The translations under genes were made by a program, and so were the position numbers. A DNA stretch of 43,922 nt from Betaproteobacteria bacterium. GTDB lineage: Bacteria > Pseudomonadota > Gammaproteobacteria > Burkholderiales > SG8-41. The DNA lies in the NCBI GenBank assembly GCA_016192825.1, contig JACPTK010000027.1, positions 1-43,922 on the forward strand. Direction: 5' to 3'. The notes beneath the pieces were generated by a model. It made no database searches and was not told where the DNA came from. It saw only the letters and a program-made list of their open reading frames with translations. Shown here in pieces: positions 1 through 43,922 of the stretch (position 1 is the first letter of the stretch; each line of letters begins with the position of its first letter).

Positions 1-297
1 CCGCACGAGGCTTCGCGCCGCCGATTGCTCGGACAACGCGCTCGATTGGCTACCTGTTGAACGGGTAATTCACAGGGTAAACTCCTTTCAGTTCACAAGA
101 TCAGCCAGGCTTGGCCTGGCACACCCAAGGCCGCCAAGAAAGGCAAATAATATCGAATGCAACGTCGGGAGCCCTCGAACGCGACGCGTCGATTGATCAC
201 GCGCATGGAATCGGGTGACCCGCGTTGAAACACTTTTTGTTCGAGTTCTGCTTGGCGTTCTTGGCGTCTTGGCGGCTAATTTAATGCGGCTTCTCAC
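1..297. other. Intergenic region upstream of HMG-CoA lyase, no gene seen
   Basis: I see no convincing coding frame here; the long minus-strand frame that crosses it is a GC-driven shadow of the lyase gene. It holds a short palindrome (GCCAGG-CTTGG-CCTGGC type, about 104-121). It also holds an inverted pair of 9-bp-like units: GCCGCCAAG near 131 and repeated CTTGGCG units at about 251-274. This resembles the inverted repeat arrays seen in other spacers of the window. No clear promoter could be chosen. Confidence 0.4.
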
Positions 298-1209
298 ATG
301 GCATTGCCGAAGAAAGTGAAACTGGTGGAAGTCGGGCCGAGGGACGGGCTGCAGAACGAGTCCGTGCCGGTTTCGACCGAGGTCAAGGTCGAGCTCATCC
401 ACCGGCTGCAGGACGCGGGGCTGCGGGTGATCGAGGCGACCGCCTTCGTCTCGCCCAAGTGGGTGCCGCAGATGGCGGACAACGCGCGGGTGATGGCGGC
501 GATCCGCCGCAAGCCGGGCGTCTCCTACCCCGTGCTGGTGCCCAACCGGAAAGGGCTCGACGCCGCGCTCGCCGCGGGCGCCGGGGAGGTGGTCGTGTTC
601 GGCGCCGCCACCGAGGCGTTCTCGCAGAAGAACACCAACTGCTCGATCGCCGAGGGACTGGCGCGCTTCTCCGAGGTCGCGAAGGAAGCGCTCGCGCGGG
701 GCCTGAAAGTGCGCGGCGACATTTCGGTCTGCCTCGGCTGCCCCTATGAAGGCGAGGTCAGTCCCGATGCGGTGGTCCGGGTCGCGCGCGCGCTCGACGC
801 AATGGGCTGCTACGAGATCACGATCGCCGACACCATCGGCGTCGGCACGGCCGGCAGGACCCGCGCGGTCTACGAGGCGGTCCTGAAGCACATACCGGCT
901 GCCCGTCTCGCGGGACATTTCCACGACACCTACGGGCAGGCGGTCGCCAACGTCTACGCCGCGCTCGAATGCGGGGTCGCGACGTTCGATTCTTCCGTGG
1001 CGGGGCTCGGCGGCTGCCCGTACGCGAAAGGCGCCACCGGCAACGTCGCCACCGAGGACGTGCTCTACCTGCTCGACGGCCTCGGCATCGAGACCGGCGT
1101 GGACATCGAAAAGCTCATTGCCGCCGGCGAGTACATCTGCGGCGTGCTCGGCCGCCCGACGCATTCCAGGGCCGCCCGCGCGCTTGCCGCCAAACGCATG
1201 GCGGCGTGA
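298..1209 (+). CDS. mvaB: Hydroxymethylglutaryl-CoA lyase
   Basis: A 303-residue TIM-barrel lyase of the HMGL-like family that cleaves 3-hydroxy-3-methylglutaryl-CoA to acetyl-CoA and acetoacetate, the last step of leucine breakdown. The sequence shows the family start motif PRDGLQNE (residues 14-21, with the catalytic Arg and the metal-binding Asp). The metal-binding HFHDTYG lies at about 206-212, and the C-terminal glycine loop GGCPYAKGATGN, with the active-site Cys, at about 239-250. Length is normal for bacterial HMGL. The ATG at 298 follows a region with no better start. The stop codon lies inside a tandem GTGACTG array, so the last residues border a repeat. No other leucine-degradation genes are in view; the downstream partner is a DUF2889 protein. 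Confidence 0.95.
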   Translation: MALPKKVKLVEVGPRDGLQNESVPVSTEVKVELIHRLQDAGLRVIEATAFVSPKWVPQMADNARVMAAIRRKPGVSYPVLVPNRKGLDAALAAGAGEVVVFGAATEAFSQKNTNCSIAEGLARFSEVAKEALARGLKVRGDISVCLGCPYEGEVSPDAVVRVARALDAMGCYEITIADTIGVGTAGRTRAVYEAVLKHIPAARLAGHFHDTYGQAVANVYAALECGVATFDSSVAGLGGCPYAKGATGNVATEDVLYLLDGLGIETGVDIEKLIAAGEYICGVLGRPTHSRAARALAAKRMAA

Positions 1210-1322
1210 CTGGTGACTGGTGACTGGTCTTCAACCGCTTACTACTATGGTCTCCCGCAGTGCGGTGGCGAGCGAACTGTTTCCAACCGGCCCGAATCAC
1301 GAGTCACGAGTCACGAATCACG
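1206..1322. repeat. Inverted pair of heptamer arrays between HMG-CoA lyase and DUF2889 gene
   Basis: Three copies of GTGACTG start at 1206 and contain the lyase stop codon (TGA, 1207-1209). After about 65 bp, four heptamers in the opposite sense (CGAATCA, CGAGTCA, CGAGTCA, CGAATCA; 1293-1322) precede the next gene. The two arms are roughly reverse complements, so the spacer can fold as a long imperfect hairpin. Confidence 0.8.
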
Positions 1323-1337
1323 CTTCTGGAGTTGAAC

Positions 1338-1892
1338 ATGCCACTGAGTAATCCCGCCCCGCGCAAGCTGATCCACACGCGCGCCATCGAATGCAAAGGC
1401 TACGAGCGCGAGGACGGCCTGTGGGACATCGAAGCCCGACTCACGGACTCCAAAACCGTGGTCCACGCGCGCCATCACGGCGGGCGCGAGCGCCAGCCGG
1501 GCGAGCCGGTGCACGACATGTGGATACGCCTCACCATCGATCTCGACATGAAGGTCCACGACGTCGAGGCGGTGACCGATGAGGGTCCCTACCCGAATTG
1601 TGGCCACATCACCCCCAACTTCAAGGCGCTCGCCGGCCTCACCATCGGCCCCGGGTGGCGCAGGCACATCGTCGAGCGCGTCGGCGGCGTGAAGGGCTGC
1701 ACGCACCTCGTGGAGCTGCTGGGACCGCTCGGCACCACCGCGTTCCAGGCCACCAACCGCGCCCGGCTCGCGCGCGAGGCGGGCAAGCCGCCGACCCGGA
1801 AGCCCTTCCAGCTCAACTCCTGCCACGTCTACAAGGACGACGCCCCCGCGGTGCTCGAGCGCTGGCCGAAGTTCTACACAGGAAAGCGCTGA
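1338..1892 (+). CDS. DUF2889 domain protein
   Basis: This 184-residue protein matches the DUF2889 family as I know it, often found near catabolic or CoA genes in proteobacteria; no biochemical role is established. Recognisable conserved stretches are an N-terminal segment with DGLWDIEARLTDSK, a central DMWIRLTID block, and a C-terminal part with a CGHITPNF-like loop and GCTHLVELLGP. Histidines and cysteines in these blocks could bind a metal, which is inference. I chose the ATG at 1338 over an upstream in-frame extension to 1260 because that extension runs through the heptamer repeat array. A GGAG about 10 nt upstream of the ATG is a plausible ribosome site. The stop codon is in the loop of a 10-bp hairpin (1880-1904). 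Confidence 0.85.
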   Translation: MPLSNPAPRKLIHTRAIECKGYEREDGLWDIEARLTDSKTVVHARHHGGRERQPGEPVHDMWIRLTIDLDMKVHDVEAVTDEGPYPNCGHITPNFKALAGLTIGPGWRRHIVERVGGVKGCTHLVELLGPLGTTAFQATNRARLAREAGKPPTRKPFQLNSCHVYKDDAPAVLERWPKFYTGKR

Positions 1893-1904
1893 TCGCGCTT
1901 TCCT
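1880..1904. repeat. Hairpin spanning the DUF2889 stop codon
   Basis: AGGAAAGCGC and GCGCTTTCCT form a perfect 10-bp stem around a 5-nt loop. The gene's TGA (1890-1892) lies in the loop, so the last codons are encoded by the left arm. With the hairpin at 2092-2125 it brackets the whole spacer before moxR, the same architecture as other spacers here. There is no T-run, so it is not a typical intrinsic terminator. Confidence 0.8.
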
Positions 1905-2091
1905 GAAACGGGGGAGCAATCCAACAAGACGGTGTTGCCAATCCATCGGCAGCAGGCTAGGTTTCGTGTTGGCAGTGTCGTTTCGGGTCATCGGTGTGCA
2001 TTTGGCGTTCAGAATGGCGTTGAAAGGCCTTCGCGAGAGGGAGATGGAACTGATTCCGGCCGTCCGATTTTCATTTTGGCAGTTCCCGGTA

Positions 2092-2125
2092 AGGATTTCG
2101 TCGGGCGACCGTCCGGCGAAATCCT
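2092..2125. repeat. TGTCGG-type hairpin just upstream of moxR
   Basis: AGGATTTCGTCGG pairs with CCGGCGAAATCCT (one wobble position), a member of the dispersed hairpin family found at about seven other places in the window. It is followed by GGAGCGCG and then the GTG start of moxR 14 nt later. The cytochrome gene at 20804 has almost the same arrangement. Confidence 0.8.
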
Positions 2126-2138
2126 GGAGCGCGGCGGG

Positions 2139-3098
2139 GTGAACGACGCCTCCCTTCAAGGCCCCGCCGGCACGCGCGCGCTGGTCGCGGCCGTCAGCGA
2201 CAACATCGCGCGCGTGATGTCGGGCCAGGCCGGCTCGATCCGCAACATCCTCGCCGCGTTCCTCGCCGGCGGGCACGTGCTGCTCGAGGACAACCCCGGC
2301 ACCGGCAAGACCACGCTCGCCAAGGCGCTCGCGCGCACCATCGGCGCGGATTACCGCCGCGTGCAGTTCACGCCCGACCTGCTGCCGTCCGACATCCTCG
2401 GGGTATCGGTGTTCAACCCGCGCGATCAGTCCTTCGAGTTCCATCCCGGCCCGGTCTTCACCCAGATCCTGCTCGCCGACGAGATCAACCGCGCGAGCCC
2501 GCGCACGCAGTCGGCGCTGCTCGAGGCGATGGCCGAGCGCCAGGTCAGCGTCGAGGGCAAGACGCACGCGCTCGACGACCTGTTCTTCGTCATCGCCACG
2601 CAGAACCCGGTGGAGTTCCGCGGCACCTATCCCCTGCCCGAGGCGCAGATGGACCGCTTCGCCGTGCGCCTCGCGCTGGGCTACGTCAGCGCCGAGCAGG
2701 AGGTGGATATCCTGGATGCCCAGGCCTTCGCGCACCCGCTCGAGCGGATCGGCCCCCGCGTGTCCGTCGAGGACGTGCGCCGGTTGAAGGAAGCGGTGAA
2801 AGCGGTGCGGCTTGCCGCGGAGCTGAAGCGCTACGCGGTGGACATCGTGCGCGCCACGCGCGAGCGGCCCTCCGTGCAGCTCGGCGCGGGGCCGCGCGCC
2901 GCGCTCGCCCTGGCGCGGCTCGCCCAGGCGCTGGCCCTGATCGACGACTCCGGCTTCGTCACGCCCGACCACATCCGCGAGATGGCGGTGCCGGTGCTGG
3001 CGCACCGCCTGGTGCTCGATCCGCAGGCGAAATTCTCGGGAACCACCGCCCGGCAGGTGGTGGAGGAAGTGCTCGCAGCCGTGCGCGCGCCGGCCTGA
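2139..3098 (+). CDS. moxR: MoxR family AAA+ ATPase
   Basis: A 319-residue AAA+ ATPase of the MoxR/RavA clade, thought to act as a chaperone-like remodeller working with DUF58 and transglutaminase partners. Walker A reads NPGTGKTT (about residues 52-59) and Walker B ILLADEINRA (about 110-119), followed by the conserved RTQSALLEAM helix. The C-terminal lid domain contains the usual LGAGPRAALAL segment. I place the start at the GTG at 2139, preceded by GGAG. The open frame extends upstream to 1932, but that stretch is repeat-like spacer with no family similarity. It is the first gene of a three-gene operon with the DUF58 protein and TgpA, the classic MoxR arrangement. Confidence 0.93.
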   Translation: MNDASLQGPAGTRALVAAVSDNIARVMSGQAGSIRNILAAFLAGGHVLLEDNPGTGKTTLAKALARTIGADYRRVQFTPDLLPSDILGVSVFNPRDQSFEFHPGPVFTQILLADEINRASPRTQSALLEAMAERQVSVEGKTHALDDLFFVIATQNPVEFRGTYPLPEAQMDRFAVRLALGYVSAEQEVDILDAQAFAHPLERIGPRVSVEDVRRLKEAVKAVRLAAELKRYAVDIVRATRERPSVQLGAGPRAALALARLAQALALIDDSGFVTPDHIREMAVPVLAHRLVLDPQAKFSGTTARQVVEEVLAAVRAPA

Positions 3099-3138
3099 CC
3101 CCGTGAATCCTGCGAAACCTTTTAAATTTTTCGAATTT

Positions 3139-3172
3139 CATCCGCGTTTATCTGCGTTTATCCGCGGCTAAT
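3139..3172. repeat. Short tandem repeat upstream of DUF58 gene
   Basis: The spacer contains near-identical 10-11-bp units built on CGTTTATC and GCGG (CCGCGTTTATC, TGCGTTTATC, CGCGG). It is one more example of the degenerate short-unit arrays common between genes in this window. Confidence 0.5.
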
Positions 3173-3186
3173 CCCGTCGGTGATTT

Positions 3187-4476
3187 ATGTGGCGCTTTTC
3201 GTACCGCCTGTTCCACGCCGTCGCGGCGATCATCCACTGGTCGAACCGCCGCCTGACCGCGGCTGGCATGCTGGTGCTGTCCGGCGTCGTGATCACCGGC
3301 GCGGTGGGCGTGGACACCACCCAGAGCGTCGCCTACCAGGCGTTCGGGCTGCTGCTCGCGCTGATCGCGGCGAGCGCGCTCTGCCTGCCGTTCCTGCGCG
3401 TGCGCGTGTCCGCCGAGCGCGAGCTGCCGCGCGTCGCCACCGCCGGCGAGCCTTTCACCTACCGCCTGCGCGTGGCCAATCTGGGCGAACGCCCGCTCGA
3501 CGGGCTTTCGATCTTCGAGGACCTCGCCGATCCGCGCCCGAGCCTCGAAACCTTTCGTGCGTCGGTCCGGTTTCCCACCTACCGCGCGTGGAAGCGGCTG
3601 GTCAACGCGCAGCGCGCGGCGCAGGTGCCCGAGCAGCCGCTGCCCGAGCTGCGACCGCACGCGCGGACGGAGATCGAGGTGCGGGCGCGGGCCCTGCGCC
3701 GCGGCACCGCCCACAGCGACGGGCTCACGGTGGCCTGCGCCGACCCGCTGGGGCTCGCCAAGGCGCTCGCGCGCGTGCCGCGCCGCTCCAACCTGATCGT
3801 GCTGCCCCGGCGCTACACGCTGCCCCCGCTGAACCTGCCCGGATCGCGCCGCTACCAGCCCGGTGGCGTGGCGCTCGCCACCTCGGTCGGCGATTCCGAG
3901 GAGTTCGTCGGGCTGCGCGATTACCGTCCCGGCGATCCGCTGCAGCGCATTCACTGGAAGTCGTTCGCCCGCGCCGCTCGGCCCATCGTCAAGGAATACC
4001 AGGACGAGTACTTCGAGCGCCACGCGCTGGTGCTCGACACGTTCGCGGCCGGGCGCGACGAGCGGCTTTTCGAGGAAGCCGTCTCCATCGCGGCTTCCTT
4101 CGCCTGGACGATCGACACGCGGGAGTGCCTGCTCGACCTCATGTTCATCGGCGCCGAGGCCCATACCTACACCGCGGGCCGCGGCCAGATGCAGGCCGGC
4201 AACCTGCTCGAGGTCCTGGCCGGCGTCCAGCCGTGCCGCGACAAGCCGTTTTCCGTGCTGGCCAATGCGGTGCTGTCGCGCCGCCACGCCCTCACCGGCT
4301 GCATCTGCGTGCTGCTCGGCTGGGATGAAGCGCGCCGCGAGTTCGTGCGGCGCCTGCACTCGCACGGCGTTGCCTCGCGCGTGATCGCGGTGTGCCGCGA
4401 GCCCGTCGCCGACCCGCCCGCGTGGCTGCTCGCGGTCGAGCCGGGCAAGGTTCAGGAAGCATTAGGGAAGCTCTGA
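3187..4476 (+). CDS. DUF58 domain protein, MoxR partner
   Basis: This 429-residue inner-membrane protein has two N-terminal membrane segments (about residues 26-42 and 50-70) followed by a long soluble part. The DUF58 signature DYRPGDPLQRIHWKSFAR is at about 245-262. The rest resembles a von Willebrand-A-like fold, as known for the family. It sits between the MoxR ATPase and the TgpA transglutaminase, so I infer a joint role in envelope protein or complex maturation. The ATG at 3187 is used; an alternative frame from 3180 is a shadow. The last residues (ALGKL) and the stop are encoded by the left arm of a perfect 16-bp inverted repeat, so the C-terminus appears to be set by a repeat insertion. 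Confidence 0.92.
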   Translation: MWRFSYRLFHAVAAIIHWSNRRLTAAGMLVLSGVVITGAVGVDTTQSVAYQAFGLLLALIAASALCLPFLRVRVSAERELPRVATAGEPFTYRLRVANLGERPLDGLSIFEDLADPRPSLETFRASVRFPTYRAWKRLVNAQRAAQVPEQPLPELRPHARTEIEVRARALRRGTAHSDGLTVACADPLGLAKALARVPRRSNLIVLPRRYTLPPLNLPGSRRYQPGGVALATSVGDSEEFVGLRDYRPGDPLQRIHWKSFARAARPIVKEYQDEYFERHALVLDTFAAGRDERLFEEAVSIAASFAWTIDTRECLLDLMFIGAEAHTYTAGRGQMQAGNLLEVLAGVQPCRDKPFSVLANAVLSRRHALTGCICVLLGWDEARREFVRRLHSHGVASRVIAVCREPVADPPAWLLAVEPGKVQEALGKL

Positions 4477-4511
4477 ACGAGCAGGCGTCGCCGTGTTCAG
4501 AGCTTCCCTAA
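4462..4511. repeat. 16-bp inverted repeat over the DUF58 stop codon
   Basis: TTAGGGAAGCTCTGAA and TTCAGAGCTTCCCTAA form a perfect 16-bp stem around an 18-nt loop. The stop codon (4474-4476) is inside the left arm. Together with the hairpin at 4650-4682 it encloses a spacer of about 138 bp, making a composite element of about 220 bp between the two genes. No T-run follows, so intrinsic termination is not implied. Confidence 0.85.
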
Positions 4512-4649
4512 TAATGAAATTCCCACGAGACTCGTCATGAAACGGAATCAGAGCATCATGCCGGTTCCCCCGCCATCGGAGATCGAGCCGGGTTCGCGGC
4601 TGATCAGTGCGTCTTTTGGTCGCCAGGTGCCTGTGATGGATTTTCTGTC

Positions 4650-4682
4650 AGGAATTTGTCGGACGAAGGCCGGCAAATTCCT
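4650..4682. repeat. TGTCGG-type hairpin abutting the tgpA start codon
   Basis: AGGAATTTGTCGG pairs with CCGGCAAATTCCT around a 7-nt loop. The hairpin ends at the base immediately before the ATG of the transglutaminase gene. The only purine-rich ribosome-binding candidate (GAAGG) is in the loop. In RNA this would place the ribosome site inside a stable stem-loop, so translation could depend on unfolding; that is inference. Confidence 0.8.
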
Positions 4683-6656
4683 ATGAAGACGCTCCCCGCA
4701 CTGCTCGCCGCTGCGTGCGCGCTGTGGGGCGCGCAGACCGGCTACTGGATCGTCGCGGCGGCGGCGGCGGTCGCGCTCGAGGCGCCGCGCTTCGTGACGC
4801 TGCGCTGGAACGTGGAGCAGGCGCACTTCAACCGCCTGTCGGACTTCTGCAGCGCGTTGATCGTGGCGGCGGGCGTCTATTTGTACTTCACCTACGGCAA
4901 CCCGCGGGCACTGATGCTGCTGTTCCAGTGGATGCCGGTGCTGCTGCTGCCGCTCGCCCTGGCCCAGGCCTGGGGCAATCTGCGCGAAGTGGACATCGCC
5001 GCCTTCGTCTGGACCCTGCGAAAGAGCCCGGCCGCCGAGCGCTTCGCGCTCAATCTCGGCTATCCCTATCTCGCGGCGTGGATCGTCGCCGCCGCCGCGG
5101 CCAACGTGCGCGGACCGGGGTTCTTTATCGGCCTGATCGCGCTGGTGGCCTGGGCGCTGTGGGCGGCACGGCCCCGGCGCTATCCCCTCGTGTTATGGGT
5201 CGCGCTGCTCGCCGCGACGGCCGGCGCCGGCTACGGCACGCAACTCGGGCTGCACCGGGTCCAGGCCTGGATGGAGGAAGTCATCCCGGAATGGATCAGC
5301 GCCAGCGGCTCGCGCACCGACCCCTACCGCAGCCGCACCGATCTCGGCGCCATCGGCGAGCTGAAGCAGGACGATGCCATCGTGCTGCGGCTGCGCGCGG
5401 ATGAAGGGGTGAAAACGCCCCTGCTCCTGCACCGCGCGAGCTACAACAGCTACTTCGGCCGGACCTGGAGCGCGCGCAATGCGCCGCTCGTGGCGCGGCC
5501 GCCCGAGACGGGAACGCGCTGGGCGCTGCGCCGCGACGCCGCGCCGGGCGCGCGCGTGACGGTATTCGACTATTCCCCGCGCGGCAACCCGGTGCTGGCC
5601 CTGCCGCGCGGCACGGTCGAGCTGCGCGGCCTCGAGGCGCTGAGCCTGCTGCGGAACGGCCTCGGCACGGTGCAGGCGGAATTGCCGCCGGGGTATTTCA
5701 CCTACGTTGCGGTGGTGAACCCGGGAGCCGGGATCGACGACAGCCCCAATCAGGAGGACCTGCGGATCCCGCTGGGCGAGCAGTCGCTGTTCGGCGGGAT
5801 CGTGGAACGCCTCGGGCTGTCCGGCCTGCCACCCGGAGAAGCGGCCGCGGCGGTCAAGCGCTACTTCGCCGACGGTTTTGGCTATTCCCTTTACCAGGAA
5901 AAGAGCTTCGGCAGCCGCTCCGCGCTCGCCGACTTCCTGTTGCGGACACGGGCGGGCCACTGCGAGTATTTCGCCACCGCGACGGTGCTGCTGCTGCGCG
6001 CGGCCGGCGTGCCCGCGCGCTACGCCACCGGTTTTTCGGCGCAGGAGTACAGCCGCCTCGAGAACGCCTGGATCGTGCGGGTGCGCCATGCCCACGCGTG
6101 GGCGAAGGCCTGGGTCGACGGGCGCTGGGTGGACGTGGATACGACGCCGTCCACCTGGGCGCGGATCGAGGGCCAGCAGGCGTCCGCCTGGTGGTCGGCG
6201 ATCGCGGACCTGTGGTCGTGGCTGCGCTTCCGCCTGTCGCAGCTCGGCGCGGGCGGGCGCGAGGAAGAACGGACCGCCGCGATCGCCGCCGGCATCGCGT
6301 TGCTGGTCGGCCTGTGGTTCGGCTGGCGTCTCTACCGGCAGCGGCGGCTGATGGTGTTCGGGAAACGCGGCGAAGCGCGGCAGGAATCACGCGCGCAAGG
6401 CGCCGATTCCGAGCTCTACCTGATCGAGCGCGAGCTCGCGAAGGCCGGCCTCGGGCGCCTGACCAGCGAAACCATCATGACCTGGGTCGCGCGCGTCAAA
6501 GACCGATTGCCCCGCGGCATGGATGCCAACGCCCTGGCGCGCGTCGTGCGGCTGCACTATCGGCTTCGTTTCGATCCGGCGGGCCTGCCGGCGCCGGAAC
6601 GCGACGAGTTGCGGTCCGGCGCGCGCGCGTGCCTGGCTCAAATGCGTGATTCGTGA
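4683..6656 (+). CDS. tgpA: TgpA-like transglutaminase (DUF3488 and transglutaminase core)
   Basis: A 657-residue membrane protein with several N-terminal membrane spans (about residues 5-190), a large periplasmic transglutaminase-like domain, one more span (about 540-560) and a short cytoplasmic tail. The catalytic triad is visible: Cys in GHCEYFAT (about 427), His in HAHAWAKAW (about 470) and Asp in WVDVDTTP (about 485). Pseudomonas TgpA is the best known relative. It is third in the moxR operon. The ATG at 4683 is preferred over an in-frame TTG at 4656, which lies inside the hairpin. The last codons and stop (RDS-stop) are written by a GTGATTC heptamer array, so its C-terminus also ends in a repeat. 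Confidence 0.93.
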   Translation: MKTLPALLAAACALWGAQTGYWIVAAAAAVALEAPRFVTLRWNVEQAHFNRLSDFCSALIVAAGVYLYFTYGNPRALMLLFQWMPVLLLPLALAQAWGNLREVDIAAFVWTLRKSPAAERFALNLGYPYLAAWIVAAAAANVRGPGFFIGLIALVAWALWAARPRRYPLVLWVALLAATAGAGYGTQLGLHRVQAWMEEVIPEWISASGSRTDPYRSRTDLGAIGELKQDDAIVLRLRADEGVKTPLLLHRASYNSYFGRTWSARNAPLVARPPETGTRWALRRDAAPGARVTVFDYSPRGNPVLALPRGTVELRGLEALSLLRNGLGTVQAELPPGYFTYVAVVNPGAGIDDSPNQEDLRIPLGEQSLFGGIVERLGLSGLPPGEAAAAVKRYFADGFGYSLYQEKSFGSRSALADFLLRTRAGHCEYFATATVLLLRAAGVPARYATGFSAQEYSRLENAWIVRVRHAHAWAKAWVDGRWVDVDTTPSTWARIEGQQASAWWSAIADLWSWLRFRLSQLGAGGREEERTAAIAAGIALLVGLWFGWRLYRQRRLMVFGKRGEARQESRAQGADSELYLIERELAKAGLGRLTSETIMTWVARVKDRLPRGMDANALARVVRLHYRLRFDPAGLPAPERDELRSGARACLAQMRDS

Positions 6657-6740
6657 TTCGTGAGTCGTGATTCGACGCCAGAAGTTTGCAGTGGGCCGTT
6701 TGCAGTTGCTGCCAACTGACGACTGGCGGCTGGCGGCTGA
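6646..6740. repeat. Heptamer arrays between tgpA and the zinc-ribbon gene
   Basis: Four units GTGATTC, GTGATTC, GTGAGTC, GTGATTC (6646-6673) contain the tgpA stop codon. They are followed by further 7-bp-periodic sequence of the AGTTTGC / GGCGGCT type up to the end of the convergent gene at 6741. A third array lies at 7151-7171, on the far side of that gene. Confidence 0.75.
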
Positions 6741-7145
6741 CTACTCGATGGTCCACTCGTGGCCGCACTTGCGGCAACGCACGCCGACCGGCGGGCTGGC
6801 CGGCCTGGAGCCTGGGTCCGAGACGCCGGTGCGCAGGCTGGTTACTTCGAGGGCGCCGTACGCCGAGCACTTCCTGCAGATCGAGTGCTCGGCGGCGCGC
6901 CACGCCACACCGAGCATCCTCGTGTAGCGAGTCAGCGACGCGATGCCGACCACGCCGCCGGCGAACATCGCGCCGAGCCGCAGCAAAGGCTCCAGGCCCG
7001 ACGTGCGGAAGCTGAACCCTTCAAGGCAGGCCAGCACCAGAATCAGGCACAGGAAGCTGGTTACCAGGTAGACGTGGCTTTCCGTCAGCTGCCGCTCGTA
7101 CCAGCGGTGAAAGCCGATTTTGCGGATGCCCTCTGCCAGCTCCAT
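6741..7145 (-). CDS. Small two-span membrane protein with zinc ribbon
   Basis: I do not recognise this 134-residue protein. Two hydrophobic segments are clear (about residues 25-44 and 51-71). A pair of CxxC motifs follows, ICRKC (about 90-93) and RCRKCGHEW near the C-terminus, which together should form a zinc ribbon on one face of the membrane. I use the ATG at 7145; the open frame continues upstream to 7193 only through a GTGATTC repeat array. It is convergent with tgpA and has no obvious partner. It could be a small sensor or assembly factor, but nothing in the sequence settles this. Confidence 0.65.
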   Translation of the reverse strand: MELAEGIRKIGFHRWYERQLTESHVYLVTSFLCLILVLACLEGFSFRTSGLEPLLRLGAMFAGGVVGIASLTRYTRMLGVAWRAAEHSICRKCSAYGALEVTSLRTGVSDPGSRPASPPVGVRCRKCGHEWTIE

Positions 7146-7150
7146 AAAGC

Positions 7151-7171
7151 GTGAGTCGTGATTCGTGATTC
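7151..7171. repeat. Heptamer array upstream of the zinc-ribbon gene
   Basis: Three tandem units: GTGAGTC, GTGATTC, GTGATTC. It lies immediately upstream of the start of the small minus-strand gene and has the same units and sense as the array at 6646. Confidence 0.8.
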
Positions 7172-7210
7172 GACTCGACCCCTTGTTTTCCATCTTCGCG
7201 CTGGCGACTA

Positions 7211-7672
7211 GAGTACTGTCCCGTTAATAACTGGCATCATAGCGGCAACTGCTTTGATAGGAGTTGCCGCTTTGGCCGGTCGACCGAGAAACGCATTGAT
7301 ACTTGGTGAAGATGAGCGCATGCAGCTGGAATCGATGGTGCGCTCGCGTTCGTTGCCAGCTGCCCTGACACAGCGCGCGAAGATCGTGCTCGCGTGCGCT
7401 GCGGGGGCCGCCAACAACGCGGTTGCGAATCGCTTTGAAACGACCGATGCGACGGTCGGCAAATGGCGTCGGCGCTTCATCGAGCGTCGAGTGTCGGGAC
7501 TCTACGATGAACTGCGTCCGGGCAAGCCGCGCACGATCCACGATGAGTGAGTCGCTGAGTTGATCAACACGACACTGCATACCAAGCCCAAGGACGGAGC
7601 GACGCACTGGAGCGTACGGGCGCTGGAGGCGGAGACGGCGATTTCGAAGAGCAGCGTGCAACGCTATCCTGT
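7211..7672 (+). mobile_element. IS630-family insertion sequence remnant
   Basis: The left end (about 7211, with GAGTACTGTCCCGTTAA) follows a TA, the target dinucleotide of this family. A subterminal inverted repeat (GCGGCAACT / AGTTGCCGC) lies before the transposase start. The element stops abruptly at about 7672, inside the transposase, and the right end is missing. The next bases belong to a truncated helicase-like gene on the other strand. Confidence 0.75.
7254..7672 (+). pseudogene. IS630 transposase, N-terminal remnant with premature stop
   Basis: The first 98 codons give a typical IS630 helix-turn-helix region (GRPRNALILGEDER, then TVGKWRRRFIERRVSGL and LRPGKPRTI). An in-frame TGA at 7548-7550 interrupts it, after which the same frame goes on with NTTLHTKPKDGATHWSVR and SKSSVQRY, the expected continuation. 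Homology ends at about 7672, so the catalytic DDE domain is absent. The copy is dead. A start near 7254 is plausible (TTG). Confidence 0.8.
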
Positions 7673-7680
7673 CGGCTGCC

Positions 7681-8025
7681 TTAGAAGTCAGTGTTCGTAA
7701 TGCCCATCGCGTACACCAGATTGGCAAGCCTGCCGGACAGGTGCACGTAAGTGAGGTTTCGGCGCAGGTCTACCGCGCGGCCGAATCGGCCCCGCTGAAT
7801 GAGCGCAAAGTGATTTTGACGGTCTAGGTTATCTAGCTCCTCCACCTCATCCTGATGGACGAAATCGAGCGAGCCGTCAGACCATCGAACTTGGACGTAC
7901 AGACCGGACGGTTTCCGGCGCGGCGGCGTTTTTGTGACGACGCCCTCACGTCCAGGATTATCGATGCTGCGGACCGCCGTTCCAGGTTCAAAAAGCAAGT
8001 CTTCCGGCACTGCGTTCCTCCCCAC
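7681..8025 (-). pseudogene. N-terminal fragment of a defence-type SNF2 helicase (DpdE/DrmD-like)
   Basis: The 114-residue frame begins with an SH3-like segment (FEPGTAVRSIDNPGREGVVT, then LYVQVRWSDGS). It goes on to RRNLTYVHLSGRLANLVYAM followed by GITNTDF and a stop. In the large helicases I recall from the Dpd (7-deazaguanine DNA) and DISARM systems, this block sits just before the Walker A motif and continues as DFY..QFKP. Here the TA of that Tyr codon becomes the stop, right where the IS630 remnant ends. The rest of the helicase, several hundred residues, is gone. The exact family is from memory and not certain; that it is a truncated fragment is well supported. Confidence 0.6.
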
Positions 8026-8045
8026 TAACTAGGATACCGCCTTGA

Positions 8046-8120
8046 GTGAAGGGTGACGAGTGACCGGTGAATCGAAACCGGTTTTTGAATCCTGTTAATC
8101 CTGTTAATCCTGTCTATCTT
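8046..8120. repeat. Heptamer array and 9-mer array
   Basis: GTGAAGG, GTGACGA, GTGACCG, GTGAATC (8046-8073) form a degenerate heptamer array. It is followed by a 9-bp array of the AATCCTGTT type (about 8085-8120). A similar 9-bp array (AATCCTGTA, AATCTTGTG, AATCCTGTC) recurs at about 8973-9000, so the vapB/pRiA4b segment is bracketed by them. Confidence 0.7.
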
Positions 8121-8146
8121 TTGTATTTCTTGGCGGCCTCGGCGTT

Positions 8147-8596
8147 TCAATTCTGGCGGGCATCCTCATCACTCCGTCGAACGGCTTGATTGACGATGGC
8201 CGCGTCAGCCCCGCGAGGGGAAGAACAAGTCCAGTGCGCGCACCTGCTCCACGGTCCAGCCGTGATGGCGTTGGGCCCGGTCCAGATACGCGACCAGCGG
8301 GCCGGCATCAACGATCGCGGCGGGCAACGGCCGAAGCCCTTCAGATGCTTCGGATTGGAGCCGAGATCGGGCACCCCGGAATCGACGACGCCGCTGGCGT
8401 CCTTCATCAGTTCGTGCAGCCCGGGCTTCCTCCGGCCCCCGGACCGCAGCGTCTCCAGCACGAGGCGGAGTCCTTCCTCCACTACGTGCTTCAGCTTACG
8501 GCCCCGCGGGCGCCTCTTCCCTGTAGCGGCGCGCCTCCGTCCGGCGAGCCGGACGGTTGCCCCGCGCTGGCGGCGCTTCCTGCTTCTTCCCGGCAT
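8147..8596 (-). pseudogene. VapB-type antitoxin, degraded, running over the vapC remnant
   Basis: Residues from about 33 to 92 are a recognisable VapB-like antitoxin: GRKLKHVVEEGLRLVLE, then LHELMKDASGVVDSGVPDL and SNPKHLKGFGR. In relatives the protein ends a few residues after GFGR. Here the frame has no stop and reads on over the vapC remnant in another frame, giving a spurious tail to 8147. The first 30 residues are Arg-rich and unlike the family. Another frame in that stretch looks more antitoxin-like, so a frameshift near the start is likely. It probably no longer makes a working antitoxin. Confidence 0.6.
8205..8327 (-). pseudogene. VapC PIN-domain toxin, 40-codon N-terminal remnant
   Basis: A 40-codon frame overlapping the vapB tail starts with AAIVDAGPLVAYLDRAQRHH and then GWTVEQVRALD. 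This is the start of a PIN ribonuclease with its first catalytic Asp (VDAGPLVAYLDR). A stop follows at once after LFFPSRG, and the other acidic residues of the PIN site are absent. The first codon is a TTG with no clear ribosome site, so the start may also have been lost. Its order just after vapB is as in intact operons. It is too short for a functional nuclease. Confidence 0.65.
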
Positions 8597-8608
8597 GGCT
8601 GTTTCCTG

Positions 8609-8944
8609 TTAACGCCGCCGGCGCGGTGCGCGCAGCGCGGACAGCGCCTGGTTGACGGCATTCAGGTCGAACGCGCCGGGGTCCCAGTCCTCGCCCACCC
8701 ATTCCAGCAACTCCCTGTCGTCCTCGGTCCTCGGGTTCTTGTGCGCGGCGAACAATTGCGCGAATCCGCCCAACCCGCCGCAGTCCTCCCAGCCCATCAG
8801 CACCTGCAGCACGTCGTGCAGCCCCGCAAGCGTCGTGGAGGCCGCGACCTCGACCTCGCGCCAGACACGCGGCCGGCTCCCTGCGAGCGTGGTCCTGAGC
8901 ACGAGAATTTCGCCTGCGTCGCTAACCACCTTCTTCGTAGGCAT
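8609..8944 (-). CDS. pRiA4b ORF-3-like protein with internal deletion
   Basis: The 111-residue product joins the two ends of a pRiA4b ORF-3 domain (usually about 180 residues, function unknown, common on mobile DNA). The N-terminal half is intact (LVLRTTLAGSRPRVWREVEV, then LAGLHDVLQVLMGW). After MGW it jumps directly to the C-terminal block (EDCGGLGGFAQLF, LEWVGEDWDPGAFDLNAVN). The central part, including the usual YDFGDDWEH motif, is missing, an in-frame loss of about 90-100 residues. Frame and start (ATG at 8944) are kept, so a short protein could still be made, but I expect it to be non-functional. It lies just upstream of the decayed vapB on the same strand. Confidence 0.75.
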   Translation of the reverse strand: MPTKKVVSDAGEILVLRTTLAGSRPRVWREVEVAASTTLAGLHDVLQVLMGWEDCGGLGGFAQLFAAHKNPRTEDDRELLEWVGEDWDPGAFDLNAVNQALSALRAPRRRR

Positions 8945-9019
8945 GATTGGCTCCTCGGGTAACTGATTATTGAATCCTGTAAATCTTGTGAATCCTGTCT
9001 ATTATGGTGTTCTTGACGG

Positions 9020-10255
9020 TTAATCTTGCGCCGCGCGACGCAGGTAAAACCATCGCGCCACCGGCGCGAGCACGCCGAATACGCCGATGCTGGAAAAGGC
9101 GAGTCCCCAGGCGACCAGGCTCCTGTTCCCGCCCCCGAGATCGAGCACCACGCCGAACACCAGGGGCGAGAGGAAAGCCGAGCTGAACCCGACGAAGGAA
9201 TAGACCGCCATCGTCGCGCCGCGCTCGTCGGGATGCGCGGCGGCGATCGTGCCGGAGGTGAGCGCGGCCGAGTCCCCCAGCATCAGCCCGTAGTGCACGC
9301 ACATGAGGAGGAACACCAGCACCCACGGCAGCGCGGCGGTGTAGCCCAGCACGCAGGCGGTGAGACCCGATGCGGTCATGAAGGTGAAGATCACGCGCGT
9401 GCGGCCGAAGCGGATGGCGAGCTCGTTGCCCGAGATGCTCATCACCGGCCCGATGAGATTGATCGCCGCGGCCAGCGTCGCCGCGCCGATCAGCATCGGC
9501 GCGTCCGCCGGCTGCAGCGACGCGGTGAACACGAGGAACGCCACCATCCACGAGCGCTGGCCGAACAGCTCGTAGTTGTGCGCCGAGTAGCCGAGGATGT
9601 ACGGCAGGGTCCTGCGGTTCCTCAGCACCGGCCGGAAATCGAGCAGCGCGGGCGCGGGATGGCTCGCCGCGCGCGTGCGCCCGCGCGGCATGACGAAGTT
9701 GACGAGCAGCGCGGCCAGCACCGGGCCGAGCGCGCCGTAGGCGAACGCCGCCTGCCAGCCGTACGCCGCCCCGATTCCGCCGCAGATCAGGATCGAAAGC
9801 GTCGAGCCGATGCCGAAGCTGGCGGTGTAGAAACCGACTGCGCGCGACTGCACCCGTCCTTCGAGCCGCTCGGCCAGCATCTTCAGCCCCGGCATGTAGC
9901 TCCCGCCGAGGCCCGCCCCGATCAGGAACTGGAAGACGAGCGCGCTCCACAGCCCGCCGGCAAACAGCGCGAAGCCCGCCGTCCCGATGAGGGACATCGC
10001 GCAGGCAAGCAGATACACCCGCCGCGCATCCACCCGGTCCGTCAGGCTGGTGAGAATGGGGGTCGCCGCGACGTAACCGGCGTAATACACGCCGCTGATC
10101 AGGCCGGCCTCGGAATTGGACAGCCCCCATTCGCGCTGCAGCGCCGGCAGCAGCGTGGTGTACGCCGCGAAGCCCGTCATGCCGAAAATTTCCGCGGCGC
10201 ACATCAGCAGCGTGAGCTGAACCGGCGACAGCCGTGTGCCGTGAGCCGGACTCAC
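9020..10255 (-). CDS. Major facilitator superfamily transporter
   Basis: A 411-residue inner-membrane carrier with about 12 hydrophobic spans. The first cytoplasmic loop has the MFS signature in the form DRVDARR (about residues 75-81). The N-terminal half is rich in Gly/Ala packing motifs (GAGLGGSYMPG), and the central loop is Arg-rich. The substrate cannot be told from sequence; the family resembles organic-acid or drug:proton carriers. It is followed at its 3' side by 9-bp repeats and preceded by an inverted pair of 8-bp arrays. The ATG at 10255 gives a normal-length N-terminus. It may form a loose operon with the esterase and hydrolase upstream on the same strand. Confidence 0.9.
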   Translation of the reverse strand: MSPAHGTRLSPVQLTLLMCAAEIFGMTGFAAYTTLLPALQREWGLSNSEAGLISGVYYAGYVAATPILTSLTDRVDARRVYLLACAMSLIGTAGFALFAGGLWSALVFQFLIGAGLGGSYMPGLKMLAERLEGRVQSRAVGFYTASFGIGSTLSILICGGIGAAYGWQAAFAYGALGPVLAALLVNFVMPRGRTRAASHPAPALLDFRPVLRNRRTLPYILGYSAHNYELFGQRSWMVAFLVFTASLQPADAPMLIGAATLAAAINLIGPVMSISGNELAIRFGRTRVIFTFMTASGLTACVLGYTAALPWVLVFLLMCVHYGLMLGDSAALTSGTIAAAHPDERGATMAVYSFVGFSSAFLSPLVFGVVLDLGGGNRSLVAWGLAFSSIGVFGVLAPVARWFYLRRAAQD

Positions 10256-10261
10256 GGCGCG

Positions 10262-10341
10262 GGAGGTCGTGAGATCGGGAGATCGGGAGATGGAAGGTTC
10301 GCGCTCGCCCTCCCGCCCTCACGCTCTCCCGCCCTCACGGA
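10262..10341. repeat. Inverted pair of 8-bp arrays
   Basis: CGTGAGAT, CGGGAGAT, CGGGAGAT (about 10268-10292) is followed by units CGCCCTCC, CGCCCTCA, CGCTCTCC, CGCCCTCA (about 10307-10339). These are the reverse complement of the same pattern. It fills most of the 100-bp spacer between the esterase and MFS genes. Confidence 0.75.
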
Positions 10342-10358
10342 ATTAATGGCGGGCGGGC

Positions 10359-10964
10359 TCATATGGCGCCCGCTTTCTTCAGCAGCGCGGCGAGCGCCTC
10401 CGCCATGCGGCGGTAGCCCTTCGCGTTGGGGTGGATGGTGTCGGACTTCTGGTCGGGGTGATAGAGCACGTCGGTCACGATCTTGCCCTCGTAGGGAATG
10501 TCTAACTCCTTCGCCAGCTCCTCGTAGAACCCGGGGGCGCTGGTGAGGAGCGCCGGCCTGGGCACGCCGAACAGCACGACCGCGACGCCCTGCTCGCGGA
10601 GGGTCTGGATGATCTTCCGCAGATTGCCCTTGATCTCGGCGTCGTCCACCTTGCGCAGCATGTCGTTGCCGCCGAGGCTCACGATCATCAGCGCCGGCCG
10701 GTGCTCCTGGATCACGCCCTCCAGGCGCGCCAGCCCGCCGCTGGTCGTCTCGCCGGGCACGCCCGCACGGACCACCTTCCGGTCGATGAGCTGGGCCAGC
10801 ACCGCGGGATAGCTTTCGTCCTCCTTGGCGCCGGTGCCGTAGGTCAGGCTGTCGCCGAAGGCGACGACGACGTCGTTTTGGCCGAGAGGCGCCAGGCGCG
10901 GCACCTTGTCCCCACAGCTCGCGAGCGCAAGGGCAAACAGCAGAGCGAATGCAAGCTTCATCAT
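10359..10964 (-). CDS. GDSL/SGNH arylesterase, lipoprotein
   Basis: A 201-residue SGNH hydrolase related to TesA (thioesterase I / arylesterase). Block I is FGDSLTYG (nucleophile Ser about 39), block II has the Gly in GVPGETTSGG, block III is GGND with the catalytic Asn (about 107-110), and block V is DTIHPNAKGY with the Asp and His. The N-terminus MMKLAFALLFALALASCGD carries a lipobox ending at Cys17, so it is probably anchored to the envelope and hydrolyses esters in the periplasm. The ATG at 10964 (or the adjacent one at 10961) is chosen because it starts the signal peptide; the upstream extension to 10994 does not fit. Confidence 0.9.
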   Translation of the reverse strand: MMKLAFALLFALALASCGDKVPRLAPLGQNDVVVAFGDSLTYGTGAKEDESYPAVLAQLIDRKVVRAGVPGETTSGGLARLEGVIQEHRPALMIVSLGGNDMLRKVDDAEIKGNLRKIIQTLREQGVAVVLFGVPRPALLTSAPGFYEELAKELDIPYEGKIVTDVLYHPDQKSDTIHPNAKGYRRMAEALAALLKKAGAI

Positions 10965-11021
10965 GATTAGCGAGTCAGCAGCGCGAGCTGTCATCGGTAC
11001 ACCAAGGATTAATGGTTCAAT

Positions 11022-11834
11022 TTAAGGGGTTGATAAGGAAACGCGGGCGATAAACGCCCGCGTTTCCTCAGCGCAGCGATCGGCGTCGCTCGCGGCAACG
11101 TGATACGAATCTCCCGGCACCACCAGCAGTCGCGAGCGGGGAATTATCCGCTGCCACGCCCGCGTTTCCTCGACCGGGCCGAGGCCGCTCTTCTCGGTCG
11201 TGATGACGAGCGTCGGGCAACGGATTCGCCGGAGCGAATCCGTTATGTCGGAATCCGCGATGGTCGAGATAAAGCCGACCTGGGTCGAAACTGCGGTCCG
11301 TCCCATGAGCCGGATCCACCACTCGACCCCTTCCGGCGGAAAGCGGCTGCCGAGGCGTCCCGCCATCGTCCTGCGCGCCCAATGCTCGACCCCTTTGTTC
11401 TCGAACTCCGCGATCAACTCGGGGCGCGGCCCGACGCCGCGCCGGGGCGCGGGCGTGCCCGCGACAGCGAGCGTCACGATGCGCGCAGGATTGCGCGCGG
11501 CGAAGTAGCGCGCGATGGTTCCGCCGATCTTCGCGGCGACGAGATGGAAGCGCTTGACGCCGAGCGCGTCCATCAGGCCCAGGTAATCGTCGCAGATGCG
11601 GTCCAGCGTCCACGGAAAATCGCGCGGCATCGGGGTGGAAGCGCCGAAGCCGCGCATGTCCGGGCGCACTACCCGGTAATGGCGCGCGAGGTGCGGCACC
11701 CAGGCGAACCACGCCGCGCCGCTCTCGGCATTGCCGTGGAGCATCAGCACCGTCTCCGGCTTGCGCCAGGGATCGGTGTAGTCGTCCACGACGTAGTGCA
11801 GCTCGCAGTCGGGGGAAGCGCGGTGGGTCGGCAT
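11022..11834 (-). CDS. Alpha/beta hydrolase-fold protein lacking the nucleophile serine
   Basis: This 270-residue protein has a clear alpha/beta hydrolase layout. The oxyanion HGN motif is at 33-35, a DMRGFGAS turn follows, and a late His lies in GDSYHVAA (about 244). At the nucleophile elbow, where GxSxG is expected, it reads AAKIGG (residues 99-104), so Lys101 replaces the catalytic Ser. It may not be an esterase at all, or may use different chemistry such as a cofactor-free dioxygenase or decarboxylase type. That is inference. The 3' end (IARVSL) is encoded by a 15-bp hairpin. It lies upstream of the GDSL esterase and may be co-transcribed with it. Confidence 0.85.
   Translation of the reverse strand: MPTHRASPDCELHYVVDDYTDPWRKPETVLMLHGNAESGAAWFAWVPHLARHYRVVRPDMRGFGASTPMPRDFPWTLDRICDDYLGLMDALGVKRFHLVAAKIGGTIARYFAARNPARIVTLAVAGTPAPRRGVGPRPELIAEFENKGVEHWARRTMAGRLGSRFPPEGVEWWIRLMGRTAVSTQVGFISTIADSDITDSLRRIRCPTLVITTEKSGLGPVEETRAWQRIIPRSRLLVVPGDSYHVAASDADRCAEETRAFIARVSLSTP
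11036..11068. repeat. Hairpin inside the 3' end of the hydrolase gene
   Basis: AGGAAACGCGGGCG and CGCCCGCGTTTCCT form a long perfect stem around a 5-nt loop. It is in-frame and codes for part of the C-terminal residues of the hydrolase; the stop lies about 12 nt beyond. It resembles the hairpin at 1880-1904, which also starts AGGAAA and also sits at a gene end. Confidence 0.75.
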
Positions 11835-11941
11835 GGCTCGGGCGGTAACGATATCTGCGGCATTCTAGCAGCGCCGAATGAAGAGGCGTGACATCGCAGC
11901 CAGCGGGGGGCGAGAAACTATTCTGCCTTGTGCCTTCAGCT

Positions 11942-12303
11942 AGCCGCTGGCCGGGTCCTGTCAGAACGGCCGGCGCCTTCCCGATACTCCCGAACGCTTC
12001 CAGGCATAGGACTTGGCCGTCGTGTTGCCTTGAGTCAGTACCGGTTCCGGGAGTATCGGATCAGTCACCGGCCATTCTGCCACCCGGGTGCGGCTGGGGT
12101 GTGCGTCAAACACACTTTGAATGAGCCCGCTCGACCATCGGCCCGGCATCACGAGTTGCGAACCCCCCAGATAAAGAAATGCCGACAGGATCATTTGTCT
12201 TGTTGGTCCGGGCCTCATGCGGCTGTTCCCGCAAACGGGCCTGCGGCTAACGAGTCACAGCCGCCCCCCCTTGCCCGCCCTGTTCCGCTGACGCCGGTCA
12301 GCG
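11942..12303 (+). repeat. Structured three-copy element, copy 1
   Basis: The core (11942-12100) contains nested stems: CCGGGT/ACCCGG, CAGAA/TTCTG, GGCCGG/CCGGCC and CCGATACTCCCG/CGGGAGTATCGG. These close on a highly conserved apical segment, ACTTGGCCGTCG then GTTG and GTCAGTAC. The 3' part ends with CGCTGACGCCGGTCAGCG, itself a hairpin. Compared with copies 2 and 3 there are paired changes that keep the stems (GATACTCC/GGAGTATC here, GATTCTCC/GGAGAATC in copy 2). This copy has about 130 bp of extra sequence before the final hairpin. It lies upstream of the hydrolase and downstream of the dCTP deaminase gene. Confidence 0.85.
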
Positions 12304-12359
12304 AAAAAAGCCGACAAACCTTGGTGGTCGCTTAAGAACGCTCTTGGGAAAATACGGCG

Positions 12360-12377
12360 AATAGCGAGCGCTATTCC
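12360..12377. repeat. Hairpin over the dCTP deaminase stop codon
   Basis: GAATAGCG and CGCTATTC form a perfect 8-bp stem. The deaminase's stop (TAG on the minus strand, 12371-12373) lies inside it. There is no T-run. Confidence 0.6.
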
Positions 12378-13555
12378 ATCCTGAAGTGCTTGCTGAGGGC
12401 GATGCCCTGCTTCTGGTACGACGACTTCACACCGCCGGCGCCGTATAGCCGGGTCGGCTGGGAAGTCAGCCGCTCGTAAGTCAACCGGCCGACGACCTGT
12501 CCATCTTCGATTACGAATGGGACTTCATAAGAACGGACTTCCAATACCGCGCGTGAGCCCTCACCGCCCGCCGCCGGGTGTCCGAAGCCCGGATCGAAAA
12601 ATCCCGCGTAATGGACGCGGAATTCTCCTACCAAGGTGTCGTACGCAATCATCTCAGCCGCGTGCGTCGGGGGAACTTTGACCGGCTCGCGCGAGCCAAG
12701 TATGTAGAAATCTGCCGGATCGAGGACCAGGCCGCCGCGACGAGGTGCATGCACCGGATCCCAGAAGTCCCTGAAGTCATAATGCCGAACCTTGTCGATG
12801 TCGATCAGCCCTGCATGGTTTTTCGCCTTATAGCCGATCAACCCACCGAACGCGTCACCGCGGACGTCGACTGAAACCGGCAGACCGTTGCGAATATCGT
12901 CTTCGCTGATGTCCGAACCGATGACCTGCGCCTCTTCCTGGAGACGTCTCAACGCCTCGTCCGTCGTGAGCGGATTGCCGCGACGTATCCGGATCTGGCT
13001 CAGCCGGGAGCCCTTGCGCACCAGCACGCTGAACGTGCGCGGCGAAACCTCGGCATAGAGAGGCCCTTTGTACTGTTCCCGGACGCGGTCAAACTCCGTG
13101 CCATGGTCAGTGATCAGCCGCGTGAAGATGTCCAGACGGCCTGTCGAGCTCTTGGGGTTCCCCATCGCCGAAGTGCGATGCCGCAAGTTCAAGTGTTCGA
13201 GCAAGGGAACGATGTAAACGCAGCCGCGCTCCAGTACCCCACCCTCGCTGATGTCCATCTTGTGCATTGCGAGGTCTTCAAGCCTTTGCTCAACTGTCGC
13301 ACTCTTCCCAGGCAAGAAGCTTGCGCGCACCCGATACGCAACCGGCCCAAGTCGAAGATCTAGGCTGGCGGGTTGAAATTGATCATCCTGGATCGTGTCG
13401 ATCGCCTGGATTTCCTTGGTTACCCGGACCAGATGTTCCAAACCCTGCGAAGGCAGTATCCCCGTCGAATGCGCCGCGACTTCGGACTCCTCGCCGACCT
13501 CGTCGAGGACACCTTGTTGCGCGAGGACGTTATTCCTGTAAGCCACTTCCGCCAC
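12371..13555 (-). CDS. dcd: 2'-Deoxycytidine 5'-triphosphate deaminase (large form)
   Basis: A 394-residue protein of the long, duplicated dCTP deaminase family (about twice the size of E. coli Dcd), which converts dCTP to dUTP. The first half has the Dcd signature QPASLDLRLG (61-70), the active-site SSTGR (136-140) and the catalytic-type Glu in LYAEVS (about 169). The second half repeats the fold with DPGFGHP and VVGRLTYER. The start is taken as the GTG at 13555, which overlaps the upstream zinc-finger gene by 26 nt; a GTG at 13546 is possible. It is bracketed by two copies of a structured repeat and lies among defence-gene debris. A role in nucleotide-depletion phage defence, as shown for other dCTP deaminases, is therefore possible, besides simple pyrimidine metabolism. 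Confidence 0.88.
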   Translation of the reverse strand: MAEVAYRNNVLAQQGVLDEVGEESEVAAHSTGILPSQGLEHLVRVTKEIQAIDTIQDDQFQPASLDLRLGPVAYRVRASFLPGKSATVEQRLEDLAMHKMDISEGGVLERGCVYIVPLLEHLNLRHRTSAMGNPKSSTGRLDIFTRLITDHGTEFDRVREQYKGPLYAEVSPRTFSVLVRKGSRLSQIRIRRGNPLTTDEALRRLQEEAQVIGSDISEDDIRNGLPVSVDVRGDAFGGLIGYKAKNHAGLIDIDKVRHYDFRDFWDPVHAPRRGGLVLDPADFYILGSREPVKVPPTHAAEMIAYDTLVGEFRVHYAGFFDPGFGHPAAGGEGSRAVLEVRSYEVPFVIEDGQVVGRLTYERLTSQPTRLYGAGGVKSSYQKQGIALSKHFRME

Positions 13556-13745
13556 CGAGTATTCTTTTCTGACGTTCCACGATGTCGAGTTCGTAGTACT
13601 TCGTATAGCAGGTCAGGCTACAAAATCCGCCCTTTGCTTTCTGCCCTGAGCCTACTCGTTCGGTTGGGGGAAATGCTTTTCCGCAGAATGGGCAAATACC
13701 GCGTTCCCAACAATCAGACAGAAACGCTTCCTCGGTAATAGCCAA
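13530..13745 (-). CDS. Small zinc-finger protein upstream of dcd
   Basis: A 71-residue protein I cannot assign to a named family. It has four cysteines in two pairs, CPFC (18-21) and CSLTC (42-46), separated by a Lys/Gly-rich loop, as expected of a treble-clef or zinc-ribbon knuckle. A short helical tail (YYELDIVERQKRI) follows. Its end overlaps the start of the dCTP deaminase gene, so the two are probably translated together. The start is uncertain: the frame opens with a TTG at 13745 and has no ATG. It might modulate the deaminase or bind nucleic acid; the sequence alone does not decide this. Confidence 0.6.
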   Translation of the reverse strand: MAITEEAFLSDCWERGICPFCGKAFPPTERVGSGQKAKGGFCSLTCYTKYYELDIVERQKRILGGGSGLQE

Positions 13746-13887
13746 TTCTGTTGCTCACTATGGAGTCATTGATCGGCTAATTTCGACCTCGTACACCTAA
13801 TATTACTCCCGGCGCAAGCTAGGTGGGCTGGCTTTGCGGCCCGTCCCTGGACGTTTTCTGCCTTCTGCCTTCGGCGAGCGGATGCTC

Positions 13888-14119
13888 AGCCGCTTGCCGG
13901 GTCCTGTCGGAACGGCCGGCGCCTTCCCGATTCTCCGCACGCATTCGGGCAATTGACTTGGCCGTCGCGTTGTCTTGGGTCAGTACCTGTACCGGAGAAT
14001 CGGATCAGTCACCGGCCATTCCGCCACCCGGGTGCGGCTGGGGTGTTGCACTCCAAGAGCTTGAAGAGGGCCCACTAAACCGCCCCCACCACCCGCCCTG
14101 TTCCGGTGACAACGGCGTT
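13888..14119 (+). repeat. Structured three-copy element, copy 2
   Basis: It has the same nested stems as copy 1: CGGAA/TTCCG in place of CAGAA/TTCTG, GGCCGG/CCGGCC, and CCGATTCTCCG/CGGAGAATCGG (perfect 11 bp). The apical segment ACTTGGCCGTCGCGTTGTCT is conserved. The 3' portion includes the shared CCGCCCCCACC and CCCGCCCTGTTCCG, and ends in a hairpin GACAAC/GTTGTC. Two heptamer-like units (CTTCTGC) precede it at about 13857. It lies between the zinc-finger gene and the broken 3' end of hsdM. Confidence 0.85.
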
Positions 14120-15282
14120 GTCCACGCGTGAAACTCCGTCAATCCAAATGGTTGGCGAGGTCCGACCAAGGGCGAGGGACAGGGGTCATCCCTCGGCCCT
14201 CTCCTGAGGGATGAGCCGTTCATGATGATGGCGACGCGCGAGCCCTCCTCCGCCTTCGGCTTCATGTGGGACAGCATGTGCTGGAGGAACACCATCTGGC
14301 CGTCCGATATTCGCGGCAGCCCCGCGCCGAAGCGCCCGGCGTCGCCCCGTTCGTGCTCGGTCTCCACCGCCTCCTGGTCGCGCTTCCAGTCCTTGCCGTA
14401 CGGCGGATTGGCGATCAGGTAATCAAACTTGCGCCGGGGGTGGCGGTCGTTAGAGAGCGTCGAGCCGTAGGCGATGTTGTCCGCGTCGCGCCCCGTCGGG
14501 TCCTTGATGAAGAGGTCCGACTTGCAGACCGCAAAGGTCTCTGGATTCACCTCCTGCCCGAAGATGTGGATATCCACTTTCGGGTTGATGCCCGGCCGGC
14601 CGTCCCCGAGGATGTGGTCCTTGGCGATCGTGAGCATGCCGCCCGTCCCGCAGCACGGGTCGCACACCGTGATCGCGAGGTGCTCGCGCTTGAGCCGCTT
14701 TTCGTCGCCCGCGATGAGGAGATCCACCATCAGGTGCACCACGTCGCGCGGCGTGAAGTGCTCGCCCGGATTCTCGTCGAGCGCCTCGTTGAACTTGCGG
14801 ATCAGCTCCTCGAAGATCGTTCCCATCGTCGTGTTGTCCACGCGATCGGGGTGCAGGTCCGCATTCTTGAAGCGCTCCAGCACCTTGAACAGCAGCCCCT
14901 CCTCGTCGAGTTTGGCGATCGTGGTATCGAACCCGAACTTTTCGATTACCTCCCGCATGTTCGGCGAGAAGCCATTGATGTAGTTGCGCAGATTGGCGGC
15001 GAGGTTGGGCGCATCCGCCAGCAGCTTCTCGAAGTCGTAGAGCGAAGTGTTGTAGAACGCGAAGCCCGACGCCCGGCGCAACTGCGGGTCGAGGTTCTCC
15101 AGCTTGCCCTTCAACTTCTTGTTGGTGTCCAGCACCTTCTGCTTCGTCGGCGCGAGCACGCAATCGAGCCGCCGCAGCACCGTCAGCGGCAGGATCACGT
15201 CCTGGTACTTGCCGCGCTTGAACGTATCGCGGATGAGGTCCGCGACGCCCCACAGAAAACTGACGATTTCGCCGTGATTCAT
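14005..15282 (-). pseudogene. hsdM: Type I restriction-modification methyltransferase HsdM, 3'-truncated
   Basis: Residues 1 to about 355 are a good HsdM: the N-terminal helical domain (FLWGVADLIRDTF, then YQDVILPLTVLRRLD), the SAM-binding motif CDPCCGTGGM (about 205-214) and the N6-adenine methylase motif NPPYG (about 291-295). Homology stops at IIMNGS (about 14216). After that the frame runs into unrelated sequence, including a 9-bp hairpin (TCATCCCTC/GAGGGATGA) and structured-element copy 2, and ends at 14005. About 100-150 residues of HsdM are missing. No hsdS or hsdR is present in the window, so the system is dead. ATG at 15282. Confidence 0.85.
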
Positions 15283-15631
15283 GAAGCACGATCCGATGAG
15301 CTGTCGGCAGGCAATTTATCCCCTTTGAAACGATAACCCCGCCCGGGCCTTGCGGCAGATCGGACGGGGAGGAAGTAGTCGTGAACTATAAGCCGCCACG
15401 CGGTCGATTCCAATACCCGCGACTCCAGCGTGCGGGTTCTCTTCGAAGGAGGCCTTGAACGAATTCTCCTCCTTCTGAGGGGGGAGGGATCGAGGGAGGG
15501 GGTGGTTCTGGGCCCCCTGTACGCCGCCGAGCAGCAAGGAGATCGACCGGCGTCGATCTCCTGAAGGATGAAGGCAGAAGGATGAAGGATGATCCCCGCG
15601 GCGAAACAATCGGGACGCAGACGATTGATCT
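15283..15631. other. Gene-free spacer upstream of hsdM
   Basis: I see no coding frame with family similarity. It contains a perfect 10-bp hairpin GGAGATCGAC-CGGC-GTCGATCTCC (15538-15561). This is directly followed by four heptamers GAAGGAT, GAAGGCA, GAAGGAT, GAAGGAT (15563-15590), and then structured-element copy 3. Confidence 0.6.
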
Positions 15632-15864
15632 CGCTGACGTCCGTCAGCGGAACAGGGTGGGCGGTGGGGGCGGTCGAGCGGGTCCCTCTCCACTCTGTGG
15701 GACGGATGCACCTTCCGCGGCCGGGTGGCGCAATGGCCGGTGACTGATCCGATTCTCCGGTACAGGTACTGACTCAAGACAACGCGACGGCCAAGTCAAT
15801 TGCCAGATTGCGCCCGGGGAATCGGGAAGGCGCCGGCCGTTCCGACAGGACCCGGCCAGCGGCT
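15632..15864 (-). repeat. Structured three-copy element, copy 3 (inverted)
   Basis: Read on the minus strand, it starts AGCCGCTGGCCGGGTCC and shows GGCCGG/CCGGCC and CCGATTCCCCGG/CCGGAGAATCGG with one unpaired position. The apical segment ACTTGGCCGTCGCGTTGTCT is identical to copy 2. It ends in the hairpin CGCTGACG-GA-CGTCAGCG. It lies in the opposite sense to copies 1 and 2, between hsdM and the downstream oxidoreductase. Another small hairpin (GCGTCAG/CTGACGC, about 15866-15888) follows at its start. Confidence 0.85.
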
Positions 15865-15923
15865 GAGCGTCAGACGCAATCCCTGACGCGCGGGGCTTAT
15901 CCGCAAGCTGCGACTAGACGTGC

Positions 15924-17552
15924 TCAGCGCCGCTGCGCGCGATCGCGCCTGCGCCCGCGGCGCAGGTCACGCAGGATTTCCCGCGCAGCGTTGTGACCCG
16001 GCATTCCCGACACGCCACCGCCCGGATGCGTGCCCGCCCCGCACAGGTAGAGCCCGGTGACCGGCGTGCGGTAATCGGCGTGCCCCAGCACCGGGCGCGC
16101 GCTCCAGAGTTGGTCGAGCGTCAGCGCGCCGTGGAAGATGTCGCCGCCCGTGAGCCCGAACTCGCGCTCGAGATCGAGCGGCGAGAGGACCTTGCGCCCG
16201 AGCACCGCGCTCTTGAAGTTGGGCGCATAGCGCGTGACCGTGTCGATCACCAGGTCGGCCGCGGGCTCCCGGATGGCGTCCCAGCCGAGGCCGTCGGGCA
16301 GGTCGTACGCGAAGTGCTGGCAGAACAGGCTGGCCACGTGCCGGCCGGGCGGCGCGAGCGTCGCGTCCACCGTGGACGGGATCAGCATCTCCACGATCGG
16401 CGCGCGCGAGCAGCCGTGAGTGCGCGCGTCGAAGTAGGCCTGCTCCATGTAGGCGAGCGAGGGCCCGATGATGATGCCCGACTGGTGATGCGCCTGCAGG
16501 TGCCTGCCGGGCAGGCAGGTGAAATCCGGAAGCTCCGAGAGCGCGACGTTGACGCGGAAGGTCGCGGAGCCGCACTTGTAGCCGCGGATGCGCTGCACGA
16601 AATCGGGCTCGAGCACGCGCTCGTCGACGAGCTTCAGGAACAGCCGCTTCGGATCGAGGCCCGCCACCACGCAGCGCGCGTCCACCATGCTGCCGTCAGC
16701 GAGCTGCACGCCCTGCGCGCCGCGGTCGTCCACGCATACCTTGCTCACCTCGCAATCGACGGTGATCTCGACCCCGCGCCGCTCGGCCTCCCGCGCCATC
16801 GCCTGCGTGATCGCCCCCATGCCGCCCACGGCGTGGCCCCACGCCCCTCGCCGGCCGTTCACCTCCCCGATCACGTGGTGCAGCAGCACGTAGGCGGTGC
16901 CCGGCGCGTACGGGCTCGCGTAATTGCCGACCACCGCGTCGAAGCCGAACGCCGCCTTGATCGGGGCGGATTCGAACCAGGCGTCGAGCAACTCGCCCGC
17001 GCTCTTGGTCATGAGGTCGAAAAAATCGCGGCGCGCGGCCACGCCGGCCTTGCGCATGCGGTAGACGGCGCGCAGCGCGGCCAGCGCCGCGCGCGCGCCG
17101 CCGCCGATGTTGGGCGGGGTTTCGAGCAACTGCTGGCGCAGCACGCCGCCGGCGCGCTCCAGCATCGCGTAATAGCCGGGCAGCCGCTCGGCGTCGCGCG
17201 CCGAGAACCGGCCAAGCTCGGTCTGCGTCTGGCCGAGGGAGTTGCCGATCTTGAGATAGCCGCGGTCGGAGAGCGGCAGAAAGTTCGCGAGCGGACGCTC
17301 GAGGATCCGCAGCCCGTGCTCGGCGAGCCGCAGGTCGCGGATCACCTTCGGGTGCAGCAGGCTGACGGTGTAGGCGGCGGCGGAGTTGCGGAAGCCCGGG
17401 AAGAATTCCTCGGTGACCGCGGCGCCGCCGACGACCGCGCGGCGCTCGAGCACCCTCACCTTGTAGCCGGCGCCGGCGAGGTAGCACGCGCAGGTCAGCC
17501 CGTTGTGACCGCCTCCGACGATGAGCGCATCGTACGGTTTGGGAGTGGGCAT
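15924..17552 (-). CDS. FAD-dependent oxidoreductase, phytoene desaturase / PYROXD2 type
   Basis: A 542-residue flavoprotein with the N-terminal dinucleotide-binding fold (VGGGHNGLTCACYLAGAG, about residues 11-28) followed by VRVLERRAVVGGAA, typical of the CrtI/PYROXD2 family. The C-terminal FAD motif LYLCGAGTHPGGGVSGMPGH is also present. The long form without neighbouring carotenoid genes is closer to PYROXD2-like proteins than to true phytoene desaturases, so the substrate is unknown. The ATG at 17552 fits the FAD motif spacing. It stands alone, between the repeat-rich hsdM region and a toxin-antitoxin pair. Codon use and length look normal, so it is probably functional. Confidence 0.9.
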   Translation of the reverse strand: MPTPKPYDALIVGGGHNGLTCACYLAGAGYKVRVLERRAVVGGAAVTEEFFPGFRNSAAAYTVSLLHPKVIRDLRLAEHGLRILERPLANFLPLSDRGYLKIGNSLGQTQTELGRFSARDAERLPGYYAMLERAGGVLRQQLLETPPNIGGGARAALAALRAVYRMRKAGVAARRDFFDLMTKSAGELLDAWFESAPIKAAFGFDAVVGNYASPYAPGTAYVLLHHVIGEVNGRRGAWGHAVGGMGAITQAMAREAERRGVEITVDCEVSKVCVDDRGAQGVQLADGSMVDARCVVAGLDPKRLFLKLVDERVLEPDFVQRIRGYKCGSATFRVNVALSELPDFTCLPGRHLQAHHQSGIIIGPSLAYMEQAYFDARTHGCSRAPIVEMLIPSTVDATLAPPGRHVASLFCQHFAYDLPDGLGWDAIREPAADLVIDTVTRYAPNFKSAVLGRKVLSPLDLEREFGLTGGDIFHGALTLDQLWSARPVLGHADYRTPVTGLYLCGAGTHPGGGVSGMPGHNAAREILRDLRRGRRRDRAQRR

Positions 17553-17610
17553 GGGCTATAGTAGCGCGCCCGGTGGGATGAATCTGGGCGCTGGTACGAA
17601 ACCGTTGCGC

Positions 17611-17967
17611 TCACTGCCGCCTGATTCGCAACTTCCGGTCACTCAAGACCACGAAGCAGCGGGCAAACGAGTCCAGCCCCTCCTGCTGAACCACGGCGCG
17701 TATGCGGCTCACCAGCGCGTTGGCGCCGGGCTCGCGAAGCCGGACGAGAAGAAGACCGGCGTGGGTTCCGGGTTTGAACTGGCGCAAATCCGAGAAATCG
17801 AGGTCTTGGGTGATCAGGAATCGGTCTTCCCGCCGAGCGGCGCTCCAAACGTCGCTGTCCGGCCGTCCCTTGAGCCCTTCGGACGCGACGGTGTCAACGT
17901 CGTGCCCCAAAGTCACCAGCTCACCGGCAAGTCGGACGGGGATGTTCTCGTCCAGCTTGACCTTCAT
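17611..17967 (-). CDS. DUF5615 PIN-like toxin
   Basis: A 118-residue PIN-like nuclease of the DUF5615 family. The N-terminal KLDENIP carries the first acidic pair (Asp5, Glu6). A second set lies in FLITQDLDFSD (about 52-62), matching the catalytic acids of the family. It is translated after the DUF433 gene with a 4-nt overlap, the usual arrangement of this type II toxin-antitoxin module, in which DUF433 is the antitoxin. It appears complete. RNA targets are not known from the sequence. Confidence 0.85.
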   Translation of the reverse strand: MKVKLDENIPVRLAGELVTLGHDVDTVASEGLKGRPDSDVWSAARREDRFLITQDLDFSDLRQFKPGTHAGLLLVRLREPGANALVSRIRAVVQQEGLDSFARCFVVLSDRKLRIRRQ

Positions 17968-18209
17968 GCATGCGAGGGCGCAGGGGGAATCGGCAGGTCC
18001 TCTTCCGCGGAAGCTGCTGCGAACGCGATGACTGCACGCACAGCGTCCTCATCCAGCGTCGGAAAGTCTTTGACGATCTCCGCAACACTCATGCCCTCGG
18101 CTAGGCTCGCTAGCACGGTCCTGACTGTAACGCGGGTCCCCTTGACCACCGGCTCGCCAGCGCAGATTGCAGCGTCTCGAACGATGTACTGCCGATAGTT
18201 CATCGCCAT
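17964..18209 (-). CDS. DUF433 antitoxin
   Basis: An 81-residue DUF433 protein, antitoxin partner of the DUF5615 toxin that follows with a 4-nt overlap. The conserved core AICAGEPVVKGTRVTVRTVL, then EGMSVAEIVKDFPTL and DAVRAVIAFAA, forms a winged helix-turn-helix that should bind its own promoter. The start could be the ATG at 18209 or a second ATG at 18203. A GGAG lies a few bases upstream (about 18213-18216), a good ribosome site. Confidence 0.88.
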   Translation of the reverse strand: MAMNYRQYIVRDAAICAGEPVVKGTRVTVRTVLASLAEGMSVAEIVKDFPTLDEDAVRAVIAFAAASAEEDLPIPPAPSHA

Positions 18210-18433
18210 AATGCGTCTCCTTGTGCCTCAATCAGTCCTGGTTTCAATAGTTTATCCCTTGTCGGCACCGCACGCACACGCACGGGCGCGAGTTCGGCAT
18301 TGCGGCCTTCCAGGTCGGGTACGCAAGTCTGACGCCGTTCCCTCCCTTGATTCCCGCGGAACTTAAGCAGTGTGTGATCGTCACCGGCACCAGCGACGGT
18401 TTCGGCGAGCAGAGCGCGTCAGTTCAGCTTTCG

Positions 18434-19165
18434 CTATTTCTGACGACAGGCGGTAGCGGTCAATGGGCGTTCGAGTCTTGCGACAGACGCATCCGCCCTA
18501 CGCGCGTGTCCCCATTTAAATTCGGCGAATACGTCGATATCTCTTTCGCCAGATTGCAAAAATTCCAAAAAGCTCACTCCTTTGCACTTGCACGTCTCAC
18601 AAATGCTGAGAAGAATCGAGTATTCTCGAATTCCTTTTTCGGTAGATAAACCACTAAAATCTCTGCGAAGCAACGCAATGGCCTTGATGGCGTGTTCCGC
18701 ATTGTTGTTGTTCCATGGCACCCCATCGTAGTCCAGAAACGTAAACAGGCGAGAGCGGTTTTTTTCTAATCGCGCCTTACACTTCCGCGCGATTTCGGTC
18801 TGAAACGTCTGTTTGCAGGATTCCAGATCCTGCGCACGAGCAAGGAGGCCCACGGCCAAGCCCCATTTTGTCGTCTTCAGGCACCCCGCGTCGAGTGGAC
18901 GCATGAGGCTTCCGTCCGAAGGGACTCCCTCCATCAGGCGTCTGAGCCCTTGGTTACGGTAAGACTCTTGGTGAGTCTTTGCCCAGGTCGCGTAGACGTT
19001 TTCCGAATGTGCCTCGCCGAGCGATAGGAGAAAGCATTTGGTGGAGCATTTGAGGAAGGCTTCGAATAGATGGGACGTAATTGTCACGGTAGCAGTACCC
19101 CCTCCAACAATCGCCGACAATGTCAGAGTGAGTATAAAGCTCGTCGGCACCCGGAGTCCGGGCAC
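18434..19165 (-). pseudogene. IS66-like transposase, C-terminal remnant
   Basis: The frame contains the C-terminal part of an IS66-type DDE transposase: SRLFTFLDYDGVPWNNNNAE with the conserved Glu of the catalytic triad, AIKAIALLRR, and then STEKGIREYSILLSICETCK and FLEFLQSGERDIDVFAEF. Upstream of about residue 60 the sequence no longer looks like the family. Another frame (18954-19217) seems to carry part of it, so there is a frameshift. The last 25 residues are run-on. No terminal repeats could be matched, and the N-terminal and central catalytic parts are missing. Its A+T content is visibly higher than that of its neighbours, in line with foreign origin. Confidence 0.7.
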
Positions 19166-19292
19166 CCCTTATTCCAATGGGCGGGATAGAGCTGTGAGGT
19201 TTTGCGCCGAAATTCAACTTACGGGTATCTGGCGCAAGTATCGGCCCCTTGCCGATTATCGAGCAGCGTAGAGAATGCGTGACGATGCTCCA

Positions 19293-19380
19293 TCCCTCAC
19301 CCCTTCCTCTCTCCCGAGCGGAGAGGGGAAATGGACAGCGATAAATCGCATGTCAGCCATTTACCGAAGGCTCGAAAGGT
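19293..19380. repeat. Dispersed CCCTCACCCC element, copy 1
   Basis: CCCTCACCCC is followed by the hairpin CTCTCCCGAGCGGAGAG. A second weak hairpin follows (CGATAAATCG ... CATTTACCG) with TGTCAGCC in its loop. The same order of parts is found at 26350-26432 and 27230-27293. Confidence 0.8.
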
Positions 19381-19642
19381 GACGGGCTCCCCGGCGCGTC
19401 GAACCCCGATCGTTACCCTGGCCCAGCCGTCCCCGATCGCCCGCGTTCCCCTGCCACACTCGTTCGACATTGGACGCCGCTGTCGGCTCCGGGTCAATCG
19501 CCCACGCGCTGAATTCCAATCAATTTGCCAGCCCACCGACCTGACGGATTCACGAACACCGGAACCCAACTCCCCCCTGCTCTAAACGCGGCAGACGGGC
19601 GCTTCGTCCCGGGCTGGGCCGTGCTACAATTTCGATATAGTT

Positions 19643-19656
19643 AACCAAGTGTGGTT
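19643..19656. promoter_or_regulatory. Possible operator of the phd/vapC operon
   Basis: AACCA-AGTG-TGGTT is an inverted repeat 5 bp upstream of the phd start codon, and a TACAAT -10-like box lies at 19625-19630. Phd-family antitoxins bind short palindromes at this position. The assignment is inference. Confidence 0.35.
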
Positions 19657-19660
19657 TGCC

Positions 19661-19912
19661 ATGGAAAAGGTGCAGTTGTTCGAGGCAAAAGCGCGGCTTT
19701 CGGAACTGGTTGATCGCGCGGAAGCGGGACGGGAAGTGGTCATCACCCGGCGCGGTCGCGCGGTCGCGCGCATCGTGCCCACGCGCCGGGGCAGCGGGCG
19801 TCGCGAGGTGGATCGCGACGCGATCGTCGACGAAATCGAAGCATTCGCCAGGACCGTCAAGGTCAAGGCTCGCTTCAGCCTCAAGAAGCTGATCGAGGCC
19901 GGACGCAAATAG
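19661..19912 (+). CDS. Phd/YefM-family antitoxin
   Basis: An 83-residue antitoxin with the typical start MEKVQLFEAKARLSELVDRA and the hydrophobic strand EVVITRRGRAVARIVP that forms the DNA-binding dimer fold. The charged, probably disordered C-terminal half (IEAFARTVKVKARFSLKKLI) should wrap around the toxin. The ATG at 19661 is preferred; an in-frame GTG at 19649 would add four residues inside the putative operator. It overlaps the vapC start by one base (TAGTG), which couples the pair. Confidence 0.9.
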   Translation: MEKVQLFEAKARLSELVDRAEAGREVVITRRGRAVARIVPTRRGSGRREVDRDAIVDEIEAFARTVKVKARFSLKKLIEAGRK

Positions 19913-20313
19913 TGGCGTTCGTCGCCGACAATTCCGTGATCGTCGGCTGGTTCATACCGAGCCAGGCGAGTGAACTCACGCGCAAGGCCTTGCGCCTGTC
20001 GCGGCGCGAGCGGGTGCACGTGCCGGCGCTGTGGCAATCGGAGTTCGCCAACGTGCTGGTCGGGCTGGAGCGACGCGGACTCATCACCGGACACCAGGTC
20101 GATGCGATCGTGGCAAAGGCGGAGCGGTTCGGCCTGGAGATCCATGACGCATTCCCCTCGATCTCCCCGCTGATCGGCTTGATGCGCGCGCGCGGCATCA
20201 AGGCTTACGACGCAAGCTATCTTCACCTTGCCGCCTCGCTGAACGTGCCGCTTTACACGAGGGACGGGTCTTTGCGGGCCGCCGCGCGATCCGCAGGCCT
20301 TACCGCGCCCTGA
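19912..20313 (+). CDS. vapC: VapC-type PIN-domain toxin
   Basis: A 133-residue PIN ribonuclease. The four acidic positions are visible: Asp6 in ADNSV, Glu in QSEFANVL (about 44), Asp in YDASYLHLA (about 102) and Asp in LYTRDGSL (about 119). Such toxins cleave tRNA or rRNA sites and are held inactive by the cognate antitoxin. The GTG start overlaps the stop of the phd-type antitoxin. The pair appears intact, unlike the broken vapBC at 8.2 kb. It lies next to the 3' end of the tRNA-Arg gene. Confidence 0.9.
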   Translation: MAFVADNSVIVGWFIPSQASELTRKALRLSRRERVHVPALWQSEFANVLVGLERRGLITGHQVDAIVAKAERFGLEIHDAFPSISPLIGLMRARGIKAYDASYLHLAASLNVPLYTRDGSLRAAARSAGLTAP

Positions 20314-20385
20314 TTCGCGGGTGAAGCGTCATCCGTGGTGCCTCAAGAAACTGTCGATTGATGATGTCATTCCCGCTGTTTCCAT

Positions 20386-20415
20386 AAAAAATGCCGCTCT
20401 TCAGCGGCATTTTTT
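20386..20415 (-). terminator. Intrinsic terminator of tRNA-Arg
   Basis: AATGCCGCT and AGCGGCATT form a strong stem flanked by A6 and T6 runs, so it could act in both directions. On the minus strand it lies immediately behind the CCA end of the tRNA. On the plus strand it could also end the vapC transcript. Confidence 0.85.
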
Positions 20416-20490
20416 GGCGCGCTCGGCGGGATTCGAACCCACGACCCTTGGCTTCGGAGGCCAATACTCTATCCTCTGAGCTACGAGCGC
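20415..20490 (-). tRNA. tRNA-Arg (anticodon CCG)
   Basis: Read on the minus strand, GCGCTCG pairs with CGAGCGC as the acceptor stem, with discriminator G and encoded CCA. The D arm has AGCTCAGAGGATAGAG. The anticodon arm is TTGGC-CTCCGAA-GCCAA, giving anticodon CCG. The T arm contains GTGGGTTCGAATCCCGC. All stems are complete. It forms the border between the accessory region (its 3' side) and the conserved cytochrome/apaH segment. Confidence 0.97.
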
Positions 20491-20501
20491 GTGCGGACGG
20501 A

Positions 20502-20507
20502 ATATTA
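20502..20507 (-). promoter_or_regulatory. Possible -10 box of the tRNA-Arg promoter
   Basis: TAATAT on the minus strand lies 12 bases upstream of the tRNA 5' end, in the right place for transcription starting just before the tRNA. No convincing -35 box was found. Confidence 0.4.
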
Positions 20508-20544
20508 GCACAGCGTGCCGCCACTATCGCCCCGGAATCAAGGT

Positions 20545-20574
20545 TTTACGCACTGGAGAATGCCGCTATATAAT
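20545..20574 (+). promoter_or_regulatory. Probable sigma-70 promoter for the cytochrome gene
   Basis: TTTACG (20545-20550) and a perfect TATAAT (20569-20574) are separated by 18 bp. Transcription from it would give a leader of about 220 nt that contains the whole two-hairpin composite element before the cytochrome gene. Confidence 0.5.
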
Positions 20575-20583
20575 GCGCGCTTC

Positions 20584-20789
20584 AAGCCGTCTGCCGGATT
20601 GGCGTTTCCGACAGACGGCTTACCGCAAAACCGCATGCCGATTTCGAGATGGAACTGCAGGAAAGCAACGGTTTTCGGCGGCATCGATATTTGAGGTCAG
20701 GGCTGATGAAGGTTTCAATTATTAATTGCATTTTTCTCGCAGGCGGTTTTGCATTAGGAGTTTGTCGGGGCTAACGACGACAAACTCCT
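20584..20789 (+). repeat. Composite two-hairpin element, full copy upstream of cytochrome c5
   Basis: Left hairpin AAGCCGTCTGCCGGA / TCCGACAGACGGCTT (20584-20621). Then GCAAAACCGC (20625), a spacer of about 105 bp, the inverted partner GCGGTTTTGC (20743-20752), and right hairpin AGGAGTTTGTCGG / CGACAAACTCCT (20756-20789). The spacer aligns with the minus strand of the element at 38416-38624 (GGCTGA..AAGGTTT..CAGGCGGTTTTGCAT..TAGGAGTTTGTCGG). So these are two homologous copies of one element. It fills the leader of the cytochrome gene and ends 14 bp before its ATG. Confidence 0.85.
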
Positions 20790-20803
20790 GGGAGCGCGCA
20801 TTC

Positions 20804-21361
20804 ATGGCCGAGATCCACGTCGAAGAACATGCCTCTCCGATCAAGACGCCCAAGCAGCTTGTCGTCGCGGTAGTGGCCGCGTTCGCGGTGCCGATCGTGC
20901 TGATCGTGATGCTGACGCAGCTCGTCACCGTTGGCGCCGATACGAGCGCGACCAACCCGGCATTGTCGGACGAGGCAATCGCGAAACGGCTCAAGCCGGT
21001 GGGCGAGGTGGCCATCGACCCCAGCCAACCCAAGCCGGAGCCGGCGCCCGCCGCACCGGTCGCCGTCGCGGCCGCACCGGCGCCGGGCGCGCCGGCCCCG
21101 GCCGCCGCCATCGCGGGTGCCGGCAAGGGCAAGGCGGTGTACGACGCCAGCTGCATGGCCTGTCACGCGGCCGGCGTCGCCGGGGCGCCCAAGGCCGGCG
21201 ACAAAGCGGCGTGGGCGCCGCGCCTGAATGCCGGCATGGAGACGCTCTACGCGAGCTCTCTCAAGGGCAAGAACGCGATGCCGCCCAAGGGCGGCAACCT
21301 TTCGCTCGCCGATGCGGACGTGAAGGCGGCGGTGGATTACCTGGTGAGTCTTGTGAAGTGA
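20804..21361 (+). CDS. Membrane-anchored cytochrome c5 family protein
   Basis: A 185-residue c-type cytochrome. An N-terminal membrane anchor (about residues 18-40) is followed by an Ala/Pro-rich linker (about 78-105) and one c5-type domain with a single heme site CMACH (about 117-121). The axial Met is in KNAMPPKGG. It should sit on the periplasmic side and carry electrons between respiratory complexes. I chose the ATG at 20804 (GGGAG 8 bp upstream) over an upstream start at 20726, which would translate the repeat element. The stop codon lies in the first heptamer of an array, and an intrinsic terminator follows. Confidence 0.9.
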   Translation: MAEIHVEEHASPIKTPKQLVVAVVAAFAVPIVLIVMLTQLVTVGADTSATNPALSDEAIAKRLKPVGEVAIDPSQPKPEPAPAAPVAVAAAPAPGAPAPAAAIAGAGKGKAVYDASCMACHAAGVAGAPKAGDKAAWAPRLNAGMETLYASSLKGKNAMPPKGGNLSLADADVKAAVDYLVSLVK

Positions 21362-21452
21362 CTCGCGGATCGCGGATTGCGGGTGGAGGGGCGCAACAGC
21401 CGCTGCGCCTTTTTTATTTCCGCCGAGTCACGACCCGCTAGCCGCGAGTCAC
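21358..21452. repeat. Inverted heptamer arrays around the cytochrome terminator
   Basis: GTGACTC, GCGGATC, GCGGATT, GCGGGTG (21358-21385) contains the cytochrome stop codon. GAGTCAC, GACCCGC, TAGCCGC, GAGTCAC (21425-21452) is its approximate reverse complement, six bases before the apaH GTG. The terminator lies between the arms. Confidence 0.8.
21390..21416 (+). terminator. Intrinsic terminator after the cytochrome gene
   Basis: GGCGCA pairs with TGCGCC around an 8-nt loop, followed by TTTTTTATTT. It is placed 29 bp after the cytochrome stop and would separate it from apaH. Confidence 0.8.
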
Positions 21453-21458
21453 GCGCCT

Positions 21459-22286
21459 GTGGCAACCATAGCAATCGGCGACGTCCAGGGCTGCTACGAC
21501 CAGCTGATGCGGCTGCTGGAGCGCGCGGGCTACGACGAGCGGCGCGACATGCTCTGGTTCGTCGGGGACCTGGTCAACCGCGGCCCGCGCTCCGCGCAGA
21601 CGGTGCGCTTCGCGAAGGGCCTCGGAGCGCGCCAGGTCACCGTGCTCGGCAATCACGACCTCGCGCTGCTGGTCATCGCGGACGGCATCAAGAAGCCGCA
21701 CCGCGGCGACACCTTCGACGAGATCCTGTCCGCTCCCGACCGCGACGAGCTCATCGCGTGGCTCCGGCACCAGAAGCTGATGCATGCCGGTGATGGCTAT
21801 GCCATGGTGCACGCGGGACTGCTGCCCCAGTGGAGCGTCGCGCGGGCGCTCGCGCTCGCGCGCGAGGTTGAAGCGGCGCTGCAGGGGCCCGACCACCGCG
21901 AATTCCTGCGGCACATGTACGGAAACGAGCCGCTGCGCTGGCGCGACGACCTCGCCGGCTACGACCGGTTGCGCATCATCGTGAACGCGATGACGCGCAT
22001 GCGCCTCGCCGCGCCCGACGGCACGCTCGAACTCAGGCACAAGCTCGGGCCGAACGTCCTGCCGGCCGGATACCTGCCGTGGTACGACGTGCCGGGGCGC
22101 GCCAGCCGCGGCACGCCGGTGATCTTCGGCCACTGGGCCGCGCTCGGGCTGCTTGTGCGGAAAGACGTGGTGTGCCTGGACAGCGGCTGCGTCTGGGGCC
22201 GCAGCCTCAGCGCGCTGCGGCTGGAGGACCGCCGGCTGTTCGAGCTCGACTGCCCGGAACTCGAGGGCACGGTAGACGAAAATTGA
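21459..22286 (+). CDS. apaH: Bis(5'-nucleosyl)-tetraphosphatase, symmetrical
   Basis: A 275-residue calcineurin-like phosphoesterase that hydrolyses Ap4A to two ADP. The metal-binding motifs are visible: GDVQGCYDQL (7-16), VGDLVNRGP (about 36-44), GNHDLALL (about 64-71) and later HAGLLPQW and GHWAALG. The start is the GTG at 21459, directly at the conserved VATIAIGDVQG; no ATG lies nearby. It is followed by a convergent gene and a 14-bp hairpin. Length is usual for ApaH. Confidence 0.95.
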   Translation: MATIAIGDVQGCYDQLMRLLERAGYDERRDMLWFVGDLVNRGPRSAQTVRFAKGLGARQVTVLGNHDLALLVIADGIKKPHRGDTFDEILSAPDRDELIAWLRHQKLMHAGDGYAMVHAGLLPQWSVARALALAREVEAALQGPDHREFLRHMYGNEPLRWRDDLAGYDRLRIIVNAMTRMRLAAPDGTLELRHKLGPNVLPAGYLPWYDVPGRASRGTPVIFGHWAALGLLVRKDVVCLDSGCVWGRSLSALRLEDRRLFELDCPELEGTVDEN

Positions 22287-22341
22287 GCCCGACCAGCCTG
22301 CACGCTGCGTGGCCGTCAGTTCCTTGGAGCCTGTTCGATTA

Positions 22342-22376
22342 AGGATTTTGTCGGGGGCCAAACCCGACAAAATCCT
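22342..22376. repeat. TGTCGG-type hairpin at the 3' end of the glycine-zipper gene
   Basis: AGGATTTTGTCGGG and CCCGACAAAATCCT form a perfect 14-bp stem around a 7-nt loop. Its right end supplies the TAG stop of the minus-strand gene (22375-22377). It lies between convergent genes and could end both transcripts. Confidence 0.85.
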
Positions 22377-22830
22377 AATGCGTGACGCGCGTCGTGGCGC
22401 CGTCTGAAACGAGACGCACCCGGTCGCCGGGTTTGAAGGTCTCGTCCGCCGCCTGGGTCACCGCGATCAGCCGGCCGTTGTCGAGCCGGACCGTGATCTC
22501 GTAACCCGTCTGGCGCGTTCCCGCCTGCTCGGCGGCCTGCCCCGCCACCCCGCCGGCGACGCTGCCCAGCACGGCGCCCACCGCGGCGCCGCGGCCGTGC
22601 CCCACCGTGCTGCCGGCGATGCCGCCGACCACCGCGCCGGCAGCCGGCCCGACGCCGCTGCGCGTGCCCTCGATCTGGACCTCGCGCACGCTGTCCACGA
22701 CGCCCATCCTCACGTTCTGCTCGCGGCGCGCCTGGTCGCGAGAATACGACCCGCCGCCCACGCCCGGTGCGCATGCGCTCAGCAGGGCGGCGGCGGTCAA
22801 GCCGGCGATTGCCACGACGATCAGTCTCAT
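22375..22830 (-). CDS. Glycine-zipper 2TM domain lipoprotein
   Basis: A 151-residue outer-membrane-type lipoprotein of the SlyB/PcP group. The signal peptide ends in the lipobox LSAC with Cys20. A central glycine-zipper hairpin (GPAAGAVVGGIAGSTVGHG, then GAAVGAVLGSVAGGVAG; about residues 60-98) should insert in the membrane. A C-terminal beta-domain (ITVRLDNGRLIAVTQ, then KPGDRVRLVS) follows. The ATG at 22830 starts the signal peptide; longer upstream frames are shadows of the kinase gene. The stop codon is part of the hairpin above. It is likely co-transcribed with the PfkB kinase upstream. Confidence 0.9.
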   Translation of the reverse strand: MRLIVVAIAGLTAAALLSACAPGVGGGSYSRDQARREQNVRMGVVDSVREVQIEGTRSGVGPAAGAVVGGIAGSTVGHGRGAAVGAVLGSVAGGVAGQAAEQAGTRQTGYEITVRLDNGRLIAVTQAADETFKPGDRVRLVSDGATTRVTH

Positions 22831-22846
22831 GTTGGATTCCTTTGCT

Positions 22847-23782
22847 CTACCAGATGCGAACGTCGAAACGGTCCTTGAAGCGCTGCGCGATCTCGTCGCG
22901 CGTGAAACGGTGGTTCTGCCCGCCGCGCTGCGCGATCTTGATCGCGCCGAGCAGCGAAGCGAGCCGGCCCGTAAGCGGCCAGTCCAGCCCCGCGGCGATG
23001 CCATACAACAGGCCCGCCCGGTAGGCGTCGCCGCAGCCGGTCGGGTCGACCACGCCTTCGGCACTAACGCACGGTATCTCGATCCGTTGACCGTTGGCGT
23101 AAATCACCGAGCCCCGCGATCCCAGTGTGACCACGAGCGCCCGGACAAGTTTCGCGAGCGCCTCGAGCTTCTTCCCGGTGCGTTCCTGCAGCAGCTGCCC
23201 CTCGTAGTCGTTGACGGTCACGAAGCTCGCCAGCTTCACGAATTCGAGGAGCTCCTCGCCGCCGAACATCGGCAGACCCTGCCCGGGATCGAAGACGAAG
23301 GGCACGCCGGCGGCGTGGAACTCGCGCGCGTGCTGCCGCATGCCTTCCCGCCCGTCGGGCGCGACGATGCCGAGCTTGACCCCGTTCGCTTCCTGCACGT
23401 GGTTCTCGTGCGAGTGGTTCATGGCGCCGGGGTGAAACGCCGTGATCTGGTTGTCGTCGAGGTCGGTGGTGATGAAGGCCTGCGCCGTGAAAGTGCCCGG
23501 GATGCGCCGGATGTGCTGTTGCGGCAATCCGAGTTTCCTGAGCCGCTCGTCGTACGGCAGGTAGTCGTCGCCGACGGTCGCCATGACGAGCGGCTCGCCC
23601 CCCAGCATGCCGAGGGTATAGGCGATGTTGCCGGCGCAGCCGCCGAACTCGCGGCGCATGTCCGGCACCAGGAACGCGACGTTCAGGATGTGCAGCTGGT
23701 CCGGCAGGATGTGGTTCTTGAAGCGGTCACGGAACACCATGATGGTGTCGTAGGCGATCGAGCCGCAGATCAGCGTGCGCAT
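22847..23782 (-). CDS. PfkB-family carbohydrate (adenosine-type) kinase
   Basis: A 311-residue ribokinase-fold sugar or nucleoside kinase. The N-terminal motif [16 protein letters not shown] (about 47-62) is the PfkB-1 signature. The C-terminal [16 protein letters not shown] (about 252-267) carries the anion hole and the catalytic Asp. Relatives in betaproteobacteria are often annotated as adenosine-kinase-like, but the substrate cannot be fixed from the sequence. It lies 16 bp upstream of the glycine-zipper gene on the same strand. Its start is next to the broken 5' end of mscL, transcribed the other way. GAGGG lies just before the ATG. Confidence 0.92.
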
Positions 23783-23858
23783 TTTTCCCTCTGAAATGGA
23801 GGAAAATTATAGCATCGCGGTCCGATCGGCCGGCCCGCGCCGGTCGCGCGTGGCAATA

Positions 23859-24204
23859 TTCAACTGCGTGGACTCGCTGGTGAAGGACGTGATCATGCCG
23901 CCGATCGGCCTGCTGCTCGGCAAGGTGGACTTCTCCAACCTGTTCGTCGTGCTGAAGCAGGGCACGCAGGCCGGCCCCTACTTCACCGTCGACGCGGCGC
24001 AAAAGGCGGGCGCGGTGACGTTCAATTACGGCGTGTTCGTCAACACCGTGATCTCGTTCGTGATCGTCGCGTTCGCCGTGTTCCTGCCGGTGCGCGCGAT
24101 CAACCGCGCTACGCCGCGAGGAAGAGCAGAAGCCCGCCGAGCCGGCGCCCACGCCCGAGGAAATCCTCCTTCTGCGTGAGATCAGGGACAACCTGAAGAA
24201 ATAG
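23859..24204 (+). pseudogene. mscL: Large-conductance mechanosensitive channel, truncated and frameshifted
   Basis: From about 23859 the sequence encodes [20 protein letters not shown], then [10 protein letters not shown], the periplasmic loop, TM2 ([19 protein letters not shown]) and VRAINR, an MscL body. About 30 N-terminal residues are absent, including the start of TM1 with the channel gate. After INR there is a one-base insertion; in the +1 frame the expected tail ([11 protein letters not shown], then [18 protein letters not shown]) runs to a TAG at 24202-24204. With both lesions it cannot form a channel. The 5' loss ends close to the kinase start, so a deletion brought the two together. 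Confidence 0.88.
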
Positions 24205-24307
24205 CTGCGGAAAACACGCCGCGCGAACGCCCGCATAGGGCGAGGCGTATCGGGCGGGCGGAGCGAAATCGAATCCACGGCGCCCTGACGAGTCAATCGC
24301 GCGCCGC

Positions 24308-24321
24308 TTGATCTACATCAA
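24308..24321 (+). promoter_or_regulatory. Perfect FNR/ANR box upstream of the ABC export operon
   Basis: TTGATCTACATCAA matches the FNR-type consensus TTGATNNNNATCAA at every fixed position. The palindrome extends to CGCTTGAT/ATCAAGCG. A -10-like CAGAAT at 24344-24349 predicts a start near 24356, which puts the box centre close to -41.5, the class II activator position. Oxygen-dependent activation of the operon is therefore likely by inference. Confidence 0.65.
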
Positions 24322-24379
24322 GCGGAGCCCCGCTGCAGCCCGGCAGAATTCGTGCCGATTCGACCGTTCGAGCCGACCC

Positions 24380-25078
24380 GTGAGCCTGATTCACGCCGAG
24401 AAGCTGACCAAGACCTATCGCGCCGGAGACGTCGACGTCCCGGCGGTGCGCGGCGTGGATTTCGCCATCGAGCCCGCCTCGTTCGTCGCCTTCGTCGGCC
24501 CGTCCGGCAGCGGCAAGAGCACGCTGCTCAACATGATCGGCTGCCTCGATTCGCCGAGCGGCGGGCGGTTGAGCGTGCTCGACACCGACGTCGCCACGCT
24601 CGACCGCCACGCCAGCGCTGAATTCCGGGGCCGCCACATCGGCTTCATCTTCCAGGACTTCAACCTGATCCCGGTGCTCACCGCGTACGAGAACGTCGAG
24701 TACCCGCTGATCATGGTGCAGAACTGGACGGCGGCGAAGCGCCGCGAGCGGGTGATGAACCTGCTCCACGCGGTGGGCATGTCGGACCAGGCGGACAAGC
24801 GGCCCGACCAGCTCTCCGGCGGGCAGAAGCAGCGCGTGGCGGTCGCGCGCGCGCTCGTCGCCGACTCCAAGCTGGTGCTCGCCGACGAGCCCACCGCCAA
24901 CCTCGACCACGACACCGCCCGCCGCATCCTCGAGCTGATGAAGAAGATGCGCGACGAGCTGAAGACCACGTTCGTCTTTTCCACGCACGACCCCAAGATC
25001 ATGCGCGAGGCCGAGGTTACCTTTACGCTGGAGGACGGGCGTCTCGCGCAGAACAACAGCGCCGCTCAACATGGGTAA
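24380..25078 (+). CDS. ABC transporter ATP-binding protein, MacB/LolD type
   Basis: A 232-residue ATPase of the LolD/MacB group. Walker A GPSGSGKST (about 41-49), Q-loop in FIFQDFNL, signature LSGGQKQR (about 145-152), Walker B LVLADEPTANL (about 168-178) and H-loop STHD (about 202) are all present. It pairs with the FtsX-like permease that follows with an 8-nt overlap. I start at the GTG at 24380 because the family begins with SLIHAEKLTKTY; the open frame reaches back to 24308 only through the FNR box. It should power mechanical extraction of lipids, lipoproteins or peptides from the inner membrane. Confidence 0.92.
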   Translation: MSLIHAEKLTKTYRAGDVDVPAVRGVDFAIEPASFVAFVGPSGSGKSTLLNMIGCLDSPSGGRLSVLDTDVATLDRHASAEFRGRHIGFIFQDFNLIPVLTAYENVEYPLIMVQNWTAAKRRERVMNLLHAVGMSDQADKRPDQLSGGQKQRVAVARALVADSKLVLADEPTANLDHDTARRILELMKKMRDELKTTFVFSTHDPKIMREAEVTFTLEDGRLAQNNSAAQHG

Positions 25079-26318
25079 GATCCTCCAGATCGCCGCGCGC
25101 AACCTGCTGCGCTACCGCCGCCGCACGCTGCTCACCTCGCTGCTGGTGGTGATCGGCATCGCGGCAGTGCTGCTGTTCGTCGCCATCACCGGCTCGTTCA
25201 AGTCCCTGATGATCGCGCAAATCACGGACTCGATGCTCGGTCACCTGCAGGTGCACCGCCGCGGCTACGTGGCGTCGATCGAAAGCCTGCCGCTGAACCT
25301 CAACATGCCGCCGCAGCTCGCGGCGCGCGCCGTCAAGGCGCTGGAAGACAACCCCGAAGTGGCGGCTTACGCGCCGCGTATCAAGTTTGGCGCCATGTTC
25401 AGCAATTTCACCGAGACCACCAGCGTCCGCGTAAACGGCGTCGATCCTGAACGGGAGAATCGGGTCACGCCCTTGCTGGCGGGCCGCCAGCTCGACGGCG
25501 AGCGCGGCGGCGCCCTCGTGAAGCGCGGCGAGATGCTGGTGCCGGTGCTGGTGGCACGCGGCCTGCAGGTGAAGGCGGGTGACACGGTTGTGCTGGTCAC
25601 CACCAACAAGGACGGCTCGGTCAACGGCAAGACGTTCCTGGTCCGCGGCATGCTCGAGAGCGCGACCGGACCGGGCGGGCGCGACGGATACATCCACATC
25701 GAGGACGCCCGCGAGTTGCTGCGCCTGACCGAGCCCGAAGTGACGGAGTTCGCCGTGCGCGTCAAGCGCCAGGAGCGGGTCGAGCGCGTGACAGCCGCCC
25801 TTGTCGGCGAACTGGCCGGGGTGAAGAACAAGCAGGGCGGGGCCGCCCTGGAGGTGCACTCCTGGCAGCGGCTCACGCCGTTCGCCAACATCGCCAACAT
25901 GATCGACGTGCTCACGCTCGCCATCAAGGTGATGCTGGTTTCGATCGTGCTGGTGGCCATCATGAACGTGATGGTGATGGCGGTCTACGAGCGCATCCGC
26001 GAAATCGGCACGATCGCCGCGATCGGCACGCCCCCGGGGCGCATCCTGTCCCTGTTCCTGACCGAGGGACTGCTGCTCGGCGTGGTGGGGAGCGTCATCG
26101 GCACGGCCGTCAGCCTCGCCGCGATCTATGCGCTCAACGTATGGAAGATCAGTTACAACTTCGGCCAGCAGCAGGGGTTGCTGCTGGCACCGGACATCGC
26201 CGCCCGTGACGTGATATCGATCGCGGGCATGGTGATCGTGGTGGCGATCCTCGCGAGCCTGCAGCCTGCGTGGAAGGCCTCGCGCATGGACCCGATCACC
26301 GCGCTGCGGCACGTTTGA
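25071..26318 (+). CDS. ABC transporter permease, FtsX/MacB type
   Basis: A 415-residue permease with the type VII ABC layout: one N-terminal span (about residues 21-43), a periplasmic domain of about 200 residues, and three C-terminal spans (about 285-305, 325-355, 375-395). The last FtsX-type loop contains EIGTIAAIGTPPGRIL. It overlaps the ATPase gene by 8 nt. The two downstream genes encode a LolA-like and a barrel-like protein, so I infer an envelope export or lipid-trafficking machine rather than an antibiotic pump. No MacA-type adaptor is in view. Confidence 0.9.
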   Translation: MGKILQIAARNLLRYRRRTLLTSLLVVIGIAAVLLFVAITGSFKSLMIAQITDSMLGHLQVHRRGYVASIESLPLNLNMPPQLAARAVKALEDNPEVAAYAPRIKFGAMFSNFTETTSVRVNGVDPERENRVTPLLAGRQLDGERGGALVKRGEMLVPVLVARGLQVKAGDTVVLVTTNKDGSVNGKTFLVRGMLESATGPGGRDGYIHIEDARELLRLTEPEVTEFAVRVKRQERVERVTAALVGELAGVKNKQGGAALEVHSWQRLTPFANIANMIDVLTLAIKVMLVSIVLVAIMNVMVMAVYERIREIGTIAAIGTPPGRILSLFLTEGLLLGVVGSVIGTAVSLAAIYALNVWKISYNFGQQQGLLLAPDIAARDVISIAGMVIVVAILASLQPAWKASRMDPITALRHV

Positions 26319-26349
26319 CGGGCATCGTAAAGTGCCTGACGAGGCCCGG

Positions 26350-26432
26350 CCCCTCACCCCTTCCCCCTCTCCCGAGCGGAGAGGGAAAATGGATCGCGGT
26401 AAACGTCCTGTCAGCCGTTTACCGAAGCCTCG
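26350..26432. repeat. Dispersed CCCTCACCCC element, copy 2
   Basis: CCCCTCACCCC, then the hairpin CTCTCCCGAGCGGAGAG, then GGTAAACG / CGTTTACC with TGTCAG in the loop. It aligns over about 90 bp with the copy at 19293-19380 and lies between the permease and the LolA-like gene. Confidence 0.8.
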
Positions 26433-26463
26433 TTCGATGCGCGCGGAACCGAAAGGAAGCCAA

Positions 26464-27195
26464 ATGTTACGGGCATTGCTCACCGCATTCGTGCTTGCGG
26501 TCGCGGCACCGGCGCTTGCCGCCGACGGCAACGAGATCCTGCGCAAGGTCGACCGCAATCTCGAGCCGGAGAGCTACGAGATGTACCGCAAGCTCATCAA
26601 CATCGAGCCGGACGGCAGGAAGAAGGAGTTCGTGCTCTATTCGGTGAAGAAGGGCCGCGACAAGGTCGTCGCGCTGTTCCTCTCGCCCCCGAGCGACGCC
26701 GGGCGCGCGACGCTGCGCGACGGCGACAACATGTGGCTCTACATCCCCAGCGTCGGCAAGCCGGTCCGGATCACGAGCCTGCAGTCGGTGGTGGGAGGCG
26801 TGTTCAACAATGCGGATATCCTGCGCATCGACTACTCGGTCGAGTACAACGCCGAATCGATGCAGGAGGAGAAGGACGCCTACCTGCTCAACCTCAAGGC
26901 GCGCACCGGCGAGGTCGCCTACGACCGGCTCAAGATGTGGGTGGACCGCAAGGTGCTGCTGCCGGTGAAGATCGAGGCCTACGCGGCGAGCGGGCTGCTG
27001 ATCAAGACGCTGCACTTCAAGGACATCAAGGACTTCGGCGGCGGCATCCGGCGGCCGGCGTCGGTGGAAACCGACAGCCCGCTCTACAAGGGCCACCGCT
27101 CGGTCATGCTCTACTCGCAGCTGAAGAAGCGCGAGTTCCCCGACGAGGTCTTCACGCTCAACTACCTGTCGCGGGTCGAAGACCTGCGCAAGTAA
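26464..27195 (+). CDS. Outer membrane lipoprotein-sorting protein (LolA-like)
   Basis: A 243-residue periplasmic protein with a signal peptide (cleavage after ALA at about residue 19) and the LolA/LppX-like beta-rich fold, annotated in relatives as outer membrane lipoprotein-sorting protein. Recognisable parts are ILRKVDRNLEPESYEMYRKL, then MWLYIPSVGKPVRI and LKMWVDRKVLLPVKIEAY. It should bind a lipid or acylated substrate and hand it across the periplasm for the ABC pair upstream. The ATG at 26464 is preceded by AAGGAAG; the in-frame extension to 26332 runs through a dispersed repeat. The stop overlaps an ATG (TAATG), but the next protein more likely starts at 27279. Confidence 0.9.
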   Translation: MLRALLTAFVLAVAAPALAADGNEILRKVDRNLEPESYEMYRKLINIEPDGRKKEFVLYSVKKGRDKVVALFLSPPSDAGRATLRDGDNMWLYIPSVGKPVRITSLQSVVGGVFNNADILRIDYSVEYNAESMQEEKDAYLLNLKARTGEVAYDRLKMWVDRKVLLPVKIEAYAASGLLIKTLHFKDIKDFGGGIRRPASVETDSPLYKGHRSVMLYSQLKKREFPDEVFTLNYLSRVEDLRK

Positions 27196-27229
27196 TGCGC
27201 GTCGTAATAGTGCTTGACGACGCTCATCC

Positions 27230-27293
27230 CTCACCCCCGCACCTCTCCCCGAGGGGAGAGGGGCGATTCGAGGTGCAGATGCCGTGTCGGGCA
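27230..27293. repeat. Dispersed CCCTCACCCC element, copy 3, containing a start codon
   Basis: CCCTCACCCC, the hairpin CCTCTCCCC-GAGGGGAGAGG, then GTGCAGATGCC / GGCATTTGCAC with TGTC in the loop. The ATG used by the downstream barrel-like gene (27279) and its GAGG ribosome site lie inside this element. Confidence 0.75.
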
Positions 27294-28604
27294 TTTGCAC
27301 GAGGAACGATAACGATCGCCCGCGCGCTGGCGGTCTGCGTCCTCACGCTCGCCGCTGCAACGGCTCCCGCAGCGGAGGAGTTCACCTTCGACGCCGCCGA
27401 GTTCCAGAAAAAACCGGTCGAGATCGGCGGCTACCTCGAGTTGAAGCACCAGCAGTTCAGGCTTAATCCGGACAGCGCGATCTACCGCGTCAATTTCTAC
27501 CAGGATCCGCGCGCGCGGATCGACCAGTCAACGCTCACCTTCAAGCCCTCCGGCGTGCTGCGGCGGGGCGAGGCGAGCCTCCGTTTCCGCGCCCACCTCG
27601 ACGGCGACTGGGAAACCCGCGGTTTCGAGCGTTCCGCGCGCTTCGACGAGTTCTACGCTTCGTACAAGCCCGACCCGGGCTTCACGCTCGACGCCGGCAA
27701 GGTCTCCCTCAAGTGGGGCAAGGGCTACGCGTGGAACCCGGTCGCCTTCGTCGAGCGCGTGAAGGACCCCGACGACCCCGAGCTTGCGCGCGAGGGCTTT
27801 TCCATGCTCACGGCCGACTGGATCCGCAATTTCGACGGGGCGCTGCGCACCGTCGCGTTCACCCCGGTGGTGCTGCCGGCGAGCCCCGACCTCAACCCGG
27901 ACTTCGGCGCCGGCCGCCACGTCAACACGGCGGCCAAGCTCTACCTGCTCTACCACGACACCGACATCGATTTCATGTTTCTCGGCAACGGCAGCCGCAG
28001 CCGCCGTTACGGCGCCGATTTTTCGCGCAACATCACCAGCAACCTGGAGATCCACGGGGAGATCGCCCGCATCACGGAGGCGCAGCGCCAGGTCGTGAGC
28101 GCCGCCGGCCAGGCGATGCTCGTGCGGGGCGCGGCCACGAGCTGGCTGCTCGGCGTGCGCTACCTCACGGCGCGGGACACCACCTACATCCTCGAGTACT
28201 ACCGCAACGGCCCGGGGCTGTCCGAAGACGAGATGCGGACCTTCTCCCGGTTCGTCGACAACGCCTACGCGCAGTACCTCGCGACCGGCAACGGCGCGCC
28301 GCTCGCGCGCGCGGCGAACCTCGCGCGCGGCGGCTACGCCCGGCCGAACGCGGGGCGCAACTACCTCTACCTGCGCGTGAGCCAGAAGGAGCCCTTCGAC
28401 ATCCTTTATTTCACCCCCGCGCTCACGCTCGTCGCCAACGCCGACGACCGCAGCACCTCGGTCGCTCCCGAACTGCTCTACACGGGATTCAACAACATCG
28501 AGCTGAGATTGCGCGCGTTCTTCCTCGGCGGCGGCACCGACACCGAGTTCGGCGAGCGGCGGAATTCGCGCCGTTTCGAGCTGCAGGGGCGGATTTACTT
28601 CTAA
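27279..28604 (+). CDS. Putative outer-membrane beta-barrel protein of the export operon
   Basis: A 441-residue protein I cannot name. It has a signal peptide (cleavage after about Ala32) and long alternating amphipathic strands with many aromatic girdle residues. The C-terminus ends in Phe (ELQGRIYF), as in outer-membrane barrels. Relatives known to me are hypothetical proteins beside LolA-like and MacB-like genes. It is fourth in the FNR-box operon and may be the outer-membrane receiver of the exported substrate, which is inference. The start ATG lies in a dispersed repeat and the stop in a hairpin, so both ends of the gene are set by repeats. A frame from 27195 is possible but would put 28 unrelated residues before the signal peptide. 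Confidence 0.8.
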   Translation: MPCRAFARGTITIARALAVCVLTLAAATAPAAEEFTFDAAEFQKKPVEIGGYLELKHQQFRLNPDSAIYRVNFYQDPRARIDQSTLTFKPSGVLRRGEASLRFRAHLDGDWETRGFERSARFDEFYASYKPDPGFTLDAGKVSLKWGKGYAWNPVAFVERVKDPDDPELAREGFSMLTADWIRNFDGALRTVAFTPVVLPASPDLNPDFGAGRHVNTAAKLYLLYHDTDIDFMFLGNGSRSRRYGADFSRNITSNLEIHGEIARITEAQRQVVSAAGQAMLVRGAATSWLLGVRYLTARDTTYILEYYRNGPGLSEDEMRTFSRFVDNAYAQYLATGNGAPLARAANLARGGYARPNAGRNYLYLRVSQKEPFDILYFTPALTLVANADDRSTSVAPELLYTGFNNIELRLRAFFLGGGTDTEFGERRNSRRFELQGRIYF

Positions 28605-28796
28605 GGAGTTTGCCGGACCTTTGGCCGCCAAACTCCTGATCCGAATCCGACTGAATACCGGTCACGCGTATAGCTTGGCGCCACCCCGGCGCCGTTGGTC
28701 CGCGCGGGCAGGACAGTAACCGGGGAACCGGCACGGTGGCTTAGGGAGGGATCTCATTCATAGCCGCCGGTCGGGGCGTGCCCGGCCGGCGGCTAT
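28604..28796. repeat. Composite two-hairpin element filling a convergent spacer
   Basis: Left hairpin AGGAGTTTGCCGG / CCGCCAAACTCCT (28604-28637). Right hairpin ATAGCCGCCGG / CCGGCGGCTAT (28760-28796). The left one supplies the TAA of the barrel gene (28602-28604). The right one supplies the TAG of dgkA on the other strand (28793-28795). The whole spacer is therefore the element. Confidence 0.8.
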
Positions 28797-29203
28797 CCGA
28801 GCAGGACCAGCAGCCACACGGCCGGCACGTTGACGAGCGACAGGAACACCGCGGCGCTGCCGATGTCCTTGGCGCGCTTGGCGAGCGGGTGGTTTTCCCG
28901 GGAGACGCGGTCCACCGCGGCCTCGATCGCCGAGTTGAGCAGCTCGACGATCAACACCAGCAGCACGCTCCCGATCATGAGCGCCTTGCCGGTGCCGCTC
29001 GCGGGCAGAAACAGCGCTGCCGGGATGAGGATCGCCGCGAGGAAGGCTTCCTGGCGGAAAGCGTCCTCGTGGCGGAAGGCGGCGGCGAGCCCGTCGAGCG
29101 AATAGAACAACGCGTTCCAGATCCGCCGCATTCCGGTTTTTCCCTTGTGCGGGCTTTCGGCGCCCTCGCGGCCCGGGGCGGCCGCCGGCGGCTCGCCGTT
29201 CAT
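28793..29203 (-). CDS. dgkA: Diacylglycerol kinase
   Basis: A 136-residue integral membrane kinase of the DgkA family, which phosphorylates diacylglycerol to phosphatidic acid in lipid recycling. The core [18 protein letters not shown], then [15 protein letters not shown] and the signature [15 protein letters not shown], is complete, with three membrane spans. The start ATG at 29203 overlaps the gcvPB stop (ATGA), so it is translated with the glycine-cleavage genes, though no metabolic link is evident. A longer N-terminus from 29215 is less likely. The stop codon comes from a hairpin. Confidence 0.92.
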
Positions 29204-30648
29204 CGCCCGCTCCACGCCAGGTTCAGCTCGCGCGCCGCCTTCACGTCGTCGAGCCGGCGTACCGGGGTCTCATGCGGCGCGCTCTTGACCAGCGCCGGGT
29301 TCTCGCGCGCTTCGCGCAGAATCTCCTTCATGGCAATGACGAAGGCGTCGAGGGTCTGCTTCGATTCGGTCTCGGTCGGCTCGATCAGCAGGCATTCCGG
29401 CACGAGCAGCGGAAAATAAGCCGTCGGCGCGTGGAAGCCCTTGTCGAGGAGGCGCTTGGCGACGTCCATCGCGGCGACACCGGTCTCTTCCTTCAGGCGT
29501 CTCAGCGTGAGGATGAACTCGTGGCTTGCGCGCCGCCGCGGGAACGCGACCTCGAACCCCGCGCGCTGGAGTTCTACCATCAGGTAGTTGGCGTTGAGAG
29601 TGGAGAACTCGGCCACCCGCCGCATGCCGTCCGCTCCCAGCATCCGCATGTAGACGTAGGCGCGCAGCAGCACCCCCCCGTTGCCGAGATGCGCGCCGAG
29701 GCGGCCGATCGACAGCGGCCGGTCGGCTTCGGCGAGCAGGCGGTACTCGCCGTCCGGACCGGCCACCAGCGGCAGTGGCAGGAACGGCGCGAGCTTCGCG
29801 TTCACGCCGACCGGCCCGGCGCCGGGGCCGCCCCCGCCGTGGGGCGTGGAAAAAGTCTTGTGCAGGTTGATGTGGATCACGTCGAAACCCATGTCGCCCG
29901 GCTTCACCATGCCGAGGATGGCGTTGAGATTGGCCCCGTCGTAATAGAGCAGCCCGCCGGCCTCGTGCACGATCCGCTCGATCTCCAGGATGCTGTGCTC
30001 GAACACGCCGAGCGTCGAGGGATTGGTCAGCATCAGCCCCGCGGTGCGCGGGCCGACCGCGGCCCTCAGCGCCGCGAGCTCGACGTTGCCGTCGGCGTCG
30101 GTCGCGATCTCGCGCACCGAGTAGCCGCACATCACCGCCGATGCGGGGTTGGTGCCGTGCGCCGCGTCCGGGACCAGGATCTCGCGCCGCTGCGTGTCGC
30201 CCCGCGAATCGTGGTAGGCGCGGATCATCGCCACGCCCGCGAACTCGCCCTGCGCGCCCGCCATCGGCGCGAGACTCACCTGCGCCATGCCGGTGACCTC
30301 GCGCAGCATCTCCTGCAGCTCGTGCACGCACGCGAGGAAGCCCTGGCCGGTGTCGTCGGGCGCCGCGGGATGGCGGTCCGTGAACTGCGGCAGCAGGGCG
30401 GCCGCGTTGCACGCGCGCGGGTTGTACTTCATGGTGCACGAACCCAGCGGATAGAAGTGGGTGTCGATCGAGTAGTTCTTCTGCGACAGGCCCGTGTAAT
30501 GCCGCACAACGTCGAGCTCGGAAACCTCTGGCAGCCGTGGCGGCCGCGTGCGCAGGTGGCGCTGCGGAATCTCTCCGGTCGCGGCGCGCGCCGCAGGAGA
30601 CTGCGCCGCGCTTCGGCGACCGGGACGCGAGCGCTCGAAGATCAGCAT
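29200..30648 (-). CDS. gcvPB: Glycine dehydrogenase (decarboxylating) subunit 2
   Basis: A 482-residue C-terminal half of the P-protein of the glycine cleavage system, a PLP enzyme that decarboxylates glycine and passes aminomethyl to the H-protein. The PLP lysine is in [17 protein letters not shown] (Lys about 264), and [10 protein letters not shown] and [12 protein letters not shown] are typical. The P-protein is split into two genes, unlike the single gcvP usual in E. coli and many betaproteobacteria. I start at the ATG at 30648 ([10 protein letters not shown]); the larger open frame upstream is a shadow crossing a repeat and gcvPA. A perfect GTGATCC array (30657-30684) precedes it. Confidence 0.95.
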
Positions 30649-30656
30649 GGGCCGCC

Positions 30657-30684
30657 GTGATCCGTGATCCGTGATCCGTGATCC
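30657..30684. repeat. Perfect tetrameric heptamer array between gcvPA and gcvPB
   Basis: Four identical copies of GTGATCC, the cleanest array in the window, just upstream of the gcvPB start. Confidence 0.9.
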
Positions 30685-30716
30685 GTCACGCTTGCCATGT
30701 TCGCACTCCTTTCCGG

Positions 30717-32111
30717 TCAGGTCCCGGGTTTGAGGGCGCGCGCCGCGGCACGCGGCCGCTTGCCGACGATGCGCGCCAGGTGGTCCGCGTAGCGCGCAAG
30801 GTCCTCGTCGCTCTTGGTTTCGGTCGCGCAAACCAGCAGCGCGTGCCCCAGTTCCGGAAAATCCGGCTTGAGATCGAGGCCGCCGAGTATGCCCTGCGCC
30901 CTCAGCGCCCGCAACGCGGGTGCCACCGGCACCGGCAGGCGCAGCACCGCCTCGTGGAACAGCGCGCCGCCGAAAACCCGCGTGACGCCGCCGATCGCGG
31001 TAAGGGCCGATACGAGCTTGAGCGTGTTGGCGTGACACGCACGCGCGACGCGCGCCAGCCCTTCCGGGCCGAGCAGCGCCATGTGCAGGGTCGCCGCGGT
31101 CACCATCAGTCCCTGGTTGGTGCAGATGTTGGAAGTCGCCTTCGATCGGCGGATGTGCTGCTCGCGCGCCTGCAGCGTCAGCACGTAGCCGGGCCGGCCC
31201 TCCGTGTCCACCGTTGCGCCGACGATGCGTCCCGGCATTTGCCGCACCAGGTCCCTGCGGCACGCCATGAAGCCGAAATAGGGACCGCCGCTCGCGAGCG
31301 GCACGCCGAGCGGCTGTCCGTCTCCGACCGCGATATCGGCGCCCGCGCCGCCCCACTCGCCCGGCGGCCGCAACAGCGCCAGCGCGGTCGGGTTGACCAC
31401 CGCGATGGCAAGCGCCCCACTGGCGTGCGCCCAGTCGGTCAGCTCGTCCACCGGCTCGATCACGCCGAAGAAGTTGGGCTGCGGGATCACGAGCGCCGCG
31501 TAGTCCTTCCCTGCGTAGCGTTCCAGCGACTGCGGGTCGGTGTGGCCGCCTTCGGCGCTGTACGGCACCTCGACCAGCTCGATGCCCTGGTTGCGCACGA
31601 GGGTGCGCGCCACGCGGCGCCACACCGGGTGCACGCTCGCCGGCATCAGCACGCGCCGCGCCGAGTTGTGGCAGCGCACCGCCATCAGCACCGCTTCGGC
31701 GAGCGCGGACGCCCCGTCGTAGAGGCTCGCGTTGGTGACGTCGAGCGCGGTGAGCGAAGCCATCATGCTCTGGTACTCGTAGAGCGTCTGCAGCGTGCCC
31801 TGGCTCGCCTCGGCCTGGTACGGGGTGTAGGCGGAGTAGAGCTCGCCGCGGCTGGCGATCTGCCACACCGCCGCCGGGATGTGGTGCTCGTAGGCGCCGG
31901 CGCCGATGAAGTTCAACCAGGCGCCGTCGCGCTCGGCGCGCTCCCGCATCAACCGCATCGCTGCCATTTCCGAGAGCGCCGGGGGCAAGCCCCCCAGCTC
32001 TCCGGTGCGCAGCTCGCGCGGGATCTCGTCGAACAGGCGCTCGATGGAGTCGACGCCGATGGCGGCGAGCATCTCGCGGATGTCCTGCTCGGTGTGAGGA
32101 ATGAACGGCAC
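30717..32111 (-). CDS. gcvPA: Glycine dehydrogenase (decarboxylating) subunit 1
   Basis: A 464-residue N-terminal half of the split P-protein. It begins [20 protein letters not shown] and shows [35 protein letters not shown] and [11 protein letters not shown], all typical of subunit 1. It forms an alpha2-beta2 enzyme with the PLP-carrying subunit 2. The GTG at 32111, 7 bp after the gcvH stop, is chosen from the family N-terminus; the frame extends to 32177 within gcvH but without similarity. Order gcvT-gcvH-gcvPA-gcvPB is that of organisms with a split P-protein. Confidence 0.95.
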
Positions 32112-32118
32112 GGCTAAA

Positions 32119-32508
32119 TCAATGCTTTTCGGACTCGGCAAGCTGCTGGTAGGCCGCGGCATCGAGCAGGCCGGCAAGCTCGGTGGGGTCGCCGGGCCTG
32201 ATGCGGAACATCCACGCCGCGTACGGGTCCTGGTTGACGCGCTCCGGATGGTCCGCCACGTCGTGGTTGGCGGCGATCACCTCGCCGGTGACCGGCGCGT
32301 AGATGTCCGCCGCCGCCTTGACCGATTCGATCACCGCGCATTCCTCGCCCTGCTTCACCTTGCGCCCGGGTTGGGGATTCTGGACGAAGACCACGTCGCC
32401 CAGCTGCTCCTGCGCGTGAAACGTGATGCCGACGGTCACGGTTCCGTCCGCTTCCGTCCTCACCCATTCGTGGCTCTTCGTGTACTTCAGGTTCTGCGGC
32501 GTCGTCAT
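32119..32508 (-). CDS. gcvH: Glycine cleavage system H protein
   Basis: A 129-residue lipoyl carrier. The lipoylated Lys is in IESVKAAAD (Lys64), with the flanking [12 protein letters not shown] and [12 protein letters not shown] of the hybrid-barrel fold. It shuttles the aminomethyl group between P- and T-proteins. The ATG at 32508 ([17 protein letters not shown]) fits the family; an upstream in-frame ATG at 32646 would translate a repeat array. AGAGGGTC precedes the start. Confidence 0.95.
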
Positions 32509-32521
32509 GACCCTCTCCGAG

Positions 32522-32647
32522 GAGTATTGAGTGCTGAGTTCTGAGTCCTGAATGCTAAGTGTTGGGCTTTGAGAGCTAAGTTCCAATCGCATCTCGCGAG
32601 CGCAAATATACTCTGCATTCAGCACTTGGCACTCAGCACTCAGCACT
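32522..32647. repeat. Large inverted heptamer arrays between gcvT and gcvH
   Basis: Nine degenerate units of the GAGTGCT type run from 32522 to 32584. After 28 bp, five units of the CAGCACT type (32613-32647) run in the opposite sense. The gcvT stop codon (32633-32635) lies in the second array, so its last residues (SAEC) are repeat-encoded. The whole gcvT/gcvH spacer can fold back on itself. Confidence 0.85.
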
Positions 32648-33736
32648 GATCAAAACCTTGCCGTGGCGCACGAACGGCGGCGCGACCGTCCTCGCGCGCA
32701 GCCATTTCCCGCGCACCTCGACCTCGACCTCCTCGCCCGCGGCCGCCGCGCGCGGCAGGCGCGCGAGCGCGATGGACCGATTGAGCGTGGGCGAGTAGCC
32801 GCCGCTCGTGATCTCGCCCGCGCCCCAGCCGCCGCGCACCTTCTGGCGGCCGCGCATCACGCCCGGTTCCAGGAGCAGCAGCCCGAGTTGCCGCCAGCGG
32901 GGCGCACGCCCGAGGAGCGCGGCCCTGCCGATGAAGTCGCGCCCGCCGTCGAGCGCCACCGTCCAGGCAAGTCCCGCCTCCATCGGCGTGACGGTCTCGT
33001 CCATGTCCTGCCCGTAGAGGTTCAGGCCCGCCTCGAGCCGCAGCGTGTCGCGCGCGCCGAGGCCGGCGGGCGCAACGTCCTTCCCGGCAAGCGCCTGCCA
33101 CAGCGCGACCGCCCCCGCCGCGGGCAGCATGATCTCGAAGCCGTCTTCCCCGGTGTAGCCGGTGCGGGCGATCAGTGTGCCGTCGGACTCCGCCGCGTGA
33201 AACGGCGCGAGACGCTCGCTCGCGGCGCGAAGGTGCGGCAGCGCGTCCCAGGTCTTCTCCCGGGCCCGCGGACCCTGCACCGCGACGATGGCGAAATCGC
33301 GTCGCGGCTCGATCGTCACTTCCGGCGCGCATTCGTCGCGCCGCGCGGCAATCCACGCGCAGTCCTTCTCGGCGGTGCCGGCATTCACCACCAGCCGGTA
33401 GCGCTCGCCGCCCAGGAAATAGACGATGAGATCATCGAGAACGCCGCCACCGCGGTCGAGCAGGCACGAATACAGCGCCCGGCCCGCGGCCGCGAGCTTC
33501 GCCGCGTCGTTGGCGAGCAGCCGTTGCAGGAAAGCCCGGGCCTGTCCGCCGCGCAGGTCCACGACCAGCATGTGCGAGACGTCGAACATGCCGGCATCGC
33601 GCCGCACCCGGTGGTGCTCCTCCAGTTGCGAGCCGTAGGCGATCGGCATCTCCCAGCCGGCAAACGCCACCATCCTCGCGCCGAGCGCGTGGTGCACGGC
33701 GTTGAGCGGCGTCGTGCGTTGCGCAGATTGGGCCAT
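32633..33736 (-). CDS. gcvT: Glycine cleavage system T protein (aminomethyltransferase)
   Basis: A 367-residue tetrahydrofolate-dependent aminomethyltransferase. It opens with [20 protein letters not shown] and [10 protein letters not shown] and shows [16 protein letters not shown]. Downstream are [13 protein letters not shown] and [20 protein letters not shown], both characteristic. It is first in the gcvT-gcvH-gcvPA-gcvPB operon. No glycine riboswitch is recognisable upstream, where a composite repeat element fills the space to the DUF3426 gene. The C-terminal SAEC and stop are encoded by a heptamer repeat array. Confidence 0.95.
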
Positions 33737-33755
33737 ACGCCTCGTTCAAGCGCCT

Positions 33756-33941
33756 GGCAGTGTGTCGGACTTTGGGTCCCGCACGGGTTTTCGCAGGCCA
33801 CCGCCGTCCTGATCTGCGGTGCCGGCGGGCGACACACTGCTGATTGGAACGATTACAGCCCGTCGGCTCCGTGCTACCCAGAATCGACTACGCATACGTT
33901 CACACCGACCTTTCATGGGACCCAGTCCGACAGGCTGCTAG
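33756..33941. repeat. Composite element between DUF3426 gene and gcvT
   Basis: The outer arms are GTGTCGGACTTTGGGTCCC (about 33762-33780) and GGGACCCAGTCCGACAGGC (about 33917-33935), complementary except for two bases. An inner pair CAGTGTGTCG / CGACACACTG (33759-33768 / 33830-33839) offers a second fold. The right arm ends GTCCGACAGGCTGCTAG, identical to the end of the element at 38589-38624. It supplies the TAG stop of the DUF3426 gene. Confidence 0.8.
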
Positions 33942-34768
33942 GGAACGGGCGCGGGCAGCAGGTCGAGGCGGAAGCCGGCCGGGTTGAGGTCGCCGGTGTC
34001 GAGATCGAGGAGGATCGTGATCTCCGCGTTCGCCGGTATGCCCGCCGCGATGTCCCGGCCGCGCTCGAGGTAATCCTTCGGCAGGAAGATGCGCCGCGCG
34101 AGCGTGTGCTCCTTGGTGTTGGTCAGCACGAGGTCGAGCGCCGGGTAGCCGAGATCGTGGCCGGCGTGGTTGCGCAGCGTGGCGGTCAACTGGATGAGCC
34201 GCGGGCGCGCCGGGTCCATCACCTGCAGGTCGGAGGCCTCGATCGCAATCTGCTTCGGGCGCTGCGGCGGCGAAACCGTGCAGTCGAGCAGGCCGCAGAA
34301 CTGGACGAGGGCGGGTTTCAGGCCGGGATACCGCGCCGCCAGCTCGGCCCGGTAATAGTAGGCGGCCTGTCCGCCCAGCGCGAACGCGAGCAGCGCGGCG
34401 CCGACCGCCCACAGGCGCGCCGCGCGCGGCGACAAACCCGCCTGGAACTGATCGTCGAAGGAGAGCTGCGTCGGCGCCGGGCCGTAGTCATGCTCCTCGT
34501 ACGCGGTCTCGAGCGCGCGCGTCGCGGCGGGCTGCGCCGGGGCGGTTGCGGGCTCCACCGGCTCGAGCTCGAACCCGGCGGGCGCCCCCGCGCCGGCGTC
34601 CCGCAGCGGAGACTCCTGCGCGGCATCGGGCAGGGTGACGAGCGCCTTGAGACCGTCGAATACGGTCATGCAGTGGCCGCACCGCACCTGCCCGTCATGG
34701 GCCTGCAGCTGCTGCAGCGTGACGCGGAACGTCGTGCCGCAGGAAGTGCATTTCGTGATCATGCTCAT
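33938..34768 (-). CDS. Zinc-ribbon and DUF3426 domain protein
   Basis: A 276-residue protein with an N-terminal MJ0042-type zinc ribbon (CTSCGTTFRV ... VRCGHCMTVFDG; about residues 8-40), an acidic Ala/Pro linker, one membrane span (about 137-158) and a C-terminal DUF3426 domain in the periplasm. The family is of unknown function and is typically next to prmA in betaproteobacteria, as here (63 bp after it). MSMITK gives two close start codons; I use 34768. The TAG stop is provided by a TGTCGG-type repeat. Confidence 0.9.
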   Translation of the reverse strand: MSMITKCTSCGTTFRVTLQQLQAHDGQVRCGHCMTVFDGLKALVTLPDAAQESPLRDAGAGAPAGFELEPVEPATAPAQPAATRALETAYEEHDYGPAPTQLSFDDQFQAGLSPRAARLWAVGAALLAFALGGQAAYYYRAELAARYPGLKPALVQFCGLLDCTVSPPQRPKQIAIEASDLQVMDPARPRLIQLTATLRNHAGHDLGYPALDLVLTNTKEHTLARRIFLPKDYLERGRDIAAGIPANAEITILLDLDTGDLNPAGFRLDLLPAPVP

Positions 34769-34831
34769 CGCGCGCGTCTCAAGAGCGCTGCTTCAAACCG
34801 CATGCGGCCGTGGCGGGCACAGCGTGCGCCT

Positions 34832-35725
34832 TCAATCGGCATTGCGCGCGGCGCTGAGGAGCGTCCAGCCCTGATCCTGCTCGGGCGCGTCGAAATCGAA
34901 CCACGGCGCGTAGGCCGCGCGCACGTCGCCCGCCTGCCCCGCGAGCAGCCCGGCAAGCGCAAGCCGGCCGCCCCGCGCGGTGAGCCGCGCGAGCAGCGGC
35001 GCGAGCACGATGAGCGGATGGGCGAGAATATTGGCGACCACGATCTGCGCGGGCTGCCGGACCGCGCCGGCAGCCCTGTGAAAGGACACCCGCACGCGAT
35101 TGTGCATAGCATTGCGGCGCGCCGCAAGCAGCGCCTGCCGGTCGATATCCACGCCCTGGGCGCGTCCCGCCCCGAGCTTCATCGCGGCAATGGCAAGGAT
35201 GCCGGAGCCGCAACCGTAATCGAGCACCGACTCTCCGCCGTGAGTCCGGCGCTCGAGCCAGCGCAGGCACAGGCGCGTGGTGGGATGATCGCCGGTGCCG
35301 AAAGCGAGCCCCGGGTCGAGCAGGACGTTGACCGCGCCGGGGTCGGGCGGCTCGTGCCAGCTCGGCACGATCCACAATCGCGGCGAGACCCGGATCGGCT
35401 TGAACTGCTCGCGGCTCGCGCGCAACCAGTCGCGCTCGGCGACGGGACGCACGCGGTGCGGCGGCGGCGCGAATCCGGCGCGGGCGCACGCGGTCGCCAC
35501 CAGGGCCGTCGCATCCGCGCCCGCCGCGACCAGCGCGCTCACGAGGCTGCGCCGCCACGGGCGCGGCGCCCCGTTCCCGGGGTCGGCAAACACCGGATGC
35601 TCGGCCGCCGATCCGGCACCGGCATCCACCACCTCCACGCTGGCCGCGCCGGCTTCGAGCAGCGCATCGGACACCGCCTCGACATCGTCCGCCGCGACTT
35701 CGAAGGAGACGGAAAGCCAGCTCAC
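34832..35725 (-). CDS. prmA: Ribosomal protein L11 methyltransferase
   Basis: A 297-residue SAM-dependent methyltransferase that trimethylates L11. It has the N-terminal substrate-binding ferredoxin-like domain (MSWLSVSFEVAADDVEAVSD). The catalytic domain shows DPGLAFGTGDHPTT, motif I LDYGCGSGILAIAAMKLGA and the post-motif VANILAHPL. All landmarks of PrmA are present at normal length. It lies downstream of accC, separated by an inverted heptamer pair, in the conserved accB-accC-prmA order. Confidence 0.95.
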   Translation of the reverse strand: MSWLSVSFEVAADDVEAVSDALLEAGAASVEVVDAGAGSAAEHPVFADPGNGAPRPWRRSLVSALVAAGADATALVATACARAGFAPPPHRVRPVAERDWLRASREQFKPIRVSPRLWIVPSWHEPPDPGAVNVLLDPGLAFGTGDHPTTRLCLRWLERRTHGGESVLDYGCGSGILAIAAMKLGAGRAQGVDIDRQALLAARRNAMHNRVRVSFHRAAGAVRQPAQIVVANILAHPLIVLAPLLARLTARGGRLALAGLLAGQAGDVRAAYAPWFDFDAPEQDQGWTLLSAARNAD

Positions 35726-35729
35726 TTCA

Positions 35730-35802
35730 GGATTGAGCCATTAGGATTGAGGATTGAGCGAAGCAGACTGCAGACCAGCGTCCTTCCCTCAATCCTCGAT
35801 CC

Positions 35803-35810
<8 letters not shown>
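35730..35810. repeat. Inverted heptamer arrays between accC and prmA
   Basis: GGATTGA, GCCATTA, GGATTGA, GGATTGA (35730-35757) faces CAATCCT, CGATCCT, CACTCCT (35790-35810). The accC stop codon (35803-35805) is inside the second array, and the prmA start is 5 bp beyond the first. Confidence 0.85.
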
Positions 35811-37158
<1,348 letters not shown>

Positions 37159-37177
37159 CGATTGAACTGCGCGACTA

Positions 37178-37261
37178 GTGAATGGTGAGTAGTGAGTGGA
37201 CTAGGGCGCGAAGCGCTTTGCGCTGGCAGGCTTCTCGTCTAATCACTATTCACCACTCACG
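37178..37261. repeat. Inverted heptamer arrays between accB and accC
   Basis: GTGAATG, GTGAGTA, GTGAGTG (37178-37198) faces AATCACT, ATTCACC, ACTCACG (37241-37261), with about 42 bp between them. They fill the spacer between the two acetyl-CoA carboxylase genes. Confidence 0.85.
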
Positions 37262-37263
37262 CC

Positions 37264-37725
37264 TTATCCCAGGATAATGAGCGGCTCGCCGTACTCCACC
37301 GGCTGGCCGTTCTCCACGAGTATGGCCTTGACCACGCCGTCCTGGTCGGCCTCGATCTCGTTGAGCAGCTTCATGGCCTCGATGATGCACAGCGTGTCGC
37401 CCGACTTGACCGCCTGCCCCACTTCGACGAAGGCTTTCGCCCCGGGCGCGGAGGAGCGATAGAAGGTGCCCACCATCGGGGAGCGGATGACGTGTCCCTC
37501 GGGCGCCGCCTCGCCCTCGGCTGGCGCGGCCGGCGCACCGGTCGCGGCGGGCGCCGCCCCTGCCGCCTGCGGCAGCGTCACCACCTGGGCCACGGGCGCG
37601 GCGGCCGGGACCCCGACCGGGCCGCGGCTGATGCGCACCCTTTCCTCGCCCTCGGTGATCTCGAGCTCCGCGATGCCCGACTGCTGCACCAGGTCGATCA
37701 GCGTCTTGAGCTTGCGAAGGTCCAT
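37264..37725 (-). CDS. accB: Acetyl-CoA carboxylase biotin carboxyl carrier protein
   Basis: A 153-residue biotin carrier. The N-terminus [20 protein letters not shown] is followed by an Ala/Pro linker (about 38-75) and the biotinyl domain with the target lysine in [14 protein letters not shown] (Lys119) and the thumb [14 protein letters not shown]. The ATG at 37725 has GGAAGG 6-7 bp upstream. A GTG at 37731 is an alternative that adds two residues. It nearly overlaps the aroQ stop (TGATCATG), so the two are translated together. Confidence 0.95.
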
Positions 37726-37727
37726 GA

Positions 37728-38180
37728 TCACTTCCTTCCCGAATACTGCAGGGCGAACTCCAAGGCAAGCTCATAGCCCTTCGCCCCCAGCCCGCAGATG
37801 ATGCCGACCGCGATGTCGGTGAAGTACGATTCGCGGCGGAACGGCTCGCGGGCGAACACGTTCGAGAGGTGCACCTCGACGAACGGGATCCCGACCGCCG
37901 CCAGCGCGTCGCGCAACGCCACGCTGGTGTGGGTGTAGGCCGCGGGGTTGAGAATGATGAAGTCCACGCGTTCCCGGCGCGCTTGCTGGATGCGCCCCAC
38001 CAGTTCCGACTCGGAATTGCTCTGATAGGTGGCGAGCCGCACCTTCGCCTTACGGGCGCGCCCGGCGAGGCGGGCATTGATCGCCTTCAGCGTGTCCCGT
38101 CCGTAATGCCGCGTCTCGCGCGAGCCGAGCAGGTTGAGGTTGGGGCCATTGATGACCAGTATGTTCTTGGCGCCGGCCAT
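37728..38180 (-). CDS. aroQ: 3-Dehydroquinate dehydratase, type II
   Basis: A 150-residue type II dehydroquinase of the shikimate pathway. It has the start [18 protein letters not shown] (with the catalytic Arg and Tyr), [14 protein letters not shown], then [17 protein letters not shown] and [16 protein letters not shown]. Active-site Asn, His, Glu and Arg are all present. The gene heads the aroQ-accB-accC-prmA group common to betaproteobacteria. Upstream lies a composite repeat element and then tlpA. Confidence 0.96.
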
Positions 38181-38415
38181 GGGTATCCGTGGTGGATTTC
38201 ACGGGCTCTGCCGGCCGAAAACCGGCCAGATCCGTGTCGGAAAGGAATGCTGGCCGCGAGTTTGCCCAAATTCGACGCAATTGTCTAGAAATTAGCAGAA
38301 GTTAGCGCGAAGTTATTTACAAAACCCTAGTGAAATCAGCGTCCTTCGCTGTTAACTTCCTTATCGGGATCCGGTCGGGGCGCGAGGCCATGATCACGAC
38401 CCTATGGCTACATAC

Positions 38416-38624
38416 TAGGAGTTTGTCGGACTTAGGACCGACAAACTCCTAAATGCAAAACCGCCTGCGCAAGAACGCAAGAAAAAGGCAGTGAAAACCT
38501 TATTTTCAGCCTGCTCGCGCGCCCGTTGGAGGCCAAGAACGGTCTTCATCCCGAATGTCATTTGAAATGCGCAGGCGGTTTTGCTGCGAGCAGCCTGTCG
38601 GAATGCCAAGTCCGACAGGCTGCT
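38416..38624 (-). repeat. Composite two-hairpin element, full copy between tlpA and aroQ
   Basis: Left hairpin TAGGAGTTTGTCGG / CCGACAAACTCCTA (38416-38451). Then GCAAAACCGCCTGCGC (38455-38470) and its perfect reverse complement GCGCAGGCGGTTTTGC (38569-38584) around a 98-bp core. Right hairpin AGCAGCCTGTCGGA / TCCGACAGGCTGCT (38589-38624). All stems are perfect. Read on the minus strand it aligns with the copy at 20584-20789. It is the best-preserved copy and defines the element at about 209 bp. Confidence 0.9.
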
Positions 38625-38712
38625 AGCTAGTTCAAGCGGGACATTGGAGAATGCGCTTCTTTAGAAGTTAAACGAAATAGAGCGAGGTTGCATGATGATC
38701 GCCACAACAACC

Positions 38713-39243
38713 TCAAAGCAAAGGGCTTAGGATGCCCTCAAGTCTGGCTTCTTTGAGCCCCCTAGGTTCACGGCTGACCAGGTTTCCAGCCCGATCGATG
38801 ATCAGGGTGTACGGCAGCACCCCCGCCCGGTTGCCGGCATCGCGAAGCAGCTCCATGGAGTCGAGCCCGCCGATGAGCAGGGGGTAGTTGATGCCGAACT
38901 CGCGGGCGAATTCCGATACCTTTTCCGGCTGGTCGATGGCAATGCCCACGAACAGCAGACTGCGGGAACGATGGCGCTCCTGCAGCCGCACGAAGCCGGG
39001 AATCTCTTCCCGGCACGGAGCGCACCAGGTGGCCCAGAAGTTCACCACCAGCACCCGCCCCCGCCACTGCTCCAGGGGCTGGGGGACCCCCTTGAGATCG
39101 GGGAGTCGCGCAGCGTAGACGCGCTCCGCAACCTTGCCCGCGTCACCGGGGCTGCTCTTCGACCACCGGTAATAGGCGGCGCCCCCGGCGGCGGCGGCAA
39201 TCGCGACCGCGGCAAACAGCGCGAGAGTCCGCGCCCGCGTCAC
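38713..39243 (-). CDS. tlpA: TlpA-like membrane-anchored thiol:disulfide reductase
   Basis: A 176-residue periplasmic thioredoxin-fold protein with an N-terminal membrane anchor (about residues 7-25) and the active site WATWCAPCREE (Cys74, Cys77). A cis-Pro loop (VLPYTLIIDRAG) follows later. It likely reduces disulfides in cytochrome c maturation or copper-site assembly, fed by DsbD. The GTG start at 39243 overlaps the dsbD stop (GTGA), which supports translational coupling with dsbD; longer upstream frames are shadows. No CcmG-type signature was noticed, so TlpA/ResA-like is the safest name. Confidence 0.9.
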   Translation of the reverse strand: MTRARTLALFAAVAIAAAAGGAAYYRWSKSSPGDAGKVAERVYAARLPDLKGVPQPLEQWRGRVLVVNFWATWCAPCREEIPGFVRLQERHRSRSLLFVGIAIDQPEKVSEFAREFGINYPLLIGGLDSMELLRDAGNRAGVLPYTLIIDRAGNLVSREPRGLKEARLEGILSPLL

Positions 39244-41036
39244 CGGACGTTCAGCGCGGTGTCGAGCGCCACCACGAAGCGGTCGGCGGGCTGGAATCCG
39301 ATCACGCGCAGCTCCTGGATCTCGCGCCCGCCCCGGTCGAAGAAGACGATGCCCGGGGGTCCGAACAGGCGATAGCGCTTGAGCAACGCGGCGTCCTCGG
39401 CGTTGTTGGCCGTGACGTCGGCCTGCAGCAGCACCATGTCGCGAAAGCGGGCTTTCACCCGCTCGTCGCTGAACGTATAGCGCTCCATCTCCTTGCACGT
39501 GATGCACCAATCGGCATAGAAATCCAGCATCACCGGCCGGCCGGCGGCGGCCTGGATGCGGGCATCGAGCTCGGCCGTGCTGCGCACACGCTGGAATGGC
39601 GTTGCCTCCGGCGCCCCGCCCTCGGCGGCGGCGACGCGTAGGCCCGCGAGCGGCTGCAGGATGTCGCGGCCACCCGAAAACGCCCCGATCAGGTAGGCGG
39701 CGCCCGCGATGAGCGCGATGACCCCGATGCCCTTACAGAACTTCTGGAAGCCGTGCGCGTTGGCCGGGAGGGGGTCGATCGCTTGCAGGTAGATCGCGGT
39801 CACGACCAGCAGCGCGGCCCACAGGAACATCTGGACGGAGATGGAAATGAACGGCGACACGAGGTAGATCGCCACGCCGAGCAGCAGCGTGCCGAAGAAG
39901 CGCTTGATCGTCTCCATCCACGGCCCGGCTTTCGGCAGCAGCGCCCCGGCGGAGGCGCCGACCGCGAGCAGCGGCACGCCCATGCCGAGGGCCATGGCGA
40001 ACAGCGCCGAGCCGCCCAGAATGACGTCGCGGCTCTGGCTGATGTAGAGCAGCGCGCCCGCGAGCGGCGCGGCCACGCACGGCCCGAGGATCAGCGCGGA
40101 GAGCACGCCCATCGAGAACACGCTCGCGGCCTGCCCGCCAGGAAAGCGGTTGCTCGCGTCCGCGAGGCGGCTCTGCAGCGCCAGCGGCAGCTGCAGGTCG
40201 TAGAAGCCGAACATCGCCAGCGCGAGGGCGACGAACACCGCGGCAAAGGCGCCGACCACCCAGGGATTCTGCAGCGCGGCCGACAGCATCGCCCCGGACA
40301 GCCCCGCGGCAACCCCCGCGGCCGCGTAAGTGATCGCCATGCCGAGTACGTACAGGGTCGCAAGCAGCAGGCCCTTTGTCTTGGTGACCGGGTGTCCGGA
40401 GCCCACGATGATCCCGGAGAGTATTGGCACCATCGGCAGCACGCAGGGCGTGAACGAGAGCAGCAGGCCGAAGCCGAAGAAGCTCGCGACCGCAAGCCAG
40501 AACCCGCCCCCGAGCAGCGCAGCGATGCGGCTGTCCTCGCTCCCGGCGGAGGTTGCGGATGCAGCACCGTCAAAAAGGCCCGGGGCGTCGGTCCGCGTCG
40601 CCGCCACGCCGAGCGCCGCGAGCTTCAACTCGGCCTTATGCTCGTAGGGCACGTAGCAGACGCCGACATCGGCGCAGCCCTGCGAGACCGCCGTGAGCGT
40701 GACCGCTGGCAGGCCGGCCGCCGCGGTCTCGAACGGCAGCGTGATGCTGAGATTCCCGCGATACGTTTCGACCTCTCCGAAGAACTCGTCGCGATGCGTC
40801 TTCCCGGCAGGCAGCGCGGCGGGGCCGAGCCGCGCGCCCCCGGGGGAAAGCGAGAAACGGAATTTTTCGCGATAGAGGTAGTAGCCGGGCGCGATCTGGT
40901 AGTTCACCTCGATCGAGCGCGCGTCCTTCAGGCGCGCCATGAAGCGGAACGCCTTCTCGGGTTCCAGCAGCTCGGGTTCGGCGCCGCGGCCCGGGAACGA
41001 GACCAGCGCCAGGAGCAGGATCAGAATGACGCGCAT
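39240..41036 (-). CDS. dsbD: Thiol:disulfide interchange protein DsbD
   Basis: A 598-residue transmembrane reductant shuttle moving electrons from cytoplasmic thioredoxin to periplasmic thiols. All three modules are visible: a signal peptide (MRVILILLLALVSFPGRGA); the N-terminal immunoglobulin-like domain with the Cys pair in GCADVGVCY; the eight-span domain with FTPCVLPMVPIL and GPCVAAPLAGALLY; and the C-terminal thioredoxin domain with YADWCITCKEME (about 508-518). The ATG at 41036 begins the signal peptide. It is downstream of cutA and coupled to tlpA, a common neighbourhood. Confidence 0.95.
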   Translation of the reverse strand: MRVILILLLALVSFPGRGAEPELLEPEKAFRFMARLKDARSIEVNYQIAPGYYLYREKFRFSLSPGGARLGPAALPAGKTHRDEFFGEVETYRGNLSITLPFETAAAGLPAVTLTAVSQGCADVGVCYVPYEHKAELKLAALGVAATRTDAPGLFDGAASATSAGSEDSRIAALLGGGFWLAVASFFGFGLLLSFTPCVLPMVPILSGIIVGSGHPVTKTKGLLLATLYVLGMAITYAAAGVAAGLSGAMLSAALQNPWVVGAFAAVFVALALAMFGFYDLQLPLALQSRLADASNRFPGGQAASVFSMGVLSALILGPCVAAPLAGALLYISQSRDVILGGSALFAMALGMGVPLLAVGASAGALLPKAGPWMETIKRFFGTLLLGVAIYLVSPFISISVQMFLWAALLVVTAIYLQAIDPLPANAHGFQKFCKGIGVIALIAGAAYLIGAFSGGRDILQPLAGLRVAAAEGGAPEATPFQRVRSTAELDARIQAAAGRPVMLDFYADWCITCKEMERYTFSDERVKARFRDMVLLQADVTANNAEDAALLKRYRLFGPPGIVFFDRGGREIQELRVIGFQPADRFVVALDTALNVR

Positions 41037-41052
41037 AGCTGGCGCCAGAAGC

Positions 41053-41070
41053 GTGAATGGTGATTGGTGA
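41053..41070. repeat. Heptamer array upstream of dsbD
   Basis: GTGAATG, GTGATTG, GTGA, about 17 bp before the dsbD start codon on the other strand. Confidence 0.6.
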
Positions 41071-41126
41071 AAACCCGGCGTCATCACTTCACCCTGCATC
41101 TACGATTCGCGACTCACGGAATTTGT

Positions 41127-41456
41127 TCAGCCCATGGAGCTGGCGGATTCGTCCGCCACCCATTGCAGGTACTGCGCCAGGCCGTGCACCGCTGGGACCG
41201 CGATAATCTCTGGAAGTTCATAGGGATGGAGCGCGCGTATCGCCGCTTCAACCGCCTCGTAGCGGGCCGCGCGCGTCTTGATCAGGACCGGCACCTCCGC
41301 GGCGCTCTCGAGCTTCCCCTTCCAGCGGTAGACGGAGGTGCATTCCGGGAGCACGTTCACGCAGGCCGCGAGACGCTCCGAGATGAGCGCCTCGGCGAGC
41401 CTCACCGCCGCCTCGCGGTCGGGAAGATTGGTGAGCACGACGATGACCTCATCCAT
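41127..41456 (-). CDS. cutA: Divalent-cation tolerance protein CutA
   Basis: A 109-residue trimeric CutA1 protein. The family landmarks ACVNVLPECTSVYRWKGKLE, then EVPVLIKTRA and HPYELPEIIAVPA, are present. The role is debated (copper tolerance, signalling). The ATG at 41456 gives the family N-terminus (MDEVIVVLTNLPDREAA); the frame continues upstream only through a GTGAACG array. It is first in the cutA-dsbD-tlpA cluster. Confidence 0.94.
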   Translation of the reverse strand: MDEVIVVLTNLPDREAAVRLAEALISERLAACVNVLPECTSVYRWKGKLESAAEVPVLIKTRAARYEAVEAAIRALHPYELPEIIAVPAVHGLAQYLQWVADESASSMG

Positions 41457-41462
41457 AATGCC

Positions 41463-41731
41463 GTGAACGGTGAACGGTGAACGGTGAACGGTCAGGCGCT
41501 GCCGGGATTGCCTCACCACACGAGTAGAAACAAACGCTGCATCCGCCGAGGGAAGCCAACCACTGTGGTAGACTGCCGCCCTCCGCCAACCGGTGTGGGC
41601 GTCCGCGCGGCGCGAAGTTGCCGCAACTGGCGGCTCGCAGGCGTCTCATAATGGAATTCTAGCGTGAAGCACGCTTTTCTACCCAAGGACCGGCGAACAG
41701 GCCGGTTCGCCGTTAACCGTTCACCGTTCAC
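41463..41731. repeat. Inverted GTGAACG / CGTTCAC arrays flanking the cutA-reductase divergent region
   Basis: Four copies of GTGAACG (41463-41490) lie just upstream of cutA. CGTTAAC, CGTTCAC, CGTTCAC (41711-41731) lies 8 bp before the reductase start. The units are exact reverse complements, and the arrays enclose the whole divergent promoter region (about 220 bp). Confidence 0.85.
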
Positions 41732-41738
41732 TGCCTAG

Positions 41739-42755
41739 ATGTCCCACCAGGTCACGATTCAATCGAGCGGACACGCGTTCACCGTCGATGACGGCGAAAC
41801 CGTGCTCGCCGCCGCGCTGCGGGGGGGCATCGTCATCGCCTACGGCTGCCGCCACGGCTCCTGCGGCACCTGCAAGGGCAGACTGCTGGAGGGGGCCGTG
41901 GATTACGGCACCTACCAGGAGCAGGCCATGTCCGAAGCGGAGAAGCGCTCCGGCATGGCGCTGTTCTGCCAGGCGAAGCCGCTCGCCGATCTGCTGATCC
42001 AGTGCCGCGAGATCGGCACGGCGGTGAAAGGCATCCAGATCAAGATGCTGCCCACGCGCATCATGAAGATGGAGCGCGCCGCGCCGGACGTCATGCTGCT
42101 CGAGTTGAAGCTGCCGGCGAACGAGAAGCTGCAGTTCCTCGCCGGGCAGTATGTCGACGTGGTATTGCGGGACGGCACGCGCCGCAGCTTCTCGATGGCG
42201 AATGCGCCGCACGCGGATGCGCTCCTGCAACTGCACCTCCGGAATTACGGCGGGCCGTTCAGCCGGCACGTCTTCAACAGCATGAAGGAGAAGGACATCC
42301 TGCGCGTCGAGGGGCCGTTCGGCACCTTCTTCCTGCGCGAGGAGAGCGCGAAGCCCGTCGTGCTGGTGGCCAGCGGCACCGGTTTCGCGCCGATCAAGGC
42401 GATGATCGAGCACGCGCTGCACGCGGGCATGAAGCGCCCGATGACGGTCTACTGGGGCTGCCGGGTGCGCGCGGACCTCTACCTGCACGAACTTGCCGAG
42501 CGCTGGCAGCGCAACGGCGGGCTGCGCTACGAGCCGGTGCTCTCGGAGGCGCTCGCCTCGGACAACTGGAGCGGGCGCACGGGGCTCGTGCATCGCGCGG
42601 TGATGGAGGATTTCCCCGATTTGTCCGGCCACCAGGTCTACGCCTGCGGCGCGCCGGTGATGGTGGAGGCGGCGCGCCGCGACTTCACCTCGAAGTGCGG
42701 ACTGCCGGAGGAGGAATTCTTCTCCGACTCCTTCACGCCCGCCGCCCCGGGATAG
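41739..42755 (+). CDS. Ferredoxin-type FAD/NAD(P) reductase (CDP-6-deoxy-delta-3,4-glucoseen reductase-like)
   Basis: A 338-residue flavoreductase. The N-terminal plant-type 2Fe-2S domain has Cys37, Cys42, Cys45 (GCRHGSCGTCKG) and Cys77 (FCQAKP). A FAD-binding domain with RSFSMANAP (about 155) and an NAD-binding domain with GTGFAPIKAM follow. Relatives carry names such as AscD-like reductase or phenol hydroxylase P5 subunit, but no deoxysugar or oxygenase genes are nearby. In betaproteobacteria this stand-alone gene is common and its partner is unknown. The ATG at 41739 is preceded by the repeat array and has only a weak ribosome site. Confidence 0.9.
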   Translation: MSHQVTIQSSGHAFTVDDGETVLAAALRGGIVIAYGCRHGSCGTCKGRLLEGAVDYGTYQEQAMSEAEKRSGMALFCQAKPLADLLIQCREIGTAVKGIQIKMLPTRIMKMERAAPDVMLLELKLPANEKLQFLAGQYVDVVLRDGTRRSFSMANAPHADALLQLHLRNYGGPFSRHVFNSMKEKDILRVEGPFGTFFLREESAKPVVLVASGTGFAPIKAMIEHALHAGMKRPMTVYWGCRVRADLYLHELAERWQRNGGLRYEPVLSEALASDNWSGRTGLVHRAVMEDFPDLSGHQVYACGAPVMVEAARRDFTSKCGLPEEEFFSDSFTPAAPG

Positions 42756-42834
42756 CGGCTGAAGTCTTGACCGCGGAGAAGTCAGAGGGCGCGGAGAAAA
42801 CAAGCGGCGAGGCATGACTGGCAACGGTCTTCCG

Positions 42835-42875
42835 GCATCTCGCATCTCGCATCTCGCATCCCGTATCCGCATCTG
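42835..42875. repeat. Heptamer array upstream of the CDF transporter gene
   Basis: GCATCTC (three times), GCATCCC, GTATCC and GCATCTG. It ends 12 bp before the ATG at 42887. It is a direct array; the partner arm is not obvious, though repetitive GCGGAGAA units occur about 60 bp upstream. Confidence 0.8.
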
Positions 42876-42886
42876 TTCATCGCCCC

Positions 42887-43786
42887 ATGTCCCGCCCCGG
42901 CGCCCGCAAGTTCGCAGTGCTTTCGATCGCCGCGGCGGTGGTGACCATCGGCCTGAAAACGCTGGCATGGTGGCTCACCGATTCGGTCGGCCTGCTCTCC
43001 GATGCGCTCGAAGGAACGATCAACTTGGTTGGCGCCATGGTCGTGCTGGCCGCGCTCGCCATCGCGGCGCGCCCGCCCGACGAGAACCATGCTTTCGGCT
43101 ACACCAAGGCCGAGTATTTTGCGAGCGGACTGGAGGGCATGCTGATTCTGATCGCTGCGATTGCCATCGCCATCGCCGCGGTGGATCGCCTCATCGCGCC
43201 GCGCCCGCTCGAGCACGTCGGCGCCGGACTGGCGGTGTCGGTCGCCGCCTCGCTCGTCAATTACGCGGTGGCGCGCCGGCTGTTCGAGGCCGGCCGCGAT
43301 TACCGTTCCATCGCGCTCGAAGCCGACGCCCGGCACCTGATGACCGACGTGTGGACCTCCGCGGGCGTTCTGGTGGGCGTCGCCGCGGTGTGGGCCACCG
43401 GCTGGGGACGGCTCGATCCCCTGATCGCGCTGGCGGTGGCCGCCCACATCGTGTGGTCGGGCTACCAGTTGATGCAGCGCTCCTACACGGGCCTGCTCGA
43501 CCGCGCGTTGCCGCCGGAGCAACTCCGGATTCTCGACCGCGTGCTCGAACGCTACCGCGCCCGAGGCGTGGACTTCCACGCGTTGCGCACGCGCCAGGCC
43601 GGCGCGCGCTCGTTCGTGACCCTGCACGTACTGGTGCCCCCGGACTGGACGGTCGCGCAGGGCCACGATCTGGCGCACCAGGTCGAGGAGGATATCCGCA
43701 AGGAACTGCCCGACGCCGTTGTGCTGACCCACGTCGAGCCGATCGGCCATCCCGAGTCGTACCGGGACATCGACTTCGACAGCTAG
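42887..43786 (+). CDS. Cation diffusion facilitator (CDF) metal transporter
   Basis: A 299-residue metal:proton antiporter with six spans and a C-terminal ferredoxin-like cytoplasmic domain. Metal-site residues are visible in TM2 (GLLSDALEGTIN, with Asn where many zinc CDFs have a second Asp) and TM5 (ADARHLMTDVWTS, His and Asp). The EGTIN variant is seen in other betaproteobacterial CDFs, so it may reflect iron, manganese or another preference rather than a defect. The C-terminal domain ends with HVEPIGHPESY. It stands at the end of the window, about 130 bp downstream of the reductase and in the same direction. Confidence 0.93.
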   Translation: MSRPGARKFAVLSIAAAVVTIGLKTLAWWLTDSVGLLSDALEGTINLVGAMVVLAALAIAARPPDENHAFGYTKAEYFASGLEGMLILIAAIAIAIAAVDRLIAPRPLEHVGAGLAVSVAASLVNYAVARRLFEAGRDYRSIALEADARHLMTDVWTSAGVLVGVAAVWATGWGRLDPLIALAVAAHIVWSGYQLMQRSYTGLLDRALPPEQLRILDRVLERYRARGVDFHALRTRQAGARSFVTLHVLVPPDWTVAQGHDLAHQVEEDIRKELPDAVVLTHVEPIGHPESYRDIDFDS

Positions 43787-43922
43787 CCTAGCTTCCACAC
43801 TTGTGGATCGTTATCGCTGATGGCGGCGGGTGGTTGCGCGAACGCGACAGCGGCTTGGCAGAGTGAAACGCGCGCTGTGAGCGTGACCGGGCAGTGTGTT
43901 GGGGCGGTCGAAATCGCGCAAA
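43787..43922. other. End of window, no gene seen
   Basis: The last 136 bp show no coding frame or clear structure; a gene may start beyond the window edge. Confidence 0.4.

Follow-up and report, generated by a model that had tools for sequence, protein, structure and literature searches.

The locus considered here raises the question of what kind of element occurs three times around a dCTP deaminase gene (dcd) and an hsdM fragment, and whether it serves as a folded RNA or as an end of mobile DNA. In the window, which denotes the whole 43.9-kb stretch of DNA that was analysed (43,922 nucleotides), the three copies that an earlier note on this sequence had described were all recovered where that note had placed them, with arms or blocks in common, and are referred to below as repeat E (Table 1). 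Over 157 nt, copies 2 and 3 face each other as inverted arms with 93% complementarity, copies 1 and 2 have common blocks of 80-96% identity, and a 19-nt motif from the 5' arm is found 3 times in the 43.9 kb with up to 3 mismatches, against 0.08 expected.

Table 1. Positions of the copies of repeat E and of the genes in and around the block, in window coordinates.
Feature	Position	Strand	Remarks
Native left flank, alpha/beta hydrolase	11022..11834	-	Adjoins the right-flank gene in G007
E copy 1	11942..12303	+	3' part interrupted, extra sequence at roughly 12138-12260; match segments 11938-12137 and 12214-12313
dcd, two-domain dCTP deaminase	12371..13555	-	PF06559, PF22569; cargo between direct copies 1 and 2
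Putative zinc finger, 71-aa open frame	13530..13745	-	CPFC and CSLTC motifs; named by eye
E copy 2	13888..14119	+	Nested stem 13890-14039, then a variable part, then a terminal hairpin of different sequence
hsdM open frame	14005..15282	-	C-terminus cut short, frame enters E copy 2
E copy 3	15632..15864	-	Convergent with copies 1 and 2
Native right flank, FAD-dependent oxidoreductase	15924..17552	-	Matched in 10/10 genus genomes at E-value <= 1e-60

The unit of E measures about 235 bp and contains a core of about 152 nt, a nested palindrome that starts with CCGCTGGCCGGGT and ends with ACCCGGCCGCGG, followed by about 85 more conserved nucleotides on the 3' side. Its 5' edge is sharp and lies near CCGCTGGCCGGGTCC, while the core is followed on the 3' side by a variable part and the conserved stretch GGGCCCACTGGACCGCCCCCACCACCCGCCCTGTTC, to which many copies add a terminal hairpin. 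Several types of inner end are seen among the copies. The terminal hairpin had been described as different in each copy, which holds for copy 2 only, those of copies 1 and 3 being nearly identical. The extra sequence within the 3' part of copy 1 (roughly 75-125 nt) is also present in a copy elsewhere (L041, 641+). Like a miniature inverted-repeat transposable element (MITE), E is short, non-coding and multicopy.

The existence of a long nested stem, as claimed in the earlier note, agrees with the fold of copy 2 as DNA (z = -3.43 against 200 shuffles). Both compensated changes reported there are present in the sequence: copy 1 has CGATACTCC/GGAGTATCG where copy 2 has CGATTCTCC/GGAGAATCG, and CAGAA/TTCTG corresponds to CGGAA/TTCCG, with a mismatch in the latter stem in copy 3 (CGGAA/TTGCG). 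From 25 core references, 23 were aligned, leaving out the second start of one L042 copy, a 22-nt tandem duplication, and L051, which contains a run of N; the aligned cores include near-invariant segments. In an alignment of these 23 copies fitted to the 33 stem pairs, and hence biased toward that stem, 92.7% of cells are paired. Both-sided changes were observed in 11 of the 33 pairs (shuffle mean 6.3, with 0 of 500 shuffles reaching 11 and slid controls giving 0-6) and in 32 cells, compared with 14.1 in shuffles, none of 500 reaching 32, while no excess of further pair types was detected, 58 of 500 shuffles being equally high. A six-copy alignment made without reference to the stem still gives 4 both-sided pairs against 1.4 in shuffles (5/500). 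RNAalifold applied to an unfitted 23-copy alignment, in which indels displace the inner stem, returned a different structure, with a both-sided change in 1 of 26 pairs. The fold of E as an inverted repeat is well supported, and it does not discriminate between RNA and DNA. Template switching between the arms of a palindrome is another possible source of compensated changes.

Such a fold could be explained by a structured RNA gene that travels with defence-like cargo and encodes, for instance, a regulator or a guide-type RNA flanked by variable sequence. The nested stem with compensated pairs, the near-invariant segments and a sharp 5' edge adjoining variable sequence would all suit a gene of this kind, as would the more stable fold of the reverse strand in 22 of 23 cores. 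The strand evidence as a whole is mixed: in a strand-neutral count, the drawn strand contains 61-63 A.C against 8-14 G.T, or 23 against 8 with two near-fixed columns set aside, which leaves fewer non-wobble mismatches on the reverse strand, whereas the stem-fitted alignment points in the opposite direction (G.T 33, A.C 24). The tests therefore disagree, and no strand preference is claimed. The earlier note recognised no riboswitch in E, and Rfam 15 gave no match to E either for the whole window at gathering score or for positions 11800-16000 at E-value <= 5. In addition, no common protein partner was seen among the copies scanned, and a simple consensus scan found no promoter-like site inside a copy. 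An RNA function is not needed to explain the evidence, and an RNA gene is considered improbable.

With copy 2 as the query, the assembly from which the window derives (G000; 5.1 Mb in 123 contigs) yielded 20 matches, grouped as 16 copies including fragments. Among the genomes searched, E is confined to three of one genus, with 3 of 41 genomes positive in the relatives search and 3 of 74 in the family search (G000, G002 and G003). The search of other genomes with a covariance model, which had been suggested as a check, matched only the own genome, both among 300 genomes of the order and among 369 of the class, in draws from which G002 and G003 were presumably absent and in which the best 8-10 first-look candidates were scored per genome. 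An nhmmer search gave 37 rows over the window and 20 stretches, a number that counts fragments and a single palindromic match on the reverse strand. Copy 2 had no counterpart in the plasmids and phages searched, and viral contigs did not contain the exact pattern; in genome contigs, the pattern (26 positions, 21 fixed) was found in 11 stretches, ten of them from two genomes already known. The match in the remaining stretch, L074, spans 29 nt only and was taken as chance. In a tree of the cores, the seven G003 copies appear to cluster together, which is consistent with copies multiplying within lineages. Among the best-ranked literature matches listed, no title or abstract describes E.

Copies elsewhere do flank other cargo genes, for example at L040, L057, L041 and L042, and the link between the folded element and mobile cargo that had been suspected for the window is upheld. 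Convergent pairs occur in the window (13888+/15864-), at L040 (7374+/10624-) and at L057 (8375+/10220-), enclosing, respectively, the hsdM fragment (domain matches N6_Mtase 4-192 of 311 and MTase_I 5-359 of 661), a DUF4236 protein alongside another that has no Pfam match, and a cupin protein next to an unknown one. Direct pairs lie around dcd in the window and around HigBA at L042, where a HigB-like toxin and an HTH protein stand between the copies; in the pairs at L058 and L052, one of the two copies is partial. The copies at L041 enclose restriction-modification genes together with an RNase H-domain protein and a YhcG-type nuclease, and ORF6N, PIN-domain and HTH proteins, together with one relative of phage lambda ea8.5, adjoin other copies. 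L039 carries a lone copy, and the search of relatives for this locus gave, among the matches listed, mostly paralogue and E matches and no comparable site.

The base composition around the copies is asymmetric. In 18 of the 22 usable copies, the GC content is higher on the 5' side (mean 0.648) than on the 3' side (mean 0.602; p = 0.002; 29 copies examined, 7 dropped for having less than 400 bp on one side, and the 22 not independent of one another), and the 5' end therefore tends toward native sequence and the 3' end toward imported genes. The four exceptions comprise two copies next to dcd, one member of a direct pair and one lone copy. Within the window, positions 12340-13800 have a GC content of 57.6%, compared with 66.4% for the window. 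At an E-value of <= 1e-60, dcd is found in 3 of 10 genus genomes, several of them incomplete, and these are the three that bear E; the gene is present in 54 of 74 family genomes, and the dcd of G003 has no E within its 4.2-kb locus, so that dcd is not exclusive cargo of E. Two of the best genus matches of the FAD-dependent oxidoreductase are merely 46-47% identical.

Many copies lie at contig ends, where the assembly breaks. Contigs C110 and C59 have 141 identical end bases in common and therefore probably join; the copies then run in the order + + + - -, two of them being fragments, and the window has + + -. Such orders may reflect nested insertion.

The earlier note had likened the arrangement to a cassette system. 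An integron-like system of this type is not supported, since copies occur in both orientations and are often convergent, with the 5' end outward. The specific proposal that E is a folded single-stranded recombination site resembling integron attC, the blocks being cassettes inserted by an integrase, could draw on the fold itself, on the short blocks with toxin-antitoxin-like and restriction genes and on the exchange of cargo at one site. With copies in both orientations rather than in a single direct array, and with no integrase among the cargo proteins scanned, it is regarded as very unlikely.

Comparison of related genomes provides information on movement. In relatives, the flanking genes are retained while the block is missing; this is clear for two sites and partly so for a third. 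For the window site, the flanking genes are 22-31 bp apart in G007, and the GDSL and FAD genes are adjacent without dcd or hsdM in G002, G004, G005 and G009; in the stretch from G008, the FAD gene alone was seen, and dcd and hsdM had no match in the stretches from six relatives. The flanks of L040 lie 33-288 bp apart in G002, G001, G004, G006 and G008, and the exact insertion point cannot be read there because the spacer between the flanks is itself variable. At the third site, L057, no match to E was found in G001, G002 and G007, where other content differs as well. Furthermore, one cassette occurs at two sites: dcd with its E edge is 94.9% identical over 1541 bp between G000 and G002 at different positions, while the native flanks of the two genomes are 84-88% identical, below the value for the cassette. 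One site common to G000 and G002 retains E with different cargo, and the orientation of the E core with respect to the native flank that both genomes have there is reversed between them.

These observations also bear on a further explanation, according to which a dispersed palindromic repeat spreads alone and the cargo blocks are made or changed by homologous recombination between copies. The lone copy and the direct pairs are compatible with it, as are the common G000/G002 site, at which E is kept and cargo differs, and block ends without duplication. However, recombination of this kind predicts neither the 5'-outward tendency (18/22) nor a convergent pair at a site that lacks that pair in five relatives. 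It is considered rather unlikely.

The interpretation preferred here, to which a probability barely above even is assigned, is that E is a MITE-like non-autonomous repeat, and that pairs of it form, or once formed, the termini of composite cassettes moved in trans. A non-autonomous repeat of about 235 bp with a nested-palindrome core would supply, in pairs, the present or past ends of such cassettes; its sharp 5' end would be the outer end, with the 3' end toward the cargo, and a transposase provided in trans would act on the outer ends, possibly recognising them through the fold, and would move E, cargo and E as one block. The earlier note had left a folded RNA and folded single-stranded DNA, such as a recombination or transposition end, as possibilities; of these, the wider evidence favours the transposition end. 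Several observations speak against the preferred interpretation, among them the direct pairs around dcd and HigBA, the lone copy at L039, the varied inner ends, the many copies at contig ends and the occurrence of dcd without E in G003.

The ends themselves were inspected for traces of such movement. The outer ends read CAGCCGCTGGCCGGGTCC or near it and may differ from Tn3 ends. In five candidate pairings, the longest direct flank match was 4-6 nt, compared with 4-8 nt in mismatched pairings, a test that is weak because the outer ends are placed only approximately. Neither the target-site duplication of MITEs nor the 5-6 bp outer-end duplication of TIME-COMP structures was found in these five pairings. 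No transposase for E was recognised among the cargo proteins scanned, which represent a part of the cargo frames. The single transposase seen between E copies, at L044 (16383-17384), has its own inverted ends of about 24 nt (read by eye) and interrupts an ORF6N gene. The IS256-like protein between copies on C110 was considered as the transposase of E and rejected, its own inverted ends, read by eye, lying inward of E; contig C86 contains the start of another copy of this element, within an ORF6N-type frame (read by eye), and an ORF6N frame adjoins the C110/C59 element on its other side. In a bolder reading, which is considered improbable, E would terminate transposons of a class not yet described, which would recognise a hairpin of about 235 bp as their end and gather genes between two such ends in this lineage, using an enzyme unlike known families.

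If pairs of E move cargo, a little-known betaproteobacterial lineage would possess its own gene-shuttling ends, which are invisible to annotation because E carries no gene. Among the cargo are genes for restriction and nucleotide metabolism as well as toxin-antitoxin-like genes. For further searches, the family provides an image consisting of the 152-nt model and the orientation rule, and raises the question of the acting enzyme.

Several known systems offer points of comparison. Integron attC sites resemble E as folded sites with small mobile cargo, and E differs in its orientation pattern and in the lack of an integrase in the cargo scanned. Repetitive extragenic palindromes (REPs), ERIC and Correia elements are likewise intergenic, foldable, present in several copies per genome and lineage-specific. 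None of them is usually known to bracket imported gene blocks. REPs measure 20-40 bp according to an abstract from the literature on such repeats (PMC3733652, PMC2267715). Closer parallels are found in the cited descriptions of TIMEs (PMC4133298, PMC13367494), where TIME1-4 (262 bp) and MITESen1 (256 bp) are gene-free repeats for which RNA-level folds have been predicted and single copies also occur, and where, in TIME-COMP structures, two inverted or direct copies enclose unrelated cargo that lacks transposition genes, the transposase works in trans, and one block of the type has a GC content below that of its plasmid. Bracketing of this kind, by two copies and without transposition genes, is seen for E in the window, at L040 and at L057, and as far as these descriptions extend, the likeness includes the absence of genes, the similar size, the lower-GC cargo, the predicted fold and the single copies. 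TIMEs are described as having 38-bp Tn3-type repeats and 5-6 bp duplications (PMC4133298, PMC13367494), whereas for E no duplication was found in the five pairings and the outer ends may be unlike such repeats; on these two grounds, E is not classed as TIME-COMP. Relative to the elements in those descriptions, E is further distinguished by its core of about 150 nt, which forms a nested palindrome, and by a 5' end that tends outward.

At one site shared by two species, the core of E, the hairpin-forming repeat of about 235 bases, lies in opposite orientations (L051 1600-2580 vs L044 15860-15960, each in the coordinates of the retrieved stretch). In G002, a genome of the same genus that also carries E, the 3' end of the native gene at this site is repeated beside a block containing a PIN-domain gene. 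At L042 10287-10261 and L052 9195-9158, the initial portion of E is duplicated as a short piece immediately outside a full copy, and these pieces are perhaps remnants from earlier insertions.

Many E copies in the window's own genome and in G002 are bordered, immediately outside the 5' end, by CTTCTGC-type tracts. The window contains several tandem repeats whose period is 7 bases without deviation, with units differing between tracts (table). At the L040 site, where a convergent E pair surrounds cargo, the spacer separating the two flanking genes carries different repeats in each relative (L139-L143), with TCGGCGTTCATCGGCGG-type sequence present in that of G001 and G004.

Coordinates of transposase-related features and tandem repeats
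Feature	Stretch	Position	Strand	Match
IS256-like transposase	L044	16383-17384	-	NCBIfam, score under family cut-off
Partial IS66 transposase	window	18434-19165	-	PF03050, E 2.7e-08
Period-7 tandem repeats	window	15562-15592, 1206-1228, 6645-6674, 30655-30686, 41463-41492 and others		

The IS256-like transposase of L044, for which a Pfam search of the protein gives no match, interrupts an ORF6N gene. It also occurs at the end of L113, a second contig, where the frame that it lies in looks ORF6N-like by eye.
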